Below, piece after piece: positions 1 through 64,000 of a DNA stretch of 64,000 nucleotides (its first letter is position 1; every line of letters starts with the position of its first letter). Below the pieces are notes generated by a model, which was not told where the DNA came from, ran no database searches, and saw only the letters and a program-made list of their open reading frames with translations. The position numbers and the translations under genes are program-made. The stretch is taken from assembly GCA_035771165.1 (NCBI GenBank), contig JAWNZC010000344.1, forward strand, positions 146,501 through 210,500, read 5' to 3'. This stretch comes from Paragorgia papillata. Its lineage: Eukaryota > Cnidaria > Anthozoa > Scleralcyonacea > Coralliidae.

Positions 1-433
1 TTCATCACAGTTTTGCATGGTGCAAAACCCAGGGCCAATAAGGAGATTAAGAAGAAGTGATTGTTGTTTTGTCACAATTTGTTGAATGCAGTCTGAATAA
101 AAGTTCCATCTTAAATAACCATTGTATTTCCCTAGACCTTTCGTCAAGTTGTTGACTGACCGTTAAAAATAGTTTTGTATGCTGTTACAATCAAATGGAC
201 ACCATACACACAGGGGTGGAAAAAATAGTTTGCTTTCTGGGACCGCAAGAGAACATAAGAAAATTTTCTGCGAGTTATCGACACTTCTAACACTGTTGAC
301 TGCACTGCTACTACTGTTGACAGCTGTACTGCAACTGTGTAACTCTAACAAGCTGTCAAATTGAATGCTATATTCTATTACACACTCACAAGTCTAAGTT
401 GTGATTGTTATTTGTTAAATATTTTATGCAATG
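1..433. other. No gene seen
   Basis: AT-rich sequence. Only short reading frames that overlap each other on both strands are present, and no motif, splice-site pair or repeat boundary could be supported. Confidence 0.5.
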
Positions 434-529
434 GATAAAGCGTGAGCTGCCGATCTGTATCTGATTTACAAGGTGAGCTGCAAGCGAGCCGTAGTAAATC
501 AGATACAGATCAGCTGCGAATGCTTTATC
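434..529. repeat. Short palindrome (foldback)
   Basis: The left arm begins GATAAAGCGTGAGCTG and carries ATCTGTATCTGATTTA; the right arm carries the reverse complement TAAATCAGATACAGAT and ends GCTTTATC. The arms surround a spacer of about 25 bp. It looks like a small foldback MITE remnant; no target duplication was resolved. Confidence 0.6.
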
Positions 530-1254
530 GTACTTATCAAATAGACGCATCTAAATAGCCATGTTTTCAAACTATTTTTCAAGTTGAAGTGATTTTAGCT
601 AAGTAAATTGAAGGAACATTTTATGTAAATCAGGACGAATCTGTATGCAATTTACAGATATTGATTAAACATTCATTTCTTTTGAATTTTCTTCATGAAT
701 TATTAATGAATTTGATGTTATTTGTTAAATATTTTAATGTTTTATTCAAATAAAACCCATAAAACAATAACTCCACAAGTTACATAACAAAAGACTTCAA
801 GAGATGTAGAGATCCCATGAGGTTACTGGTAAGTGGTATATTGTAGCTGCATAGATTAAGTTTTGACAAAGAAAAAGGCTTTTGAAACAATAACAGTAAA
901 ACTGAAGTGCTGAACAATTGTTAAATAAATTGTATTTTTAAATATTAGTATTTTTAAATATTTTTAAATAAATCAATTATTTTTCTTTTTGCAATTCATC
1001 GCTCAGCAAAGTGGCAAACAATGGGGTTATGGGCTCTTTCCTAAGTTTCTTTCACAGCAAAAGCACAACTGCTAATCTTCCAGACTGCCACAACAAGAGA
1101 TTAATAAAATATTAATCTTCACACAGTTGAAGCAGGTCACAGATGCACACAGGCAGTGCTGCAGAAGAAATATGAAACTCGCAATAGTTCCATTGGCTAC
1201 TACTAAAATTGTGTTTAGGCCTTAGGGTTAATGCTTGGGTTCAATGGGTTCACT
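530..1254. other. No gene seen
   Basis: AT-rich intergenic sequence with short AT-rich repeats (TATTTTTAAATA near 950). No coding, RNA or transposon signal could be supported. Confidence 0.5.
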
Positions 1255-1500
1255 GTTGAGCCCCCGAGGTGGTGGTGGTGGTGGTGGGTTTCAAGCCACG
1301 GGAATATTGACATTTAGGGGGGGAATCGTCAAATTTCCCTGTCAAATTCCCTTTTGTTGGTCAAAATACCCCTCCCTGGAAAATATCAAGTGCTAAAATA
1401 TTGTATTAAGATCATTTTATGTGTCAAAAATCCCGTCCCTCGAGCTTGTCAAGAAAGTCAATATCCCGCGGGTTGCCCGCCCCCACCACCCTAGGGCTAA
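1255..1500. repeat. GGTGG-rich inverted-repeat element (MITE-like)
   Basis: The left end has CCCGAGGTGGTGGTGG followed by CACGGGAATATTGAC. The right end is an approximate reverse complement (GTCAATATCCCGCGGG then CCCCACCACCCTAGGGC). The middle holds repeated GTCAAATTCCC-type words. Similar words recur at 7955-8065, so this is probably a dispersed non-autonomous family. Termini are approximate. Confidence 0.45.
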
Positions 1501-1627
1501 ACATTGATAGGTGAATAAACGAAGCAACGTGTCAATGAAGCAAAGGCGCCCATGATTTTTGGTCAGTTAAGAGTATCTGTAGATCCCACGTACAGTATTA
1601 CAGATCAAACCGGATGTTCTTTCCCGC

Positions 1628-1895
1628 GCGACCTTGCAATATTGATAGCAACATTGCAATATTGATAGTATTAACATTCAACTTAGTAAGTTGCTAAAAA
1701 TTCGCATTTTAAATATCGAACTTCACATAATAAATATGAAGTTCTATTGAAAGTCAGAAAAACTAACTTTAAGTAAACTTCATGTTATAATATGTGAAGT
1801 TCGATATTTAAAATGCGAATTTCAGCAACTTGCCAAGGAGTCGCCGTGTATCGCCAGTCAACATTGCAATGTTGCTGTCAATATTGCAAGGTCGC
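1628..1895. repeat. Foldback MITE with long nested arms
   Basis: The outer arms GCGACCTTGCAATATTGA (1628) and its reverse complement ending at 1895 enclose a second inverted pair (AATTCGCATTTTAAATATCG near 1690; CGATATTTAAAATGCGAATT near 1801). Almost the whole element folds on itself. No transposase is encoded and the target duplication is unclear. Confidence 0.75.
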
Positions 1896-2044
1896 CCGGT
1901 AAGGAACATGCAAGGTCGCCCGGTAAAGTTCATTTTGCCCGAATTACAAGAACATTTTTGCCCGAATATAATGATCTTCAGAGAAATGGGTGGATCAAGA
2001 TCTTTCGTAGCTTCTTCATAGTGATTAACTATTCATAGTGATAA

Positions 2045-3725
2045 CTGGTATGGATGGTCCCAATGTAAACCTTGCATTTGAAAAAAAGTTGAAAGAATCT
2101 CGTGAAGAGTTAAACCTACCATCCTTGTTGTCATTGGGAACATGTGGATTACACATCGTTCACAGAGCTTTCAGACTGGTGCAAAGGAGACTAACTGGAA
2201 TTTAGATAGGTAATACTTGTATAACTTAGTCAACTTGATCAACTTTCAGACAACAGCATCAGCTGTCCATCTATTTACTATGTTTAAATAAATATTTAAA
2301 ATTAAATTGATTTAGGTACCTGCTGAAGGAGTACAAGCTTTTTAAATACTCGCCAGCTAGACGAGAAGACTTTGTAACCTACACTGGAGTGGACATATTT
2401 CCATCCAAGTTTTGCAACCATAGGTAGGTTTCAAGTTTCTCCAGTGCTAGCTTGAAGGTTGATAAGTTATCCCATTTTAATCCCATTTAGCTGCAATGTG
2501 TCCTACTTTGTTCTTATTCTCCTTATGCCAGAGAATTTTACCAGTGATATGTTGGGCATTATTGGGTTGACCGGATTATCTGTTCATAATAATTTATCAG
2601 CCCTTGTATTTTCAGTGTTCCCTCCCCCTGTGAAATAAATGTACTCTGTCAATCCATTGGGCCAAACTCCATCTGCAGCTAATTTAAGCAACAACCAGCT
2701 CTTTCATGTACGACCTAAATGCTGAAATTTTGTTCTATTGAATTTATACAGTGTTATATTTATTATTATCAGATGGCTGGAGAACCTCCCTGTTGCTAGT
2801 AAGTCGTTGACCCTCCTCCCAAGTATAAAGGAGTACTGTGCCCAAGCTGTTGTCTGCAAGACAGAACCCAAGAAGCATGAAGGGTACAGTATTGTGAAAA
2901 AGGCAGTCACAACAGACAAATTACTCAAAGCCAAGCACCACTGTTGGATCTCTTTGGCTCAAGAGATTTCCAACCTTTTCTCCAGATTTACCAGGAAGAA
3001 AGACCACTGATACCATTCCTCGCATCAGATCTTGAGAAATTGCTCAGAGCAGTGATGGCTAGATACGTAAAGGGAGATGTACTGAGATCTGCTTCCAGTT
3101 ACCTTAAGATAGTAACGGTAGATGTGTCATCAGATGTGCATACAGTGAGCAGCAATCAGGTTGATGTTGGTATTGTCACAAAGAGAGAATTGAGCAGGCT
3201 GAAAGATCAAAAGGAAATTTCGCAGAACGAGAAACTAGAGTTTGACATGAACTGCAAAGCATTCCTTTCCCGCACCACAGAGAAACTACTTGAAAAATGC
3301 CCGTTAAAGTTTCCCGTTGTTAGGCACCTTAGATGTCTCGATCCTCAGGTCATGGCAGGACCTATTGAAACTTCAGTTAAGCTGTTTGAAAGGCTGCTGA
3401 GCTATCTTATTGATTCTCGAAGGGTACGTGAAGCTGATGCAGACATGTTGAAGAAGCAATATTCTTCATTTGTTACTGAAGTTGTTCATGGGAATGCAGC
3501 CACCTTGCTTCTCTTCCAGAAGTATGATAAAGTTAAAGATGAACGCATTGATTCCTTTCTTGCTGCATATCTGAAGGAAAGTCCCTACAAGCAGTTATGG
3601 GAGCTAGTGAAGTGCCTTCTCGTTCTTTCTCACGGTCAGGCTGGAGTAGAGAGAGGAAACAGCATCAATAATGAGATCATGGCATACAACTTTAAAGAAA
3701 GATCAGTATTGATCAATATTCAAAC
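2045..3725 (+). pseudogene. hAT-like / DUF4371-type transposase-derived gene, broken
   Basis: Three exons are visible with canonical sites: about 2045-2209, 2316-2423 and 2773 onward, with matching phases (AG|G and AG|A junctions). The translation has features of the multi-copy metazoan family related to hAT/DUF4371 proteins: MDGPNVN at the start, a TCGLHIVHRAF block, FCNHRWLEN across the exon 2/3 junction, and near the end LSHGQAGVERGNSINNE, which resembles the hAT C-terminal dimerisation motif. Two single-base frame changes break it, near 2180 and near 2940. The frame then runs into the antisense of the neighbouring gene at about 3720, so the C-terminus is missing. Probably a decayed domesticated or transposon copy. 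The family assignment is from recognition, not a search. Confidence 0.65.
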
Positions 3726-5921
3726 AGTGGTGTTGGACTCTCAGTTTTCTTGCTGGCTTCTGAACGACACTTGACTTCACGCTTCTCAGGAGGATCATAA
3801 AACCCTTGAGATTCCATGGTTTGGAGCATTGTTGGACCCTGGTGCTTGATATAGATGCTGTCATATGGAATGCACTTCCCGTTACCGATACCATAACATT
3901 TCCAAACTCTCAGACCAGACTCTTCATATTCGAAGTTGTGGAAGCTGCTGAATTCCTCTATCTTGTTTAAAGAAAGGGTCGTCTCAGACTCATTGACAAC
4001 GCTGACTGCAGCAGTTGTTCCCTTCACTGGGTGTTGCGTTAATGCATCTCTCATGTTCACAGCAGTTAGAACATTGTGGCCTTCGTTGCAGTAAGTACGA
4101 ATTGAGGACTTCATTGGACAGAGGATACGATCACAAATATCTTTTCCAGACTGGGGCTCCGAGTAATGATAACTTTGGATTGTCACGCCAGCTCTTTTTG
4201 CGACGTCTCTCACACCGGCTATCAAGCAGCTGTTATGATAACAACCAGCTTCATCCGACCTTAGATAGACTTTCTGCAGCAGAGGGTTCTTGGCTTTCAG
4301 CTGCTTGAGAAGGTCTTCAAGAATTGAAGTGACTGCATACCAGTCCTGAGTACACTGGTCAAACAGGTGCGCGTAAGAGATGACTTCAGTTGTGTCAGTC
4401 TGGCTTCGAGATATCATGCTACTAATGTGCCAACTCAGCCCTCTTTTTCCATACCAGTCACTCTGTTTCTCCCTATACCGCAGCTGCAGGAATTTCATGG
4501 CCCAGTCCATTACAAGAAGACATGAGCTTTGGTCAAGCTTTGTGAGGATATGTTGCTTTGCGCATTCCTGATTCACGGATCTCATTATGTGAGCTTTCCA
4601 CTGGACAACAGCGCCTGAAGCTTTCTCGATGTCGTACAACAGGTCATCTTGTTGCTCCTTGCTGTAAAAGCTCAAGGTTTTGCTATCCTTGACAATCTGA
4701 TGCATCTTCTGCAAACGGTAGTGATGTCATCACATTGAGGGCAGCGAAGCATGTGTTGGTGTGCACAATGTTCTTGGAAATCTGGATCATTCGGATCGCT
4801 GAGATCAAATTTACGGCAGTGGTCGGGACATTGGCTTTCATCATCCTGACAGTGACTCTGGTATTCAGCTTTCAAATAGCTCTTACCGTTGTGAAGGGAT
4901 TTCCGCAATTCATCTGACATGCTCTTCTCCAGCCCTATTTGATCAAGCTCGTCCACTATTCGGGAGAGTCGCTGGAATCCTGCTGACCCGTCCGTTGCTA
5001 TGTTGTCCAAGCCACTCAGGGATCTCTGTTGAGAGGCTTCCCTTACATCAAGAATGCGAAATAGAGTTGCGCGGCTAAGTGGTTCGAACTGTTCTTCTTT
5101 GCAGAACTGAAGGTACTGCCTGACCATTGTTGACCTTGTAACTTTGCGAATGACATTTGGCATTGTGATCTTCTCGCCGCTGTTGAGCCTCGGTTTCCTC
5201 GTACCGAACGCTACATCTTGACAGAAGTAGGGGCGGTTAACAAAGTCTAAGAAATGGTCAAGTTTCGCTGGTGGCTGTCGAACTCGATGAGACGGCGATG
5301 TTTCTACTAAGGAGCCTGGATCACACTCTCTTGCATGAGCTCTAGCACGTCTGATTTGCCACTCGGTTAACTTGGCGTACGGCTCATGGACCATGTGAAG
5401 CTTTTTCACAGGATATCGATATGCATACAGGCTCAGAATCTGGGTCTTTGCGTTTCTCGTTGTGGCGTTGCTATATGCCTGCATTAGCGGTAAAAGGCCT
5501 GCGTAGTCTGTCTCTTTATCTGGTGTGAAACAGGACTGAAACAGCTCCTGTCCAGCCTCAGGTGCTATGACATCACACACAAGACTGCATGCTTCAGTGG
5601 CCTTATCAATGTACACTTCTTTTGCATTCTCTGTTGCCTCATTCCATGTAGTTTTCAGCTGGAACGTTAAGGGACTGACCTGACAAGCATTGGTTGCCAC
5701 TTGGTTCAGTTTCTCCATAGCAGCATTGAACAGTGACATTGCCGACCCATCGGCGCTTTCAGCTACCTCGTCATCCTCAGAGCTCTGGCTGTCCGGCTGG
5801 GACCTGCACCATGAAGTCCATTCAGCTGTGTAGGATGCTGCATTCGGTCTAGCTGCAGGTGTTACGGCAGGGGTTGACGTGACTTCTGCGAGATTCATGG
5901 CTGCAATGCGTTTGGCGAGTC
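3713..5921 (-). pseudogene. Putative DDE-type transposase-like protein, truncated and frameshifted
   Basis: The last exon is preceded by a good acceptor (polypyrimidine tract then CAG near 5922), so more exons lie upstream. The first segment (5921-4700) contains TDGSAGFQRLSR and a Cys/His cluster ending LRCPQCDD, probably zinc-binding. After one frame change near 4700-4730 the second segment continues with VMDWAMKF, LRSDEAGCYHN and SEPQSGKDICDR. The spacing of Asp, Asp and Asp/Glu is reminiscent of an RNase H-fold DDE nuclease, but this is inference. The 3' end stops where the convergent + strand gene ends, so the C-terminus appears cut off. Repeated relatives are likely in cnidarian genomes, which I recall only in general terms. 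Confidence 0.5.
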
Positions 5922-6679
5922 TGTGGGAATGATGAAACAAAAATTATGACCCCCTTACTGATTGTACTGTTTTATCCTAGACCTTGATCGGAGTTTTGGT
6001 TGGGATTTTAATTTATTCACTCTTTATCAAGGTTAAATAAACTTATTGAAAAGTTTTGAAATTGATAGGTGCCCAGGTAATATTCCATGCATTATACTGC
6101 CTTGTACAGTGAATACCCTTAGAGAACAGTATTCTTGTTCCATTAACATTCACAAAAGGTATGTCTAGTTTTCTAATCATATGTTAAAATAGACTTCCAA
6201 CTTAAGATTTGTGCATAAACGTTTTCCTCAACAGCGAGGTGGTTGCGTAACGAGAGTTGTCTTTATTTTTACAAGCAAACATCAAGTAGCCATAATCACC
6301 TTGTAGGCTCATGATCTTCCTCCTGTTGATTACTTTCTTGCCCTTGCATCCATGCTATGTTCTCCTCAAGTTTAATTTTGTGTAGGTTACAGCAAGATAC
6401 ACAAATCGCTGAAAAGCACAGTAGATAAGCAATAAGCGATAACAAACAAATGCAAATTGAAATTGGGGAAAACAAAACCAAACGAATAAATAACAGCCAG
6501 TCTGTGCACATCAGTACCAAGGGCGTAGGAACTGTGTGTGTGCTACAAGGCTGCAGTCCCCGTATTACCTCACCTTAATTTTGTCATGACATCATAAAAT
6601 GTAAAACTAAACCTAAAAACAAAATTTAACTTCAAAAGACAAAGATATAGTTACACAACTAAATCATACTCGTACAGTC
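5922..6679. other. Probable intron/intergenic sequence
   Basis: AT-rich sequence. A 74-codon minus-strand frame (6296-6520) with hydrophobic residues has no supporting splice or family signal, so it is not called. Confidence 0.4.
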
Positions 6680-8751
6680 CTATCGCTTTGTCGTTGACGT
6701 TGTTTTAGCTCTTTTTGACTTTCTAATTTCTTCGTAACTTTCCAGTTGACGCCCCTTACGAATACCCTTTAACTTCTCACACAATTTCTTGTACGAGGAT
6801 ACCTCAAGAAATGAATCCAATTGCTCATGGAAGATTGGGTCATCTATAATGTTGCACTTGGCCACAACATCAGTCTCTATGACAGAACGCCTTCCTCCAA
6901 CATATTCCGGGAAATACGTTGTTAAGATTTCGTCATTCAAAGATGGAGATGCCACGCTGATGGCCGGTGATGATGACGGTGCTATGGGTGCAGTTTCGAT
7001 GCATTTCTTTTCGTTTGTCGTAGTGTATGCAGACTGAATTTTTAAATAAAAAGAAAGAAATGCTTAATTTCAGGGAGCACTCGCATCGTGTAAAAAGACA
7101 TCGGAGAAAATCGAGCTGCTTGAAAAGATAATACCATTAATTAAGTCAATTATTAAGTCAATGATTACTCTGTTGATGACTTAATGTGATATAAACAGAC
7201 TTGGTATATAACAATCTTACTTAATATTCTAACTTGTTATAAGTATATGAAAGATCTACATACTTTTTTATAAGATTTGCACTGTTTTCTTCTTTCTTTC
7301 TCTTCCCAATACCAGTGTTTCAGGACCGTGATAGTGTTTGGCTGAAGTTTGTTATTACTGTCCAGTTGAAAGCCACATAGAATAATAGTCTTTTGGCAAT
7401 ACGTCAGTCCACGGATTAAACAATTTTCCATTCTTTACCACATGTTCTTCCCACACTTTCTCATATGCACCTTTCCAATAAATAAGCTTACATTCATCAG
7501 TGTACACCTCTAAAACTTTACCAATAACTGGAAACTTCTTGCAATTTGATAGATTTATTGCCACAAAGGTTCCAGGAACTAGTTCCTCAAGGTGTTGGCC
7601 AGTATAAATCTATTAAATAAATATGTCATGAAATCAGAAAGTTGTTGAAAATAAGAATTAAGCTTGGCCGAAAAACGATTGCAATTGCTGCCACTCATTT
7701 TGATTGCCGCCACTCTGTCATTTTAGGAACGAACTATTAATTAAGTTCCTTGCCCGCCCTTTTGGGCATTTGACCCGCGACAAGAAACTGGTCAGCGGTC
7801 GCAAGCTAAAAGATTTCCTCATCTCTTCGTTTCGAGACCGTTGTTCAAAGTGTGGAACACAAACATCAATGCAGTGGTATTAAGGACATAAAATAGTTGT
7901 TAAATAAAGGTAATAAACTGAGAGATTGTCTTCAAACTCTCTCTGAGAGCCCTAGAGTGGCCAGACGGTGGGACATTTGACCATATTTTCTACCCGCATA
8001 GTGGGGAGTTTGACTAAAATTTTTCCAAAAAGTCAAATTCCCGGGGGTTCGCCGGGGGGGATGATCGTAGTTGGAATTGACTCGTACATAAGCTACAACA
8101 TCCAAGGTAGTGAAAGTTATATATACAGTACCTCTGGTATGTGTTCAGTATTCGCCATATCCGCCGAAGATTCCTGGATTAGCATCTCTGACTCTGCTGC
8201 AATCGATGGGTTGGTCATTTTGGCTGTTGTTTCGGAGATCGCCGTGTTCATTGCATTCTGAAAATAATATTTAAAAATTTCTGAGTTCCTGGTTGGTACC
8301 AAACCCATAAGTCATAACTTTCTGATCACTAGTGAGATGCTCTATATAGCCATTGAACTACATAGTCAGATGATAGAGAGCGAGCTAGGGTTATAACATC
8401 AACTATGTGCAACCAGAAAGTTATGCTTACTTGAAAGTATGCCGTAGCCGCAACAACCCACTCCGAATCCGACATCAACCAGCTCGCCGCCTGCTGATAC
8501 AACCTACTACGCAAACTCGTCCGCCGGATATCAGCGCAAATAATCCAAAGACGCCGACATAGAAAACTTCGTTTTCAAATACAGCAACTCCCAGATCGAA
8601 CAGTACTTCAAAACACATTAGTTACCTCTGGTGTGTGTTCAGTGTTCGCCATTTCCGCTGACGATTCCTGGATTATCATCTCTGACTCTGCTGCAGTCGA
8701 TGGGTTATTCATTCTGGCTGTTGTTTCGGAGATCGCCGTGTTCATTGCATT
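6680..8751 (-). CDS. Spliced Tudor-like protein gene, 3' portion (one frame break)
   Basis: Four exons with canonical sites, all in phase 0: 8626-8751, 8132-8257, 7264-7609 and 6680-7033 (stop at 6680). The first two are near-identical 126-nt exons of 42 codons, each starting NAMNTAISETTA. The third contains VPGTFVAINLSNCKKFPVIG then a KLIYWKG stretch, reminiscent of a small beta-barrel Tudor/chromo-type module. It is 346 nt, one base too many: the frame changes near 7395, while both its ends are in phase with their neighbours. The last exon is basic at its end (KSKRAKTT). Upstream exons were not found, and the hAT-like element lies on that side. Function unknown; it could be host-derived or the accessory gene of a lost element. 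Confidence 0.55.
7950..8065. repeat. Dispersed repeat fragment in intron
   Basis: Words such as GTGGGACATTTGACC, AGTCAAATTCCCGGGGG and a GGGGGG run recall the inverted-repeat element at 1255-1500. It lies in the intron between exons 7264-7609 and 8132-8257 of the minus-strand gene. Boundaries are approximate. Confidence 0.4.
8132..8625 (-). repeat. Tandem duplication, unit 1 (exon plus intron)
   Basis: A unit of 494 bp starts with the 126-nt exon (8132-8257) and carries intron sequence including CATAAGTCATAACTTTCTGA and GATGATAGAGAGCGAG. Unit 2 begins at 8626 with the copied exon, and its intron part continues after the transposon at about 10795-11045 (same ATAACTTTCTGATCACTA and CAGCAACTCCCAG words). 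Confidence 0.75.
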
Positions 8752-9280
8752 CTGAAAATTAAATTAAAAAATTTTTGAGTTATGACTTTATATGGGGTTG
8801 ATACCAACCAGGAGCAGGGGCGGATCTAGGATTTTTGTCACCTTAGTCCAAACTATTTGGGTTCTAGGGGGAGTGGGCAGGGGGGATCATGCTCATTGTG
8901 TTTGAAATGCTTTTTCTGCGTTCTGAGGGTACTCCAGAAATTATTTTGTCCAAATGGAAATTGTTTCATTTTTATATTTCATTTGAGAAATAATTTTACA
9001 ATTTATATGTTACTGTAATTAAAATAGCAGATTTAATGATTTTAACCAAGAAATAAACAACAGATACAATACATCTACTTCAAATATTTAATAAGTCTGA
9101 TTCATGACTTCAAATATTTTATATGTAACTGATAACCACACTGCAGGTTGGACCATTTCACTCTATGCAGGAGCTCAAAACAGAGCTGTATAGGCAATTC
9201 CCAGATGCCTCAGACCTAAAACATTTAAATACTATGTCAAATTCAAAAACGTTGTAGGCCTGACTCAGTCTCTATACTAA

Positions 9281-9628
9281 GGGCTTGTTTACAAGGAGGT
9301 AGGGTTACCCTAGCCACGACTGGGTTACTCTAGCACGCTGGTTACCCTACATGTAGCTCTCATACATTTCCTGGTTTTTTTGTTTGTTGTATTTACAAGG
9401 ACACTAGGGTAACCCGGGTGCTAGAATAGCCCTATCACCACACTAGGGTTACCCTAGTAGCTGCATGGTAGGGTTATTAAACTCGCCTACCCCAGACAAC
9501 TTTTTACTTGTACCAGGCTTCTTGTGATTAGTGCTTGGTAACCACATCTAATGGAGTTGACCCAAGCAGCAGGGTGATAACTTTGACCCAGGGTAGGGGT
9601 AACCCTACCTTGAAAACCAAACAGGCCC
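9281..9628. mobile_element. MITE with TAA target duplication, nested in the hAT-like element
   Basis: The inverted ends GGGCTTGTTTAC and rc of AAACAGGCCC are followed by GTAGGGTTACCCT-type arms. TAA flanks both sides (9278-9280, 9629-9631), which suits PIF/Harbinger-type non-autonomous elements. The interior holds several TAGGGTTACCCTA palindromes. 348 bp, no coding capacity. Confidence 0.7.
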
Positions 9629-10090
9629 TAACTATGGCCTCTCACATAAAATAACATGATTATGATTGCCAGACCTTACTATCTATTTTATGAATTTATG
9701 AAGTAGTCTACATTATCCAATCTTGACAAAATCCTTTAGCTTGTACGTATTTCAATTCTTTGCTACTCTTTGCTACAATGCTAGTCTCAAAAGCACATTA
9801 ATATAAATAGGGTCAGTGATGGCATGTTTCAATTAAGTTTTCAAACCATTAACAAATACAAGAATTAGAAGGGAAAACCCTGAATGAATTTGAGCTACTT
9901 GCGCTACAAACACGTAGATATTAAGACTAGGAAAGAAAGGACAGCTAGAAATATATTAATAAATAAGATTCTAACAATAATAAAGGTCACCTTTCATTTG
10001 AAGACATGCATGCCATGTGGTCTCAATCGTGGCGAAGGTTGTTATTGTCGTATTTAATATTTATAAAAATAACTAGAAAATAATTAAGGG

Positions 10091-10409
10091 AGAAAAATCT
10101 GCTTACTTGAGAGCAGCACGAGGTTTCTTCTTGTCATTGTTGGCGTATATTACCACGTATATCTCAGTGCCAAAATTCCTTTGAAGCGTCTTGCCAATCT
10201 TGGTAAAATGCTCGGCTTTGCGCAAAGCATCCTTCGCTTGTTGACCCTCGAGTCGACGGTATTAAACTTCCCGCTTTATATAAAATCTCTCGCAACACAA
10301 TCTCGTCGTTGCCCTTCAAAGCGAATACATCAAGATCTATAACGTTTGTATTAGGCAAAGCCATGTTCGAAACGAAAGAATCGGTTTGTGCCTTGTAGTA
10401 AATATACAC
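10091..10409 (-). pseudogene. First-exon remnant of the hAT-like element's gene
   Basis: An ATG-initiated frame (MALPNTNVIDLDVFALKGND) changes frame near 10265 and then encodes TLQRNFGTE and a basic NDKKKPRAALK stretch just before a donor-like CAA|GTAAGC. The corresponding exon of copy 2 (24518-24745) has CLSRNFGAE and QKNKSC at the same distance from its donor, so the two are probably homologous first exons of one transposon family. Product function is not known. Confidence 0.4.
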
Positions 10410-11056
10410 GACCAGACTAGCGCAAGTTAGTCAGAATCGCCACTGATCAGTCCACAAATCAGTCGAGAACTACAAAGTAAAACGCCGCTAAACCAATCCG
10501 TGCTCAGAAAGGGTGATACAAGGGGTCTAAATCCGTCGAGAAAGACAAAGAAATCCGGCGAACATCCGGCAAACCAATCACAGCGGCTGATACAATAGCC
10601 TCAAATCCGTCGAGAAAGAACAAAGTAAACCGCGCGACGCGGGTTAACATGCCGGTCGGCGGTCTCACCTAATCGATTATCTCGGCGATCTCGAGACTGA
10701 GGGAAGAACGATACGATAATTATTTTTTTCTTGCGGATTTTTTTACCTTAGTCGTATGACTTATTTGACTAACGCTAAATCCGCCCCTGAGGAGTTGGTA
10801 TTAAACCCATAAGTCATAACTTTCTGATCACTAATGAGACGCTCTATAACATAGAGTCAGATGATAGAGAGCGAGGGTTATAACATTAACTATGTCCAAC
10901 CAACAACCAGAAAGTTATGCTCCGTAGCCGCAATAACCCCCTCCGAATCCGACATCAACCAAACTCACACCCGCCGGATATCAGCGCAAAGAATCCAAAG
11001 ACGGCGACACAGAATACAGCAACTCCCAGTTCGAACAAGGTTTATATAAGGTTTCA

Positions 11057-11235
11057 GAAAGGGCCCCAGAAAGGTCGGCCCCAAAACCGCGGGGGCCCAA
11101 GAAACGCAGGGTCCCAAAAAACGCGGGCCCCAAAAAAGCGCGGACCCCCCGCGTTTTTTTTGGGGCCCCGCGCTTATTGGCCAAAAAAAACGGGGTGCCC
11201 CCAAAAAAGCGTGGGGCACCTAAAAAGTCCGGGGA
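11057..11235. repeat. GC-rich GGGCCCC-A(n) degenerate minisatellite
   Basis: Repeated blocks of GGCCCC/GGGGCCC joined by A5-A8 or T8 runs (for example CGCGGGCCCCAAAAAAG). It differs sharply in composition from the AT-rich surroundings and contains short self-complementary and G-run segments. It lies between the duplicated intron copy and the hAT fragment. Confidence 0.65.
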
Positions 11236-11311
11236 TTCAGCAAATTACAGTCAAACTAATAAACTGTTAAAGTACAGAAGCTCAGTGAATGTGACCATTA
11301 CACGGAAGAAG

Positions 11312-11563
11312 TTAGACGCGTGCGTCAACGAAATCGCTGTTACCATGAGCCAGGATCAGCGCCTGAATTGCCACAGACTCCAGCCGACAAGTTTCGTACG
11401 GGCACGTTCCTGGTGATTGAAGATAGTATCGATGGCGAATTGCAAAAACGACTGGGCGCGTACGCAGGTATTGCTGCGAGGTTTGGGTTCTTGCGAAAGC
11501 TCAAGGACTTGCCAGACGATCAAGTGGTCAAGAGTGCGGAGAGCCTTCAAAAAGCATACCCCA
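11312..11563 (+). pseudogene. Fragment of a hAT/DUF4371-like transposase gene
   Basis: The frame encodes RRVRQRNRCYHEPGSAPELP, TFLVIEDSIDGEL, RFGFLRKLKDLPDD and LQKAYPTDL, the pattern of the middle region of hAT/DUF4371-type proteins (charged linker, then an E..RF.....FGFL block). It ends abruptly at about 11563 where LINE sequence begins, so a 5'-truncated LINE probably inserted here. Start and end are fragment boundaries, not codons of initiation or termination. Confidence 0.55.
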
Positions 11564-12178
11564 CAGATCTTAGAACGCATCCAGAAACGAGCATTGAAAA
11601 TAATATTTGGATATGATACATCATACAATAAGGCTCTAGAATTAGGTAGCCTAAATAAACTCTCAGAACAGCGTTTTCAGCTCTGTGATGGTTTTTTTTG
11701 TTCAATTTTAGCAAATTCTCACAGCAAACTGTTTAACTTGCTCCCCCATAATACAAACCCTATAAGTTCCTTGAGAAATATCAGACATTTTACCATACCC
11801 TTCTGTAAGACAGACCAGTTTAGAAATTCATTTATAAATTCCGCTGCTAAGCGTTATAATAACTTATATTGTAATTGAGGATTTTATATTTTAGATTAAG
11901 TTTTATTTAATTTTATTGCTTAATTAACTAACTAGCCCATTGGATGTAAATAGTTTAATTTAAAAAAAAAATTCAAATTCGTAATTGTAAACCTTGCCAA
12001 TTCAGTTTTTGCTGTAATAACTAAGGTCTTTTTTAATAAAACTATCTATCTACCTACCTACCTACCTACCTACCTACCTACCTACCTACCTACCTACCTA
12101 CCTACCTACCTAACTACCTACCTATCTACTTACCTACCTACCTACCTACCTACCTACCTACCTACCTACCTACCTATC
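11563..12178 (+). mobile_element. 5'-truncated non-LTR retrotransposon (LINE), 3' end
   Basis: 11563-11878 encodes the C-terminal tail of a LINE reverse transcriptase polyprotein: ILERIQKRALKIIFGYD, then LSEQRFQLC, SSLRNIRHFTIP and RFRNSF-like residues near the stop at 11876-11878. About 160 bp of AT-rich 3' UTR follows and ends in a CTAC tetranucleotide array, the kind of microsatellite tail seen in CR1/L2-type elements. The RT catalytic domain is absent, as expected for 5' truncation. Confidence 0.75.
12044..12178 (+). repeat. (CTAC)n microsatellite tail of the LINE
   Basis: An almost perfect CTAC/CTAT array begins right after AATAAAACTATCTATC. It is taken as the LINE 3' tail since it abuts the 3' UTR on the sense strand. 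Confidence 0.9.
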
Positions 12179-12238
12179 CATACCATATACCATATACCAT
12201 ATACCATATACCATATATATATCATATATATATATACT
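12177..12238. repeat. (ATACCAT)n and (TA)n simple repeat
   Basis: Several copies of TATACCA are followed by ATATATATCATATATATA. This sits at the junction between the LINE tail and the terminal repeat of PLE1. Confidence 0.85.
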
Positions 12239-12268
12239 ATAAGTGGGCTTACCTGAAATGTTGATGGT

Positions 12269-12305
12269 CGCTACTGTCAGTTTCACGCTGGGCGATCTTC
12301 AGGCG
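12269..12305 (-). ncRNA. Hammerhead ribozyme-like motif in PLE1
   Basis: Read on the minus strand: stem I CGC, core CTGAAGA (one change from CTGATGA), stem II CGC-CCA-GCG flanked by U and U, GAAA, stem III ACT-GAC-AGT, then A and GCG closing stem I. Compared with the PLE2 copy, stems II and III differ in sequence but keep pairing (CCC/GGG to CGC/GCG, ACC/GGU to ACU/AGU). The core substitution probably impairs cleavage of this copy. Confidence 0.6.
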
Positions 12306-12391
12306 GCTGAAGATTTTCGATTCGGCGCTGTCTTAAATAGGTTGAGTTGCTTACCTCATTGCTAATGGGTGTGTGTGTTGATGGCACGCTT

Positions 12392-12482
12392 CTGTGTGTG
12401 TGGGTCGATGGCGGTGTGTGGGTCGATGGCCGTGTGTGGGTTGATGGCGGTGTGTGGGTTGATGGCGGTGTGTGCGGGTCGA
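12392..12482. repeat. 18-bp minisatellite in the PLE1 C-terminal tail
   Basis: About five copies of GTGTGTGGGTCGATGGCG with small changes. On the minus strand this reads as a THRHQP/THRHRP-type hexapeptide repeat at the end of the PLE1 protein. PLE2 has its own repeated tail (STPT-type) at the same place. Confidence 0.75.
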
Positions 12483-12542
12483 TGCTGCGCTACCTACATT
12501 CCTACCTTTGTTCTTGCCTACACCTACGTTCTTTATCTTAAA

Positions 12543-13858
12543 TAGCCTGCGTAGCTGGCGGTTTTTAATAAGGGGTTGGGGTCTTGGTGAAGAAGCGGGT
12601 GAGGGCAAAGAAGCGGGCGAGCGAGAAAAAGCGGGCGAGGGAGAAAAAGCGGGCGGGCGGAAGAGCGGGCGGCGGAAGAGCGGGAGCTGGAAAAACCGCC
12701 TGCCTCAAAACCTGGTGTTTTTGAATATCGCCCCTAACTAACACATCCTAAATCTAATTAAAACTAACCAATCATACGATAGTTTGTAATTGAGTTTGTA
12801 ATTCGATAGCTTGCACGTTGCTTTCAAAACAATAATAATAGTATCGTCTATCGAAAATCATTCAGGTGTGAATCTGTCAAACTTGTGTGCTTGTATAAAA
12901 GCGGCGAATGCAAACTCCAACAGAAAAAGTAAAAAAAGGAAGAAAACCTAACGTTCAGAGTGCCAACGATTTTTGCAGGTTATGTGAATGTTCCCTGAAG
13001 GTCAAATACGGTGATTTTGAGAAAATATCGTATATTTCAAATGAAAATCTCTTTAGACATTCAAAGGGCTGGGAGGACATGCCGACGCTACAGGATTAAT
13101 CTAGGATTTTTGGTGGACAAGTCTTCCAATCAGTCTGAACGTTTTTTTTGCAAGGCATGTGCGCGAAAGATAAGGTATGCCTGTGAGCTGTATAATTTCA
13201 TCAAAAACAGTTTAAACGACTCAAAGCTTTCGCAAGACTCAGCAAATAAAGCGGATACAAACCACAACTCACCTGTCAGCCCAACTGGTAGATACAAGCG
13301 ACAATTACCGTCAAGTGTTTCTTCACCGGATCGTAGCCCACAAATTAAGAAAGGATTCAAAGCTAGCGAACGTATAAGCAAACGGAACACGTCGAGAAAA
13401 AGCTTAGCATTTGCGAGTATAACAAGCGCAGCAACTGCGCGGTCAGCCATCGAGGATAACACTCTTAGGACTGACGAAATCCTCGCAAGTTTAAGCGTTG
13501 ACGAGGTGTTAGACACGAACACTACTCGGGTGAAAGTTTTCAAAATATTCAATGTTTCCAACGCTTTAACAACACACTTCTTTCACGGCCACGTTGATGA
13601 CTATCAACGATTCAACGCCTCGCGTGAGCCAAAATCGTTTGATCGCCGTGGTTTGATTGATGACAGCTATCGACAACAGCTTAAAATACTAACCAATCAG
13701 TATTTTCCGTTCACCAGTGGACGGGTAATTCAAAAACACCAGGTTTTGTGGCAGGCGGTATTTCCAGCTCCCGCTCTTCCGCCTGCGCGCTCTTCGCCCG
13801 CTTTTTCTCCCTCGCCCGCGAGACCCCAACCCCTTAAAACCGCCAGCTACGCAGGCTA
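12543..13858. mobile_element. 1316-bp DNA transposon with long inverted repeats and 9-bp target duplication
   Basis: Left end TAGCCTGCGTAGCTGGCGG and right end CCGCCAGCTACGCAGGCTA are inverted. The arms extend about 130-180 bp through purine-rich GCGGGCGAG repeats (12543-12725; 13735-13858). Flanks are the perfect 9-bp duplication TATCTTAAA (12534-12542 and 13859-13867). A 9-bp target duplication with long inverted repeats is typical of Mutator-like elements, though Merlin also gives 8-9 bp. It inserted into PLE1. The interior codes for a small zinc-motif protein, not a transposase, so it is non-autonomous or has captured a gene. Confidence 0.75.
12908..13735 (+). pseudogene. ZAD-like zinc-motif protein inside the inverted-repeat element
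   Basis: The ATG frame at 12908 encodes a CRLC pair followed by NLFRHSKG. After a one-base frame change near 13095 it continues with LVDKSSNQSERFFCKACARK. The two CxxC pairs about 60 residues apart resemble the zinc-associated (ZAD-type) fold of metazoan DNA-binding proteins. A Ser/Lys-rich region follows and the frame ends in the right inverted-repeat arm. The promoter would lie between the left arm and 12908. Either a captured host segment or the element's own DNA-binding protein. Confidence 0.5.
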
Positions 13859-14712
13859 TATCTTAAACTTGTTTTTGTGCCGACATGTTGAAAGGATTTC
13901 TGATTTTTTGTTAAGAAAAGTGGGTTTTTCGGATTTCATAATGCAAAGTTTTTCTTCCAAACATAAATTACATCGGTTAGATCCCCCTGAGTGTGCTGCT
14001 GACCGTTTTAAAATTGACCAATTAATGTTAAAATTTTTTGTTTTTCAAATTCCATATGTGTTTGGAGAGTTCGGTTTCGTTTGAATATTTTTTGTGTTGA
14101 AAAGATTTGGTGTGGTTTCTCAGTTTCTGTATCGCTCCTTAAAACTGTTTGCTGTCATGCCTATGTAATGCTTAGTGTCATTAGTTTCGAAATAGTTACT
14201 TTATATATGATGTTGTTTGTCAAACATTGCCCACCGAGTGGGCATTGATCTTTATTTCTGCAGTTACAACCACTTGTGCTATTGTTTTTTCCTTAATTTT
14301 TCCTAAGAATGTGTGTGTTGTGTTTCGTGATTGTGGATTTAATGTTGTTCATGCAGCTATAACTAACTTTTACTGTGTTTCTGTTGAAAATCTTGTGTAG
14401 CTTGTTGTGTGGTGGGAAATGTTTATCAATTAAGTTTAAGAAACATCGTCCTATGTGTGTTCTAACGTTCTTGCTGTATGGTGGGTTAAACCAAATGATG
14501 TTTGTATGTCGCTTCCTACGTGGTTGGCTTGTTTCTTCATTGGCTTGCGTGTATACTAATTGTTGGTTAAAATTGCTGTGGTGTAATGCGTTTTGGTATG
14601 TGGGTGCAGACTGCTGGTATGTTGTGTAGTTTGATGAAAGGAGTGAAATGCGCTTATTTATGGATGTTGGGAGTTGTTTTAAAATACTAGGTGGGTGGTT
14701 TGAATGCTTGTT

Positions 14713-15625
14713 AACATTGCGTACTACGTCATTTTTGATATCTCAAGTTGGGAATTTCTGTCAGACAAAAATTTGACAAAAATTGCGTTGTGTAATAGCA
14801 AGACGTGGCTTGTAGTACAATCATTGACAAATCATTACAGTGTTTTATATAAACTATATTTTCATGATTATTCGTTCGTGATAAGAATATCAAATTATGA
14901 AATTATGCGCATTTCGGAAAACAAAGGAATATAAAAACACCTCCTGAATAAAAGAGTGTTCGTGTTTGTCCTATGCCAACATTGATAGATTGGTTGTTGT
15001 CGCGCTCTGAATGAGGAAAAGCAAGCTCACCTTGTGGATGGATGCGATCACATCGGTAAGAGTATTTCTTTGTCATTTTAATTGCAAATTCAGTATTAAA
15101 GTGTATTTCGCCTGTTTAAAATACGAGAAAATAACACTGATTTGATAAGCGGTAAATAAACGGCATTAATACCAGAAAAAGAAATATTGTGGTATGTATC
15201 TGTGATTTAACATAAAATTCCGTATATAAATAACTAAAGGATGGGATATAAAGCATATAAATACCTTTCTTCTATTTGCCCAAGAACTTTTGCGGCACAT
15301 GAGCATACTCAACTGCCTACAGATGTGATTTCGCCAAGAAATTTTAATGAAAAATCTCGAAACTGAACCCAATCTCGATCACTTTTCATAAACGTTTTAT
15401 CGTCTTCTGGCTTGAACAGGCTTTCTATGTTCTTATCAATGCACTAAAAAGACAACATAGGTACTTTTTTTATTGGTTATTGAATGTATTACTCTAATAT
15501 TTTACAAAGAAAATACCTCTTCATCACTGCCACTGGTGTCCATATATTACAATAACAGTACGATTACTATAATAAATGCGGGTGTTTATATATAAAGTGA
15601 GAGATGGAAGCGTGAAAGAAAGTAC
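14713..15625. other. No gene seen
   Basis: AT-rich sequence beyond the broken end of PLE1. Short frames overlap on both strands and have no recognisable motif. Confidence 0.5.
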
Positions 15626-16025
15626 ATACAGCGTTGTGCAACTTGTGCATGAGCTAACACCGCTGCCAAACGTTTTGCGCATGCGCGACGTCCGAGCTCA
15701 TTCTCAGAAAAAGAGCGGGAAAACACTGAAATATTTGGACTGGTCCGAGAGTCCGACACAAAAGTTAAAATTATAAGCATACTACCAAAAAGGTAAGGTA
15801 GGTAATTTTTGCGTAGCTTCTTTGTCAATGTTATAACATTCTGAAATGACCCCTTCGTAATTTTCTTTACCCTTTTTTAAAACACAAATGAATAGTCGAG
15901 TCCTACTTAGTCTTCACTGTCTGGTTGTTGTTGCCATGGCTAGTTCCCACTTCTCTTGCAATGTTTACTCTAGCGAATTCACGCATGCGCAAACGTTTGG
16001 CAGCAGTGTTGCATGAGCCACTTTG
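15626..16025. repeat. Inverted repeat pair, MITE-like
   Basis: CTGCCAAACGTTTTGCGCATG (from about 15661) and an inverted match at 15971-16025 (CGCATGCGCAAACGTTTGGCAG), with shared TGCATGAGC words outside. The arms differ by small indels. No target duplication was resolved. Confidence 0.5.
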
Positions 16026-16603
16026 TCCCAAAATTGTATCACATGTTTTCATGACGTCACGACCCAATCTCGTTTCCAATCAAAAACAAAATGGCGGGGG
16101 AAAATGGCCATATTAAAGGCTATGCTATTTCAGCCTTTGATTAGTTACAAGCAATATTGCATAGCGCCATCTTATGAGGTGCTCAAAAGCTGTAGAATAT
16201 TTTATTTATAAGTATATCTGCTTTCTAGTTCATGTACTTTAAAAAAGCTTACAAAAGGCTCAGGGACATACTCCTGGGGAGGTGACACCCCCCAATGTTT
16301 ACAAACGCTAGATTTGTCGGGCAATTTGTCCAAACGTACAAACGTTTCCATTTGTTGGGCAAAACATTATTTAGGTTATACTATAAAACGTTCAGAATTC
16401 TTAAAAATCATCCTTCAGAATGCAGAAAATGGCTTTTCCAACCATGAATACACCATTAAACTTGTGTCCCCATTTTTATGTGAAGTGTGAGTGTGTAGTA
16501 CAAATTATGGACATCTAAGTGTAGCACTATTTTGTGGAACCACGCCCTTTTTAGTTGGGCACAACTAGGTTTTCTCGGAAAAAAATTCTTGCACCTCCCT
16601 AAT
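16026..16603. other. No gene seen; target region of the BEL insertion
   Basis: Contains AAAATGGCG-type words also present after the BEL element (22600-22700). It ends with CTAAT, the left target duplication of the BEL retrotransposon. Confidence 0.5.
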
Positions 16604-16788
16604 TGTCGAGAACTTCCTGTGTTAACATTATTATCAGCGGTATTTCAGTTAAAGTACGTGGGCTCAGAAGATCGCTTCTGGACCTCGTCTGACCTCGTGT
16701 ATAGTTTTTTGTGTTTGTGTTGAATAAAGTTTAAATATACCTGTGGAATTCCTCCTTTTTATACTATCGAACCCCGCTATTCTTTACA
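16604..16788 (+). repeat. 5' LTR of BEL/Pao 1
   Basis: 185 bp, TG...CA termini. It contains TTGAATAAAGTTTAAATA, a likely polyadenylation signal region. One mismatch to the 3' LTR. Confidence 0.95.
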
Positions 16789-16796
16789 TTAATGCC

Positions 16797-18384
16797 ATGA
16801 CCAGGATGGAGGAACTACAACGCTTACAAGCTTCATGAAGAGGTCACAAATCACAGACACAAGCAGATGAAATCGCGTTGATTACCCTGAAGACCTCGCT
16901 TGAGCAACTCGAGAGGAAAGGGGATTTGTTAAAGGAGCTGGACGAAAAATTTGCTGCGAGACTTTCAGATCCCGACGACCTAGAAGCTGAAATTCTTGAA
17001 TCGGAAGAACTATGTTGTGAACTCGAAGACAACCTGAACCACATTCGTAAGTACATTGAAGTATCTGTGTTATCAAATCAATCAACTCAGCTTAGACAAG
17101 AAAATCAGCCTTCTACATCCAGTTCACTAGCTGTAAACCATACCACAACGCCAGAAACGTCGCCTACACAAGTTAATTCACGTATTGAGTCGAACAATTC
17201 CACACTGACACAGCAAAATCCTTCCAATACCATGAACAATACTGAAACACCTTCCAATTCACAGCATCCACCAATAACAACTACAGTGTAGTACCAATCC
17301 AACTCAAAGTGTATGTAGACTCCCAAAACTTACCCTCCCAGTGTTTCTTGGCAACCCACTTAATTGGCAGTCCTTTTGGGACTCATTTGAATCAGCTGTC
17401 CATGGCAATTCATCCTTAAATGGGGTTCAGAAGTTTAACTACTTGAAAGCACAACTCAAGGGGGATGATTTACAAGCAATAGCTGGCTTTCCACTCACTA
17501 ATAGCAATTACGAACAAGCTATTAACATTCCCAAGAATCGATTTGGCCAACCGCACAGAATTGTTAATGCTTACATGCAGGCTCTCCTTGGCATCCCCAA
17601 CCCAAATGAACATCTAGATAGTTTTCAGAGTTTCTATGACACTCTGGAGACTCATATTCGAGGTCTTGCATCACTTGGAAAGAGTCAAGAATGTTATGGT
17701 GATCTATTAATACCTATAATATTAGAAAAGCTGCCTAATGAATTCAGAAAGAACATGGCACGAGAACATGGGTCCTAGAATGGACGATTGATGAACTGTG
17801 AAATGCTATACGTAAGGAACTGAAGATTTTAGCAGCAGGAGAGTTCGTCAATTCGCAAGGTAGGGAACACAAGCAAACATCATCAACCATTACCTCATCC
17901 TTTTACACTGGTGCTGAAGGCACGCATCGACCACCACCACCACCACGTCCAAAACGACCTACATGTACCTTTGTGTGTGTTTACTGCAAGCAAAACCATT
18001 CATCAAATGCCTGTACAAATGTCACGACATATGATCAACGACTCAATTATTAAGAAAGGAAATCTATGTTTTAACTGTCTTGGGCACCACAAGGCCTCCC
18101 ACTGTCATTCTAGAAACCGATGCAAGAATTGCAATCGTAAGCATCACACCAGCCTTTGCAACAGTGACAATCCTGTACCCAAAGACCCACCACCTAAAGA
18201 CTTACCTAGAGACCCACCCAGAGACATGCCCAGGCAGCTACCTAGAGACCCACCTAAAGACATACCAGTCAGCAACAACGAGATGACAGAAAAACCAGAA
18301 TCATCTGTCCTTACAACATTAACACCTAACCAATCCAATCCTACAGCTTCAAACTACAGCAAACCCGAGAACCGAGCCCCCTAC
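16797..18384 (+). pseudogene. BEL/Pao 1 gag, frameshifted
   Basis: An ATG close to the 5' LTR starts a frame that ends after 13 codons. The coiled-coil-rich part resumes at 16878 (LLKELDEKFAARL, then ELEDNLNHIRKYI), followed by a Thr/Asn/Ser-rich linker. After another frame change the DUF1759-type capsid segment starts with FLGNPLNWQSFWDSFESAVH (17344). The C-terminal part (17911-18384) has two Cys/His knuckles, CFNCLGHHKASHC and CKNCNRKHHTSLC, the first one residue short of the usual spacing, then a Pro/Asp-rich repeat (DPPRD, DLPRD). Gag would package the element RNA; this copy cannot make one continuous protein. Confidence 0.85.
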
Positions 18385-18395
18385 TGAAGACAGCA

Positions 18396-21300
18396 GTAGC
18401 CACTGTTAGTACAACAACCACTCATACAGAAGCCAATATACTTTTTGACGAAGGCGCTCAATGCTCTTTTATTACACAGTCCCTCGCTAGAAAACTTGGT
18501 TTGCATGCTGTTACAAGTGAAACCATTAGCCTTTCCACATTTGGAGGCAATACTACACTAAAGAGAAACCTGGATGTTGCAACAATCAACATCGAAACAG
18601 AAACCTTTGGAGAAATTCCAATCCAAGTCCTCATTGTACCTAACATTGCTACTCCACTACAGAATCAAGTTAGAACGTCTCTCAAGGATATTCCTTATCT
18701 GAAAGGGTTCAAGCTTGCCCATCCAGTCACAGATGAGGAAAATTTCGAGATTTCCCTGTTAATCGGAGCAGATCATTATTGGGATATAGTCCAGGACCAC
18801 ATCATCCGCGGAAATGGCCCAACAGCAATGCAATCAAAGTTAGGGTACCTGTTATCTGGACCAATTGACTCCCCACCTGGTGAAGGAACCTCGACCAATA
18901 TGCACAACAACATTATTTCCCACCATGATGAAGACAGTCAACTGGAACGATTCTGGTCCTTGGAATCTCTGGGCATCACTCCACCAAGCGCTGACGATGT
19001 TGAAAACAGTTTTCCCTGTGAGTATCAAAACCCCTCCATCTCACGCGAGAAAGATGGTAGGTACACTGCCAAGTTTCCATGGAAAGAATATCACCCACCT
19101 CTGTCGTCGAACCTTTCCATCTGTGAGAAACGTACCAGATCGACAATTCATCAGCATTTGAGTCGGACACCTGCCTTGTTACACACCTATGGAACAATAA
19201 TCGCAGAACAAGAAGAAAGAGGATTTATTGAGAAGATACCGAACACCGCGTCAATCAACAATGCTCATTACATCCCCCACCACCCGGTAAGAAAGGATTC
19301 GGCAACGACTCCCATCAGAATAGTCTATGATTGTAGCTGTCGTCAGTCACCAACATCTGCAAATCTCAACGACTGCCTCAGAGCTGGCACACCACTACTT
19401 AACGACATGACGGCTGTTCTACTTCGCTTTCGTTCCTACACCTACGGCATAACAACAGATATTGAAAAAGCCTTTCTCCATCTCAATCTTGCTGAATGTG
19501 ACAGGGACTTTACTAGATTCTTGTGGCTTTCAAATCCCCACAACCCAGATAGCTCCTTTGATACATACCGCTTCAAAGCCGTTTCGTTTGGTGCTACGAG
19601 TTCTCCGTTCATGTTACATGCCACTCTCCAACACCATCTAAGCAAGTTTACATCATCTGTTCTCGTAACATGAAGGAGAACATGTATGTCGATAATATCC
19701 TTTCTGGTTCTGATACAGAACTAGCCGCAATCGAGTACTACGACGAAGCCAGATCCATTATGAATCAAGCCAATTTCAACCTCCGCTCTTGGGCGTCGAA
19801 CAGTACTGCACTACAACACAAGACATCTGAAGAACAAACTGCTGACCCTAGCAGCGAAGTCGACGTCCTTGGCCTCAACTGGAACATCTCGACCGATACT
19901 CTTTCCTTAGCCACCAAGAAACCGATATCCACTCCTCCATTGATCACTAAACGCGAAATCCTACAACAATCTTCAAGTATCTTTGATCCACTCAGCATGA
20001 TTACTCCCGTAACCGTGCGAGCTAAGATGTTCATGCAACTACTGTGGCAAAAATCTATGGATTGGGACGAACCACTCGAGGAACAGCTGCAACAAGATTG
20101 ACTTAAGATTGCAGATGATCTACAGACCGCACAAGACACTGTGATTCCAAGATATTATTTTGACACTTCCTTAACACCCCAGTGCGCATCACAACTCCAT
20201 GTTTTTGTCGATGCAAGTACAAAGGCATACGGCGCAGTGACGTACCTCAAACAGGCAGATCAAACATCACGTGTCATGACGAAAACACGTGTCGCCCCTC
20301 TCAAAAAGCGGACGCTACCTCAACTGGAGCTAATGGCAGCTCTAGTAGGTGCCAGACTAGCTTCATTCATTCACAACGCAATCAAGACCTGCTATGAAGA
20401 TTTGGAAGTACACCTCTGGTCTGACAGTCAGATCGTCTTACACTGGATCTATAGTAACAAAGAACTTAAACAATTTGTTGCTAACCGCATTCAATCCATC
20501 AAAGCACTGTTTCCTCCCAACTGCTGGCACTACTGCCCCACAAACGACAATCCAGCTGACGTATTAACACGCGGTGCTACAACTTCTCAGATGCAATCAT
20601 CGACACTGTGGCGCAACGGACCATCATGGCTTACGTCATCTAACGAACAATGGCCCGCCTGGACTCCGACTACAGCTTTACTGACCCACTCTCCTCAGCC
20701 AATACAAGAAGTTCAGACCCTACAAGACACGACCACGCCGACCCCTAACGTCTCTGGTGAGATAGGCATCCATCGTATTGTCGACATATCAAGATACAGC
20801 AGTCTGGCTAAAGTAATCCACATCACAGCCTATATTCTCAGATTTGTGGGAAACCTAACCAAACAAACCAAGCAGACGGGACCACTTACCGTTCCAGAGA
20901 AAGTCGCAGCAGAGAACCGTTGGATATCGAACTGTCAGCAAGCAGCCTACCAGGCTGAACTGATTAACTTACCTCAAAGGGCTGCTCTCGTCTACCTCTG
21001 GTGAAACAACTTCGACTGTTTCTTGACCTCCGCTGCGGAGGAAGGATTCACAACGCCCCTATTCACGATTCCGCAAAATTTCCCTCCTCTTACCGGCGGA
21101 CCACTCCTTCACCAAGCTAGTTGTTCACTCTGCCCACGCCAACCAACTTCACTCGGGGGTGAACTCGACACTAACAAGTATTCGCCAGAAATTCTGGATT
21201 CCAACCGCCCGGCAAGTTGTCAGGAAAGTACTACGCAAATGTGTTACGTGTCGAAAACATGGTGGAAGACCATACACAAATCCAGACCCTGCACCCTTAC

Positions 21301-22421
21301 CAAAATTACGGCTACAAGAGACTACACCATTTACAGTCACCGGATTGGACTTTACCGGTGTACTCTACGTGCAAACAACTACGAGGGAGAAGAAAGTTTA
21401 TATATGCTTATTCACATGCGCAGCTACTCGAGCAGTCCATTTGGAAATAGTTGATGATTTAAGCGAAGATACCTTCCTTAAAGCTTTTCGGAGATTTGCC
21501 AGTAGAAAGTCACTACCAAGGAAAATAGTTTCAGACAACGCCTCGACATATTTGTCGGCCGCGGAGGAACTTAAACGTTTGTTCCAGTCTCCATCATTGA
21601 AGAAAGCGTTCAGTCAACGAGGTGTAGAATGGCATTTCATTCCTAAGAGAGCCCCGTGGTACGGTGGATTTTGGGAGAGACTAATCGGTCTTACAAAGAA
21701 CGCCCTGAAGAAAGTATTAGGTCGTGCACACACTACCCTTTCGAGTCTCCAGACAATCGTTGTTGAAATCGAAGCCATGTTAAATGATCGACCTATTACC
21801 TACATATCGTCCGACATCCGAGATGAAGAACCCTTCACACCATCCCATCTACTGTATGGACGACGCATCACCTCCCTTCCCCACTTACGCGAGGAGGACG
21901 GCGAGGCTTCATAAGTCAAAGCGGGTGCCAAAAAACAAGCGCTACTTCTGAAACATTTTTGGTCTCGATGGAAGGGAGAATACCTGACGTCTCTTCGAGA
22001 ATTTCACAAAGTGACAGGAAACAACAGCCAAACAATACGCACTGGTGAGGTGGTCTTGGTTCACGACGATAGTCCGAGAACAAGCTGGAAACTGGCAGTA
22101 ATTGAAGACCTCATCAGAGGAGGTGACGGATTGATCCGTGCCGCCAATATACGTACCAGCACTGGTCGAATAAATAGACCAATTGCTAAACTATACCTTC
22201 TTGAAGTTACAACCGACGCCATATCTGATTATGTTGCAGTTAATGAACCTGAAGAAACACCCGTAGACCAACCTCAAGAAACACCCGAAGACCAACGTGG
22301 AGAAATTGAAAATGAACGTCGGCCTATGCGAGCAGCAGCTAGAAGAGCATCGAATCGGATATCTACATGGACGCGAATACTCGGCGCGCCCCCGGAGGAT
22401 GTCGAGAACTTCCTGTGTTAA
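18396..22421 (+). pseudogene. BEL/Pao 1 pol (protease-RT-RNase H-integrase), inactivated
   Basis: Protease: ILFDEGAQCSFIT near 18436. RT: IVYDCSCRQS and TDIEKAFLHL in the 18501-19673 frame, then a frame change just before MYVDNILSG (19682), where the usual YVDD is YVDN. In-frame TGA at 20099-20101. RNase H: VFVDASTKAYGAV, LELMAAL, WSDSQIVLHW (20190-20460). Integrase: zinc-binding part with CVTCRKHGG, catalytic residues in GLDFTG, VSDNASTY and GFWERLIG (21340-21690), reached after frame changes between 21004 and 21159. In-frame TAA at 21912-21914 separates the DUF5641-type tail (HFWSRWKGEYL). All domains are present in order, so the element is structurally complete but non-functional. Confidence 0.9.
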
Positions 22422-22584
22422 CATTATTATCAGCGGTATTTCAGTTAAAGTACGTGGGCTCAGAAGATCGCTTCTGGACCTCGTCTGACCTCGTGTACAG
22501 TTTTTTGTGTTTGTGTTGAATAAAGTTTAAATATACCTGTGGAATTCCTCCTTTTTATACTATCGAACCCCGCTATTCTTTACA
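22400..22584 (+). repeat. 3' LTR of BEL/Pao 1
   Basis: 185 bp, identical to the 5' LTR except for one transition at 22498. Followed by CTAAT (target duplication). Confidence 0.95.
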
Positions 22585-22809
22585 CTAATGTTTATACCAA
22601 GATCTGGGCCAAGATGGCGCGGTCAAAAACAAAATGGCTGGGAAAATGGCCCTGGCCCATTTTCGGACTTGGACCCAGTCTTCTTTCACTCTCGGACATT
22701 TTAAAATGGCGAATATAAACTATTTTCACCTTACAAAATGAAACGGCCTGGGAACGAGGTTGCATGTTACCATACCCCCATTATGATTGTAATTTGTAAA
22801 TATATGTTG
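22585..22809. other. No gene seen; right flank of BEL/Pao 1
   Basis: Begins with the CTAAT target duplication. It contains repeated CAAAATGGC/AAAATGGC words related to 16080-16110. No coding signal. Confidence 0.5.
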
Positions 22810-22945
22810 TTTACCGGCCGGGAGGTCCGTATAGAGAAATATTTCCCGAGGTCTGCAAAAATTGCCCAAGGCCGCAGGCCGAGGGTCGTTTTTGAGATCC
22901 AGGGAAATATTTCTCTATACGGACCGACCAAAACGGTAAATAACA
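22810..22945. repeat. Palindromic MITE (GGTCCGTATAGAG family)
   Basis: GGTCCGTATAGAGAAATATTTCCC-type arms: the left arm begins at about 22810 with ACCGGCCGGGAGGTCCG, and the right arm is the reverse complement ending CGGACCGACCAAAACGGT. The arms meet around a CCGCAGGCCGAGGGTCG core. Confidence 0.75.
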
Positions 22946-23384
22946 TATTTATTTTTTTTATTAATCGTACGATTTATAATTTACATAATTAGGTAAATTA
23001 ACATAATTGAATTGCGTAATCGAGATGACATTCACGTGATATTCAAAAGTCCAAAGTTTATCGTTCGATAGTATCAAACAACTACCGACATGCAGTCTGA
23101 CAGGGAAGCTTGGAACATCTTTTGTGAAAAAACAGTCAAAACTTGAAGATCTAGTTACGAAGGGAAGTCAGAATGCAGTCCTAGTGTTTTTAAAGTTTAG
23201 TTGATAAAGATTCTTCGTCGTTCTTCTTCCGTGTCACTTGCTCATTTTTGGCTGTTCGCTTGGAAAATCGCTTTCAAAATACTCGGTTGACTGCATGGAA
23301 ATTGAATATATATTTCCTGTGGCAAGCGAAATAGTTATGAAAATCGATCAATTTTAAATGAATGACAGATTTGTTTTTGTTTTT

Positions 23385-23465
23385 AAATCCGCAGCGGTCC
23401 GGTATCGGGGTCCGTATCGTAGGATACGGGACCGCTCGCTAGCCAATCAGAGCGCGGGAATCAGA
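23385..23465. repeat. GC-rich palindromic repeat fragment
   Basis: GCGGTCCGGTATCGGGGTCC is followed by CGTATCGTAGGATACGGGACCGC, then GCTAGCCAATCAGAGCGCG. It looks like one end of another palindromic family. Surrounding sequence (22946-23563) holds no gene signal. Confidence 0.5.
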
Positions 23466-23563
23466 TGGATACCAAACCGCAAAAAAATAATGTAAGTTGT
23501 TAAAGTATGGAGAAAGGCCGGAGAGGTAACCATTAAAATTTTGACAAATCAGTGAGAAAACAA

Positions 23564-23682
23564 TAGACCACTTTCAATAGACCAATTCATCAGAATCTTT
23601 GCTTCAAAACGAGGCCAGAAAGGCTCATTAAGATGTACATAAAAGAATATTTAAACTGGTGGCCATTATGAAAGTGGTCTAT
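23564..23682. repeat. Short MITE (TAGACCACTTTCA ends)
   Basis: TAGACCACTTTCAATAGACC at the left and TGAAAGTGGTCTA at the right are inverted; about 119 bp in all. No coding capacity. Confidence 0.65.
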
Positions 23683-24517
23683 AAACACTCATATATTTTG
23701 TTAAATAATCATATTTTAAATCATTTTTTTACATTTACTTAGTTTTTGTAATTACCTGTTATGATATGAAATCCAGTAACAAACGTGGAGGAGGTAGCAG
23801 TTGGAACTGCAACCAAACGTATTCAAATAGGTACAAATCCGAACAATGTCAGAACTGTGGATCGCACATTGCCGGAAAATACACGCCCAAACCAAAGAAG
23901 CAGAGAAACGAAATTCCAGCCGCCGTAATTATAAACGAGCATATATTTTCAGTGCAAACAACTAACCGAAATGACAGATGTTTCGTGTCCAGAGATCATC
24001 GTGTATTTGCTTGAATGAACGCTGCATTCTGCGACACGAAAATCACTAATGAAGGAAAGTCTGATTGTACTGGGAAAGATTGCCGCGGAATGGCGTTTAA
24101 AGCAAAGCAGACAAAAGAAATCTATGTGCATGCACCTTCACATGCTACACTTAGTACTAACTTCTTCTGACCAACAGAGTTCTCAATCAGTGTCCTCAAT
24201 CAGTGAAAACCTTGCCCGGGATGGTCATGGAGAAACCGTACTGGAACCAGATAATCCACCTACACGAAATGAACCGATGGGACGAAGTTAATCGATACCT
24301 AAGTCGAAATCTTTAGCTGATATTAATTGATATAATGCTGCTTTTATAATGCATTTATATGATTTAGATATTAATAACCTTTTGACCGGAAAAATATGCT
24401 AATTTGGGTAATTCCATCGAGATTATCATATACAAGCCTAAATATTAAAATCGGCGCACAGCTTGTTCTGTTAATAGACATTCTAAAACAAGACAAAATA
24501 TGTTTAATTTACCTTAT

Positions 24518-24745
24518 AGCAGTACAGGACTTGTTCTTTTGATCTCGAACACACTTCGGGATTAAACTCTCGGCACCAAAATTTCTACTGAGGCAGAAGT
24601 TCGTGCTGTTTATCGCACTCAAAAACTCTTCAACAGAACTCTTCGGCGAAGCGTCTATTCGCTTCATCAGATCAGCATAAATTTCTTTTAGACATTTTTG
24701 ATCGTTTCCCGCAGACTGAACAGTATCGTAAATACTACAAGACAT
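24518..24745 (-). CDS. First exon of the hAT-like element's gene (copy 2)
   Basis: The ATG frame begins MSCSIYDTVQSAGND, contains FLSAINSTNFCLSRNFGAE, and ends just before a donor ATAAG|GTAAAT near 24518. The equivalent exon in copy 1 shares RNFG(A/T)E and a Lys-rich stretch. Downstream exons are missing with the left part of the element. Function unknown; perhaps the N-terminus of the transposase. Confidence 0.4.
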
Positions 24746-24870
24746 TGCTGTTTAAATTCTTTCTACTCTAACGTGGCACTTCGAATTGAACCTCAGTGGC
24801 CAAGCAGCGATCACAAGGGCTGGATTCGTCAGCCCTTGAGTGTATACAGCAAGATCATATCCCACGCTGC

Positions 24871-25030
24871 GAATCGGTCAAGATCGGTCAAAAAATGTGA
24901 GCAATAAGAATACGAGCCTCTGATTCCTAAATCGGTCAGAACTCCCCACAGATCGGTCAAAATTGCTGATCTCCATGGAGATGAGCATATTGACCAATCA
25001 GATGGCTAGAATCTGACTCAGATCGGTCAA
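24871..25030. repeat. Subterminal repeats GATCGGTCA in hAT-like copy 2
   Basis: Five copies of (G/A)ATCGGTCA occur at about 24872, 24883, 24931, 24951 and 25021, all in the same orientation, between the gene start and the right terminus. Spaced subterminal motifs are typical transposase-binding sites in hAT elements. Confidence 0.6.
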
Positions 25031-25568
25031 AACTCACGCGTAAGTCCGCTGTTCGTTGAGTTGATATTACTTTACAGAAACTCAGCCGCAGCATGAAACT
25101 TGATAACTGGACTACAATGGTGCCGCTGCTTGAAAATAGATAACTCATCATAACTGGACAATCATTCGAATTTTAATTAATTAACTATTTAACTCCGCAA
25201 TTTTTACGTTAGTCGCGTGACTGGTTTGACGACCCCTAGATCCGCCCCTGGGACGAACGGCTACGATAGATCTAGCGTCAAAAAGAAAGTTGCCATATGT
25301 TCTCGACGAGAGCGTAATGTGTAAAATTTCACAACTAGACGCTAATTCTTTGCTGAATGCTACATCTGGTTGGGCAGAAACTTTTATTCCAGAGAAGGAA
25401 CATTGCCAATTATGTGGCTCACCTTTATCTTCACCTGTTTTACACCAAGGTAAAAAGGGGCCATCATATCTAATAACCGAATTGAATCCTTTTAAAAAGA
25501 TTGATGTAAATGTGAAGAACTGCACGAGTTCTGGTTGCAAAACGATCCACCAGGCTGTTCCTTTCTTA

Positions 25569-25570
<2 letters not shown>

Positions 25571-25651
<81 letters not shown>
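25571..25651. repeat. (TA)n microsatellite
   Basis: About 40 TA units, immediately before the PLE terminal-repeat pair and right after the interrupted coding sequence. Confidence 0.95.
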
Positions 25652-25653
<2 letters not shown>

Positions 25654-25861
25654 AAGTATGAAGTATAGTTTTACCTTAAAGTCTTCGCTACCAGAGGTTT
25701 CACCCAAAACGGGATCATGATGAGTCGCCTGATGATCCCGTTTAGGGTGAAACCTCTGGTAGCGAAGACTTTAAGGTAAAACTATACTTCATACTTTGTA
25801 TTTTGCTCTATCTATATATGGTATTGAGCACTCTCTAACATTTCGTGAACCAAAACTCACT
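25652..25861. repeat. Inverted pair of Penelope-like terminal repeats (pLTR)
   Basis: The left arm (25652-25720, minus orientation) and right arm (25726-25861, plus orientation) are the same repeat that flanks PLE2, joined head to head at the hammerhead stem I. Shared words: ACAAAGTATGAAGTATAG and CTATACTTCATACTTTG. The right arm runs through ATTTCGTGAACCAAAACTCA to the end. Inverted terminal-repeat copies are a known Penelope arrangement. No internal PLE coding sequence lies here. Confidence 0.85.
25726..25764 (+). ncRNA. Hammerhead ribozyme motif in PLE terminal repeat
   Basis: Order 5' to 3': CGC (stem I), CTGATGA, T-CCC-GTTTA-GGG-T (stem II with an outer U-U mismatch), GAAA, ACC-TCT-GGT (stem III including the last A of GAAA), A as cleavage nucleotide (25761), GCG (stem I). 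This is a minimal type I arrangement with a GUA cleavage triplet. Very short stem III often needs dimers for activity. Confidence 0.75.
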
Positions 25862-25921
<60 letters not shown>

Positions 25922-25922
25922 C
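25862..25922. repeat. (TA)n(GT)n microsatellite
   Basis: A TA array is followed by about 24 GT units. Confidence 0.95.
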
Positions 25923-26471
25923 ACCTGCATGTATTCTGCTGTTTAACGAAATAATTAGTACGGAATAATTTGTACGAATTTTGAGCTAGGAGAATTAAAA
26001 TGTCATGCGTTTCCACCGGTGCGCTTATTCATTACAATTTGCTCACAAACGTTGAACTTTAAGTAAATCGTAAAATATACTTCTACTATGGAATGCTTAT
26101 TCAGTTGTCAGTGGTTTCTTTCTATAACGATAAGATTTATTAAATTGTTTATTAGGGACAGTGGAATTAGGGGGCAGGGCACCCCCACTTTTTTCCTTAA
26201 TTCTATTGAATGTCATTAATTCCTCAAACTGAATGTGGATATATATATCTGACCAATAAGTTAAAACGTTAGTAAACGTTTTTAATAGCAAATTATTGCA
26301 TTACTTACTACTGAGAATTTCACTGTCAATCAGATCTGTAATTAGCTTGACATAAACTTGATGGCCAAGGAATTTATGGCACAAAACGACAATTGGAAAA
26401 GCAATTTATTTTGCAATTTCTTTTTACTGACAGTCACACACGCAGGGCTGTAGCAAAAAAGAATTGCTCCA
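25923..26471. other. No gene seen
   Basis: AT-rich sequence with no coding or repeat boundary that could be supported. Confidence 0.5.
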
Positions 26472-26607
26472 AAGCGGTTTCAAAATGAAGGTAATGATAT
26501 TTCAGACTGATCTTAGATTTTCAAAATTTTCTCGGGAGCAAGCGGTTTCAAAATGAAGGTAATGATATTTCAGACTGATCTTAGATTTTCAAAATTTTCC
26601 CGGGAGC
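26472..26607. repeat. 68-bp tandem duplication (two units)
   Basis: Two copies of a unit starting AAGCGGTTTCAAAATGAAGG and ending CGGGAGC (26472-26539, 26540-26607), differing at one base. A recent local duplication. Confidence 0.9.
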
Positions 26608-26780
26608 ATGCCCACTGACCCCCCAAACTCCACTCAATCTTTGTCTGTAACATACAAAGTAAGTTGTTTATACAAGTATTACAGTCTACCATGCACGAAG
26701 TGCATGATAACTATCAGTTCAAATTGTTTCTGTTACGGATGGTCAGTTGCGGTTTGATACCAAATGACTTATCCAATCTA

Positions 26781-27361
26781 CAATCAGTGACAAAATACCT
26801 TGGAACATCTCGCATTGTTGGTACTTACCTAATATTTCTTTCAATTATTTTGGTAGTACATTATATCCCTCCCTCTCCCTCCCTATTCAATGTTGAATTT
26901 AAAGTAAGGAACTCAGTGAGCGTTGAAACTAACACCTAAAGAGTCACCAACATTGAACAGGGGGGCCGGGGGATAATTGGAGCGGAAAGTATTGTCCTTT
27001 AGGTTGAAGTGTCCCAACACTTTTGTCACTGATTGTCTGCGAAAACATTTTTAGTTCATAAAATAAACGTAGTTACCTAGTCAGTTATTTTTCTAAAAAT
27101 AGTTATATTTGACAAAGATGTTCACAATTTATTGTTAACAAAATTGTTGTGGGCATTTTCAAGCTATTAAATAGGCAGTTTTGTTGTTTTAAAGTCAGTT
27201 TACTGCTCAAGGCGTCTTTGCACGTATTATGCAAAAAGATTTCGGCTAAAATAGGTGCGTTATCAGCAATGCAATTAAAAATGCTCGATTTACCTAAAAC
27301 GAAGTTTTAATATATTTACAATCACTCGATTGCGCATTTATTTATGTAGATGTAGAGTATA
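26781..27361. repeat. Dispersed repeat family R, copy a (contains a MITE)
   Basis: Matches copy b (30381-30961) almost base for base over about 580 bp. Its first 257 bp (26781-27037) form a MITE-like unit with inverted ends CAATCAGTGACAAAA and rc of TTTTGTCACTGATTG. The right boundary is TGTAGAGTATA, shared with copy b; the left flank differs. Confidence 0.85.
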
Positions 27362-28036
27362 GGCGGGGGTACACATGAAAATAGGCTGTATTTTCAAATA
27401 ACTGTAATATCTACAATATTTACAATAACAATATAAAACTATATATTGGATGAAAGCTTATGATTCACAGATTCTGAAAATCATGATCATTTTTTCCAAA
27501 AGTTGTTTGTAACCCAACACCGGCCGAGTAAGTTGGACACATGCTGTGCAAAACCAAGGCATGAATGAGAAAAGATATCTGGTTGTAAATTGCCAGAATT
27601 GTTAAAGTTATTGCAGTTCTAGGTAGTATAGGCATCATTGTCCGGGATGAGCATAGAACTTTTTTGTGTGATAAAAATAGCGGCCACAGCAGCACTTCAA
27701 ATTTCACATACGTTTTACGGGGAACATATTCTACAATAAATTTACTTCTACACAAGATATGAAAAAGTTCTATGCTCATCCCACAAAACACCAATGGGAG
27801 AAAAAGCACAGAAAATTTCAGCTCATTTGATTAAATACTTTATGAGATATCCTTTCTCAACCGCAGAAAATCCGCGTTTCTAGAAAATCGACTTTAAAGT
27901 TAGTGAACAACATTAAAAGTCAATAAATATAGTTTATATTGTAATTCATGTGGCATTTGGAAACTAAAAGTTATCCCAGCTAATCAAAGCCTCCTGGTTC
28001 ATAAGTAACCCCTTCAGCTTCTCTCAGAGCTTCTTC
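27362..28036. other. No gene seen
   Basis: Holds a weak inverted pair (GATGAGCATAGAACTTTTT near 27639; AAAAAGTTCTATGCTCATC near 27761). Otherwise unassigned AT-rich sequence. Confidence 0.5.
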
Positions 28037-30108
28037 TCAATGGGTTTTTCTGAGTTGCTCCACCTGCCGCCTCCTTTTCTGTTTTTCACCAATCTGGTGG
28101 TCTGACTTCCTGACACGTTTCTTGTCTTTTAAAAATGATGCTCTTCTTGTGAACTCACCTGCTGGTATAAGGAGTCGTTGCATGACTCTCTCTCTACTTG
28201 CTGCACCACTATGAAAGTGGCACACAGCAGATGCAACAGCACATCGTACCACCTTCACTCCATGGTGTTTATGTTTGGGACACTGAGCCCACACCAACGA
28301 ATTGATACACTCATTATTATTTTGAGTTTTACCACGAACACATCTTTCCAGCAGCTTGGAGTCACTGAGAGTCATAAATGTTGGCTGCAATAGCTCCAGA
28401 AAAACATGTGGCAAACAGTCATCTCCTTTGAACATAGTTGTTCCCAATGCAAGATCTTGCTGGCATTTGCACCAAGAGTCTTCCCCACGAGGACAAAAAC
28501 GATGCTGCTTTGCAGGGTCTTTGGATTTAATAGAGTGGTGTAAAAGGGCAATTATGTTCTTTTTCATCGTGTAAGCAGCAACTGAAACATCTTTGTCAGT
28601 TGGATTTGCTGTAGACAGGGTATTTTGCCGTATTGCTAAGCCATAATACCGTTGAATCTGTTTGATTTTTCCTTTGGTGAGTCGACCACATCCTCCAACT
28701 GTCTTCCCATCAGCAAGTTTGCCTTTTGTTGTAGCCTTTAATTTCAGGAGATGCTTTCCCATTCTTTTTTGAACATGGCCAACACAATCCAGCTTCTCCA
28801 CTTTGATCCCGTCATATGCATCCTCAACGGCACTGAAGGCTTTGCTGTCACCATCAGATACCATCCACCTGTATCTGATGTTATGTAGTGCAAGTGACCT
28901 GTTCCATAGTATTTCAGCACCTTCCACTTCCATAGCTGGGGAACTACCATTAAAATTTATGTCACATTCACCAGAAAAGACATGTTCAATTTCCCACTCT
29001 TCGAATTCTTCATCAGACTTCCACTGTGTGTTCTTTAAGCCGCACCACTGACATGATTTTTAAATTACATGGTAATCCAGAACTTCCCCAGTGTCCACAG
29101 ATATAGCAAACACAACTCCAGTAAGAGATGTAAAGCCTCTTTTCGCCCAGGTACCATCAAAGCTGACCCCAACATCCACAACAGAATCCTTGTCTTCGCA
29201 ACCGTTTTCTTTTAAAATAAACTCTCGGAGCCTTTGTGCAGCCTGCTTCATTTCTTGTTTTGCCTCTACCTCAAGAGCATTTACAATTGTATCTAAATGT
29301 TGATAGTAGGCTGTCTTACTTATACAAGGCATATTCATAATACTGCAGAATGTTACCAGACTTTCGTAGCCACCACCAGTCTCTATTGAATGGTACACTG
29401 CACGGCGGTTCACATCAGCAGAATTACCTCTTGCTGTTATGGAAGAAGATGTCTCCAAACCAGACTGCTCTTCGCATGAAGAGCAGCTAGCTGAGAGGCA
29501 AGCCATCAGGCCTCGTCTTGCAGTCATATTTTCCTGGATAATCAAGCTGCCTAAAAATTAATTAAAGGTCATTATTGGGAAGACTAAGCATAGCATATGG
29601 TTATGCTCTATACAATGGAATGCTGTTTAATGAGAAAAACATGCAAGTGTATACAACTAAAATAAGTAAAATGTCTTCACAATAAATGGGGGAATAGCTG
29701 TTTAGATTACAGCCAGTCAGAAATTCATATATAGCATTTCTAGTAAACATAACATGATGACCACGTGTTGAACATCACAAACTTTCTTACCTTCATCACA
29801 AACATGTGCTTCTGAGATTGAAGCTGAATAAGACGATAGCCTTTCCCTTCATACTCTATGGGCTGATCAGGCATTTCATTGGAATCTGGCAGGTTTAATT
29901 TTCGCCTGGATGCACCAACAAGTGGTTTCTGAGCGGAAGTTTTCGACAAATCAGGCTCTTGGGACGTTTCTCCCGAGACGACACAATCCTCGTCATTTCA
30001 TTCAATCAAATCAATGTCGATCGGACTTTTGGCGTATTTTTGCTCTCCAGCAAACGGATTCCCTTTTCTCTTCTTCCTATACACGGTTCTCTTCTTTTGT
30101 CCAACCAT
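28037..30108 (-). pseudogene. Mutator-like transposase gene, interrupted by stops
   Basis: Probable start ATG at 30108 (MVGQKKRTVYRKK), a basic N-terminus, in-frame TGA at 29998-30000, and exon end at 29791 with donor GAAG|GTAAGA. The next exon begins at 29550 after TTTTTAG. It contains SFDGTWAKRGFTSLTGVV, the start of a Mutator-like transposase domain, an in-frame TAA at 29060-29062, then in the same frame KSCQWCG, MVSDGDSKAF, KLDCVGHVQKRMGK and a basic C-terminus (KKRVRKSDHQ). Asp in FDGTW and SDGDS are candidate catalytic residues. The exon phases as read do not match (0 against 1), so a small indel or an unseen exon is likely. Recognised as a Mutator-like (PF20700-type) family from motifs only. 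Confidence 0.7.
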
Positions 30109-30249
30109 GGCAGCAAAAAATAAACCAAGCAAGCACACTTTCTCCTCGAAATGTAAAATTTTTTGAGAGCTTCGAATCGAAAGTGCTTTGAAACGAGCCC
30201 ACAAAGCTTCAGATCAGTGTTTTGTAGCGTCTGTATTTATCATGCAAAA

Positions 30250-30961
30250 CTTTGAATTTTGGACAGAAATAGTTTATTTAGTCTACTATAACATTGCTTT
30301 AGCTTTCTTGGCTTTAAAGTACGCTCCTAAGTTGGCTGTAACGGCATTTTTTACAATATAAAGAAAATAGCTTTTCAAACAATCAGTGACAAAATACCTT
30401 GGGACATCTCGCATTGTTTGGTACTTACCTAATATTTCTTTCAATTATTTTGGTAGTAAATTATATCCCTCCCTCCCCCTCCCTATTCAATGTTGAATTT
30501 AAAGTAAGGAACTCAGTGAGCGTTGAAACTAACGCCTAAAGAGTCGCCAACATTGAACAGGGGGGCCGGGGGATAATTGGAGCGGAAAATATTGTCCTTT
30601 AGGTTGAAGTGTCCCAACACTTGTGTCACTGATTGTCTGCGAAAACATTTTTAGTTCATAAAATAAACCTAGTTACCTAGTCAGTTATTTTTCTAAAAAT
30701 AGTTATATTTGACAAAGATGTTCACAATTTATTGTTAACAAAATTGTTATGGGCATTTTCAAGCTATTAAATAGGCAGTTTTGTTGTTTTAAAGTCAGCT
30801 TACTGCTCAAGGCGTCTTTCCACGTATTATGCAAAAAGATTTCGGCTAAAATAGGTGCGTTATCAGCAATGCAATTAAAAATGCTCGATTTACCTAAAAC
30901 GAAGTTTTAATATATTTACAATCACTCGATTGCGCATTTATTTATGTATGTGTAGAGTATA
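30250..30961. repeat. Dispersed repeat family R, copy b (longest)
   Basis: Includes an upstream block (30250-30380: ACAGAAATAGTTTATTTAGT and following) shared with copy c, the CAATCAGTGAC MITE unit (30381-30637), and the downstream block shared with copy a. Together with copy a it forms direct repeats on either side of the Mutator-like gene. Confidence 0.85.
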
Positions 30962-31423
30962 ACTTGTGCAATATCACTCTTCAACTAACGGGCGTCGCGT
31001 TAAACGAGAATTAAAACGTGTTTAATTTATCCAGTTGCGCAATCTTTAACGGGTTCTGCGCAGGTATTAACAATAACGCTATTTGAGGTAGGGACCTTTT
31101 ATTATTTTAACAATTGCTGTAGAACGTACGCGTACTTTAATTTCAGCACAAAAACAATATTAGAGAAGTGATACTAGGTCTAAAAATCCGAAATTCTAAA
31201 CGCCTACCAATGTCTGTTGATGGCACGAAAGGGACAAAACATATTGAAACTTGTTCTAGGTTTTCATTAGCAACCATATTACGTACAACATTACTAATAC
31301 ATACTAAGGTAAAACGCGAAATATTTGCGGAAAATTATTAGAGAGATATAATGTAATACAACACTTGTACGGTTGTCATGACAAATATCACCACGTCCAG
31401 GGTTCTCACCAACGGTTCTCATA
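30962..31423. other. No gene seen
   Basis: AT-rich sequence. It contains CCGTTAAAGATTGCGCAA-like words but no supported feature. Confidence 0.4.
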
Positions 31424-31565
31424 GGCCTACTCTGGGATCTTAACTCGCCCTATCTCGCCTTAACTCGCAACTAAAAATTGGCTGAATTTCACTTAAATCG
31501 CCCTATATCGCCTTAACTCGCACTAACTCGCAACCCAAAAAGATTGAAATTCTGTAAACTCGCAA
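31424..31565. repeat. CTTAACTCGC short-repeat array, copy 1
   Basis: Begins GGCCTACTCTGGGATCTTAA and then has repeated (C)TTAACTCGCC/CTATCTCGCC words. The inverse copy at 54186-54332 ends with the same GATCCCAGAGTAGGCC, so both are copies of one dispersed family in opposite orientation. Confidence 0.75.
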
Positions 31566-32302
31566 CATAAATATTTGTTAATTTCTTAAATGTATTACAC
31601 TGTACTGTAGCTCAATATACACTGTAAGCCAGATACTACCAATCTTGTTCTTATTCCCCTATTTTGAACCAATACCAATCAAGTTCACTTACTATTATGT
31701 ACCTACCAACCTCATACACAGGGTTGTATCTCTGTTCTCCACCTCCACAGAAAGCAGAGGTACAGTAAGACACTGGGTACAAAATTGTGTGACTGTGTGA
31801 TGTAGTGTGCTACTATAAATCACTATACTATTAAGTTAAGTTACATTCATGTTTAGCGATAAAACAATATTTCCTTGGCTGTGTTTTCTCAATCTCTTAT
31901 AAACATGACATAAATGTTGGGTGAACAGACACAATTTTAAATTTATGACGGGAAGGTGAATGACTTGAAATCATTCTTTTTTTAAGTTAAACCAACATCA
32001 CTGAATGTTTATACTACCACAGAGTCATATTAATCTGACATCGTATTTCTTTTATGAAATTACATAATAAACAACTGTGTTTAACAGCATCTTAAAAAAA
32101 TACTTCACAGCTGCAGGGAGCATCGTTGAAAATGAATATTCATTAATACTATTTCTGCCATTTTTGAAACATGCAAACAATGCCAAACATTCAACACTAG
32201 TTAGTAGTGCTGCTTGGCTGCCGCAGAAGCAGTGAGAAGACATAATGACGGCCTCTATGGTACTAGTAGTAGCAGCACAGTTAATAAACTTCTCTGACTG
32301 CT
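31566..32302. other. No gene seen; left flank of the CACTA-like element
   Basis: Unassigned sequence ending in GCT (32300-32302), the left target duplication. A short + strand frame at 32245 is not supported. Confidence 0.5.
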
Positions 32303-32639
32303 CACGGTGGTCGGTTGCTATGGAATTTCCTCCCGCATTTTCATGTGATCACGTGACCAATATGGATCCTGCCCAAACCCATGACCGAATGTTTTACTAC
32401 GCACCTTTTAAAAACCTGTATAGTACTTTAATTCTTGGCTAGATTGTTAATATTAGTGTCTGATTTGCAAGTAAATATACCATAGGAAGCTGCGCAGTGT
32501 TTATTTTGCTACGTACGTGCGAACATAACAGACTATTTGCGGATAAACAGGTCTTATTCTGGGGCTAGTTGGGACTTTCACAGGGTCCTGTGAGGACCAC
32601 AATTTACCGTTAAGGGGTCCCTTAGTGGAGGAATTGTAA

Positions 32640-32680
32640 ATAAAACGTTTTGACTTTTATACGCCCCCCCCCCCTCCCAT
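32640..32680. repeat. C-rich homopolymer tract
   Basis: A run of about 13 C residues in ACGCCCCCC...CTCCC, a short low-complexity tract inside the CACTA-like element upstream of its + strand gene. Confidence 0.8.
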
Positions 32681-32742
32681 AGTCTTTCAAAGGATTTGCA
32701 CAATCCGCGGAAAAGTCAACAAACGTACATATTTTCGTAAAT

Positions 32743-35700
32743 TTGGACAAAATTTGTTCGTTAAAATCTATTCACTGTCCAAATTCTAAAAGCAAAATCA
32801 AAATCAAAATCAAAGACTGGTCTATTGTTAATCGTTCAAGCTGGAAAACAGTTCCAACAAAAGGTGAGAAATTGCATTTCAAAGTCCGATCTCATTTGCA
32901 TTTGAATGGAGTCTGGCGGTGCGCCATCTTGAATAAGCCTTCCTTCTCGTGTTCCCTTTGGGGCTTTGTTAATTTTAGTTCATCAGCGCTGTGTTCTAAA
33001 AGTCGAAAGTGCGGCAAGAGTGACAAACATACTGGAAGATGTAATTCAGAGAGACCCGTCCATAAAGTAAATTTTTGGGAGAAATCGCCGGTCTTTTCCA
33101 TCAAGGACAGCCAGGCGAAATTGGTGAAGAGGGTTGAAGAATGTGAAACCAGAGAAGCACAACTGGCCGTCACTGAATGTGGTATCACAACAAAGCAAAA
33201 TGAGCTAGAATCGTTTGCTGAACTTGTGGAAGAGAGGGCAGCTATTGCAAGTAAATGTTTGTGCGTTTTGAGAAAAAGTGTTTTGACAACAACAGTGAAT
33301 GCGTCTACTGTCTACACTTTACACTACACTACACTACAGTGTTATTATTACTATAAAATGGCATAACTTATATATTTTTTACTGTATATTCGGTTATTGT
33401 ATGCCCTTTATCTTGGACTATACCATTCCAAAAATTGTGATATGGTTAGCATCTATATTTTATTATTTTATGAACAGAATCTGACCTTGACAGTTCCTTC
33501 TCTAAGCAAGAAGAAATAGATAGCCATCTTGCTGAGCAAGAAGAAAAATTGGCAGAAATTAGTAGGCAGTATGAAAAACTGAAGACCCTGTTGGACCAGA
33601 AAACACACTCACGCAGCCGTAGGAAAAATACTGCTACCACATTCGCTACAATCACCTCAAGTTCTTCTAGTGTTCGCTATAGAAGAAGACAGGAAAGCAA
33701 GAATGTCCTGGAATTTATTCATGGTGGGGCAGAGGGGGCATTATTTGGTGCATGGGATGTTGTAGCTGCTACTGCAAATAAAAATACCATGAACAATTTG
33801 GTTAGTAGTTATAAGAGGGGGAAATATATACAAGGTGTAGTATCCCAAGCTTTGAAAGACTACAATCAATCAGGGACTACAAGTCCCTCAAACAGGCTGT
33901 GGCTTTTAAGTACCAAAACTTCTTGTCACGAAGAAAGTTTGACCTGATATGTAAAACTCAGTCATCTGCTTTTGATGCTGACCAAGAAGTATGGGTTCCT
34001 CATAACATGAAGTGTTTAGGTATAGATATGCAAGTTCCACTTAATCAAATATCTGATGAAAGTGTTGAAAAATTTGTTAAATCCCTTGATATTGATAACA
34101 TAAATCAGATTCCTAATACCCCTGGGGTAACTAGGACTGTTACTGGGCTAGTGTTTATGATAATTGATCTGCATTTGAGACTTCCACATCTTTGTCGTAA
34201 GCTAGTGTGGTTCAATGATAATACTAACCATTTTGTATTTCAGTTTTCTGATGATGGTGCTCCTGAAACTAGTAAGCTAACTATGTCAATAGGTGGTTAG
34301 AAGTAGGGAGTTTCATCTGTTGCATTGTGTTAGCCTTTGTGAAAAGCATGAAATTCTTGAATTGCTATGGCAACAACACACTGATGAAATGTTACTTGAG
34401 TCAAGTGTTTTTACTGTATGTGGGAAGGAATGTACCATGGAATTTCAGCCAAGTGCTGACATGAGCTGGCAGAGTTGGGCTTGCAATGAATTAAATCAAG
34501 CTGGGTGGAAGTATTGGAACTGATGCCAAGCAGTGGAAGCCTTACACTAATGTTGTGCGTGAAGAGCATCTCAAGAAACTGAACCAGTTTCTTGATTCCC
34601 TTCCCACTAGCACAAATGAAAAGGCTCGTCATGACAAAAAGCTTGCATTTATGGCTGAAAATGGAATTCGACAACTTGGCAAATCTCGAATTGGAATCTT
34701 TGCTGAGAGAGTTAGGCCAGATCCCTTGCATTGTGAAATTAATGGCTGGCAGAATATTTTAGATGTAATTTATAATGAGTCTGTGCAAAGGAAGCTTTTT
34801 CATAAATTTATTATCATAAAATTTTTTTTCATAAAATATTATCAGGAGCAGTTGGCTCAGAAATTTTGGAGAGTGGGAGGATCAGAGATGGTGAACGAGA
34901 ATTTGAGGATGGTGTTGATGGTGCAGCAGCATCGGAATGTGATATTGTAACTGGTGGTAGTGGTATTTCAGTAGATAGTGTTTGTGAAGCTGGTGCATTA
35001 ATAGAAGGTAATATTGAATTGTGTCATAAAAGTATGCAATTTTCTCAATTGGGAATCGAAAGTACAGCAAATGCTAATCTTACCAGTGCTCTTAGAAAAT
35101 CGTCCTCCATTTCTTCTTGCACTACAATTTATGGATGTGGGCTGGCCTACCTTGCACATAAGATAGAAGAGCATTATAATGATGAAAATAAACGTTTCAA
35201 CAGACTACCTGTTCGACTTGTAGGTGAGCAAGCAATATCACTTGCTAGGTATGGTTACAGACTTGTTGATTGCTTACAATCACATGATGAAACAGAGGGA
35301 CAGAAACTGAGACGTATTGCACTTTCAAAGGCTCAAAGGCACTTTCAGTACCTCAGAAATGCTGGTGGATTGTTCAACAAAATTCATGTCAGTATTGCTG
35401 AGCTTGACGAGTTAGAGGAATTCTGTCAACTCTATTTTAATCTTTTGGTTTTGTTTTTTCCTGGTTGCATAAATGTCACTGTATGGACAGTGGGATATGC
35501 TATAGCACACAATGCAAGGAAGCTATATGAATGCTGCAAAGTAGGTTTTGGAATATTGTCTCTTCAGGCAAAGGAATCCAAATATGCTGGGCTGAAAAGG
35601 GAGCTTATGTTAACTAATAGGGCAATAAAGAGCTCAACAGGTGGAAAATGGTGGCAGATAATGAGATCCAACTATGTTAGGTCTTTCTATCTCCCAGAAC

Positions 35701-36112
35701 ATCAACCTGCACCACCAACTTATACATCCCACTTCAAGTCACGTACCCCTTCTCATTGTGAGCTTCCCTGCTACTGTGATTGTGGCAGGTGGAAAGACGT
35801 AGAAAATGTGCTGTGTGCAATGATAGCTTGCTTGTTCTAGATTGTGCACAGCAGCACAAATTATTACCTGCAGTTATTGCAGTTCTTAAACCAATTATTT
35901 GCAGTCAGTGTGATAAACGGTTTGCAGATCCAGGCAGTCTTGAGTCACACAGTGTTGTACATAAGACTACAGGCCAAAAGCCTAAAAGCCAAAAATTAAT
36001 TCCGAAGTCTATGTCTGTGGAGGAGCTTAAAAAAACATTGAAGGATAGAGGGCTTTCCACTTCTGGAAGGAAAGATATATTAGTTAGACGTTTAGAAGGT
36101 GCACTGCCTTGA
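32743..36112 (+). pseudogene. Putative transposase of the CACTA-like element, C2H2 and SAP C-terminus, frameshifted
   Basis: Exon 1 ends at about 33252 (GCAA|GTAAAT) after a coiled-coil-like stretch (AKLVKRVEECETREAQLAV). Exon 2 starts near 33480 and continues the coiled coil (EEKLAEISRQYEKLKTLL). After frame changes near 33895, 34295, 34510 and 34870 come NMKCLGIDMQVPL, TPGVTRTVTGLVFMIIDLHL, FQFSDDGAPET, EFQPSADMSWQSWA, DPLHCEINGWQNILDV, then a helical region (35150-35760). The last part has a C2H2 finger (CSQCDKRF...H-X3-H) and a SAP-type DNA-binding motif (SVEELKKTLKDRGLSTSGRK). The conserved Asp-rich blocks may be a nuclease core; this is inference. The protein would bind and mobilise the element. 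Confidence 0.6.
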
Positions 36113-36202
36113 TTTGGATGTACTGTATTCTTGTAGTTTCCTTAACTCCTTTCTTTATCAGGAACTTTATTCTGGGTAATACACTACTGTAGTAATACAC
36201 TG

Positions 36203-36576
36203 GTTACTCAGGGTTAATTAATGCCTGGGTCCTGCAAAATATGGCCAAAAACAGAATAATTTCATAAAAAATTTAGAATAAAGAAAGTAAGGGTGGTTGA
36301 TGTTTAGATAGGTGGACCATCATATTTTACTGTCCATGAACATTTCTGTTGCCATGGACACAATAACGTGATAGCTGCAGGGGTGCTTTTGGGGGCTGTG
36401 AAAACATCGTCGCCGCCGACCCACAGTATCCACATGCCTAAAATCAAATAATAAAATGTTCATGGACAGTAGAATATGATGGTCCACCTATCTAAACATC
36501 AACCACCCTTACATTTTTTATTCTAAATTTTTTATGAAATTATTCTATGGGACCCAGGCATTAATGTACCTGAGTA
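36203..36576. repeat. Foldback element inside the CACTA-like transposon
   Basis: Long arms: GTTACTCAGG ... ATGCCTGGGTCC ... AAGGGTGGTTGATGTTTAGA ... TGTCCATGAACATTT at the left, and the reverse complement ending CCTGAGTAAC at the right. About 374 bp with a central loop of roughly 90 bp (CGTCGCCGCCGAC). The left arm has a small insertion. Probably a nested MITE. Confidence 0.85.
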
Positions 36577-36593
36577 ACAAACTCAATTTTGGC

Positions 36594-36825
36594 TAATTCC
36601 AGATGATATTATTTACCTCGGGGAGAACCCCCGGATGGGAAGGAGTTGACAAAACTATCTCATTTAATCAACTCCTTCTCCTCCAGGGGGACTTTTGCAT
36701 TTTATTCTGGCTTATTCCAGATGATATTATTTAGCTTGGGGAAAACCCCCGGTTGGGAAGGAGTTGACAAACTATCCCATTTAATCAACTCCTTCCCCTC
36801 CAGGGGTACTTTTGCAAAGTCACAC
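36594..36825. repeat. Tandem duplication of a palindrome-bearing unit
   Basis: Two units of about 115-119 bp, each with TTCCAGATGATATTATTTA, an ACCCCCGG block, and an inverted pair GGAGTTGAC...CAACTCCTTC. Units differ at several positions, so this is older than the 68-bp duplication at 26472. Confidence 0.85.
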
Positions 36826-37184
36826 AATTGCCAGCTTCAGTTTGGTAGCTTAGAAATTATTAATAGCTCACTGTGCCATTTATTAGTTTAATCATTGTTG
36901 GTTTTATCATTGAATTACTTACTATAGCATTATGTACAAAGGTGAGGTCACTACTCAAATCCAGATCATTAGGCCATTTTTGCTCAGCATTGTCACATGG
37001 TCATGGGGCAAAACTTGTGATTGTTTAGTGTAATAAAAGAATGCTACAGAAGTCATACACAGATGAGTAGAGTTTAATTAATCTCACTTTTATTTCGAAA
37101 AGAATTATCGATGATGTACATTTGCCCATTTTTGTACCATGTCGCAAAAGGCTATTATCATAAACACTATTAAAACTAAGTCAT

Positions 37185-37369
37185 CATCCTCGTTCCCAGA
37201 GCCTCCTCGGTTTACCTGGATATTGGAGGCCCTGGCAACAGATGATAAATTATGTAACCTGATTGGCTATTACTTGGCTACAGATAAAAGACAGAATGGA
37301 TGTCGCAAAATCTTTTACCAGGGCCTCTGATTTCCAGGTAAACCGAGAAAGTCCTGGGAACAAGGATGA
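37185..37369. repeat. MITE with TCATCCTCGTTCCCAG ends
   Basis: The inverted ends TCATCCTCGTTCCCAG and CTGGGAACAAGGATGA are followed by paired CTCGGTTTACCTGG and CCAGGTAAACCGAG blocks. About 185 bp, nested in the CACTA-like element between its two genes. Confidence 0.8.
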
Positions 37370-38100
37370 ACCTAACTTTGTAGGGATGTACTGTACTAAA
37401 CTAACTTTATGTATGATTAATATTAGCAGTTACACTCAATTAAATGTTCAGGAAAAGTGTGATGGTGAAATTACTAATAAGTGTCAATTATTTGTAAGAC
37501 CAGTTGTGAAAACACAACTGCAAGTCCTTTCAGTGTTAATGGAGGCCCATTACAGGGTTTCACCATAACACTTTTTCTGAACTTTATTTTCACTGGACAA
37601 CCATATCAGTCATATAAAGGTCCAGTAAGGGCCATCCCTCATTGGTCCAGTGTTACTACAGGAGGAAACAGGAGTTTTCAGAGAAAACCTGTGGTGTTTC
37701 GTAGAGTCAAACTGGAAGCACACTTCTCACATGCGGCCAAGGTAAAACTTTACCCAAATTTAATTGTGAAATTAATTAAATAGTACAGCAAGGATTACAT
37801 GAAGAACATTTAACTGGAATACTATATAGACAATAAATCTCGAGAATGTTCTAAAATTGTATTAAAATTACCATTGCAAATGAAATAAAATAATTATTTG
37901 GATTAATTAATCAAGAATGGATTCACTAGCTGACCAGTGAACAATGCCAACAGCCTCTGATTGAAGTCCCCAGAGTATTAAAAATGTGTAGACCAGGCTT
38001 GGACTGGCAATTTTGCCATAGTTCTGGCACAGCCAGCCATTGTGCTGGCAGAAGATGGTCAGTCCAAGCCTGGTGTACTTTATATAGCATAACAATTATT
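37370..38100. other. No gene seen between the convergent genes
   Basis: Contains a short inverted pair (CCAGGCTTGGACTGGC near 37993; CAGTCCAAGCCTGG near 38060). No coding signal is supported. Confidence 0.5.
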
Positions 38101-38810
38101 TTAAGCATTTAAATTACAAAGTGCTTGAAGCTGCAAGTTCATAGCAAAGTCATCCTTATCATACCTCTGTACGAAAAATGTTACTGTGAGCTTCTCGTGC
38201 TTCTGAGAATACTCGAACAGTATTGGGGTCTGCTTACCAACGACAACAGCTGCCCTTCCCTGATATTGGAGGATGTTCCTTCCATTTTCCTTCACTTTCG
38301 CATAATGCCTCTTACGGAGAAAATTGTCTCCCCTAAATCGCACAGGCGAAAAAACTTTTGATGCATTGGCGAAGGTATCTATCCGCACCGTGATTTGGCC
38401 TTCGGCTGTCGGACACGTCAAATTGGCCCCATATGCAACACAAATTGTGCACACATGTCGGAAAATCGAGTAGGGCACAAACAACTTAACTGGCGGCATC
38501 AAACCCGTGTTTCTTGATCTCCCCAGTTTAGCTGCGAATGCCCTACCGATTTGCCGTAAGTAGCCATCGATCATGGGACCAGTCAACTCGAGCTTGAGCG
38601 AGCATCTTTCTTCCAGAGTCGCATCCAGATTCTGCATCCCATAGTTTGGCTTTGATTTACAACGCCAAACAGCATCCAACCACCTTTTTTCCACGCTAAA
38701 CTTCATGCTACTGAAGCGCGATTCCAAAAGAAGTCCGGTCTCTCCGTATCGTTTCCAAATTCCCCTAAGTTAAGGTTCGATAGCTGCGAAGAGATATCAA
38801 CTTTCGCCAT
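38101..38810 (-). CDS. Accessory protein of the CACTA-like element, unknown function
   Basis: ATG at 38810 (MAKVDISSQLSNLNLGEF) lies 95 bp inside the right terminus. The frame changes once near 38727 and then stays open for 208 codons to 38101. It contains ERCSLKLELTGPMIDGYLRQ, PVKLFVPYSIFRHVC, GQITVRIDTFANAS and FFVQRYDKDDFA, a mixed alpha/beta protein with no motif I recognise. It is convergent with the putative transposase and has its own start next to the terminal repeat, so it is likely an element-borne second gene. Could also be a captured host sequence. Confidence 0.5.
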
Positions 38811-39066
38811 GTTGTTTTGGAGGGAAAAGTTTCAAAATCGGTGCATCCGTTGATAATCTAAGCCCGCGCTTCCGGGAGAAAAATGCATAGCAACCGACCA
38901 CCGTGGCTGGAATTCATGACATGTAAATACAGACAGGAATATAAATTGACCACCATCAAATAGATTTATATGAACAATTATAAATATTACATACCATAAA
39001 TATATTTTCCACCGTTTGTTTGGCCAACATAAAATTAACATATCATTAAAATAGCCTGTATTGCCG

Positions 39067-39840
39067 CTAAAATACTTCGTCCTTTGCATGAATTGCATCC
39101 ACGATTGCATCCCATCTCTCCCACGGGTGATCCCATGTCCCGCCATTTTGCTTTTGCAAGTCCTCAGCACTGACCTATATATATAACTGGACTGCGGGTG
39201 CTGGCCAAAAATGTGTCCCCATTTTCACTTTCAAAATGGCGGCATTTATGGGTCCTTCTGCTAATGGTAGCGACCACTGACATGCACTTATCGTAAGAAA
39301 AAAGAATATTTATGTAAATACAAAGCGATTTTCTTACTTTTAACTTTATTAATAAATCGTTCCTATGCGAGGGCTTCCCCAGAGGTGAATAAAATTGTCT
39401 AGCGTTACTGCGTTAGCCAGAACAAAATACTAAAGAGTAAGACCAATAAATTCGGACAGGAAAGAGTTAATGCATGCAGGTTGGTCATTGTTAATTTCTT
39501 GTGGAACGACTCAAGAGGCCTGCTGGATTATTTGTCTGACCAAATAGGAATATCGCCTCCCATGTAAACAGCCCCTAAGAAGAACTCGGTACGCCTCGCT
39601 TCTTTACGATTTTCTCGTGATGTTACCGAACATGAAATACCGAACATGTCCAACACGAACTAGAGATTCTTAGGTATTGGTCAGCGACCTTCACCATTAG
39701 CAAAAGGACCCATAAATGCCGCCATTTTGAAAACGATTTTGGGGACACTTTTCCTAACTCAAAGGTAATAGGAGCACGCAGTCCAGTTATATATATAGGT
39801 CAGTGGTCCTCAGTCCCTTCTGAGAAACTGTCCAGCGGAA
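39067..39840 (-). pseudogene. Last exon of an unidentified gene, split by a MITE
   Basis: If 39168-39805 and one copy of GTCCTCAG are removed, the minus strand reads an open stretch from a possible acceptor (CTGGACAG near 39833) through DSFSEGTEDLQKQNGG and DHPWERWDAIVDAIHAKDEV to a TAG at 39067-39069. Only about 36 codons, so support is weak; upstream exons are not identified. The alternative frame over 38832-39170 is likely a shadow. Confidence 0.3.
39168..39805. mobile_element. hAT-type non-autonomous element with perfect 8-bp target duplication
   Basis: Inverted ends CACTGACCTATATATATAAC and rc (GTTATATATATAGGTCAGTG), followed by paired ATTTATGGGTCC / GGACCCATAAAT arms. GTCCTCAG is duplicated on both sides (39160-39167; 39806-39813). 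638 bp, no coding region. The size of the duplication fits the hAT superfamily. Confidence 0.9.
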
Positions 39841-40315
39841 AATTAATTTGTTTTGGTTTCTACTTAGTGTAGCCCTACACGAATTGTACAGTTCAAGAAG
39901 ATTGGAGGTTTTATGTCTTTTATAATGGAGTTTTTAAAATAGAACATGCTATGTAATCGAGTGAAATGCCCAATATTACTTTAACTATATATACGTCCAC
40001 AGTGCCTACTGTTGGCTATGAAGCTGAACATTGGTAAGTTCCAAAGTTATAAATTCAAACAGTTTAAAAATCGCATTAACTTAGTTTGAACAGGCTACAG
40101 GCATATATAAGTTAATGATGCATATTTTTTTATACAATACCCTGGTTGCTATGCGTGTTTTCATTTTAAATAGAATCTGACTATTTGAGTATTTCTTCGA
40201 ATCATATTATTCAGTAGAAGAGTAAAAACCAAAATACTTTGTTTAGGCAGTCATGTGAAACTGTTTTATGCATAACAGCACCAGACTGCTGCACAATTTA
40301 TTTTTTCAATGATTA
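39841..40315. other. No gene seen
   Basis: AT-rich sequence, no supported feature, ends with TA (40314-40315), the target site of the MITE that follows. Confidence 0.5.
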
Positions 40316-40629
40316 AAGGTGATGTACAGTCCGTTCTGCGCATGTACGAAACTAATGTTTACATCTAAATTTACAAAAAAAAATACTAATACCTTATTCA
40401 AGATTGTAAGCTTTTCTTGGTTCCCATTCATTACTTGTACCCAAAACAAAACATTTTCAGGAGAAATAGAAGAAATCTGAGGAGATATCCTCGCCGAATC
40501 GCTTGGTTTTCTGCCATGTTGTTCCTAACGGTTTACATTGAGTTGAGTACTTCATGTAATTATCTACGAATGTCTGTTTTGTGGGGGACCACAATGCGGT
40601 CATGCGCAGAACGGACTGTACGTAACCTT
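40316..40629. mobile_element. MITE with TA target duplication
   Basis: Inverted ends AAGGTGATGTACAGTCCG and rc of CGGACTGTACGTAACCTT, continuing through TTCTGCGCATG. TA on both sides suggests a Tc1/mariner-type non-autonomous element. 314 bp, no coding region. Confidence 0.8.
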
Positions 40630-41128
40630 TAGTAATAATACCATAACTCAAACTATTTACAATGCAATATAATTACATAACCATATTATGCGAGTCAAAT
40701 CCTCTCCTTAGCCAAGCTCTTGGGAATTTGTAAAAAATAATCTCAAATTAGAAAACATGGTACAGTAATCACACACATTTTGAATTGAGTTAAGAAGTTG
40801 AAACTAAATTACTATTCATAATTCTAAAGTCAATACAAGCTCAAGCTGTAGACATTATCAATATACTGTATATTGTATATCTACAGTACAGTAGGTCGCT
40901 TGTGGTCAAATCTTGGTTTGCATTAAATGCTTTTCTAATGATGCTCAATGCCAATCAAAGCCCAGGTGTAATTGCTGGGGGATGTTGTTATTGTTAGATT
41001 TGACTCACATGTATACACATTAACCACCCGAATGCTAGCTGGATGTTAAAACGAATGGCTTTCAGTCCCATATCTTATTGAGTAATGTAATCCAATAATA
41101 TTCAATTTTCGCAGTAAGTTTCGTTCCA
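40630..41128. other. No gene seen; 3' flank of the NHL gene
   Basis: AT-rich, with TA-rich words near 40860-40890. Could include the 3' UTR of the minus-strand gene that ends at 41129. Confidence 0.4.
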
Positions 41129-44100
41129 TCACACTGTGGAATCTTTATGTGCACTTGATACTATATTAGAGTCTAACACCAACATGTGTGTTCTTCTTAG
41201 TCTTGTAGTTGTATTTTGTCTCTGTCCATTGAGTTCAACATAAGATCTAATACGTTGTCCTGTTCCATCCCGTATTATTCTCCTCCTTGTTGATTGCAGC
41301 GCTTCCTCTTGAACACGATGGGAAAGCTCAGTTGTAGTTGCTTCATCCTCACTTTCACTAGCACCTTCACCATCATTCATTTCACTGTCTCCCAAATGTC
41401 CATTCCTGTGCTCATCTGAAATGTTATCAAGGCTACAAACGAAATCTTCTGTAAGTTTGTACACAACAGCACCATTCTGCCATCCTGCATTGAGCTGCTC
41501 AACCGGTATTACTGTGGGTTTGCCACAGGTCTTGATCAGGCTTCCGTAGTATGTTTTAGCATTACCTCTCAATAACTTCAAGGCACGTCCTTGTTCAGGT
41601 TGTTGTGAGGAGGGCAACATTTCAAGCCAAAATCCTGAAACATGGCAGCCATTAGACGTTTTAGTTGATGGAAGGGCCTTGTTTACCTGAAGTAACCACC
41701 ACTTATCACCACTGGGAATGCCATCTTCTATTCCAGGATTAACAGCCACAATGTCCCCAGGAATAAGACTGTAATCTTCATTTCTACTACTCAATGGATT
41801 TTGCATTTGCTCACTGTTGTCCATGTTTTCATGTAGCTCATCCATTAACTGTTGGAAGCTTGGGTAGTACCTCTCATTTGCATCAGATTCTTGAAACAGC
41901 GTCTAGCTGATTGACTACACAGGGTGCGAAGCCACACTTTGCTCTGTAAACATCTGACATTCTGTGTTGGAATTGCTTTGGTGATGACATTCATGGCTCT
42001 TGCCTTCTTCAACTCTTCATTAAGTTTTCCCTTTTATGTCTCAGTTAGGGTCGATTCTTTGGGATGCAGGTTCTCCTTTATCTTTCTATATTCCTGAATA
42101 ACAGAAATAGAAGAAAGTGAAGACTTGTGGCTTGCTTGATATGCTTGGAAGGTGTTTGTGTGATAAGAGTGTGGACATTCACAGGACTTCTTTATCAGCT
42201 CTTCTTCCTCATAGCCTTTAGACCGACTGTACTGCTGCATGGTTGGATGACGGTATTGTCCACTTTGCTTATGCTTAGCAAAGCCATGCTCTTTTCTGGA
42301 CTCATTGGTGAAAGCATACAGGTTGACATTTGCTGTATCTGTTCCAAGTTCATTAAATGCACGGGAATGGCACTTTAATGAAGAAACGGTTTCCGCAAAG
42401 CCTTCCAGTGTCTTAGAATGGATGGAGCCGTCTGAGCCATCTAAGCAGCTTCTGTTCATGAGGTGAGCTTTTCTCTTGGCCATTATGCATTGCATAAAAG
42501 TCAGACTGCTGGTCAGCTTCTCAATACCGTTGGTAAATGGCATTATAGGGGTACCATGCGATCTCCTTTTCTTGTTTTGCTCTTTCTTTGGTAAGAACCC
42601 AATTGCATCATAGATGTTTCGAACATTTGACATGAATTCTACTGCAAATCCAAGTTCTGAATAAAGCTTGATACACCCATGATTCCTTCCCCCAATGCAG
42701 CAGATAAGAGCAGAATTCAAGTCAAATGTAATACCTGTTGGCTCATGAAGCTCAGCGGTAGTAGCTTTTCCATCTCTGCAACCAGCATCTCCACTTCCAA
42801 CAGCTGTTGACTCCACCCACACATTTGCATTGTTTTTCCATTCCAGTAGAGTTACTTTGTGGCTACCAACATCTGTTACGCCAATCTGCCCGTTCGCTGC
42901 TGCTGATACGTCAAAGACTGTCTTAAATCCTTGAGCAATAACTGAAGTTTCTTTCAATCTAGTGTTTATTTCTTTAACTAGATTCCCATCAGCAACAATA
43001 ATAGAATCCAATTTACTTGGGTTAAAACAAAGACCCCGAGGAGATTGCAAGTTATCGATGATCAAAATGAGCTGACCATGTAACAGTGACTCATCCAAAC
43101 GAACTAAAACCAAAGTTGTGCCTGCTGTTATTGCCAAAGTGCTAATGTCAATGACTGTAAGGCCTTCTGGTCTCCAGTTCTCTGGGACTGAATGGATCTT
43201 GAGAGTTCCCACTAATTTGGAACCATGTATGGCTTGTACCCCATCAATGTACCGAATGACATGATTCCCTTGATCTGCAACGAAACACACCTCTTTCTTA
43301 AGGTGAGAACATACCATGACATCCAGGCCAGCTGGTTGGCTGACGGATGCCTTTGGTGGTACCACTGGATTTGAGTGTGCTGAGCCAATATAGGTAAAAA
43401 TACATCAGTACAATCATTTATAAATATTTGGGGTCATGTGATGGTTAAATAAACCCATCCCATTTATTCCTTTTTACTCCAGTCTGTTTAACCTGGTGCT
43501 AGTCAGTTTTACTAATTAAAGAGAGAATCCTCAGTAAGCCTAGGCAATAATTGACTGAACTAGGTAATGATGATGTAAAAATTCCTGTCATATTTAATTC
43601 TGCTCTTCCTTATTACTTCCTAACTTCAGGGGGAAAATTTAATTTTACTCACCAGGCTCATCCCATTTTCCAAGAGAAATACATTTGGCAGGATTGTGTC
43701 GATTTCCCATAACAACAACTTCGAATTCAGCATCTATGTATTATGAATTTTTTTTGTAAGTTTCTAAATTGGTGTAGATCTACAGCAGGGATATTCAATT
43801 GGTGGACTGCGTAAAAAAATAGTATGGATCGAAGTCAACCTAAAAATTGGCTTACGGAGTTAATTCCAGTAACTCAGTAAGCCAATTTTTAGGTTCACTT
43901 GACTAATGGAAGTCAGAAAATAATGAAAAATTTTCTCTCACTTTCATGTGATTACTATTAGCATAATAGTTTTAATACCTGTCCACAAGAAATCTCCATT
44001 AGCATTGGTGGTAATGTACAGTGGCCTCCCAAGCAGTGTATGTGTTTTTGCTTCCACAGCATAGGTCCGGTACTGCTCTGGCACCAACGTTACTAGAGCA

Positions 44101-45325
44101 TGTCTTGTACTACGTACAACATCTTCTAGACTTTTCGACACAGTTTGGAAACATAAATCATCACTATGTCTATCCTTAAATGTAAAGACTGCTGCAGGTG
44201 CAGCCTCTCTGATTCTTTTACTTTCTTCTGATTTAGAGGCCCAAACAGCAGTGAGCATAGAAATGGTAAATGAATCTGACATATCTGTCAGTCTGTAATT
44301 TCGTGCTGATGATATGGCATTCTTACAAAAATGTAGCATACCAAATCCATATTGTACATAACCAATATCACTAATCATGTTCGATGACTCTTCGTTTAAC
44401 TCAGCATGAGCTTTCCGCTGTGCTGATGCTTGATCAGAGGAGACATGTATAACTTTGAAGCTGGTACAACATACATCTTGACCCACATTCTGTAAAGTTT
44501 TGCACCTGTTGCATGCATCTTGAAAGGTGGCATATGTACAGTCCAGGTACCTGTTCTCTTTGATACATGGCACACAGACCTCGATGCTCTGCACAACACT
44601 GCTGCTTTGACAGCATCTGACGTACCCTTAGCTGTACTGTATTCTGTAAATGCATTGATGAAGAAAGTCCCACTTGCATCTGTGATATCGTACTCTTTTA
44701 CTTCAGAAATCCATGTACAGTTTTCAGTGATGTATTTCTTTAGGGCACCTGAACCATCTCTTTGAAGCTGAACCATCTTATTTACAGATAGATGTGGTGT
44801 TATCCCATCATATATTACATTATTTCCCTCTGCTCTTGGAAATGTGCCAATGTTCAGTGGCATTCCATCATAGTGCATGACACCAAGGAATTTCAGGACA
44901 TTGTTGTTCTTGTAACAGGGTATTCCATCTAAGGTCTGCAGTATTTGGATCAGCAGCACCACATTTGCTAAATGAGGCCCTGACTCGAACACAGCCTTAG
45001 TTTTTTTCTCATCAAGAGTGGAAAGCGATGGTCCAGGATGGCAGTATTGATGGACAGGGGCCAGCTGACTTATTTTATCTTTCATCCCATACCGCTTGGC
45101 TCCAACATAAAAATTGTATCCTCTTCAGGAAGCAATTGTAGCAAGAGACTGACAGAAACTGTAGAGGGTTGGCAAGTTTTGCCAATTAGTTACAGGACAT
45201 GGTTGTCGTAGCTGTTCTTTTATAAATGCATCCACTTCCTGATACATTAAATGGCTTGAATCAACCATCCCAGCAGCTACAAACTGCTGTGTAACCAGTA
45301 TCCCAAGTAATCTTGTCCAATAATA
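41129..45325 (-). pseudogene. NHL-repeat / Tudor-like multi-exon protein gene with internal stops
   Basis: Three exons with canonical sites and matching phases: 43979-45325, 43653-43733 (27 codons) and 41129-43379. Exon 1 contains YQEVDAFIKEQLRQP, an in-frame TGA at 45125-45127, HYDGMPLNIG and, after a frame change near 44560, CNRCKTLQNV and SDIGYVQYGFGMLHF. Exon 3 starts with NHL-type repeats (VCFVADQGNHVIRYIDG; GDAGCRDGK.. then LHEPTGITFDLNS), suggesting a beta-propeller. After an in-frame TAA at 42034-42036 and a frame change near 41900 the C-terminal part has SLIPGDIVAVNPG and DKWWLLQV, a Tudor/BAH-like module. Repeated decays suggest a transposon-related or duplicated copy rather than the functional locus. 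Cellular role unknown. Confidence 0.55.
43838..43904. repeat. Hairpin in intron
   Basis: AACCTAAAAATTGGCTTAC and GTAAGCCAATTTTTAGGTT pair perfectly around a 22-bp loop. It lies in the intron between the two upstream exons of the minus-strand gene. Confidence 0.85.
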
Positions 45326-45751
45326 ATCTTATTGAAGGGGCAGTTTAATCATATTGCAATATATCTCATTTGAATTATATACATGACATACTGTAACACG
45401 TGAAGCCATTTATTATCTCATTTAAAAATACTCAGAAGTGTGTTGAAAAATGAGGTGATCATAGGCAAGTTTTTTAACTCACTTTGAGTTTGATGTGTAT
45501 GTGAATAATTAAATGCCAATTTATTTTTTTTAGCTTTTATTGTATTGAGGTTTGAATGTCTACTGTACGTAATATAGTAATGAGGATGATGTCAGAGTAG
45601 GTGTAATTTGCATACACAATGTTCTGTTGCAAGAGAAATTTAACCCAATTCACACGTTAATAGCATACTTGAACAGCTCATTCATTATATTTTATCATTT
45701 TTTCACTCAAATTTTAAAGTTTTTTTTTGGTTATATAACAAGGAACAAACC
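45326..45751. other. No gene seen
   Basis: AT-rich intergenic or intronic sequence upstream of the exon starting at 45325. Confidence 0.4.
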
Positions 45752-45921
45752 TTAAAGTGCACATGAAACAAAAATTAAGTTTGTCTTATTTGAAAGAACA
45801 CTTAAAATGATAGAGTAACATCTTTTGCAAGGAAACGAAAAACTGCAAAAGATGTTACTCTATCATTTTAAGTGTTCTTTGAAATAAGAGAAACTTAATT
45901 TTCGTCTCATGTGCACTTTAA
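45752..45921. repeat. Near-perfect palindromic MITE
   Basis: Arms TTAAAGTGCACATGAAAC ... AAAAGATG meet around a 16-bp loop and close with GTGCACTTTAA. About 170 bp, with only a few mismatches between arms. Confidence 0.9.
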
Positions 45922-46200
45922 TATAACAATAAATAAAGCTCAAACTCAAAAAATATTTTGGCATTCAACTATTCCCTTGACATAGAATCTATATTAGTAC
46001 AGTGATATCAAATTTGTATCAACAGTAATCAGGCACTTTAACTGAAGTACTGTATGTTGATCAATAAGGAACAAGAAAAACATTTTCAAGAATATATAAC
46101 TGCATGATATCTTGCAGTGTCTGCAATGAATGCATTATCGGTAGCAAAACATAAATTTTCACTTAAATATCAAAATATTTTGTTTAGTTTGCATAAGTAA
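45922..46200. other. No gene seen
   Basis: AT-rich 3' flank of the minus-strand gene ending at 46201. Confidence 0.4.
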
Positions 46201-48562
46201 TTAAACTGCCTCTTCAACAATGCCACGGGCCAGGACAGAAGCCCTGACCAATGGTTTCTCAATTAGGGTGATGGGATTTTTAAATAACTCTGGTGAAAGT
46301 TTTGCTACATTGTCAAGCCGCTGTTCTGTAATAAAATTATTTGTCTTCCATGCTTCTAGTCTCTTGACAGCAACTGTACTGGCAGACTGTAAGTCACTGC
46401 CATGTGAATCTTTGACATGACCAATAATTTCTTGGGGCTGATTCATTTTGGCAATTACTCGAATCTCACCACACAGAGGGCATATAATTTGAAATGGGTT
46501 AAGCAAATACTGCTTGCTTCCCCATGCCTTCTGTATTCCACTCTGAACCTTGTCAAATTCTAATAGGAACCGAGGATCACTGTCCATAATTTCAGAACAT
46601 TTAGCAGTCCATTTTGCGTTAATGCAGCCCCTCTTTCGTTTCCCTTCATCATAATGCAGAACCATTTCCCTCTTAATTTGTTCCGAAACAACTTCCTTAC
46701 TTCTTATGTTGCGATTACCTGTTTGAATGGTCAAGCCTCTTGAAGTATGGGATTTTAGCTTTACTTTCAGTTTTGAGAAGGTTGGAAGCAGACGATATGC
46801 ATTGAAAAACCCCTCATCATCATCTCCCTCCAGCTCTATTTGCATGTCTTTGTTTTGTGGAAGACTGTAGGCAACAGTGAAGTACCCCAATTTCAATTTA
46901 AAGAGATTTCCAATCTTTTCCATGAACTCTTTGCTTGTCATATTTTTCGTTACATTAACTAGTTTGTACATCTTGGATGCAGACGTTTCCACACTCTACA
47001 TCTTGCTGTTTGGAAGAGCTGTCAAAAAATATTAACAACTGAATGTAGTGGCTACTACAGTACTGTACTACAGACATTTATTCAACTTTATAATGTTTCA
47101 GATAAGCTCATCGATTTAGTACTCAGACTACTCCTTACTGCGAGTTTCTTAAACACAAATTGCGTTTTTAATAAAGTAAAGAGTTTTTATCTGATTTGTT
47201 ATTCAGTTATGAATTTGTATTATATAAAGTCACAATTATTGAAATAAAAAAAATCAAATCAAAAGCAAAATTTCAAGTGTGACTGCCGAGTTTGCGAGTA
47301 TTCCGACAGTACTTATTAAAGCTCAATTTATGCTTATAAAGACATCTGTCCTCCTGCGGCCTGCAAAAGTGACATTTTTTTTATGGAAATATATTAACAC
47401 ATTTTCGTCGCGCGACACATGTCTTTGAAAGCGTAAACATTGAGTTTAAGGTTTTAAATATCGCCTAAAATTTGGAAATATAACACAATCTTAACAAATA
47501 ACAAGCAAGGTAAGTTTAATTTGTTTATTTTAATAAATTTCAATCAAAATTTTGCTTTCTTTATCGTTGCAATGCAATGATATTTGAAACCTTAGTATGT
47601 TACGCAGTTTTAAAGTTTAAACTACCATCAAAACACCCGCAAACTCGCAAAGAGAGCAGTCACACCTTAAAATTGGGCCGCCTGGGTCAGGCTGGATGAC
47701 AACGGCACCTTTTTAGTATTTAATATGTTTAAAGAGAACAATTTGTGCGTTTTTATAGCATATATGCAGAGAAACAACAAGAGAGTAAATATAAAGATTG
47801 ACTTATACTTACGTTTCTCGTTCTCTTCTATGTATTCTAATGAAGCCGCAGCTGAATTTTGTCCCAGCTCCAGATGCGACGAGTTCCTCAATTCAACACC
47901 TGGCCTTGAGTTGTTGCCTTCTGATCCTTTGGGCCGTTTTGCTTGAAGCGAGTTTCTTCTGCTCAAGTCAGAACCAGTCGACGAATCTGTTGCGGCATCG
48001 CTAGATAACGATTCGCTATTTCGGTACTTGTTTCTTTTGTGTTTCTTGGACCGGCGTTTTCTTGATTTTTTATGGCCGCGTTTCCTCTTTGACTGACTGC
48101 GCGAACGAATTCTTGAGCGCGTTTTACTCCTAGACCTTTTTGTGTCACGAGAACGACATTTCTTTAAACTTTGTGAGTGACGCCGACTGCCTCTCTTCTT
48201 CGATTCGCTGCTCTTAGTGCTATATCTTCGATTAGATTTGGTATTTTTGCCATAAGAACGCGTTTTACTTCTTGGACGGTGAGATTTGTTGGTGGCGGTT
48301 TTTTTGGAGTTCGACTACGAGGGCGACGCCTTGAGTTCTCTTTAGCTGGCTCTTTGCCGCCATACTCAGACGAATCCGTCGATTCGCTGCTACATCTACG
48401 ATTAGAGTTTTTACGAGATTTTCTGTTTGGCTCTCGTTTTTCGCTGTCAGGTGAATCACAGCTGCTGTACCTTGGACTTCTCGACAGTTCTATTAACTCC
48501 ACCGATTTCTCTTTTGTCCTTGACAAAACGGTAGGCTCTTCGCACGAACTCATTTTACGCAT
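46201..48562 (-). pseudogene. Ser/Arg-rich protein gene with zinc-motif second exon, interrupted
   Basis: Exon 1 (47813-48562) starts MRKMSSCEEPTVLS, is rich in RS/SR and KR blocks (RSPRYSSCDSPDSEK, RSRTPKKPP; after a frame change near 48200, KKRGSRRHSQSLKK) and ends at donor AAAC|GTAAGT. Exon 2 begins at 47018 after TTTTTTGACAG; the phases match (1 nt plus 2 nt), but the joined frame has TAG at 46996-46998. Beyond it: MYKLVNVTKNMTSKEF, WTAKCSEIMDSDPRF, and CPLCGEIRVI with two His residues downstream (HVKDSH), a possible zinc site. Stop at 46201. If translation starts at the internal ATG (46971) exon 2 alone gives an intact 256-residue protein. Nuclear RNA- or DNA-binding is plausible but unproven. 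Confidence 0.5.
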
Positions 48563-49109
48563 TTAGTGCGCCCCTGCTCGAACTCACATTATTCACAAAG
48601 TTGGGAAAGATAAACCTGTATGGATAAATTAATCACAATAACGCACGTTTTTGAATGGACTCTGGTCTGTCGCAAGCAACTCCCAAGTGAAAAAAAAACG
48701 GAAACTAAAAACCTAAGGAGATGGATTGTCAATTATTTGACAGTTAATTAGCCTGCGTGGCAGGCGTGTTAATCGGTTATGACAATGAAAAGAAGCTCAT
48801 TTTTCAGATATTAATTATCGTCCTCAGAGTAACAATTTTTTTACAAATCAAAAAACAAACCCCAAAGTCATGAACTAAGGCTAAGCGATAGAGTCACGTA
48901 CAGATTAGCCCAGATATCTTATGCCGTAATAATTTCCGATTTATTCTGAGTGTATTTCTGTTCTATTTGGCGGCATATGAAATACTGTGGCTTGCAGTCT
49001 GGCATATCCGATTTCCTGTTTGGTGTAACTGGAGGCGACAACAAACTTCATTGTTGGGATGACATCATCTTAGTCCAAGACACAGAATAAATATTGAGCA
49101 ATTGGAAAA
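48563..49109. promoter_or_regulatory. Divergent intergenic region between SR-rich and BRCT genes
   Basis: 547 bp separate the starts of two genes that point away from each other, so it may hold a bidirectional promoter. Also contains a lone TTAGCCTGCGTGGCAGGCG (48750) like the ends of the element at 12543, a short remnant of that family. No core promoter motif could be assigned with confidence. Confidence 0.35.
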
Positions 49110-51051
49110 ATGGAAAAGATTTTTGATGGATTTGAGTTCTATTTCGTTCCCAAGAAACAAATCCGCATCGAGGTAGAGATCATGAAGAAGAAAATAATCG
49201 AGCGTGGTGGTATTTTTAGCGATGCACGACGCAATACGACAACTCACATTGTTTATGCAAGAGGGGGACAACGACAAGGCGAAAACTGTGACAATAGTTT
49301 AGCAAGGGAACACCATATAAGTATAGATTGGCTGGCGCAATGTCTTCAAAAATGTTCATTGGTTGCATACGATGACTACCAAGTGGTGAGTATATTATTT
49401 TTAAAATTGATTTTCTCCAAGGGACATCTAGCTAAGATATGCTGGAGGTCAAGATAAAAAAATCCTTACAGTATTAATAAAACCCAATTAAACGGGATAT
49501 CTTGATTCTCTCTTATGTGCAGAAAGAACACTATAACTAGACCGCGGACCATGGTATATAAAATTTAGCGTGTTTCGTCATTATACATATTTGGGATCCG
49601 GTGTTTGAGACGAAAAAATTTGAAACTCGCAAACTGGTCGAAATATCACACGAAGGCTGGCGAATTTGTAGTCCCTAATTTAATAATACCGGCAAATGAG
49701 AAAACAAACAAAACCTGTAGCTATATACGAAAAAGCATAATTACGGTCCTCGTGGAAAGTCAAATAAGACGAACATATGAATTGTTTATAAAGTAGCGAA
49801 ATAAAATTGTGTGTTTATAATATATTGGCATTTTTTGTTAAATCATCGGTATGAAAGTTTAATAGTAAAAAGACCAGTAAATAGATGTGGCAGTCTGAGA
49901 TATATCTTTTTTCTGTCAGGGGAGGCATTAGGTACGAAGATTGAGCTATGCTAATTGTACTTCTTAATTAAAGAGTTTAATCTTGAACCTTCATTTAAAA
50001 AGACAAAAACCGGTCTAGCAGGTACTTAATATGCTTCATATAAATCTTCAAGCCATATTGCATTAAAGGGCATATATGATCTCTATGCCCAACGTACCCA
50101 AAACGCAGCCTATTCGGAGAACATTCTTGATTTTGTTTTCTAATTAATAAATTAACGTGATACGCCATTGTATTCTTACGTGATTTAATTGATCAGTTGC
50201 TTAGTTTATAAATGACGTGAGCCAACAACCTGTTGTCATTGCTCTGATGAAGGCCTGAGTCAACAGGCCGAAAGCTTAGCAAAGAAATATTTTGTGTGGT
50301 GTTTCCACAAAACTTATTTATATAGTTTCAATGTTTATTTTCAGTTACAGCAAGATACCAAGGAAGTACATCCAGAGCTTGAACCTTCATTTAAAAAGAG
50401 AAAAACCGGTCTAGCAGGTACTTAATATGCTTCATATAAATCTTCAAGCCGTATTGCATTAAAGGGCATATATGATCTCTATGTCCAATGTACCCAAAAC
50501 GCAGCCTTCAATTGGTTACCTGCGTTTGACTGAAACTATCCCCCAATACTCCCTCTAGTACTTATAATTGATGAAAAATCAAATGTCTGACATGCTTGGC
50601 CCAACTTCTTCTAGCAAGAAGACATTGGAAATTACTTCCAATTACTTTAACCATGAGGCTGAAAGCCAGTTCAAGTTCTATTAATAATCTTTGGAATTCT
50701 TAATTATTTTTAGAAATCAAGGTTTCTTTGAGTGGGCTATCTAAGTTTTCCAAAGCAGTCCAAGAAGTAAAGAGTTTGTTGAATAAAAAGGAGAATGTCA
50801 ATGCTTGTTTGAAAAAAATTAATATCAAACTGCCAGGAAAAGATTGTGAAGAGGGTATTGGGGTGTTTTTTTCAAGTGAAATTTGTGCAAAACAATTTGG
50901 TTGGATTCCAAAGAATATGGTTGGTCAAGTGCGAAGCATGTGTGATAGTCTGGAAGGACTAGAGATTAGCTTAGTCAATTTTAAGGAGATGGAAATCTCC
51001 AAACATTTTACAAAAACAGATATTTGCATTAGAATTGTTAATCCTAATTGA
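49110..51051 (+). CDS. BRCT-domain protein, three exons, intact (228 aa)
   Basis: Exons 49110-49385, 50345-50417 and 50714-51051 join in phase (GTG|GTGAGT; TTTTCAG|TTACAG; GCAG|GTACTT; TTTTTAG|AAATC) to give one uninterrupted frame. Residues 1-92 form a BRCT domain: MEKIFDGFEFYFVP, MKKKIIERGGIFS, TTTHIVYARGG and ISIDWLAQCLQK with the conserved Trp. Exon 2 encodes an acidic then basic linker ending FKKRKTGLAG, a likely nuclear signal. The C-terminal 112 residues (LSKFSKAVQEVKSLL, GVFFSSEICAKQFGW) are not recognised. The BRCT part recalls family X DNA polymerases or ligase IV, but no catalytic domain follows. Likely a nuclear DNA-damage or repair adaptor. The only clearly intact gene in the window. 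Confidence 0.75.
49982..50112 (+). repeat. Duplicated exon/intron segment, copy 1
   Basis: 131 bp beginning CTTGAACCTTCATTTAAAAA, almost identical to 50378-50508. It carries a copy of the 3' part of exon 2 with the donor CAG|GTACTT. The copy has one change (AGACAAAAAC against AGAGAAAAAC) and lies within intron 1 with no acceptor kept, so it is probably not used. Confidence 0.85.
50248..50285 (+). ncRNA. Hammerhead-like core, weak
   Basis: CTGATGA is followed by A, then the perfect stem GGCCTG-AGTCAA-CAGGCC and GAAAG. This is the CUGAUGA-stem II-GAAA order of a hammerhead, but stems I and III could not be closed and one extra A precedes stem II. Probably a remnant of a Penelope-type terminal repeat in intron 1 of the BRCT gene. 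Confidence 0.35.
50378..50508 (+). repeat. Duplicated exon/intron segment, copy 2 (in use)
   Basis: Contains the end of exon 2 of the BRCT gene and its donor. The two copies are 396 bp apart and the sequence between them contains the hammerhead-like core. Confidence 0.85.
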
Positions 51052-51163
51052 TGTAGTTGCATTGTTTGCTTTATTGTTTTTAAGCTTTTTTAGTACATAC
51101 AGATGATGCAATACAACAATCGAAATATAGTTAAGGGTTATATACTGCTGAAACAGAGAACAT

Positions 51164-51238
51164 AGGAGTCTAATGTTTCAAGCAAAGGCCTTTCTCTCTC
51201 ACGAAGGGCCTTTGCTCGAAACATTAGACTCCTACTAT
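51164..51238. repeat. Hairpin with GAAGGGCC...GAAAC words
   Basis: GGAGTCTAATGTTTC and GAAACATTAGACTCC pair, as do AGCAAAGGCCTTTC and GAAGGGCCTTTGCT, with a short TCTCTCAC loop. ACGAAGGGCC...CTCGAAAC resembles a decayed hammerhead core of Penelope terminal repeats. It lies 3' of the BRCT gene. Confidence 0.6.
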
Positions 51239-51414
51239 ATTTCAATTGTTGTTTCTACACTGCTTACGCAGCACACTACTTTTATTTCATGATGCAATAC
51301 AAGTTTGTTATAGATTAAATTGAGTTATAAATTGTTTTGAGTTTCTTTTTCTTATTGTTTAATAACAATATAAGTAAACCAGTCCATTTTTTTGATAACC
51401 TGTGAAGTTATGTA

Positions 51415-51605
51415 TATATATACAGTACAGTGTATATATATAATATATATATATATATCCTGAACTGTATATACTGTGAATGAATGAATAACTTTATTTA
51501 AGTGTCAATGTATTTAGCTATATATTACAGCTAATTGGGGATATACTGTATATATATATATATACAGTACAGTATATACAGTTCAGTATATATATATATA
51601 TATAT
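51415..51605. repeat. (TA)n and TACAGTA-rich low-complexity region
   Basis: Alternating TA arrays with CAGTACAGTATA words, partly palindromic. It directly precedes the PLE2 terminal repeat, as (TA)n also does at the other copies. Confidence 0.85.
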
Positions 51606-51746
51606 ATAAGTGAGTTTTGGTTCACGAAATGTTAGACAGTGCTCAATACCATACATAGATAGAGCAAAATACAAAGTATGAAGTATAGTTTTACCTTAAA
51701 GTCTTCGCTACCAGAGGTTTCACCCTAAACGGGATCATCAGGCGAC
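51606..51746 (-). repeat. PLE2 terminal repeat, 3' copy (complete)
   Basis: About 140 bp including the full hammerhead motif. From AAG at 51608 to the cleavage nucleotide at 51709 is 102 bp, the same length as in the 5' copy (54046-54147). Confidence 0.85.
51706..51744 (-). ncRNA. Hammerhead ribozyme motif in PLE2 terminal repeat
   Basis: Minus strand: CGC (51744-51742), CTGATGA (51741-51735), U-CCC-GUUUA-GGG-U, GAAA, ACC-UCU-GGU, A at 51709 as cleavage nucleotide, GCG (51708-51706). Identical to the 25726 copy. Stem II has an outer U-U mismatch, seen in all copies here. Confidence 0.75.
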
Positions 51747-51749
51747 TGA

Positions 51750-53971
51750 AAAATATCGGTTAGTGGGCTGCTTAAATGCGTTAGTTGGGGCGTGGCTGTG
51801 GGCGTCGAAACGTCCGGCGCATTCGTTTGGAGCGTGGGTGTGGGCGTCGAAACGTTGCGCGCATTCCTTTGATTATTTAGGTTGTTCATCCGAAATCTGT
51901 TTTTGTGCCGACAGGTCTAAACTATTTCTGATCTTTTGTTTAGTAAGAGTTGTTTGTCTGCCTTCATGATGAAAAGTTTTTCGTCCAAACATAAATTGCA
52001 TCTTTTTGATCCTCCCGTGTAAGAAATTGAGTGTTTTAGTATAGACCAGGTTATGTCGAAACTTTGGGTTTTTTCTTTTAGATTCCAAATGTATTTCGAA
52101 AGTTCCGTCTCATTTGAATACTTTTTATTCTGGAAAGATTCAGTATGGTTACGATATCGCTCTTTAAATGTACTTGCTGCCATGCCAATGTATTGCTTAG
52201 TGATGTTCGTGTTGCTTATGGAAATAGATGCCTTGTATACTATGTTGTTTGTCATGCATTGCCCACGTAGGGGGCAATTGTCCTTAATCCTGCAATGGCA
52301 ACTGCTTGTAACTATGCTTCGTGGGTTGCTTTTCCTGATTGTGCGTGAATTATGTTTCGTGATAATAGACTTGACGTTGTTCATGCAACTATAGCTAATC
52401 TTGACTGTGTTTCTGTTAAAAAGTTTGTGAAGCTTGTGTCCTGGTGGAAAGTGCTTGTCAATAAGGCTAAGAAAGTTGCGTCCTATGTTTGTTTTGACAT
52501 TTTTGTTAAATGGAGGGTTAAACCAGATGATATTGCGGTGTCTATTTCTGCGTGTTTGCTGTGGTGCTTCTTGTGTGTAGTTTAGCTCATGGTTGAAATT
52601 GCTGCGCCTTAATGCATTTTGGTAAATTCGTGCGGTTTCATGGAATGTCCGCTCGTCAGACGAGAGGAGGGAAATGCGCTTGTTGATTGATGTAGGTAGC
52701 TGTCTTAAAATGCTTGGTGGGTGGTTTGATTGCTTGTTTATGTATAATGGATCGTCATTGGGCTTTCGAAAAGGTTTGTATTTTCCATTGGTTAGGTCGA
52801 AAGTAACGTCTAAAAAGTTTACTGAAATTAAATTTGCTTCTGCCGTGATTTTTAAGCCAAACTGCTCGAAACTTTTGTGAAGATCTTTTCTTGTTTTGTC
52901 TGCCAATCGTGCGGTCTTATTTTTTAGTACTGCCAATCCGTCGTCTCTATATAGGCCAATATTTTGGTTGCCAAACTTTTTCCCTAGGTCGTTTAGAATG
53001 AAAAGGCCTACTAGTTCGCATACTTCAGCGCCGTCATAGCTACCCATGGTAACATCAAATAAACTGTTGCTGTCTTTTTTTATCCACGGTTTTTCGTTGT
53101 TGAAAAGGAGCGATTTTCTAGCGTGTTTTACTATTGAAATGTCACTTTCGGTAATGATAGCCAAATTTCTGGCCCAAGATAATGCTTGGTCCAGAAGGTC
53201 TTCAGAAATTGAAGGGTAGAAATTAACAATGTCAAACGAAATGAAGGTATGTCTGCTTTTCTCTTCAATGTTGCCAAACCATTCCTTGTGTGTTTCTCCA
53301 TTGATTTACGTTCAAAATGTTCCTTAACTTAGAGTTGATTTTATCAAGAATTACTTTGCTGAGCTTTCCGGACTCACTTTTAGCAGGATTAATTAATCGG
53401 CATGTTGGGTTGTTTTCGAAATTATCCTTATGGTCTATGGAAATTATCCTTATGGTCTATTATCCTATTATCCTTTTGGTCTTCCCAAGTTATTCGAAAT
53501 GTGTTTCAGTTCATTGTCTATCTGTTCTATGGTGCCCTCTGATCCATGTTTATATGTTTTTGTTATATTGTCATGCAAAAGATTGTTGTATGTGTCGAGC
53601 GAGGTTTCATAAATGTTTCTAGTTTTGCTGGCGAAAACAAAAATATTACGTGACGAATTAATTTTCTTCAAATCGTTTGCCAAAGATTCCTGAAATGGAT
53701 TGCTCGTATGCCGAAATTTGGTGTTTTCAATGAGTTTTATTAAGTCGTCTTCGAAAGGTTTAATATCCAAAACAGTGGGAGGTGTTTTGTTAGAAGGCAG
53801 TCTGCAATGGTTATTTTTTGACGGGTTTCTATCACCATTGAGAAAAAAGTGAGCTTTCCATCTCATACGTTTTATTACACTTTCAACTTTTTCGATCAAA
53901 TCTTTCAAATAAGCATCTTGTGGTGGTATTGGAATGTTTTTTAGTGAATGGTCAAACCGAAATTTTCGCAT
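51750..53971 (-). pseudogene. PLE2 polyprotein: reverse transcriptase plus GIY-YIG endonuclease, frameshifted
   Basis: N-terminal segment (53971-53468): MRKFRFDHSLKNIPIP and FASKTRNIYE. RT: RLINPAKSESGKLSK (near 53400), FISFDIVNFYPSI (near 53250), LYRDDGLAVLKN (the YRDDG catalytic signature of Penelope RTs, near 52930). Then the Cys-rich linker CHCRIKDNCPLRGQC and the endonuclease KQYIGMAASTFKERYRNHTESF (GIY-YIG type) near 52150. Frame breaks lie near 53470 and 53300. The tail has a short Ser/Thr/Pro repeat. The enzyme would nick DNA and reverse-transcribe the element RNA in the nucleus. Confidence 0.85.
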
Positions 53972-54042
53972 TTTTAAGGTATAATACTATAAAACTACAA
54001 AACTACGTAAACAAGAGTGCACAACCGGTATACGGGTGCGAA

Positions 54043-54149
54043 TATAAGTGAGTTTTGGTTCACGAAATGTTAGAGAGTGCTCAATACCATATATAGATAG
54101 AGCAAAATACAAAGTATGAAGTATAGTTTTACCTTAAAGTCTTCGCTAC
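54043..54149 (-). repeat. PLE2 terminal repeat, 5' copy, starting at the ribozyme cleavage site
   Basis: Matches the 3' copy from AAGTGAGTTTTGG to CTTCGCTAC and then stops in (TA)n. On the element strand it therefore starts with (GTA)GCGAAGAC, that is at the predicted hammerhead cut, and lacks the upstream ribozyme core. Confidence 0.8.
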
Positions 54150-54185
54150 ATATATATATAGTACAGTATATATCTATTAACTCGC

Positions 54186-54332
54186 ACAGGTTAATAGTTG
54201 TGTTTTTCCTTAACTCGCCTTATCTCGCCTTAACTCGCGCGGGTTCATAGTTGTATTTTTTCCTTAACTCGCCTTAACTCGCACAGCCTCGCCTTATCTC
54301 GCGGCGAGTTAAGATCCCAGAGTAGGCCTTCC
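54186..54332. repeat. CTTAACTCGC short-repeat array, copy 2 (inverted)
   Basis: Repeats of CCTTAACTCGCC and TTATCTCGCC, ending GGCGAGTTAAGATCCCAGAG. Same family as 31424-31565 in opposite orientation. The flank has GTGAGAACCGT words (54700-54740) also seen in changed form near 31400. Confidence 0.75.
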
Positions 54333-54798
54333 CATCACGGTGCTCACTGAACACCGTGGACGTTAGTTTGCGAATTTACGCTTGTTTCTTTACAAATAGT
54401 CAGTGCTGTTGTTTTCTAATATCATCTGCATGGTATACTTTACATTTAATGATTGTTAACCGGTATTGCATCGACAAAATAAAATAATTTAGAGGTAAAG
54501 CGGCGACGGTTCTCACTTCCACAGTATAAAGAGATAGTATAGCTAAGATATAAATATAGCGAGCATCGTTATAAAAAACGCATTTGAAAAGCGTGAATTG
54601 TAAATATGCATTATTTTCTTATTGAAAAATAACATATCACAAGGCGGGTGTGTAGAAAATGTCATTTTAAACCACAATCTTCGTTCTAATACATGTTTTT
54701 CTGGTGAGAACTGTAGTGAGAACCGTTGTGAGAACCGTGGACAGAACAGACGCACAACAGGGGGCCATTTTGACTATTGAATATCATATTTGCTTACT
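54333..54798. other. No gene seen
   Basis: AT-rich sequence with a short tandem of GTGAGAACCGT at about 54705-54742. A 70-codon minus-strand frame is unsupported. Confidence 0.45.
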
Positions 54799-55184
54799 GA
54801 ATTTTGCACAGAAATAGTTTATTTAGTCTACTATAACATTGCTTTAGCTTTCTTGGCTTTAAAGTACGCTCCTAAGTTGGCTGTAACGGCATTTTTTACA
54901 ATATAAAGAAAATAGCTTTTCAGACAATCAGTGACAAAATACCTTGGGACATCTCGCATTGTTGGTACTTACCTAATATTTCTTTCAATTATTTTGGTAG
55001 TAAATTATATCCCTCCCTCCCCCTTCCTATTCAATTTTAAATTTAAAGTAAGGAACTCAGTGAGCGTTGAAACGAACGCCTAAAGAGTCACCAACATTGA
55101 ACAGGGGGGCCGGGGGATAATTGGAGCGGAAACTATTGTCCTTTAGGTTGAAGTGTCCCAACACCTTTTGTCACTGATTGTAGG
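54799..55184. repeat. Dispersed repeat family R, copy c (right part missing)
   Basis: Shares the upstream block with copy b (ACAGAAATAGTTTATTTAGT at 54808) and the CAATCAGTGAC MITE unit (about 54925-55180), then diverges. Copies a, b and c show that the MITE unit sits inside a larger repeat. Confidence 0.8.
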
Positions 55185-56039
55185 TTTTTTTTGGATGACC
55201 TTAAACATTCGGAGGGGGTTCATGGAAAGTCCTCAGCTGATGCATAAATTGCCTAGAACGAGCTTTTTACGGAAACCCAGACCCGACATCATGGAATTTA
55301 ATTTTGTATTTTTAACTCCTTCTTGGCAGTGTAGAGCTAAGTTCAACTGTAACGGAGTCGTTGGTGAGTGACTGTAATTCTCGCTTTGACGAGTAAATCG
55401 TCTGGTAAGTTTCATTGATGTCTTGTCTCGTTCCAAGAGGAACGATTCCATCAGCAAAGAAGAGTTACTCGAGCTTAACTCCGTTACACCTTTGGCCGAA
55501 ATGTATGTCGCTTATCAGATAATAAGCCTTTACATATTATTTCAAAAGAAACGGTGTTTAGCTATAATTGATTTCTGTGCGCGTGCGATGTCAGTTTATT
55601 GGTCCATGCAAATAAACTCCCGGCTGGTTTTCTCGCACGTCATAAGACTGTCTTGACTGACGGATCTGAACGAACTGATTTGAACTGAAGCAAAGCAAAC
55701 CCGCAGCTCGTTTGCATTAGTTGCGTTTGACAGGATGGTAATGTCTTCACCTTTGACGGTCATCAGTTAATTTGTATCATTGTGTATATATATTAAGGAT
55801 ATAATAAAGCCGCTAGTGGGTCCCGTCCCGTCACGTCACGTCATGTTATTTTATTTATTTAATCACGATAGCCTTTTAACATTGTACACAAATAAAAATA
55901 ATAAAAAAAGTTTTTGTCTTCCACCGTGTCTCTGTGACTACCATCAGCACTGCATTAACTGAGTTCTGTTTACTGGGCAACCCACAACGGAAATTGACAT
56001 ACACCAATTGGGATAAATTGGCTATGGTTCCCTTGGGCC
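55185..56039. other. No gene seen
   Basis: Contains short CGTCACGTCACGTC repeats near 55830 and unassigned sequence. Reading frames here lack recognisable motifs. Confidence 0.45.
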
Positions 56040-56330
56040 ACAAGTCTATTTCTATAGGAATTCCTATAGGATTTCCTATTGAATCCTATAGGAATTCCCA
56101 CTGAATCCTATAGGATTTCCTATTGAGGAAATCCTATGGAGGAAATCCTATGGAAATTCATCAGCGAGAAAAACAAAGCAAGTTCCCCCTACGAAAATAT
56201 CCAATAGAATATTCCATAAAAAATTATATAGAATATTCTATTAGATTTTGGGACGTATTCTATTGGATTCTCTATGGAATATTCTATAGGATATGCTATA
56301 AGATGTAATAGAAAATGCTTTAGAATATTC
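56040..56330. repeat. AT-rich palindromic minisatellite, left part
   Basis: Repeated near-palindromes: CCTATAGGAATTCC, TTTCCTATTGAATCCTATAG, GAATATTCTATTAGATT and similar. It is continued after the BEL element (63866-63980), which inserted into it. Confidence 0.8.
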
Positions 56331-56797
56331 TGTAACTCCCGGCACGCAAATATCGTAAAATCTGTGATGCTCGCCAGGTCGCCGAGATTGGGATTCGCAG
56401 TATACTGGCAAGCTACATGAATTTCGCGGGAACAATAATTGTCTTTAATACAATAATTGTCTTTAATAATCCACGTAAACTTGACGTAAAACTACAGAAT
56501 ACAATAGGGAAGAGAGATACGTGAAGAACTATACACTTGACAAAACAGAACTAAACAAGGACATAAGTATGTACATGTAGATCGCAAATCTCACCGAATT
56601 TCCTCTTCTTAAAGCGAGCACACAGCCAAAGAAACTCGTAAAAATTAACAGTACTTATCTCACTAAATCGCACTGAAGGTCTGAAACTATCTGAAACACT
56701 TGAGTTCTCGTTCTATAATAATTTCAGCAATAGAGAAGGCTCGTATGAGCCCGCAAACCTTGCAGCGTCAGTCCTTGCGCGTGAGCCCGCAGTTACA
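56331..56797 (-). repeat. 3' LTR of BEL/Pao 2 (467 bp)
   Basis: 46 bp longer than the other LTR because of an 18-bp extra copy (AATACAATAATTGTCTTT-type) and a 28-bp stretch (within ACTATACACTTGACAAAAC) absent from the 5' LTR. A few substitutions otherwise (for example at 56415 and 56661). Confidence 0.95.
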
Positions 56798-56819
56798 TGG
56801 CTCCCCTAAATTGTTTCAG

Positions 56820-59800
56820 TTAAAGACAATTTACTACACAAAGAAAAAACAAACAAACAAAAGTTTCCATAAACGATCCTTCAATTAGGTTCTCCGACGG
56901 GGAATCTTTAATTGGAGTGTCTTCGGTCTTTAGAAGGAACACCAGCTTCTGGATTGGTCTTTCTAAAACAGTCGTTGCTCGAACTCGTTTTCCTTCTTTG
57001 GTATGTAAGGGATCGCTCACGACGAGCGTTACCTTTCGCACAAGTCCGTCATCGTCGGTGTACGCTTCTTCTACGCGGGCAGTGCGCCAACAATTTATCG
57101 GCACGTTATCTTCCTTTATTAGCACGATATCGCCTGCTTGCATATTTCGATGGGGATGTACCCATTTCTGCCTTTGCTGCAAAGAGAACAGGAATTCCTT
57201 GCGCCAGCGTAGCCAGAATTGGTTAACAAGATATTGCACTCGTCGCCAGCGTTTCACGAGATAGATGTCAGCTCGTTGAAATTCACCAGGGCGCGGTAAA
57301 AGGACTCGTGATTTCATAGTGAGCAGGTGATTAGGAGTGAGTGGTTCAGATCCGTTAGGTGAGGTTAAGTAGTCAATAGTGAGTGGTCGACTATTCACTA
57401 TTGACTCAGTCTCACACATAAATGTTCTCAGCGACTCTCCGTCTAATTGCGTACCAGATTCATCCAGTAGAGCGTTGAGAACATTACGCACCGTCCTTAT
57501 TTGGCGTTCCCACACTCCACCCATGTGGCTGGCTGTGGGAACGTTTGTCTGGAACTCAATCCAGTCGCATTCTTTCTTCAGTAAGAAATCTTGCACTTTG
57601 TCTTGATTCATTTCCTTTACAGCTTCGGTCAGTTCGTTATGAGCTCCAACTAAGTTTGTACCTTGATCGGATCTCAGAATTCGCACGGGGCCACGTCTTG
57701 CTAGAAAACAGCGCAGCACGTTGATGAACGAGTCCGTTTCTAGAGTTTTAGCCACCTCAAAATGTATAGCTCGGGACGCAAGGCAAGTAAACACAACCCC
57801 GTATCTTTTCATCTCTCACCATCCCTCCTTGATACGCCAGGGACCAAAGTAATCCACTCCGCAAAACGTGAACGGAGGTGAGGGTTCCAACCGGTCTTGG
57901 AGTAGGTCGGCCATTTTCTGCTCTTGAGTGGAACCGCGTAGTTTTCTGCAAGAAACACAATCGGAAATATAACGGGCAACGGTGGAACTTCCACCAGTTA
58001 TCCAAAATCCATTTGCACGAAGCTCATTCAACGTCATTCCACGGCCTTGATGATGAATTCGTTGGTGATAGTGCCTGATAACTAACGCTGTGATGTGTCC
58101 CTTTCGAGGGAGGATGACTGGGTGCTTGATATGATAAGGGACGTTAGCTCGGGTAAGGCGTCCACCAACTCGAAGAATTCCTTCGTTATCCAAGAATGGA
58201 TCCAAGGGAAAAAGAGAGCTTGTTTTCTTCATAGTCGCCTTACGTTGTCGGATATGATCTCTGCCGTTAGAACTGTTCCCTTGAATAGAACGCAATGATT
58301 GGATTTCTTTCGTGAACGAATCTTCTTGCACTACTTTAACGATAGCCAGCTCAGCTTGACGGAGCTCTTCAACGTTTGACTGACGATATTGCAGCACGTT
58401 CGTCTTTGATGAATTCTTGTAATTTCGACAGATGCTCTTCGTTCGTTGTTGCAATCTTAGGATCGCTGCTATGGCTCTTTTGGCATGATGCCATTTGGAA
58501 AAGTACTTCAGACGCTCAGGAATCGTTAACAATTTTTTGATGGACGTTTGGGTAACGAAAGCCTTTGTCTTGACTTCGGGATCGTCGTGCGAAAGCGGAT
58601 GTTCATCAACAGTACTAGTAGTCAGGTCGAGTTGGGAGTTCCAGAGAAATGAAGGACCAGAAAGCCATCGCTCGCTGTCAAGAAGCTCTCGAGGAGTTAA
58701 GCCCCTCGAAGCTTCGTCGGCCAGGTTTTCCTTGCTTTTGATGTATCTCCATTGCTCAGGAGAGGTCTCGTCACGAATCTGCTGCACTCTGTTTGCGACA
58801 AAGACGTGGAATCGTCGAGCCTCATTATTAATATACCCGAGTACCACCTTGCTGTCGGTCCAATATACGTCGACGATCTTGTCATAATCTCGCTCTTTGT
58901 GCAGTATGGTGCTGACTCTAACGGATACCAGAGCTGCCGTCAATTCCAAACGAGGAATTGTGATGTTCTTCAGGGGGGAAACGCGGGACTTTCCCATAAC
59001 AAGTTCGCAGTGAACTTCTTCTTGTAGGTTGACTAAACGTATATAAGAACACTGTCCGTATCCAGACGCACTGGCATCGGAAAAGTGATGAATCTCCGTG
59101 GACTTCAACTGTCCAAAATCGTTTGGTTTAAAGCATCTTCGCACTTTCATGTCGTTAAGTAAGAAGAGTTCGTTTCTACACTTCTCCCATCTGACTCTAA
59201 TTCGGTCTGGAACTGGGTCGTCCCAGTCGGTTTCTTCGCGGCACAGCTCTTGAAGTAGTTGTTTACCCGCAAGCAGGACAGTAGCCACGAAGCCCAGGGG
59301 ATCATATATCGAGCTGATAGTAGAGAGGATTCCTCTTCTGGTTAAAGGATTATCTTGAAGGGTGATACGCATTTGAAAGGTATCTGACTCAACGCACCAG
59401 TAGACATTGAGCGCTCTTTCGATCGGTAAGCGGTCGTTATGAAGATCTACATGTAAGTTCTTCAGCTTAGAAGCACGGTCTTCGGAAGGGATTGACGCAA
59501 TAACTTTCTTCGAACTAGAAATGAATTTGTGAAGCCGTAAGCCCCCTTTCGTACACAAATCCTTGGTTTGCTGAATTAGAGTGATGGCATGTTGAACCGT
59601 GTCGACCGATTTTAATCCGTCATCAACGTAAAAATCGTCTCTCACAAAGTTCGCTGCCTCGGTTCCGAACTCGTCTTCATGGTCGTCTGCGATTTTCTTG
59701 AGACCGTAATTGTGACATCCTGGCGATGATCCCGCGCCGAACAAGTGTGCGGTCATTCTGTAATCAACTGGACGCTTTGTGGTGTCTCCGTCCTCCAACC

Positions 59801-61312
59801 ACATAAATCGTAGGAAGTTTCGGTGAGCTTCTACCACTTTGAATTGGTGGAACATTGACTCTACGTCACATATGAACGCGGTTGATTCTTGCCGAAATCT
59901 ACACAGAACTCCCACGAGATGATTTGTGAGGTCTGGACCTTGTAGAAGGCGGTTATTCAGCGATTCGCCCTTGTAGTTCGCACTGCAGTCGAATACTACG
60001 CGTATCTTCTCTGGTTTTATTGGGTGGTATACCCCATGGTGTGGGATATACCATATATTACCATCTTCACTCGCAAGTTCGTTCTCGGGAACCTTCTCCG
60101 CATAGTTCTTTCCAATAAGTTCGTTCATGAAGGCAATGTAGTTGTCGCGGTATTTCTTATTGTTTTCCAAGCGAGTCCGATGTTTAGTTAAACGATGCAA
60201 AGCAAGAGATTTGTTGTTGGGCATAATTGGGGTTTCTTCGCGAAACGGTAGGGGCATTTCGTAGTGCCCGTCCTCTCTGACGAACGCCTTGCTCCATTTT
60301 AGATAGGAATTTCCTGTCATACTGTGATATCGGTTGTTCCGCACTTCTTTCAGAAAAGTCTGATTCTAACATTTCTCGAAATTGCACAGGATTGATGACT
60401 TCCCTTACGGTTGGCTTGATGGAAAAGTAAGCAGGTTTTCTGTGGTGACGCATTGGTGAATGGGATGCTTTGTGTCGATATCCGGTGTGCAATGCCCGCC
60501 GAGATTTCGTTTTCGTCCATGCTTGTTCTGCCAACGTTGCCGATAATCCCCCATCCAAGATCGGTCCTTTGAGCGTACGGTTCGTTTTGTCGTCCGGGAA
60601 TGACTTCACGAGGCATGATCGCTTGGGAACAGTTGGAACCAATAAGAAGTCCCACCGTGATGTCTTTCTGAAGAGGCATTAAGTGACAGGCGACACATTC
60701 AAGATGTGGCCATGACCGAGTCATTTCAGGACATGGTATTTGCTGTCGTTTCGCTGGTATTGTCTCACAGGAAAAGGTTGTTGGAAGCTGTATAGCTGTA
60801 TTGTGGTTTATGTCGCTCACTACGAGGCCCTTGATTTTCTGACTATGTATTACTTCGTTCTCAGCATGCATAGTTGATAAAGACAGTTGTGTCTTGGGTC
60901 CGCTGACTTGAAGATGATTCAAAGTTTCTTGCGAGATGAACGTGGTGTCCGATTGATCATCTAATAGAGCGTAAACAAGTTTCTCCTCTTGGAGATTATC
61001 CACGTGACTTATCCAGACAGGTACAATCATGGAACTGATTTGGTGTTGATACCCGCCTTTCATGAAGCATGTCTTGGTACAGCGAACTGTTGGTGTTGCA
61101 GGATCTACTGGAGTTTGCGAATTATTATTATCCTCATTTTTCTTAAAATCCCCATGCAGAGATGTTGGATGGGATTTTCCACACGTTTTGCAGGTTTCTC
61201 TTTTCTTGCAGTGTCTGCTTATGTGACCTTGCTTTAGGCAACCAAAGCAAAGTCCCTTCGACTTGGTGTATTCCTTTCTGTCCTTATGTCCTTTCCGCGA
61301 AATTCTTGACAT
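56820..61312 (-). pseudogene. BEL/Pao 2 protease-RT-RNase H-integrase region, few breaks
   Basis: 61312-60350: two zinc knuckles (CFGCLKQGHISRHC and CKTCGKSHPTSLH) followed by protease ALLDDQSDTTFIS. Two frame changes lie between 60450 and 60340. The 842-codon frame 60344-57816 carries RT (IRVVFDCSANYKG, FICDVESMFHQF, FYVDDGLKS), RNase H (HHFSDASASGYGQ, LELTAALVSV, YWTDSKVVLGYI) and the integrase zinc-binding part (HHQGRGMT, CVSCRKLRG) to CGVDYFGPWR. After one more break near 57815 the frame 57812-56820 holds LRSDQGTNLVG and GGVWERQIR (integrase Asp and Glu) and the C-terminal FWLRWRKEFL and GDIVLIKED. All catalytic residues seen are intact, unlike BEL/Pao 1. Confidence 0.9.
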
Positions 61313-63233
61313 GAATTAAGTTCGTGAGCTCCCTTGCAACGAATACAAGAATTAGTGGCTAGGATTTCTTCTTTGGTCGATCTACAATTGTTGCGATCAT
61401 TTTCTTCAGAATTCGTCACGAGAGTATTTCTAAATTTTCCGCCATGCAGCAGGTGAGACTTGCTTCTTAGCCGTGCATCAGAACCTTGACTCCTTGGTCG
61501 CTTGGATTCATCTTCCTTGCTGACCCTTCGCAGGTTAATTGGATCGCAAGCTATGTCGGATTCCTTCACAACACATTTCACAAACTCTGTGAATGCAGGA
61601 AAGCTTCCTTTCTCTTCCTTCCAGTTGTATACCAATCTTCCCCATCTAACTGCTGCCCACCTTGGTAGCTGGGACGCCATCTTGTGGTTCTCTTGGTGAT
61701 CATCGAGTGCTTTCAGACTGCTTACCTTTTCCACCGCCTTCTCACACTGGACAAGGAGATCTGCGTATTTTCTAAGACCGTGACCATCGTTCGGCGCAAC
61801 TTGTGGCCATGCATCAAGCCTTTTACGAAAGGCCGATGCTACAGCGAATGAGTTTCCGAATCGCTTCGACAACAGCTTCTTCGCTTTCTCGTATGCATCC
61901 TTGCCATCGAGCAACATGAATCCTTCTACCACTACCTTCGCTTCGCCTGAAACGTATTTTCCCAGGAAATGCAGCCTTTCTGCTGTGTTGATTGCTCGAC
62001 TTTCTATTAGGGTTTCAAATGCCTTCAGCCAAACTGGGTACTGCAGGGGATCGCCAGAAAAGACACCAGGTTCTGGCAAAGGCGATCTACTTTGATTCTG
62101 GATTTCCAACAGCCTTGAGATCGTATTTAGCTGGGCTTGGACCAAGTTAGGGTTGCTGAGAGGGTTTTCCGTGCCAGTTGAAAATTGGTTTCCACAATTA
62201 AGAGGTGTTGCATCCTGTGGGCTAGTAGGTGAATGTGAATGAATTTATTCATTACGAGTATAAGCTGCTGCTAAAGGATTGAGCTGGGTGACGTCATCGG
62301 ACCTTGATTGTTGGATGCCGTATTGGATGCTGTAGGCATGGCCTGATTTCCAGATTCGTGCGTCTGAGCTTCGCCACTTGTCAAGTTGGGTTGAGATTCG
62401 AGAAATTTCTTAATGTGTTCCTCTATATCATTCTGATCATTGTTCCCAAGGTCAGGTGGCATGAATTCTTCTTCGAATCTTTTACATACGTCGATCCTAG
62501 CCTTCTTCTCAGCCAGCTCCTTTGTGATCTTGTATTTCTCAGTGGAATTTTCTATTTGTTCTTTCACTCTTTTCTCTTCTCTCTCGATTTCCAATTTTTT
62601 CTCTTCGATTTGCTCCAGAGCCCTTCTATTCACCTTGTATAAATCCTCCTTCATCTGAACCATATTCATTCTGGCCTTAAGCGATGCTCATTCTTCTTCT
62701 AAGTCAAGTCGATGCTGTCGTGCAGAAGAAGTGGTGCTAGTCGAAGAAAAATGGGACAACTTACTTTTTCCAGATTTCCGACTACTCCTCGATGATGCAA
62801 TGGAACATCTATCATCATCTATTTTTTTGAGCTCGCGTATTACTGCACCTGCATCTTTCAGCATCTGATTAGTTTCCTGACTCATTGTCTCAAATCTTCC
62901 AAATAAGGTTATTCTCTCTACTTCTGACTCCAGAACGTTATCTAGTGCTTCTTGAGCTACTGTGAGTTCACTCATTAATTTTGTCAAAACTTGGGTTCCC
63001 TTCTCCAGTGACTCTACATTTTTCTCATTCACCAGTTGGGAATTCAGATTATTGACCTGTTTCCTCCATTTCTTTGACGCAGTGTGAAAATCATCCTGTG
63101 ATTGTTTTATCGACTTATTTTCTCTTGATAATTGTTTAGATTGTTCCATTTCCTCGATTCCTTTAGTGTTTTCGTTCATTTCGTCGTTTTCCCTCGAAAT
63201 TTCGCGACGAATTTCCGTATTTTGGTCACTCAT
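61234..63233 (-). pseudogene. BEL/Pao 2 gag, interrupted by two stops
   Basis: Likely start MSDQNTEIRREIS at 63233. A long coiled-coil-rich N-terminus (NENTKGIEEMEQSKQ, VERITLFGRFETMSQ) reaches an in-frame TGA at 62688-62690, then continues in the same frame (LEQIEEKKLEIEREEKRV). After a frame change near 62280 and an in-frame TAA at 62245-62247 comes the capsid-like part with EPGVFSGDPLQYPVWLKAFE and YVSGEAKVVVEGF (61234-62145), ending with CIRCKGAHELNSC. This segment overlaps the start of the protease frame. Gag would form the particle and bind the RNA. Confidence 0.85.
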
Positions 63234-63444
63234 TTCGTAGTTACGCAATATCAAAATGGCGCCAAACAATTAGCATGTCAGTACCATGTGGTTCATATAG
63301 ATTCCACAAAGAAATGTCGATATACCAATGAACACTCTCGGTAAATATCAGAATCCACAAAATTCAACAAGGTAAAAATAGCTGAATAACTCTAACCTTC
63401 GAACGTGTAGGATATCCTTCTGTCAGTCGAGATATTCGTTTTAC

Positions 63445-63865
63445 TGTAACTCCCGGCACGCAAATATCGTAAAATCTGTGATGCTCGCCAGGTCGCCGAG
63501 ATTGGGATTCGCAGTATACTGGCAAGCTTCATGAATTTCGCGGGAACAATAATTGTCTTTAATAATCCACGTAAACTTGACGTAAAACTACAGAATACAA
63601 TAGGGAAGAGAGATACGTGAAAACAAGGACATAAGTATGTACATGTAGATCGCAAATCTCACCGAATTTCCTCTTCTTAAAGCGAGCACACAGCCAAAGA
63701 AACTCGTAAAAATTAACAGTGATTATCTCACTAAATCGCACTGAAGGTCTGAAACTATCTGAAACACTTGAGTTCTCGTTCTATAATAATTTCAGCAATT
63801 GAGAAGGCTCGTATGAGCCCGCAAACCTTGCAGCGTCAGTCCTTGCGCGTGAGCCCGCAGTTACA
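63445..63865 (-). repeat. 5' LTR of BEL/Pao 2 (421 bp)
   Basis: Direct copy of 56331-56797 lacking two segments of 18 and 28 bp. Followed on the plus-strand right side by TATTC, the target duplication. Confidence 0.95.
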
Positions 63866-63980
63866 TATTCTATAAGCTTTATTACAAGATATACAATAGA
63901 ATATTCTTTGGAATTCTACAAGATACTCTGCAAAACATTTTATCAATAGTTACGCAGTACAATATTCTACATTAACACAC
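63866..63980. repeat. AT-rich palindromic minisatellite, right part
   Basis: TATTCTATAAGC, AATAGAATATTC and AATTCTACAAGATAC words continue the pattern seen at 56040-56330, showing that the BEL element split one array. The window ends shortly after. Confidence 0.75.
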
Positions 63981-64000
63981 CATAAGTTAGGTTTTCTAAC

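Follow-up and report, generated by a model that had tools for sequence, protein, structure and literature searches.

Minimal hammerhead motifs with compensated stems in two diverged Penelope-like elements of Paragorgia papillata

Introduction

Do two short motifs in a 64,000-nt stretch of Paragorgia papillata DNA (contig JAWNZC010000344.1; the whole stretch is hereafter called the window) represent hammerhead ribozymes of Penelope-like elements, and does the U-U mismatch that both carry set them apart as a subtype? A first-pass annotation of the sequence had proposed both, and had noted, rightly, that hammerheads in Penelope-like elements are known: such elements have been reported to bear minimal hammerheads in their pseudo-LTRs, which possibly cut as dimers and whose role is unknown (PMC6155905, PMC7761336).

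Hammerhead motifs in the window

Both strands of the window were scanned with a descriptor combining a pattern with a stem requirement (CTGANGA, stem II, GAAA, stem III, UH, stem I), with loop limits that were first wide and then tighter. Two distinct hammerhead motifs in three copies were identified, all of which were also matched by a covariance model (R1, described below):

12269 to 12305, minus strand: hammerhead motif of the first element, PLE1 (scan and covariance model, E 3e-7, flattered by the choice of training loci)
51706 to 51744, minus strand: hammerhead motif of the second element, PLE2 (scan and covariance model, E 2.1e-9, flattered likewise)
25726 to 25764, plus strand: PLE2 hammerhead in its second copy, within a fragment of the terminal repeat and identical to 51744-51706 on the minus strand (scan and covariance model)

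Standard hammerhead numbering and the standard definition of type I are followed here. The PLE1 motif comprises stem I (CGC/GCG), the core CTGAAGA, stem II as U-(CGC/GCG)-U, GAA, and stem III (ACU/AGU) with loop GAC, and cleavage is predicted between 12272 (A) and 12271 (G). The PLE2 motif comprises stem I (CGC/GCG), the core CTGATGA, stem II as U-(CCC/GGG)-U, GAA, and stem III (ACC/GGU) with loop UCU; its stem I reaches 4 bp once the pair 51705/51745 is counted (scan extent 51745-51705 on the minus strand and 25725-25765 on the plus strand), and cleavage is predicted between 51709 (A) and 51708 (G), and between 25761 and 25762 in the second copy. The type I core (CUGANGA...GAA), A15.1-U16.1 and an NUH triplet before stem I are present in the window motifs, which by sequence pairing form three stems of 3 bp each (4 bp for stem I in PLE2), with stem I open. 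The consensus G-C pair at 10.1-11.1 is absent, U-U being found in both distinct motifs; this was not taken to exclude a hammerhead, because U-U has been published as a natural variant (PMC3088659).

The scan thus returned the order of parts described in the first-pass annotation, namely CTGA(T/A)GA, GAA-A, a tri-nucleotide loop III, and A followed by GCG across the cleavage site, as well as the U-U flanking stem II in both motifs; the identity of the copy at 25726-25764 (plus) to 51744-51706 (minus) was also correctly described. That annotation gave no strand for the PLE1 motif or for the motif at 51706-51744, and both lie on the minus strand. A fourth match obtained with the wide limits (minus strand, 3351-3284), with a stem II segment of 28 nt and a stem III segment of 23 nt, was rejected as chance-like.

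The host elements

PLE2 is nearly complete and lies on the minus strand, while PLE1 is reduced to a remnant. The following features were annotated around the motifs:

51866 to 53971, minus strand: PLE2 coding region, with a reverse transcriptase and a C-terminal GIY-YIG-like part (tblastn with protein P0001, 67-81% identity)
54042 to 54146, minus strand: partial terminal repeat at the PLE2 5' end, starting with the base at which the 3' cleavage product is predicted to begin
54147 to 54172, minus strand: 5' flank of PLE2 resembling a target duplication, 24/26 identical to the 3' flank
51553 to 51578, minus strand: 3' flank of PLE2 resembling a target duplication, partner of the 5' flank
25723 to 25878, plus strand: PLE2 terminal-repeat fragment with the second hammerhead, 99% complementary to 51592-51747 over 156 nt
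25631 to 25718, minus strand: inverted, head-to-head PLE2 terminal-repeat fragment that begins inside the hammerhead and lacks its first part
13862 to 14715, minus strand: PLE1 coding remnant, 5'-truncated (tblastn, P0001 residues 416-590 and 594-701)
12542 to 13859, no strand assigned: probable DNA transposon separating the coding remnant of PLE1 from its hammerhead, with inverted ends of 19 nt

The PLE2 coding region consists of three pieces in different frames (53971-53483, 53435-53277 and 53284-51866), covering residues 1-163, 182-234 and 235-709 of P0001 in tblastn; an in-frame stop at 51917 lies within the last piece, and the stretch 53305-51917 (462 aa) is open. Among 7995 scored candidates, 5246 relatives of the PLE2 protein were found at E 1e-3 or better, and YRDD, a reverse transcriptase motif of the YxDD type, was present in 15 of 16 aligned rows. 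YxDD and GIY-YIG are used here in their established meaning as protein motifs. Searches of Pfam for reverse-transcriptase (RVT) or GIY-YIG domains and of PDB sequences gave no match for this protein. The structure model of the 462-aa stretch (mean pLDDT 70.7, pTM 0.38) matched the reverse transcriptases of group II introns, retrons and telomerase (best E 8e-5, TM about 0.2-0.3 of the query), so that, as modelled, the PLE2 protein has a reverse-transcriptase fold. Residues 355-448 are modelled as strand-strand-helix-helix-strand-helix (pLDDT near 90 for residues 351-420) and contain, in the alignment, the invariant residues Y357, Y372, G374, R383 and H387; we read this modelled C-terminal part as following the GIY-YIG element order, and no GIY-YIG structure was among the best 50 fold matches listed.

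The PLE1 and PLE2 proteins are 68% identical over 173 aligned residues, in agreement with the annotation of the hosts as two diverged Penelope-like elements. With PLE1 truncated at its 5' end and the frame of PLE2 disrupted, neither window copy can be active at present. The 5' and 3' copies of the PLE2 terminal repeat are 98% identical over 108 nt. Terminal repeats (pLTRs) of Penelope-like elements often occur in partial tandem or inverted form, as do the inverted fragments at 25631-25878 and the tandem frames of the related locus L018 described below.

Several other repeats were observed in the window. The ends of the transposon nested in PLE1 (12542-12560 and 13841-13859) match at 19/19 positions, and a 23-nt stretch resembling its end is also present at 48744-48766. 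The head-to-head PLE2 fragments at 25631-25878 adjoin AT repeats, with the hammerhead start at their junction. Two LTR retroelements with direct repeats, probably of the Pao/BEL type, were located at 16604-22603 (matches to an aspartyl protease and an integrase, with a reverse-transcriptase match below the cut-off) and at 56330-63866 (Pfam matches to Peptidase_A17 and an integrase zinc-binding domain).

Related elements and compensatory changes

A Penelope protein search confirmed two of 34 candidate stretches in genome contigs (L017 and L018) and none of 90 in viral contigs. Both confirmed stretches are probably host DNA inside bacterial assemblies; L018 comes from the assembly of a Solemya gill symbiont, and its Penelope protein identity is 46-50%. 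In L018 two Penelope frames follow each other in tandem, and the motif (1250-1293) is placed between them, about 120 nt after the end of the first. The L017 motif, truncated by the contig end, lies about 120 nt beyond a minus-strand frame, and the PLE2 motif about 120 nt beyond the end of the protein match. In L017 (1-3787), part of the Penelope element is repeated behind it in inverted orientation at 92% identity; this head-to-head layout either is biological or arose in assembly.

L018 shares the hammerhead architecture of PLE1 and PLE2, including the same U-U, with further compensated changes in the stems; its cleavage triplet is GUU, versus GUA in the window motifs. Across PLE1, PLE2 and L018, the 27 cells of the stem comparison (nine pairs in three distinct sequences) are all occupied by standard pairs; at four of the nine positions, I-2, II-2, II-3 and III-3, both sides have changed. 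Pairs were counted by eye, using the inner three pairs of L018 stem I, and the MAFFT alignment had placed gaps inside stem II. The changes reported in the first-pass annotation, from CCC/GGG to CGC/GCG in stem II and from ACC/GGU to ACU/AGU in stem III with pairing kept, were found as described, and the three-way comparison bears out that pairing in both stems is preserved through compensatory change.

Folding and proposed self-cleavage

The sequence, architecture and covariation of the motifs, their element context and their presence in other Penelope elements were established directly. On these grounds the motifs are very likely minimal type I hammerheads that two Penelope-like retroelements carry in their terminal-repeat (3' untranslated) portion, with tandem RNAs that would cut themselves. 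RNA from tandem or partly tandem copies would self-cut between GUA and GCG in every repeat, giving RNA units that start with GCG, and U10.1-U11.1 would stand in for G-C without abolishing activity. Cleavage would probably proceed as a double hammerhead with a common stem III, or be aided by the protein of the element. The latter is plausible because the hammerhead of the Anolis element PAc cut only when protein was present (PMC11167929). Minimal Penelope hammerheads have been reported to lack a loop-loop contact between stems I and II (PMC6155905).

In stem III, self-complementary positions number 8/9 in PLE1, 8/9 in L018 and 6/9 in PLE2. Two L018 RNAs cofold into a form resembling a double hammerhead, in which the core gains an additional A-U pair, while the PLE1 and PLE2 cofolds share stem III with stems I and II mispaired. 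The minimum-energy fold of the monomer is not the hammerhead in PLE1 (-6.1 versus -0.2 kcal/mol for the hammerhead), PLE2 (-7.2 versus -4.7 kcal/mol) or L018 (-12.7 versus -7.2 kcal/mol); in the viral-contig locus L002 it is. These monomer folds and the mispaired cofolds, together with the broken copies, the GUU of L018 and the Anolis PAc data, count against the ribozyme reading. For PAc, hammerhead cleavage was dispensable for insertion in vitro, and no RNA reads started or ended at the cut site (PMC11167929).

A rival reading is that of relics, former ribozymes of families that no longer cleave, decaying in dead copies: the coding regions of PLE1 and PLE2 are broken, the minimum-energy folds are not hammerheads, and the stems have just 3-4 bp. 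Such decay is nevertheless unlikely, since the core is intact and stem changes are compensated despite the strong divergence of PLE1 and PLE2 at the protein level, and the same architecture is found in L018.

The U-U mismatch

The proposal that the mismatch defines a distinct subtype of Penelope-like hammerhead was examined in these elements and in viral contigs. U-U at 10.1-11.1 was found in PLE1, PLE2 and L018, three of the four distinct Penelope motifs identified, which is what a subtype would predict; the fourth, that of L017, has G-C, although this motif is weak (E 0.3) as well as truncated. In a tree of 176 columns, L018, on a long branch, adjoins the clade that holds L017 (support 0.91).

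A pattern that fixed the core, CGC/GCG and GUA and left 10.1-11.1 free picked 16 loci from viral contigs. Their 15 distinct motifs carry G-C (nine, two of which failed the stem test), U-U (five) or G-U (one) at 10.1-11.1, and no other combination. Within the near-identical pairs L001/L014 and L003/L016, stem II differs solely at this position, as U-U/G-C and U-U/G-U, respectively. Natural U10.1-U11.1 mismatches have moreover been published for hammerheads (PMC3088659), as has a U-U at the base of helix II in the axolotl retrozyme hammerhead HHR_Amex2 (PMC7229834). A subtype defined by U-U is therefore very improbable, and the suggestion is not supported: this mismatch has been described before, recurs, and alternates with G-C or G-U among near-identical viral-contig hammerheads, so that on present evidence it marks no subtype.

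Three of the viral-contig hammerheads (L006, 7624-7664; L012, 3293-3337; L014, 5377-5419) lie in or beside tRNA gene clusters, where they may have a role in processing the transcripts of tRNA arrays; no paper on hammerheads in tRNA arrays was among the titles listed in a literature search.

Chance level and covariance models

With 3-bp stems and the tighter limits, the generic descriptor gave three matches in the window versus one in 400 first-order Markov windows, or about 0.0025 expected matches per window; allowing 2-bp stems raised these counts to four in the window and 30 in the 400 random ones. When a fixed pattern was derived from the motifs of the window, it matched the window three times and 100 dinucleotide-preserving shuffles not once. 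The viral-contig loci were put to a stem test: 13 of the 15 distinct motifs obtained with the CGC/GCG and GUA pattern passed the stem test, versus 0/16 and 0/7 distinct motifs for two control patterns with another stem I and GUC (20 and 7 loci), whose matches lacked proper stems and had scattered letters at 10.1-11.1.

Of the 16 viral-contig loci, 14 served to build the covariance model R1; L013 (a duplicate of L007) and L015 (misaligned) were excluded, and L018 was reserved as a test. At E up to 10, the model gave seven matches in the window, L017 and L018 together. The three window motifs ranked first (34.8, 34.8 and 28.8 bits), with E-values that are flattering because the pattern used to pick the training loci (core, CGC/GCG, GUA) was derived from the window motifs, even though R1 holds no window sequence. 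L018, whose different stem I and GUU place it outside the reach of the training pattern, came next (19.8 bits, E 4e-4), followed by the motif cut by the L017 contig end (11.8 bits, E 0.3) and two weak window matches (E 0.46 and 2.9).

Rfam models, searched with cmscan, gave no hammerhead in the window either at gathering score or at E up to 10, nor in two 116-nt stretches of the window at E up to 10. The Rfam silence is uninformative rather than evidence of absence, because at gathering score, the only setting of this control, Rfam also found no hammerhead in 13/13 control loci (L001-L018 without L007, L008, L013, L015 and L017), six of them with the canonical G-C. The 29 Rfam matches obtained at E up to 10 were all under gathering score and were taken as chance; many coincide with AT or GT repeats or with the palindrome at 25.6-25.8 kb.

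A chance resemblance to the hammerhead, with which the lack of Rfam matches and the folding energies of the PLE1 and PLE2 monomers would agree, can practically be dismissed, given about 0.0025 matches expected per window against three found, model E-values of 2e-9 and 3e-7 (flattered by training-locus selection), the position of both motifs at the 3' ends of related elements, and the failure of Rfam on the control loci as well.

The 5' end of PLE2

The role of Penelope hammerheads was described as "still a mystery" in a 2020 review (PMC7761336). In this respect, the partial terminal repeat at the PLE2 5' end starts at 54146 with GCGAAG, the predicted start of the 3' cleavage product. As the GTA at 54149-54147 is common to the 3' copy, this end is certain only to within 3 nt. 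The 26-nt flank immediately before it matches the 3' flank at 24/26 positions; this apparent target duplication is not unique, since similar AT-rich units deeper in the 3' flank score equally or higher. It is conceivable, though rather doubtful, that the RNA from which a new Penelope copy arises owes its 5' end to hammerhead cleavage. The coincidence concerns one copy, PLE2, and a strict rule of this kind is disfavoured because other fragments begin elsewhere: at 25723 just ahead of the hammerhead, at 25718 inside it, and, in PLE1, inside the coding region. If cleavage did set the 5' end, genomic copies would preserve in their 5' ends a record of in vivo ribozyme activity, and if the PLE2 coincidence held over many copies, it would provide genomic evidence on the unsettled role of the ribozyme in retrotransposition.

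Comparison with known systems

The find is real but largely ordinary, as both the kind of motif and the U-U mismatch are already in print. What it contributes is a further two Penelope families, diverged from each other, in which a minimal hammerhead is conserved. The alternation of U-U and G-C between close relatives at the most conserved pair of stem II matters for search models, since Rfam at gathering score misses all 13 control hammerhead loci. The primary papers on Penelope hammerheads are reportedly those of Cervera and de la Pena (2014) and of Lunse, Weinberg and Breaker (2017).

The window motifs resemble the minimal hammerheads of Penelope-like elements and Terminons in element type, in their place in the pseudo-LTR and in type I order, as well as in a very short stem III that is capable of forming dimers; they differ from them, as far as those are described in citing papers, in the U-U at 10.1-11.1. 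The same mismatch at the same pair occurs in natural hammerheads of PMC3088659, in whose main text a word search did not find "Penelope". The axolotl HHR_Amex2 (PMC7229834) likewise combines type I with U-U at the base of stem II. Finally, the Anolis Poseidon element PAc (PMC11167929) is also a canonical Penelope-like element with a hammerhead in its terminal repeat. The PAc cut site is located 26 bp downstream of the start codon, unlike the predicted site of L018 and the 5' end of PLE2, which by their coordinates precede the start of the protein match by about 148 nt and about 175 nt, respectively.
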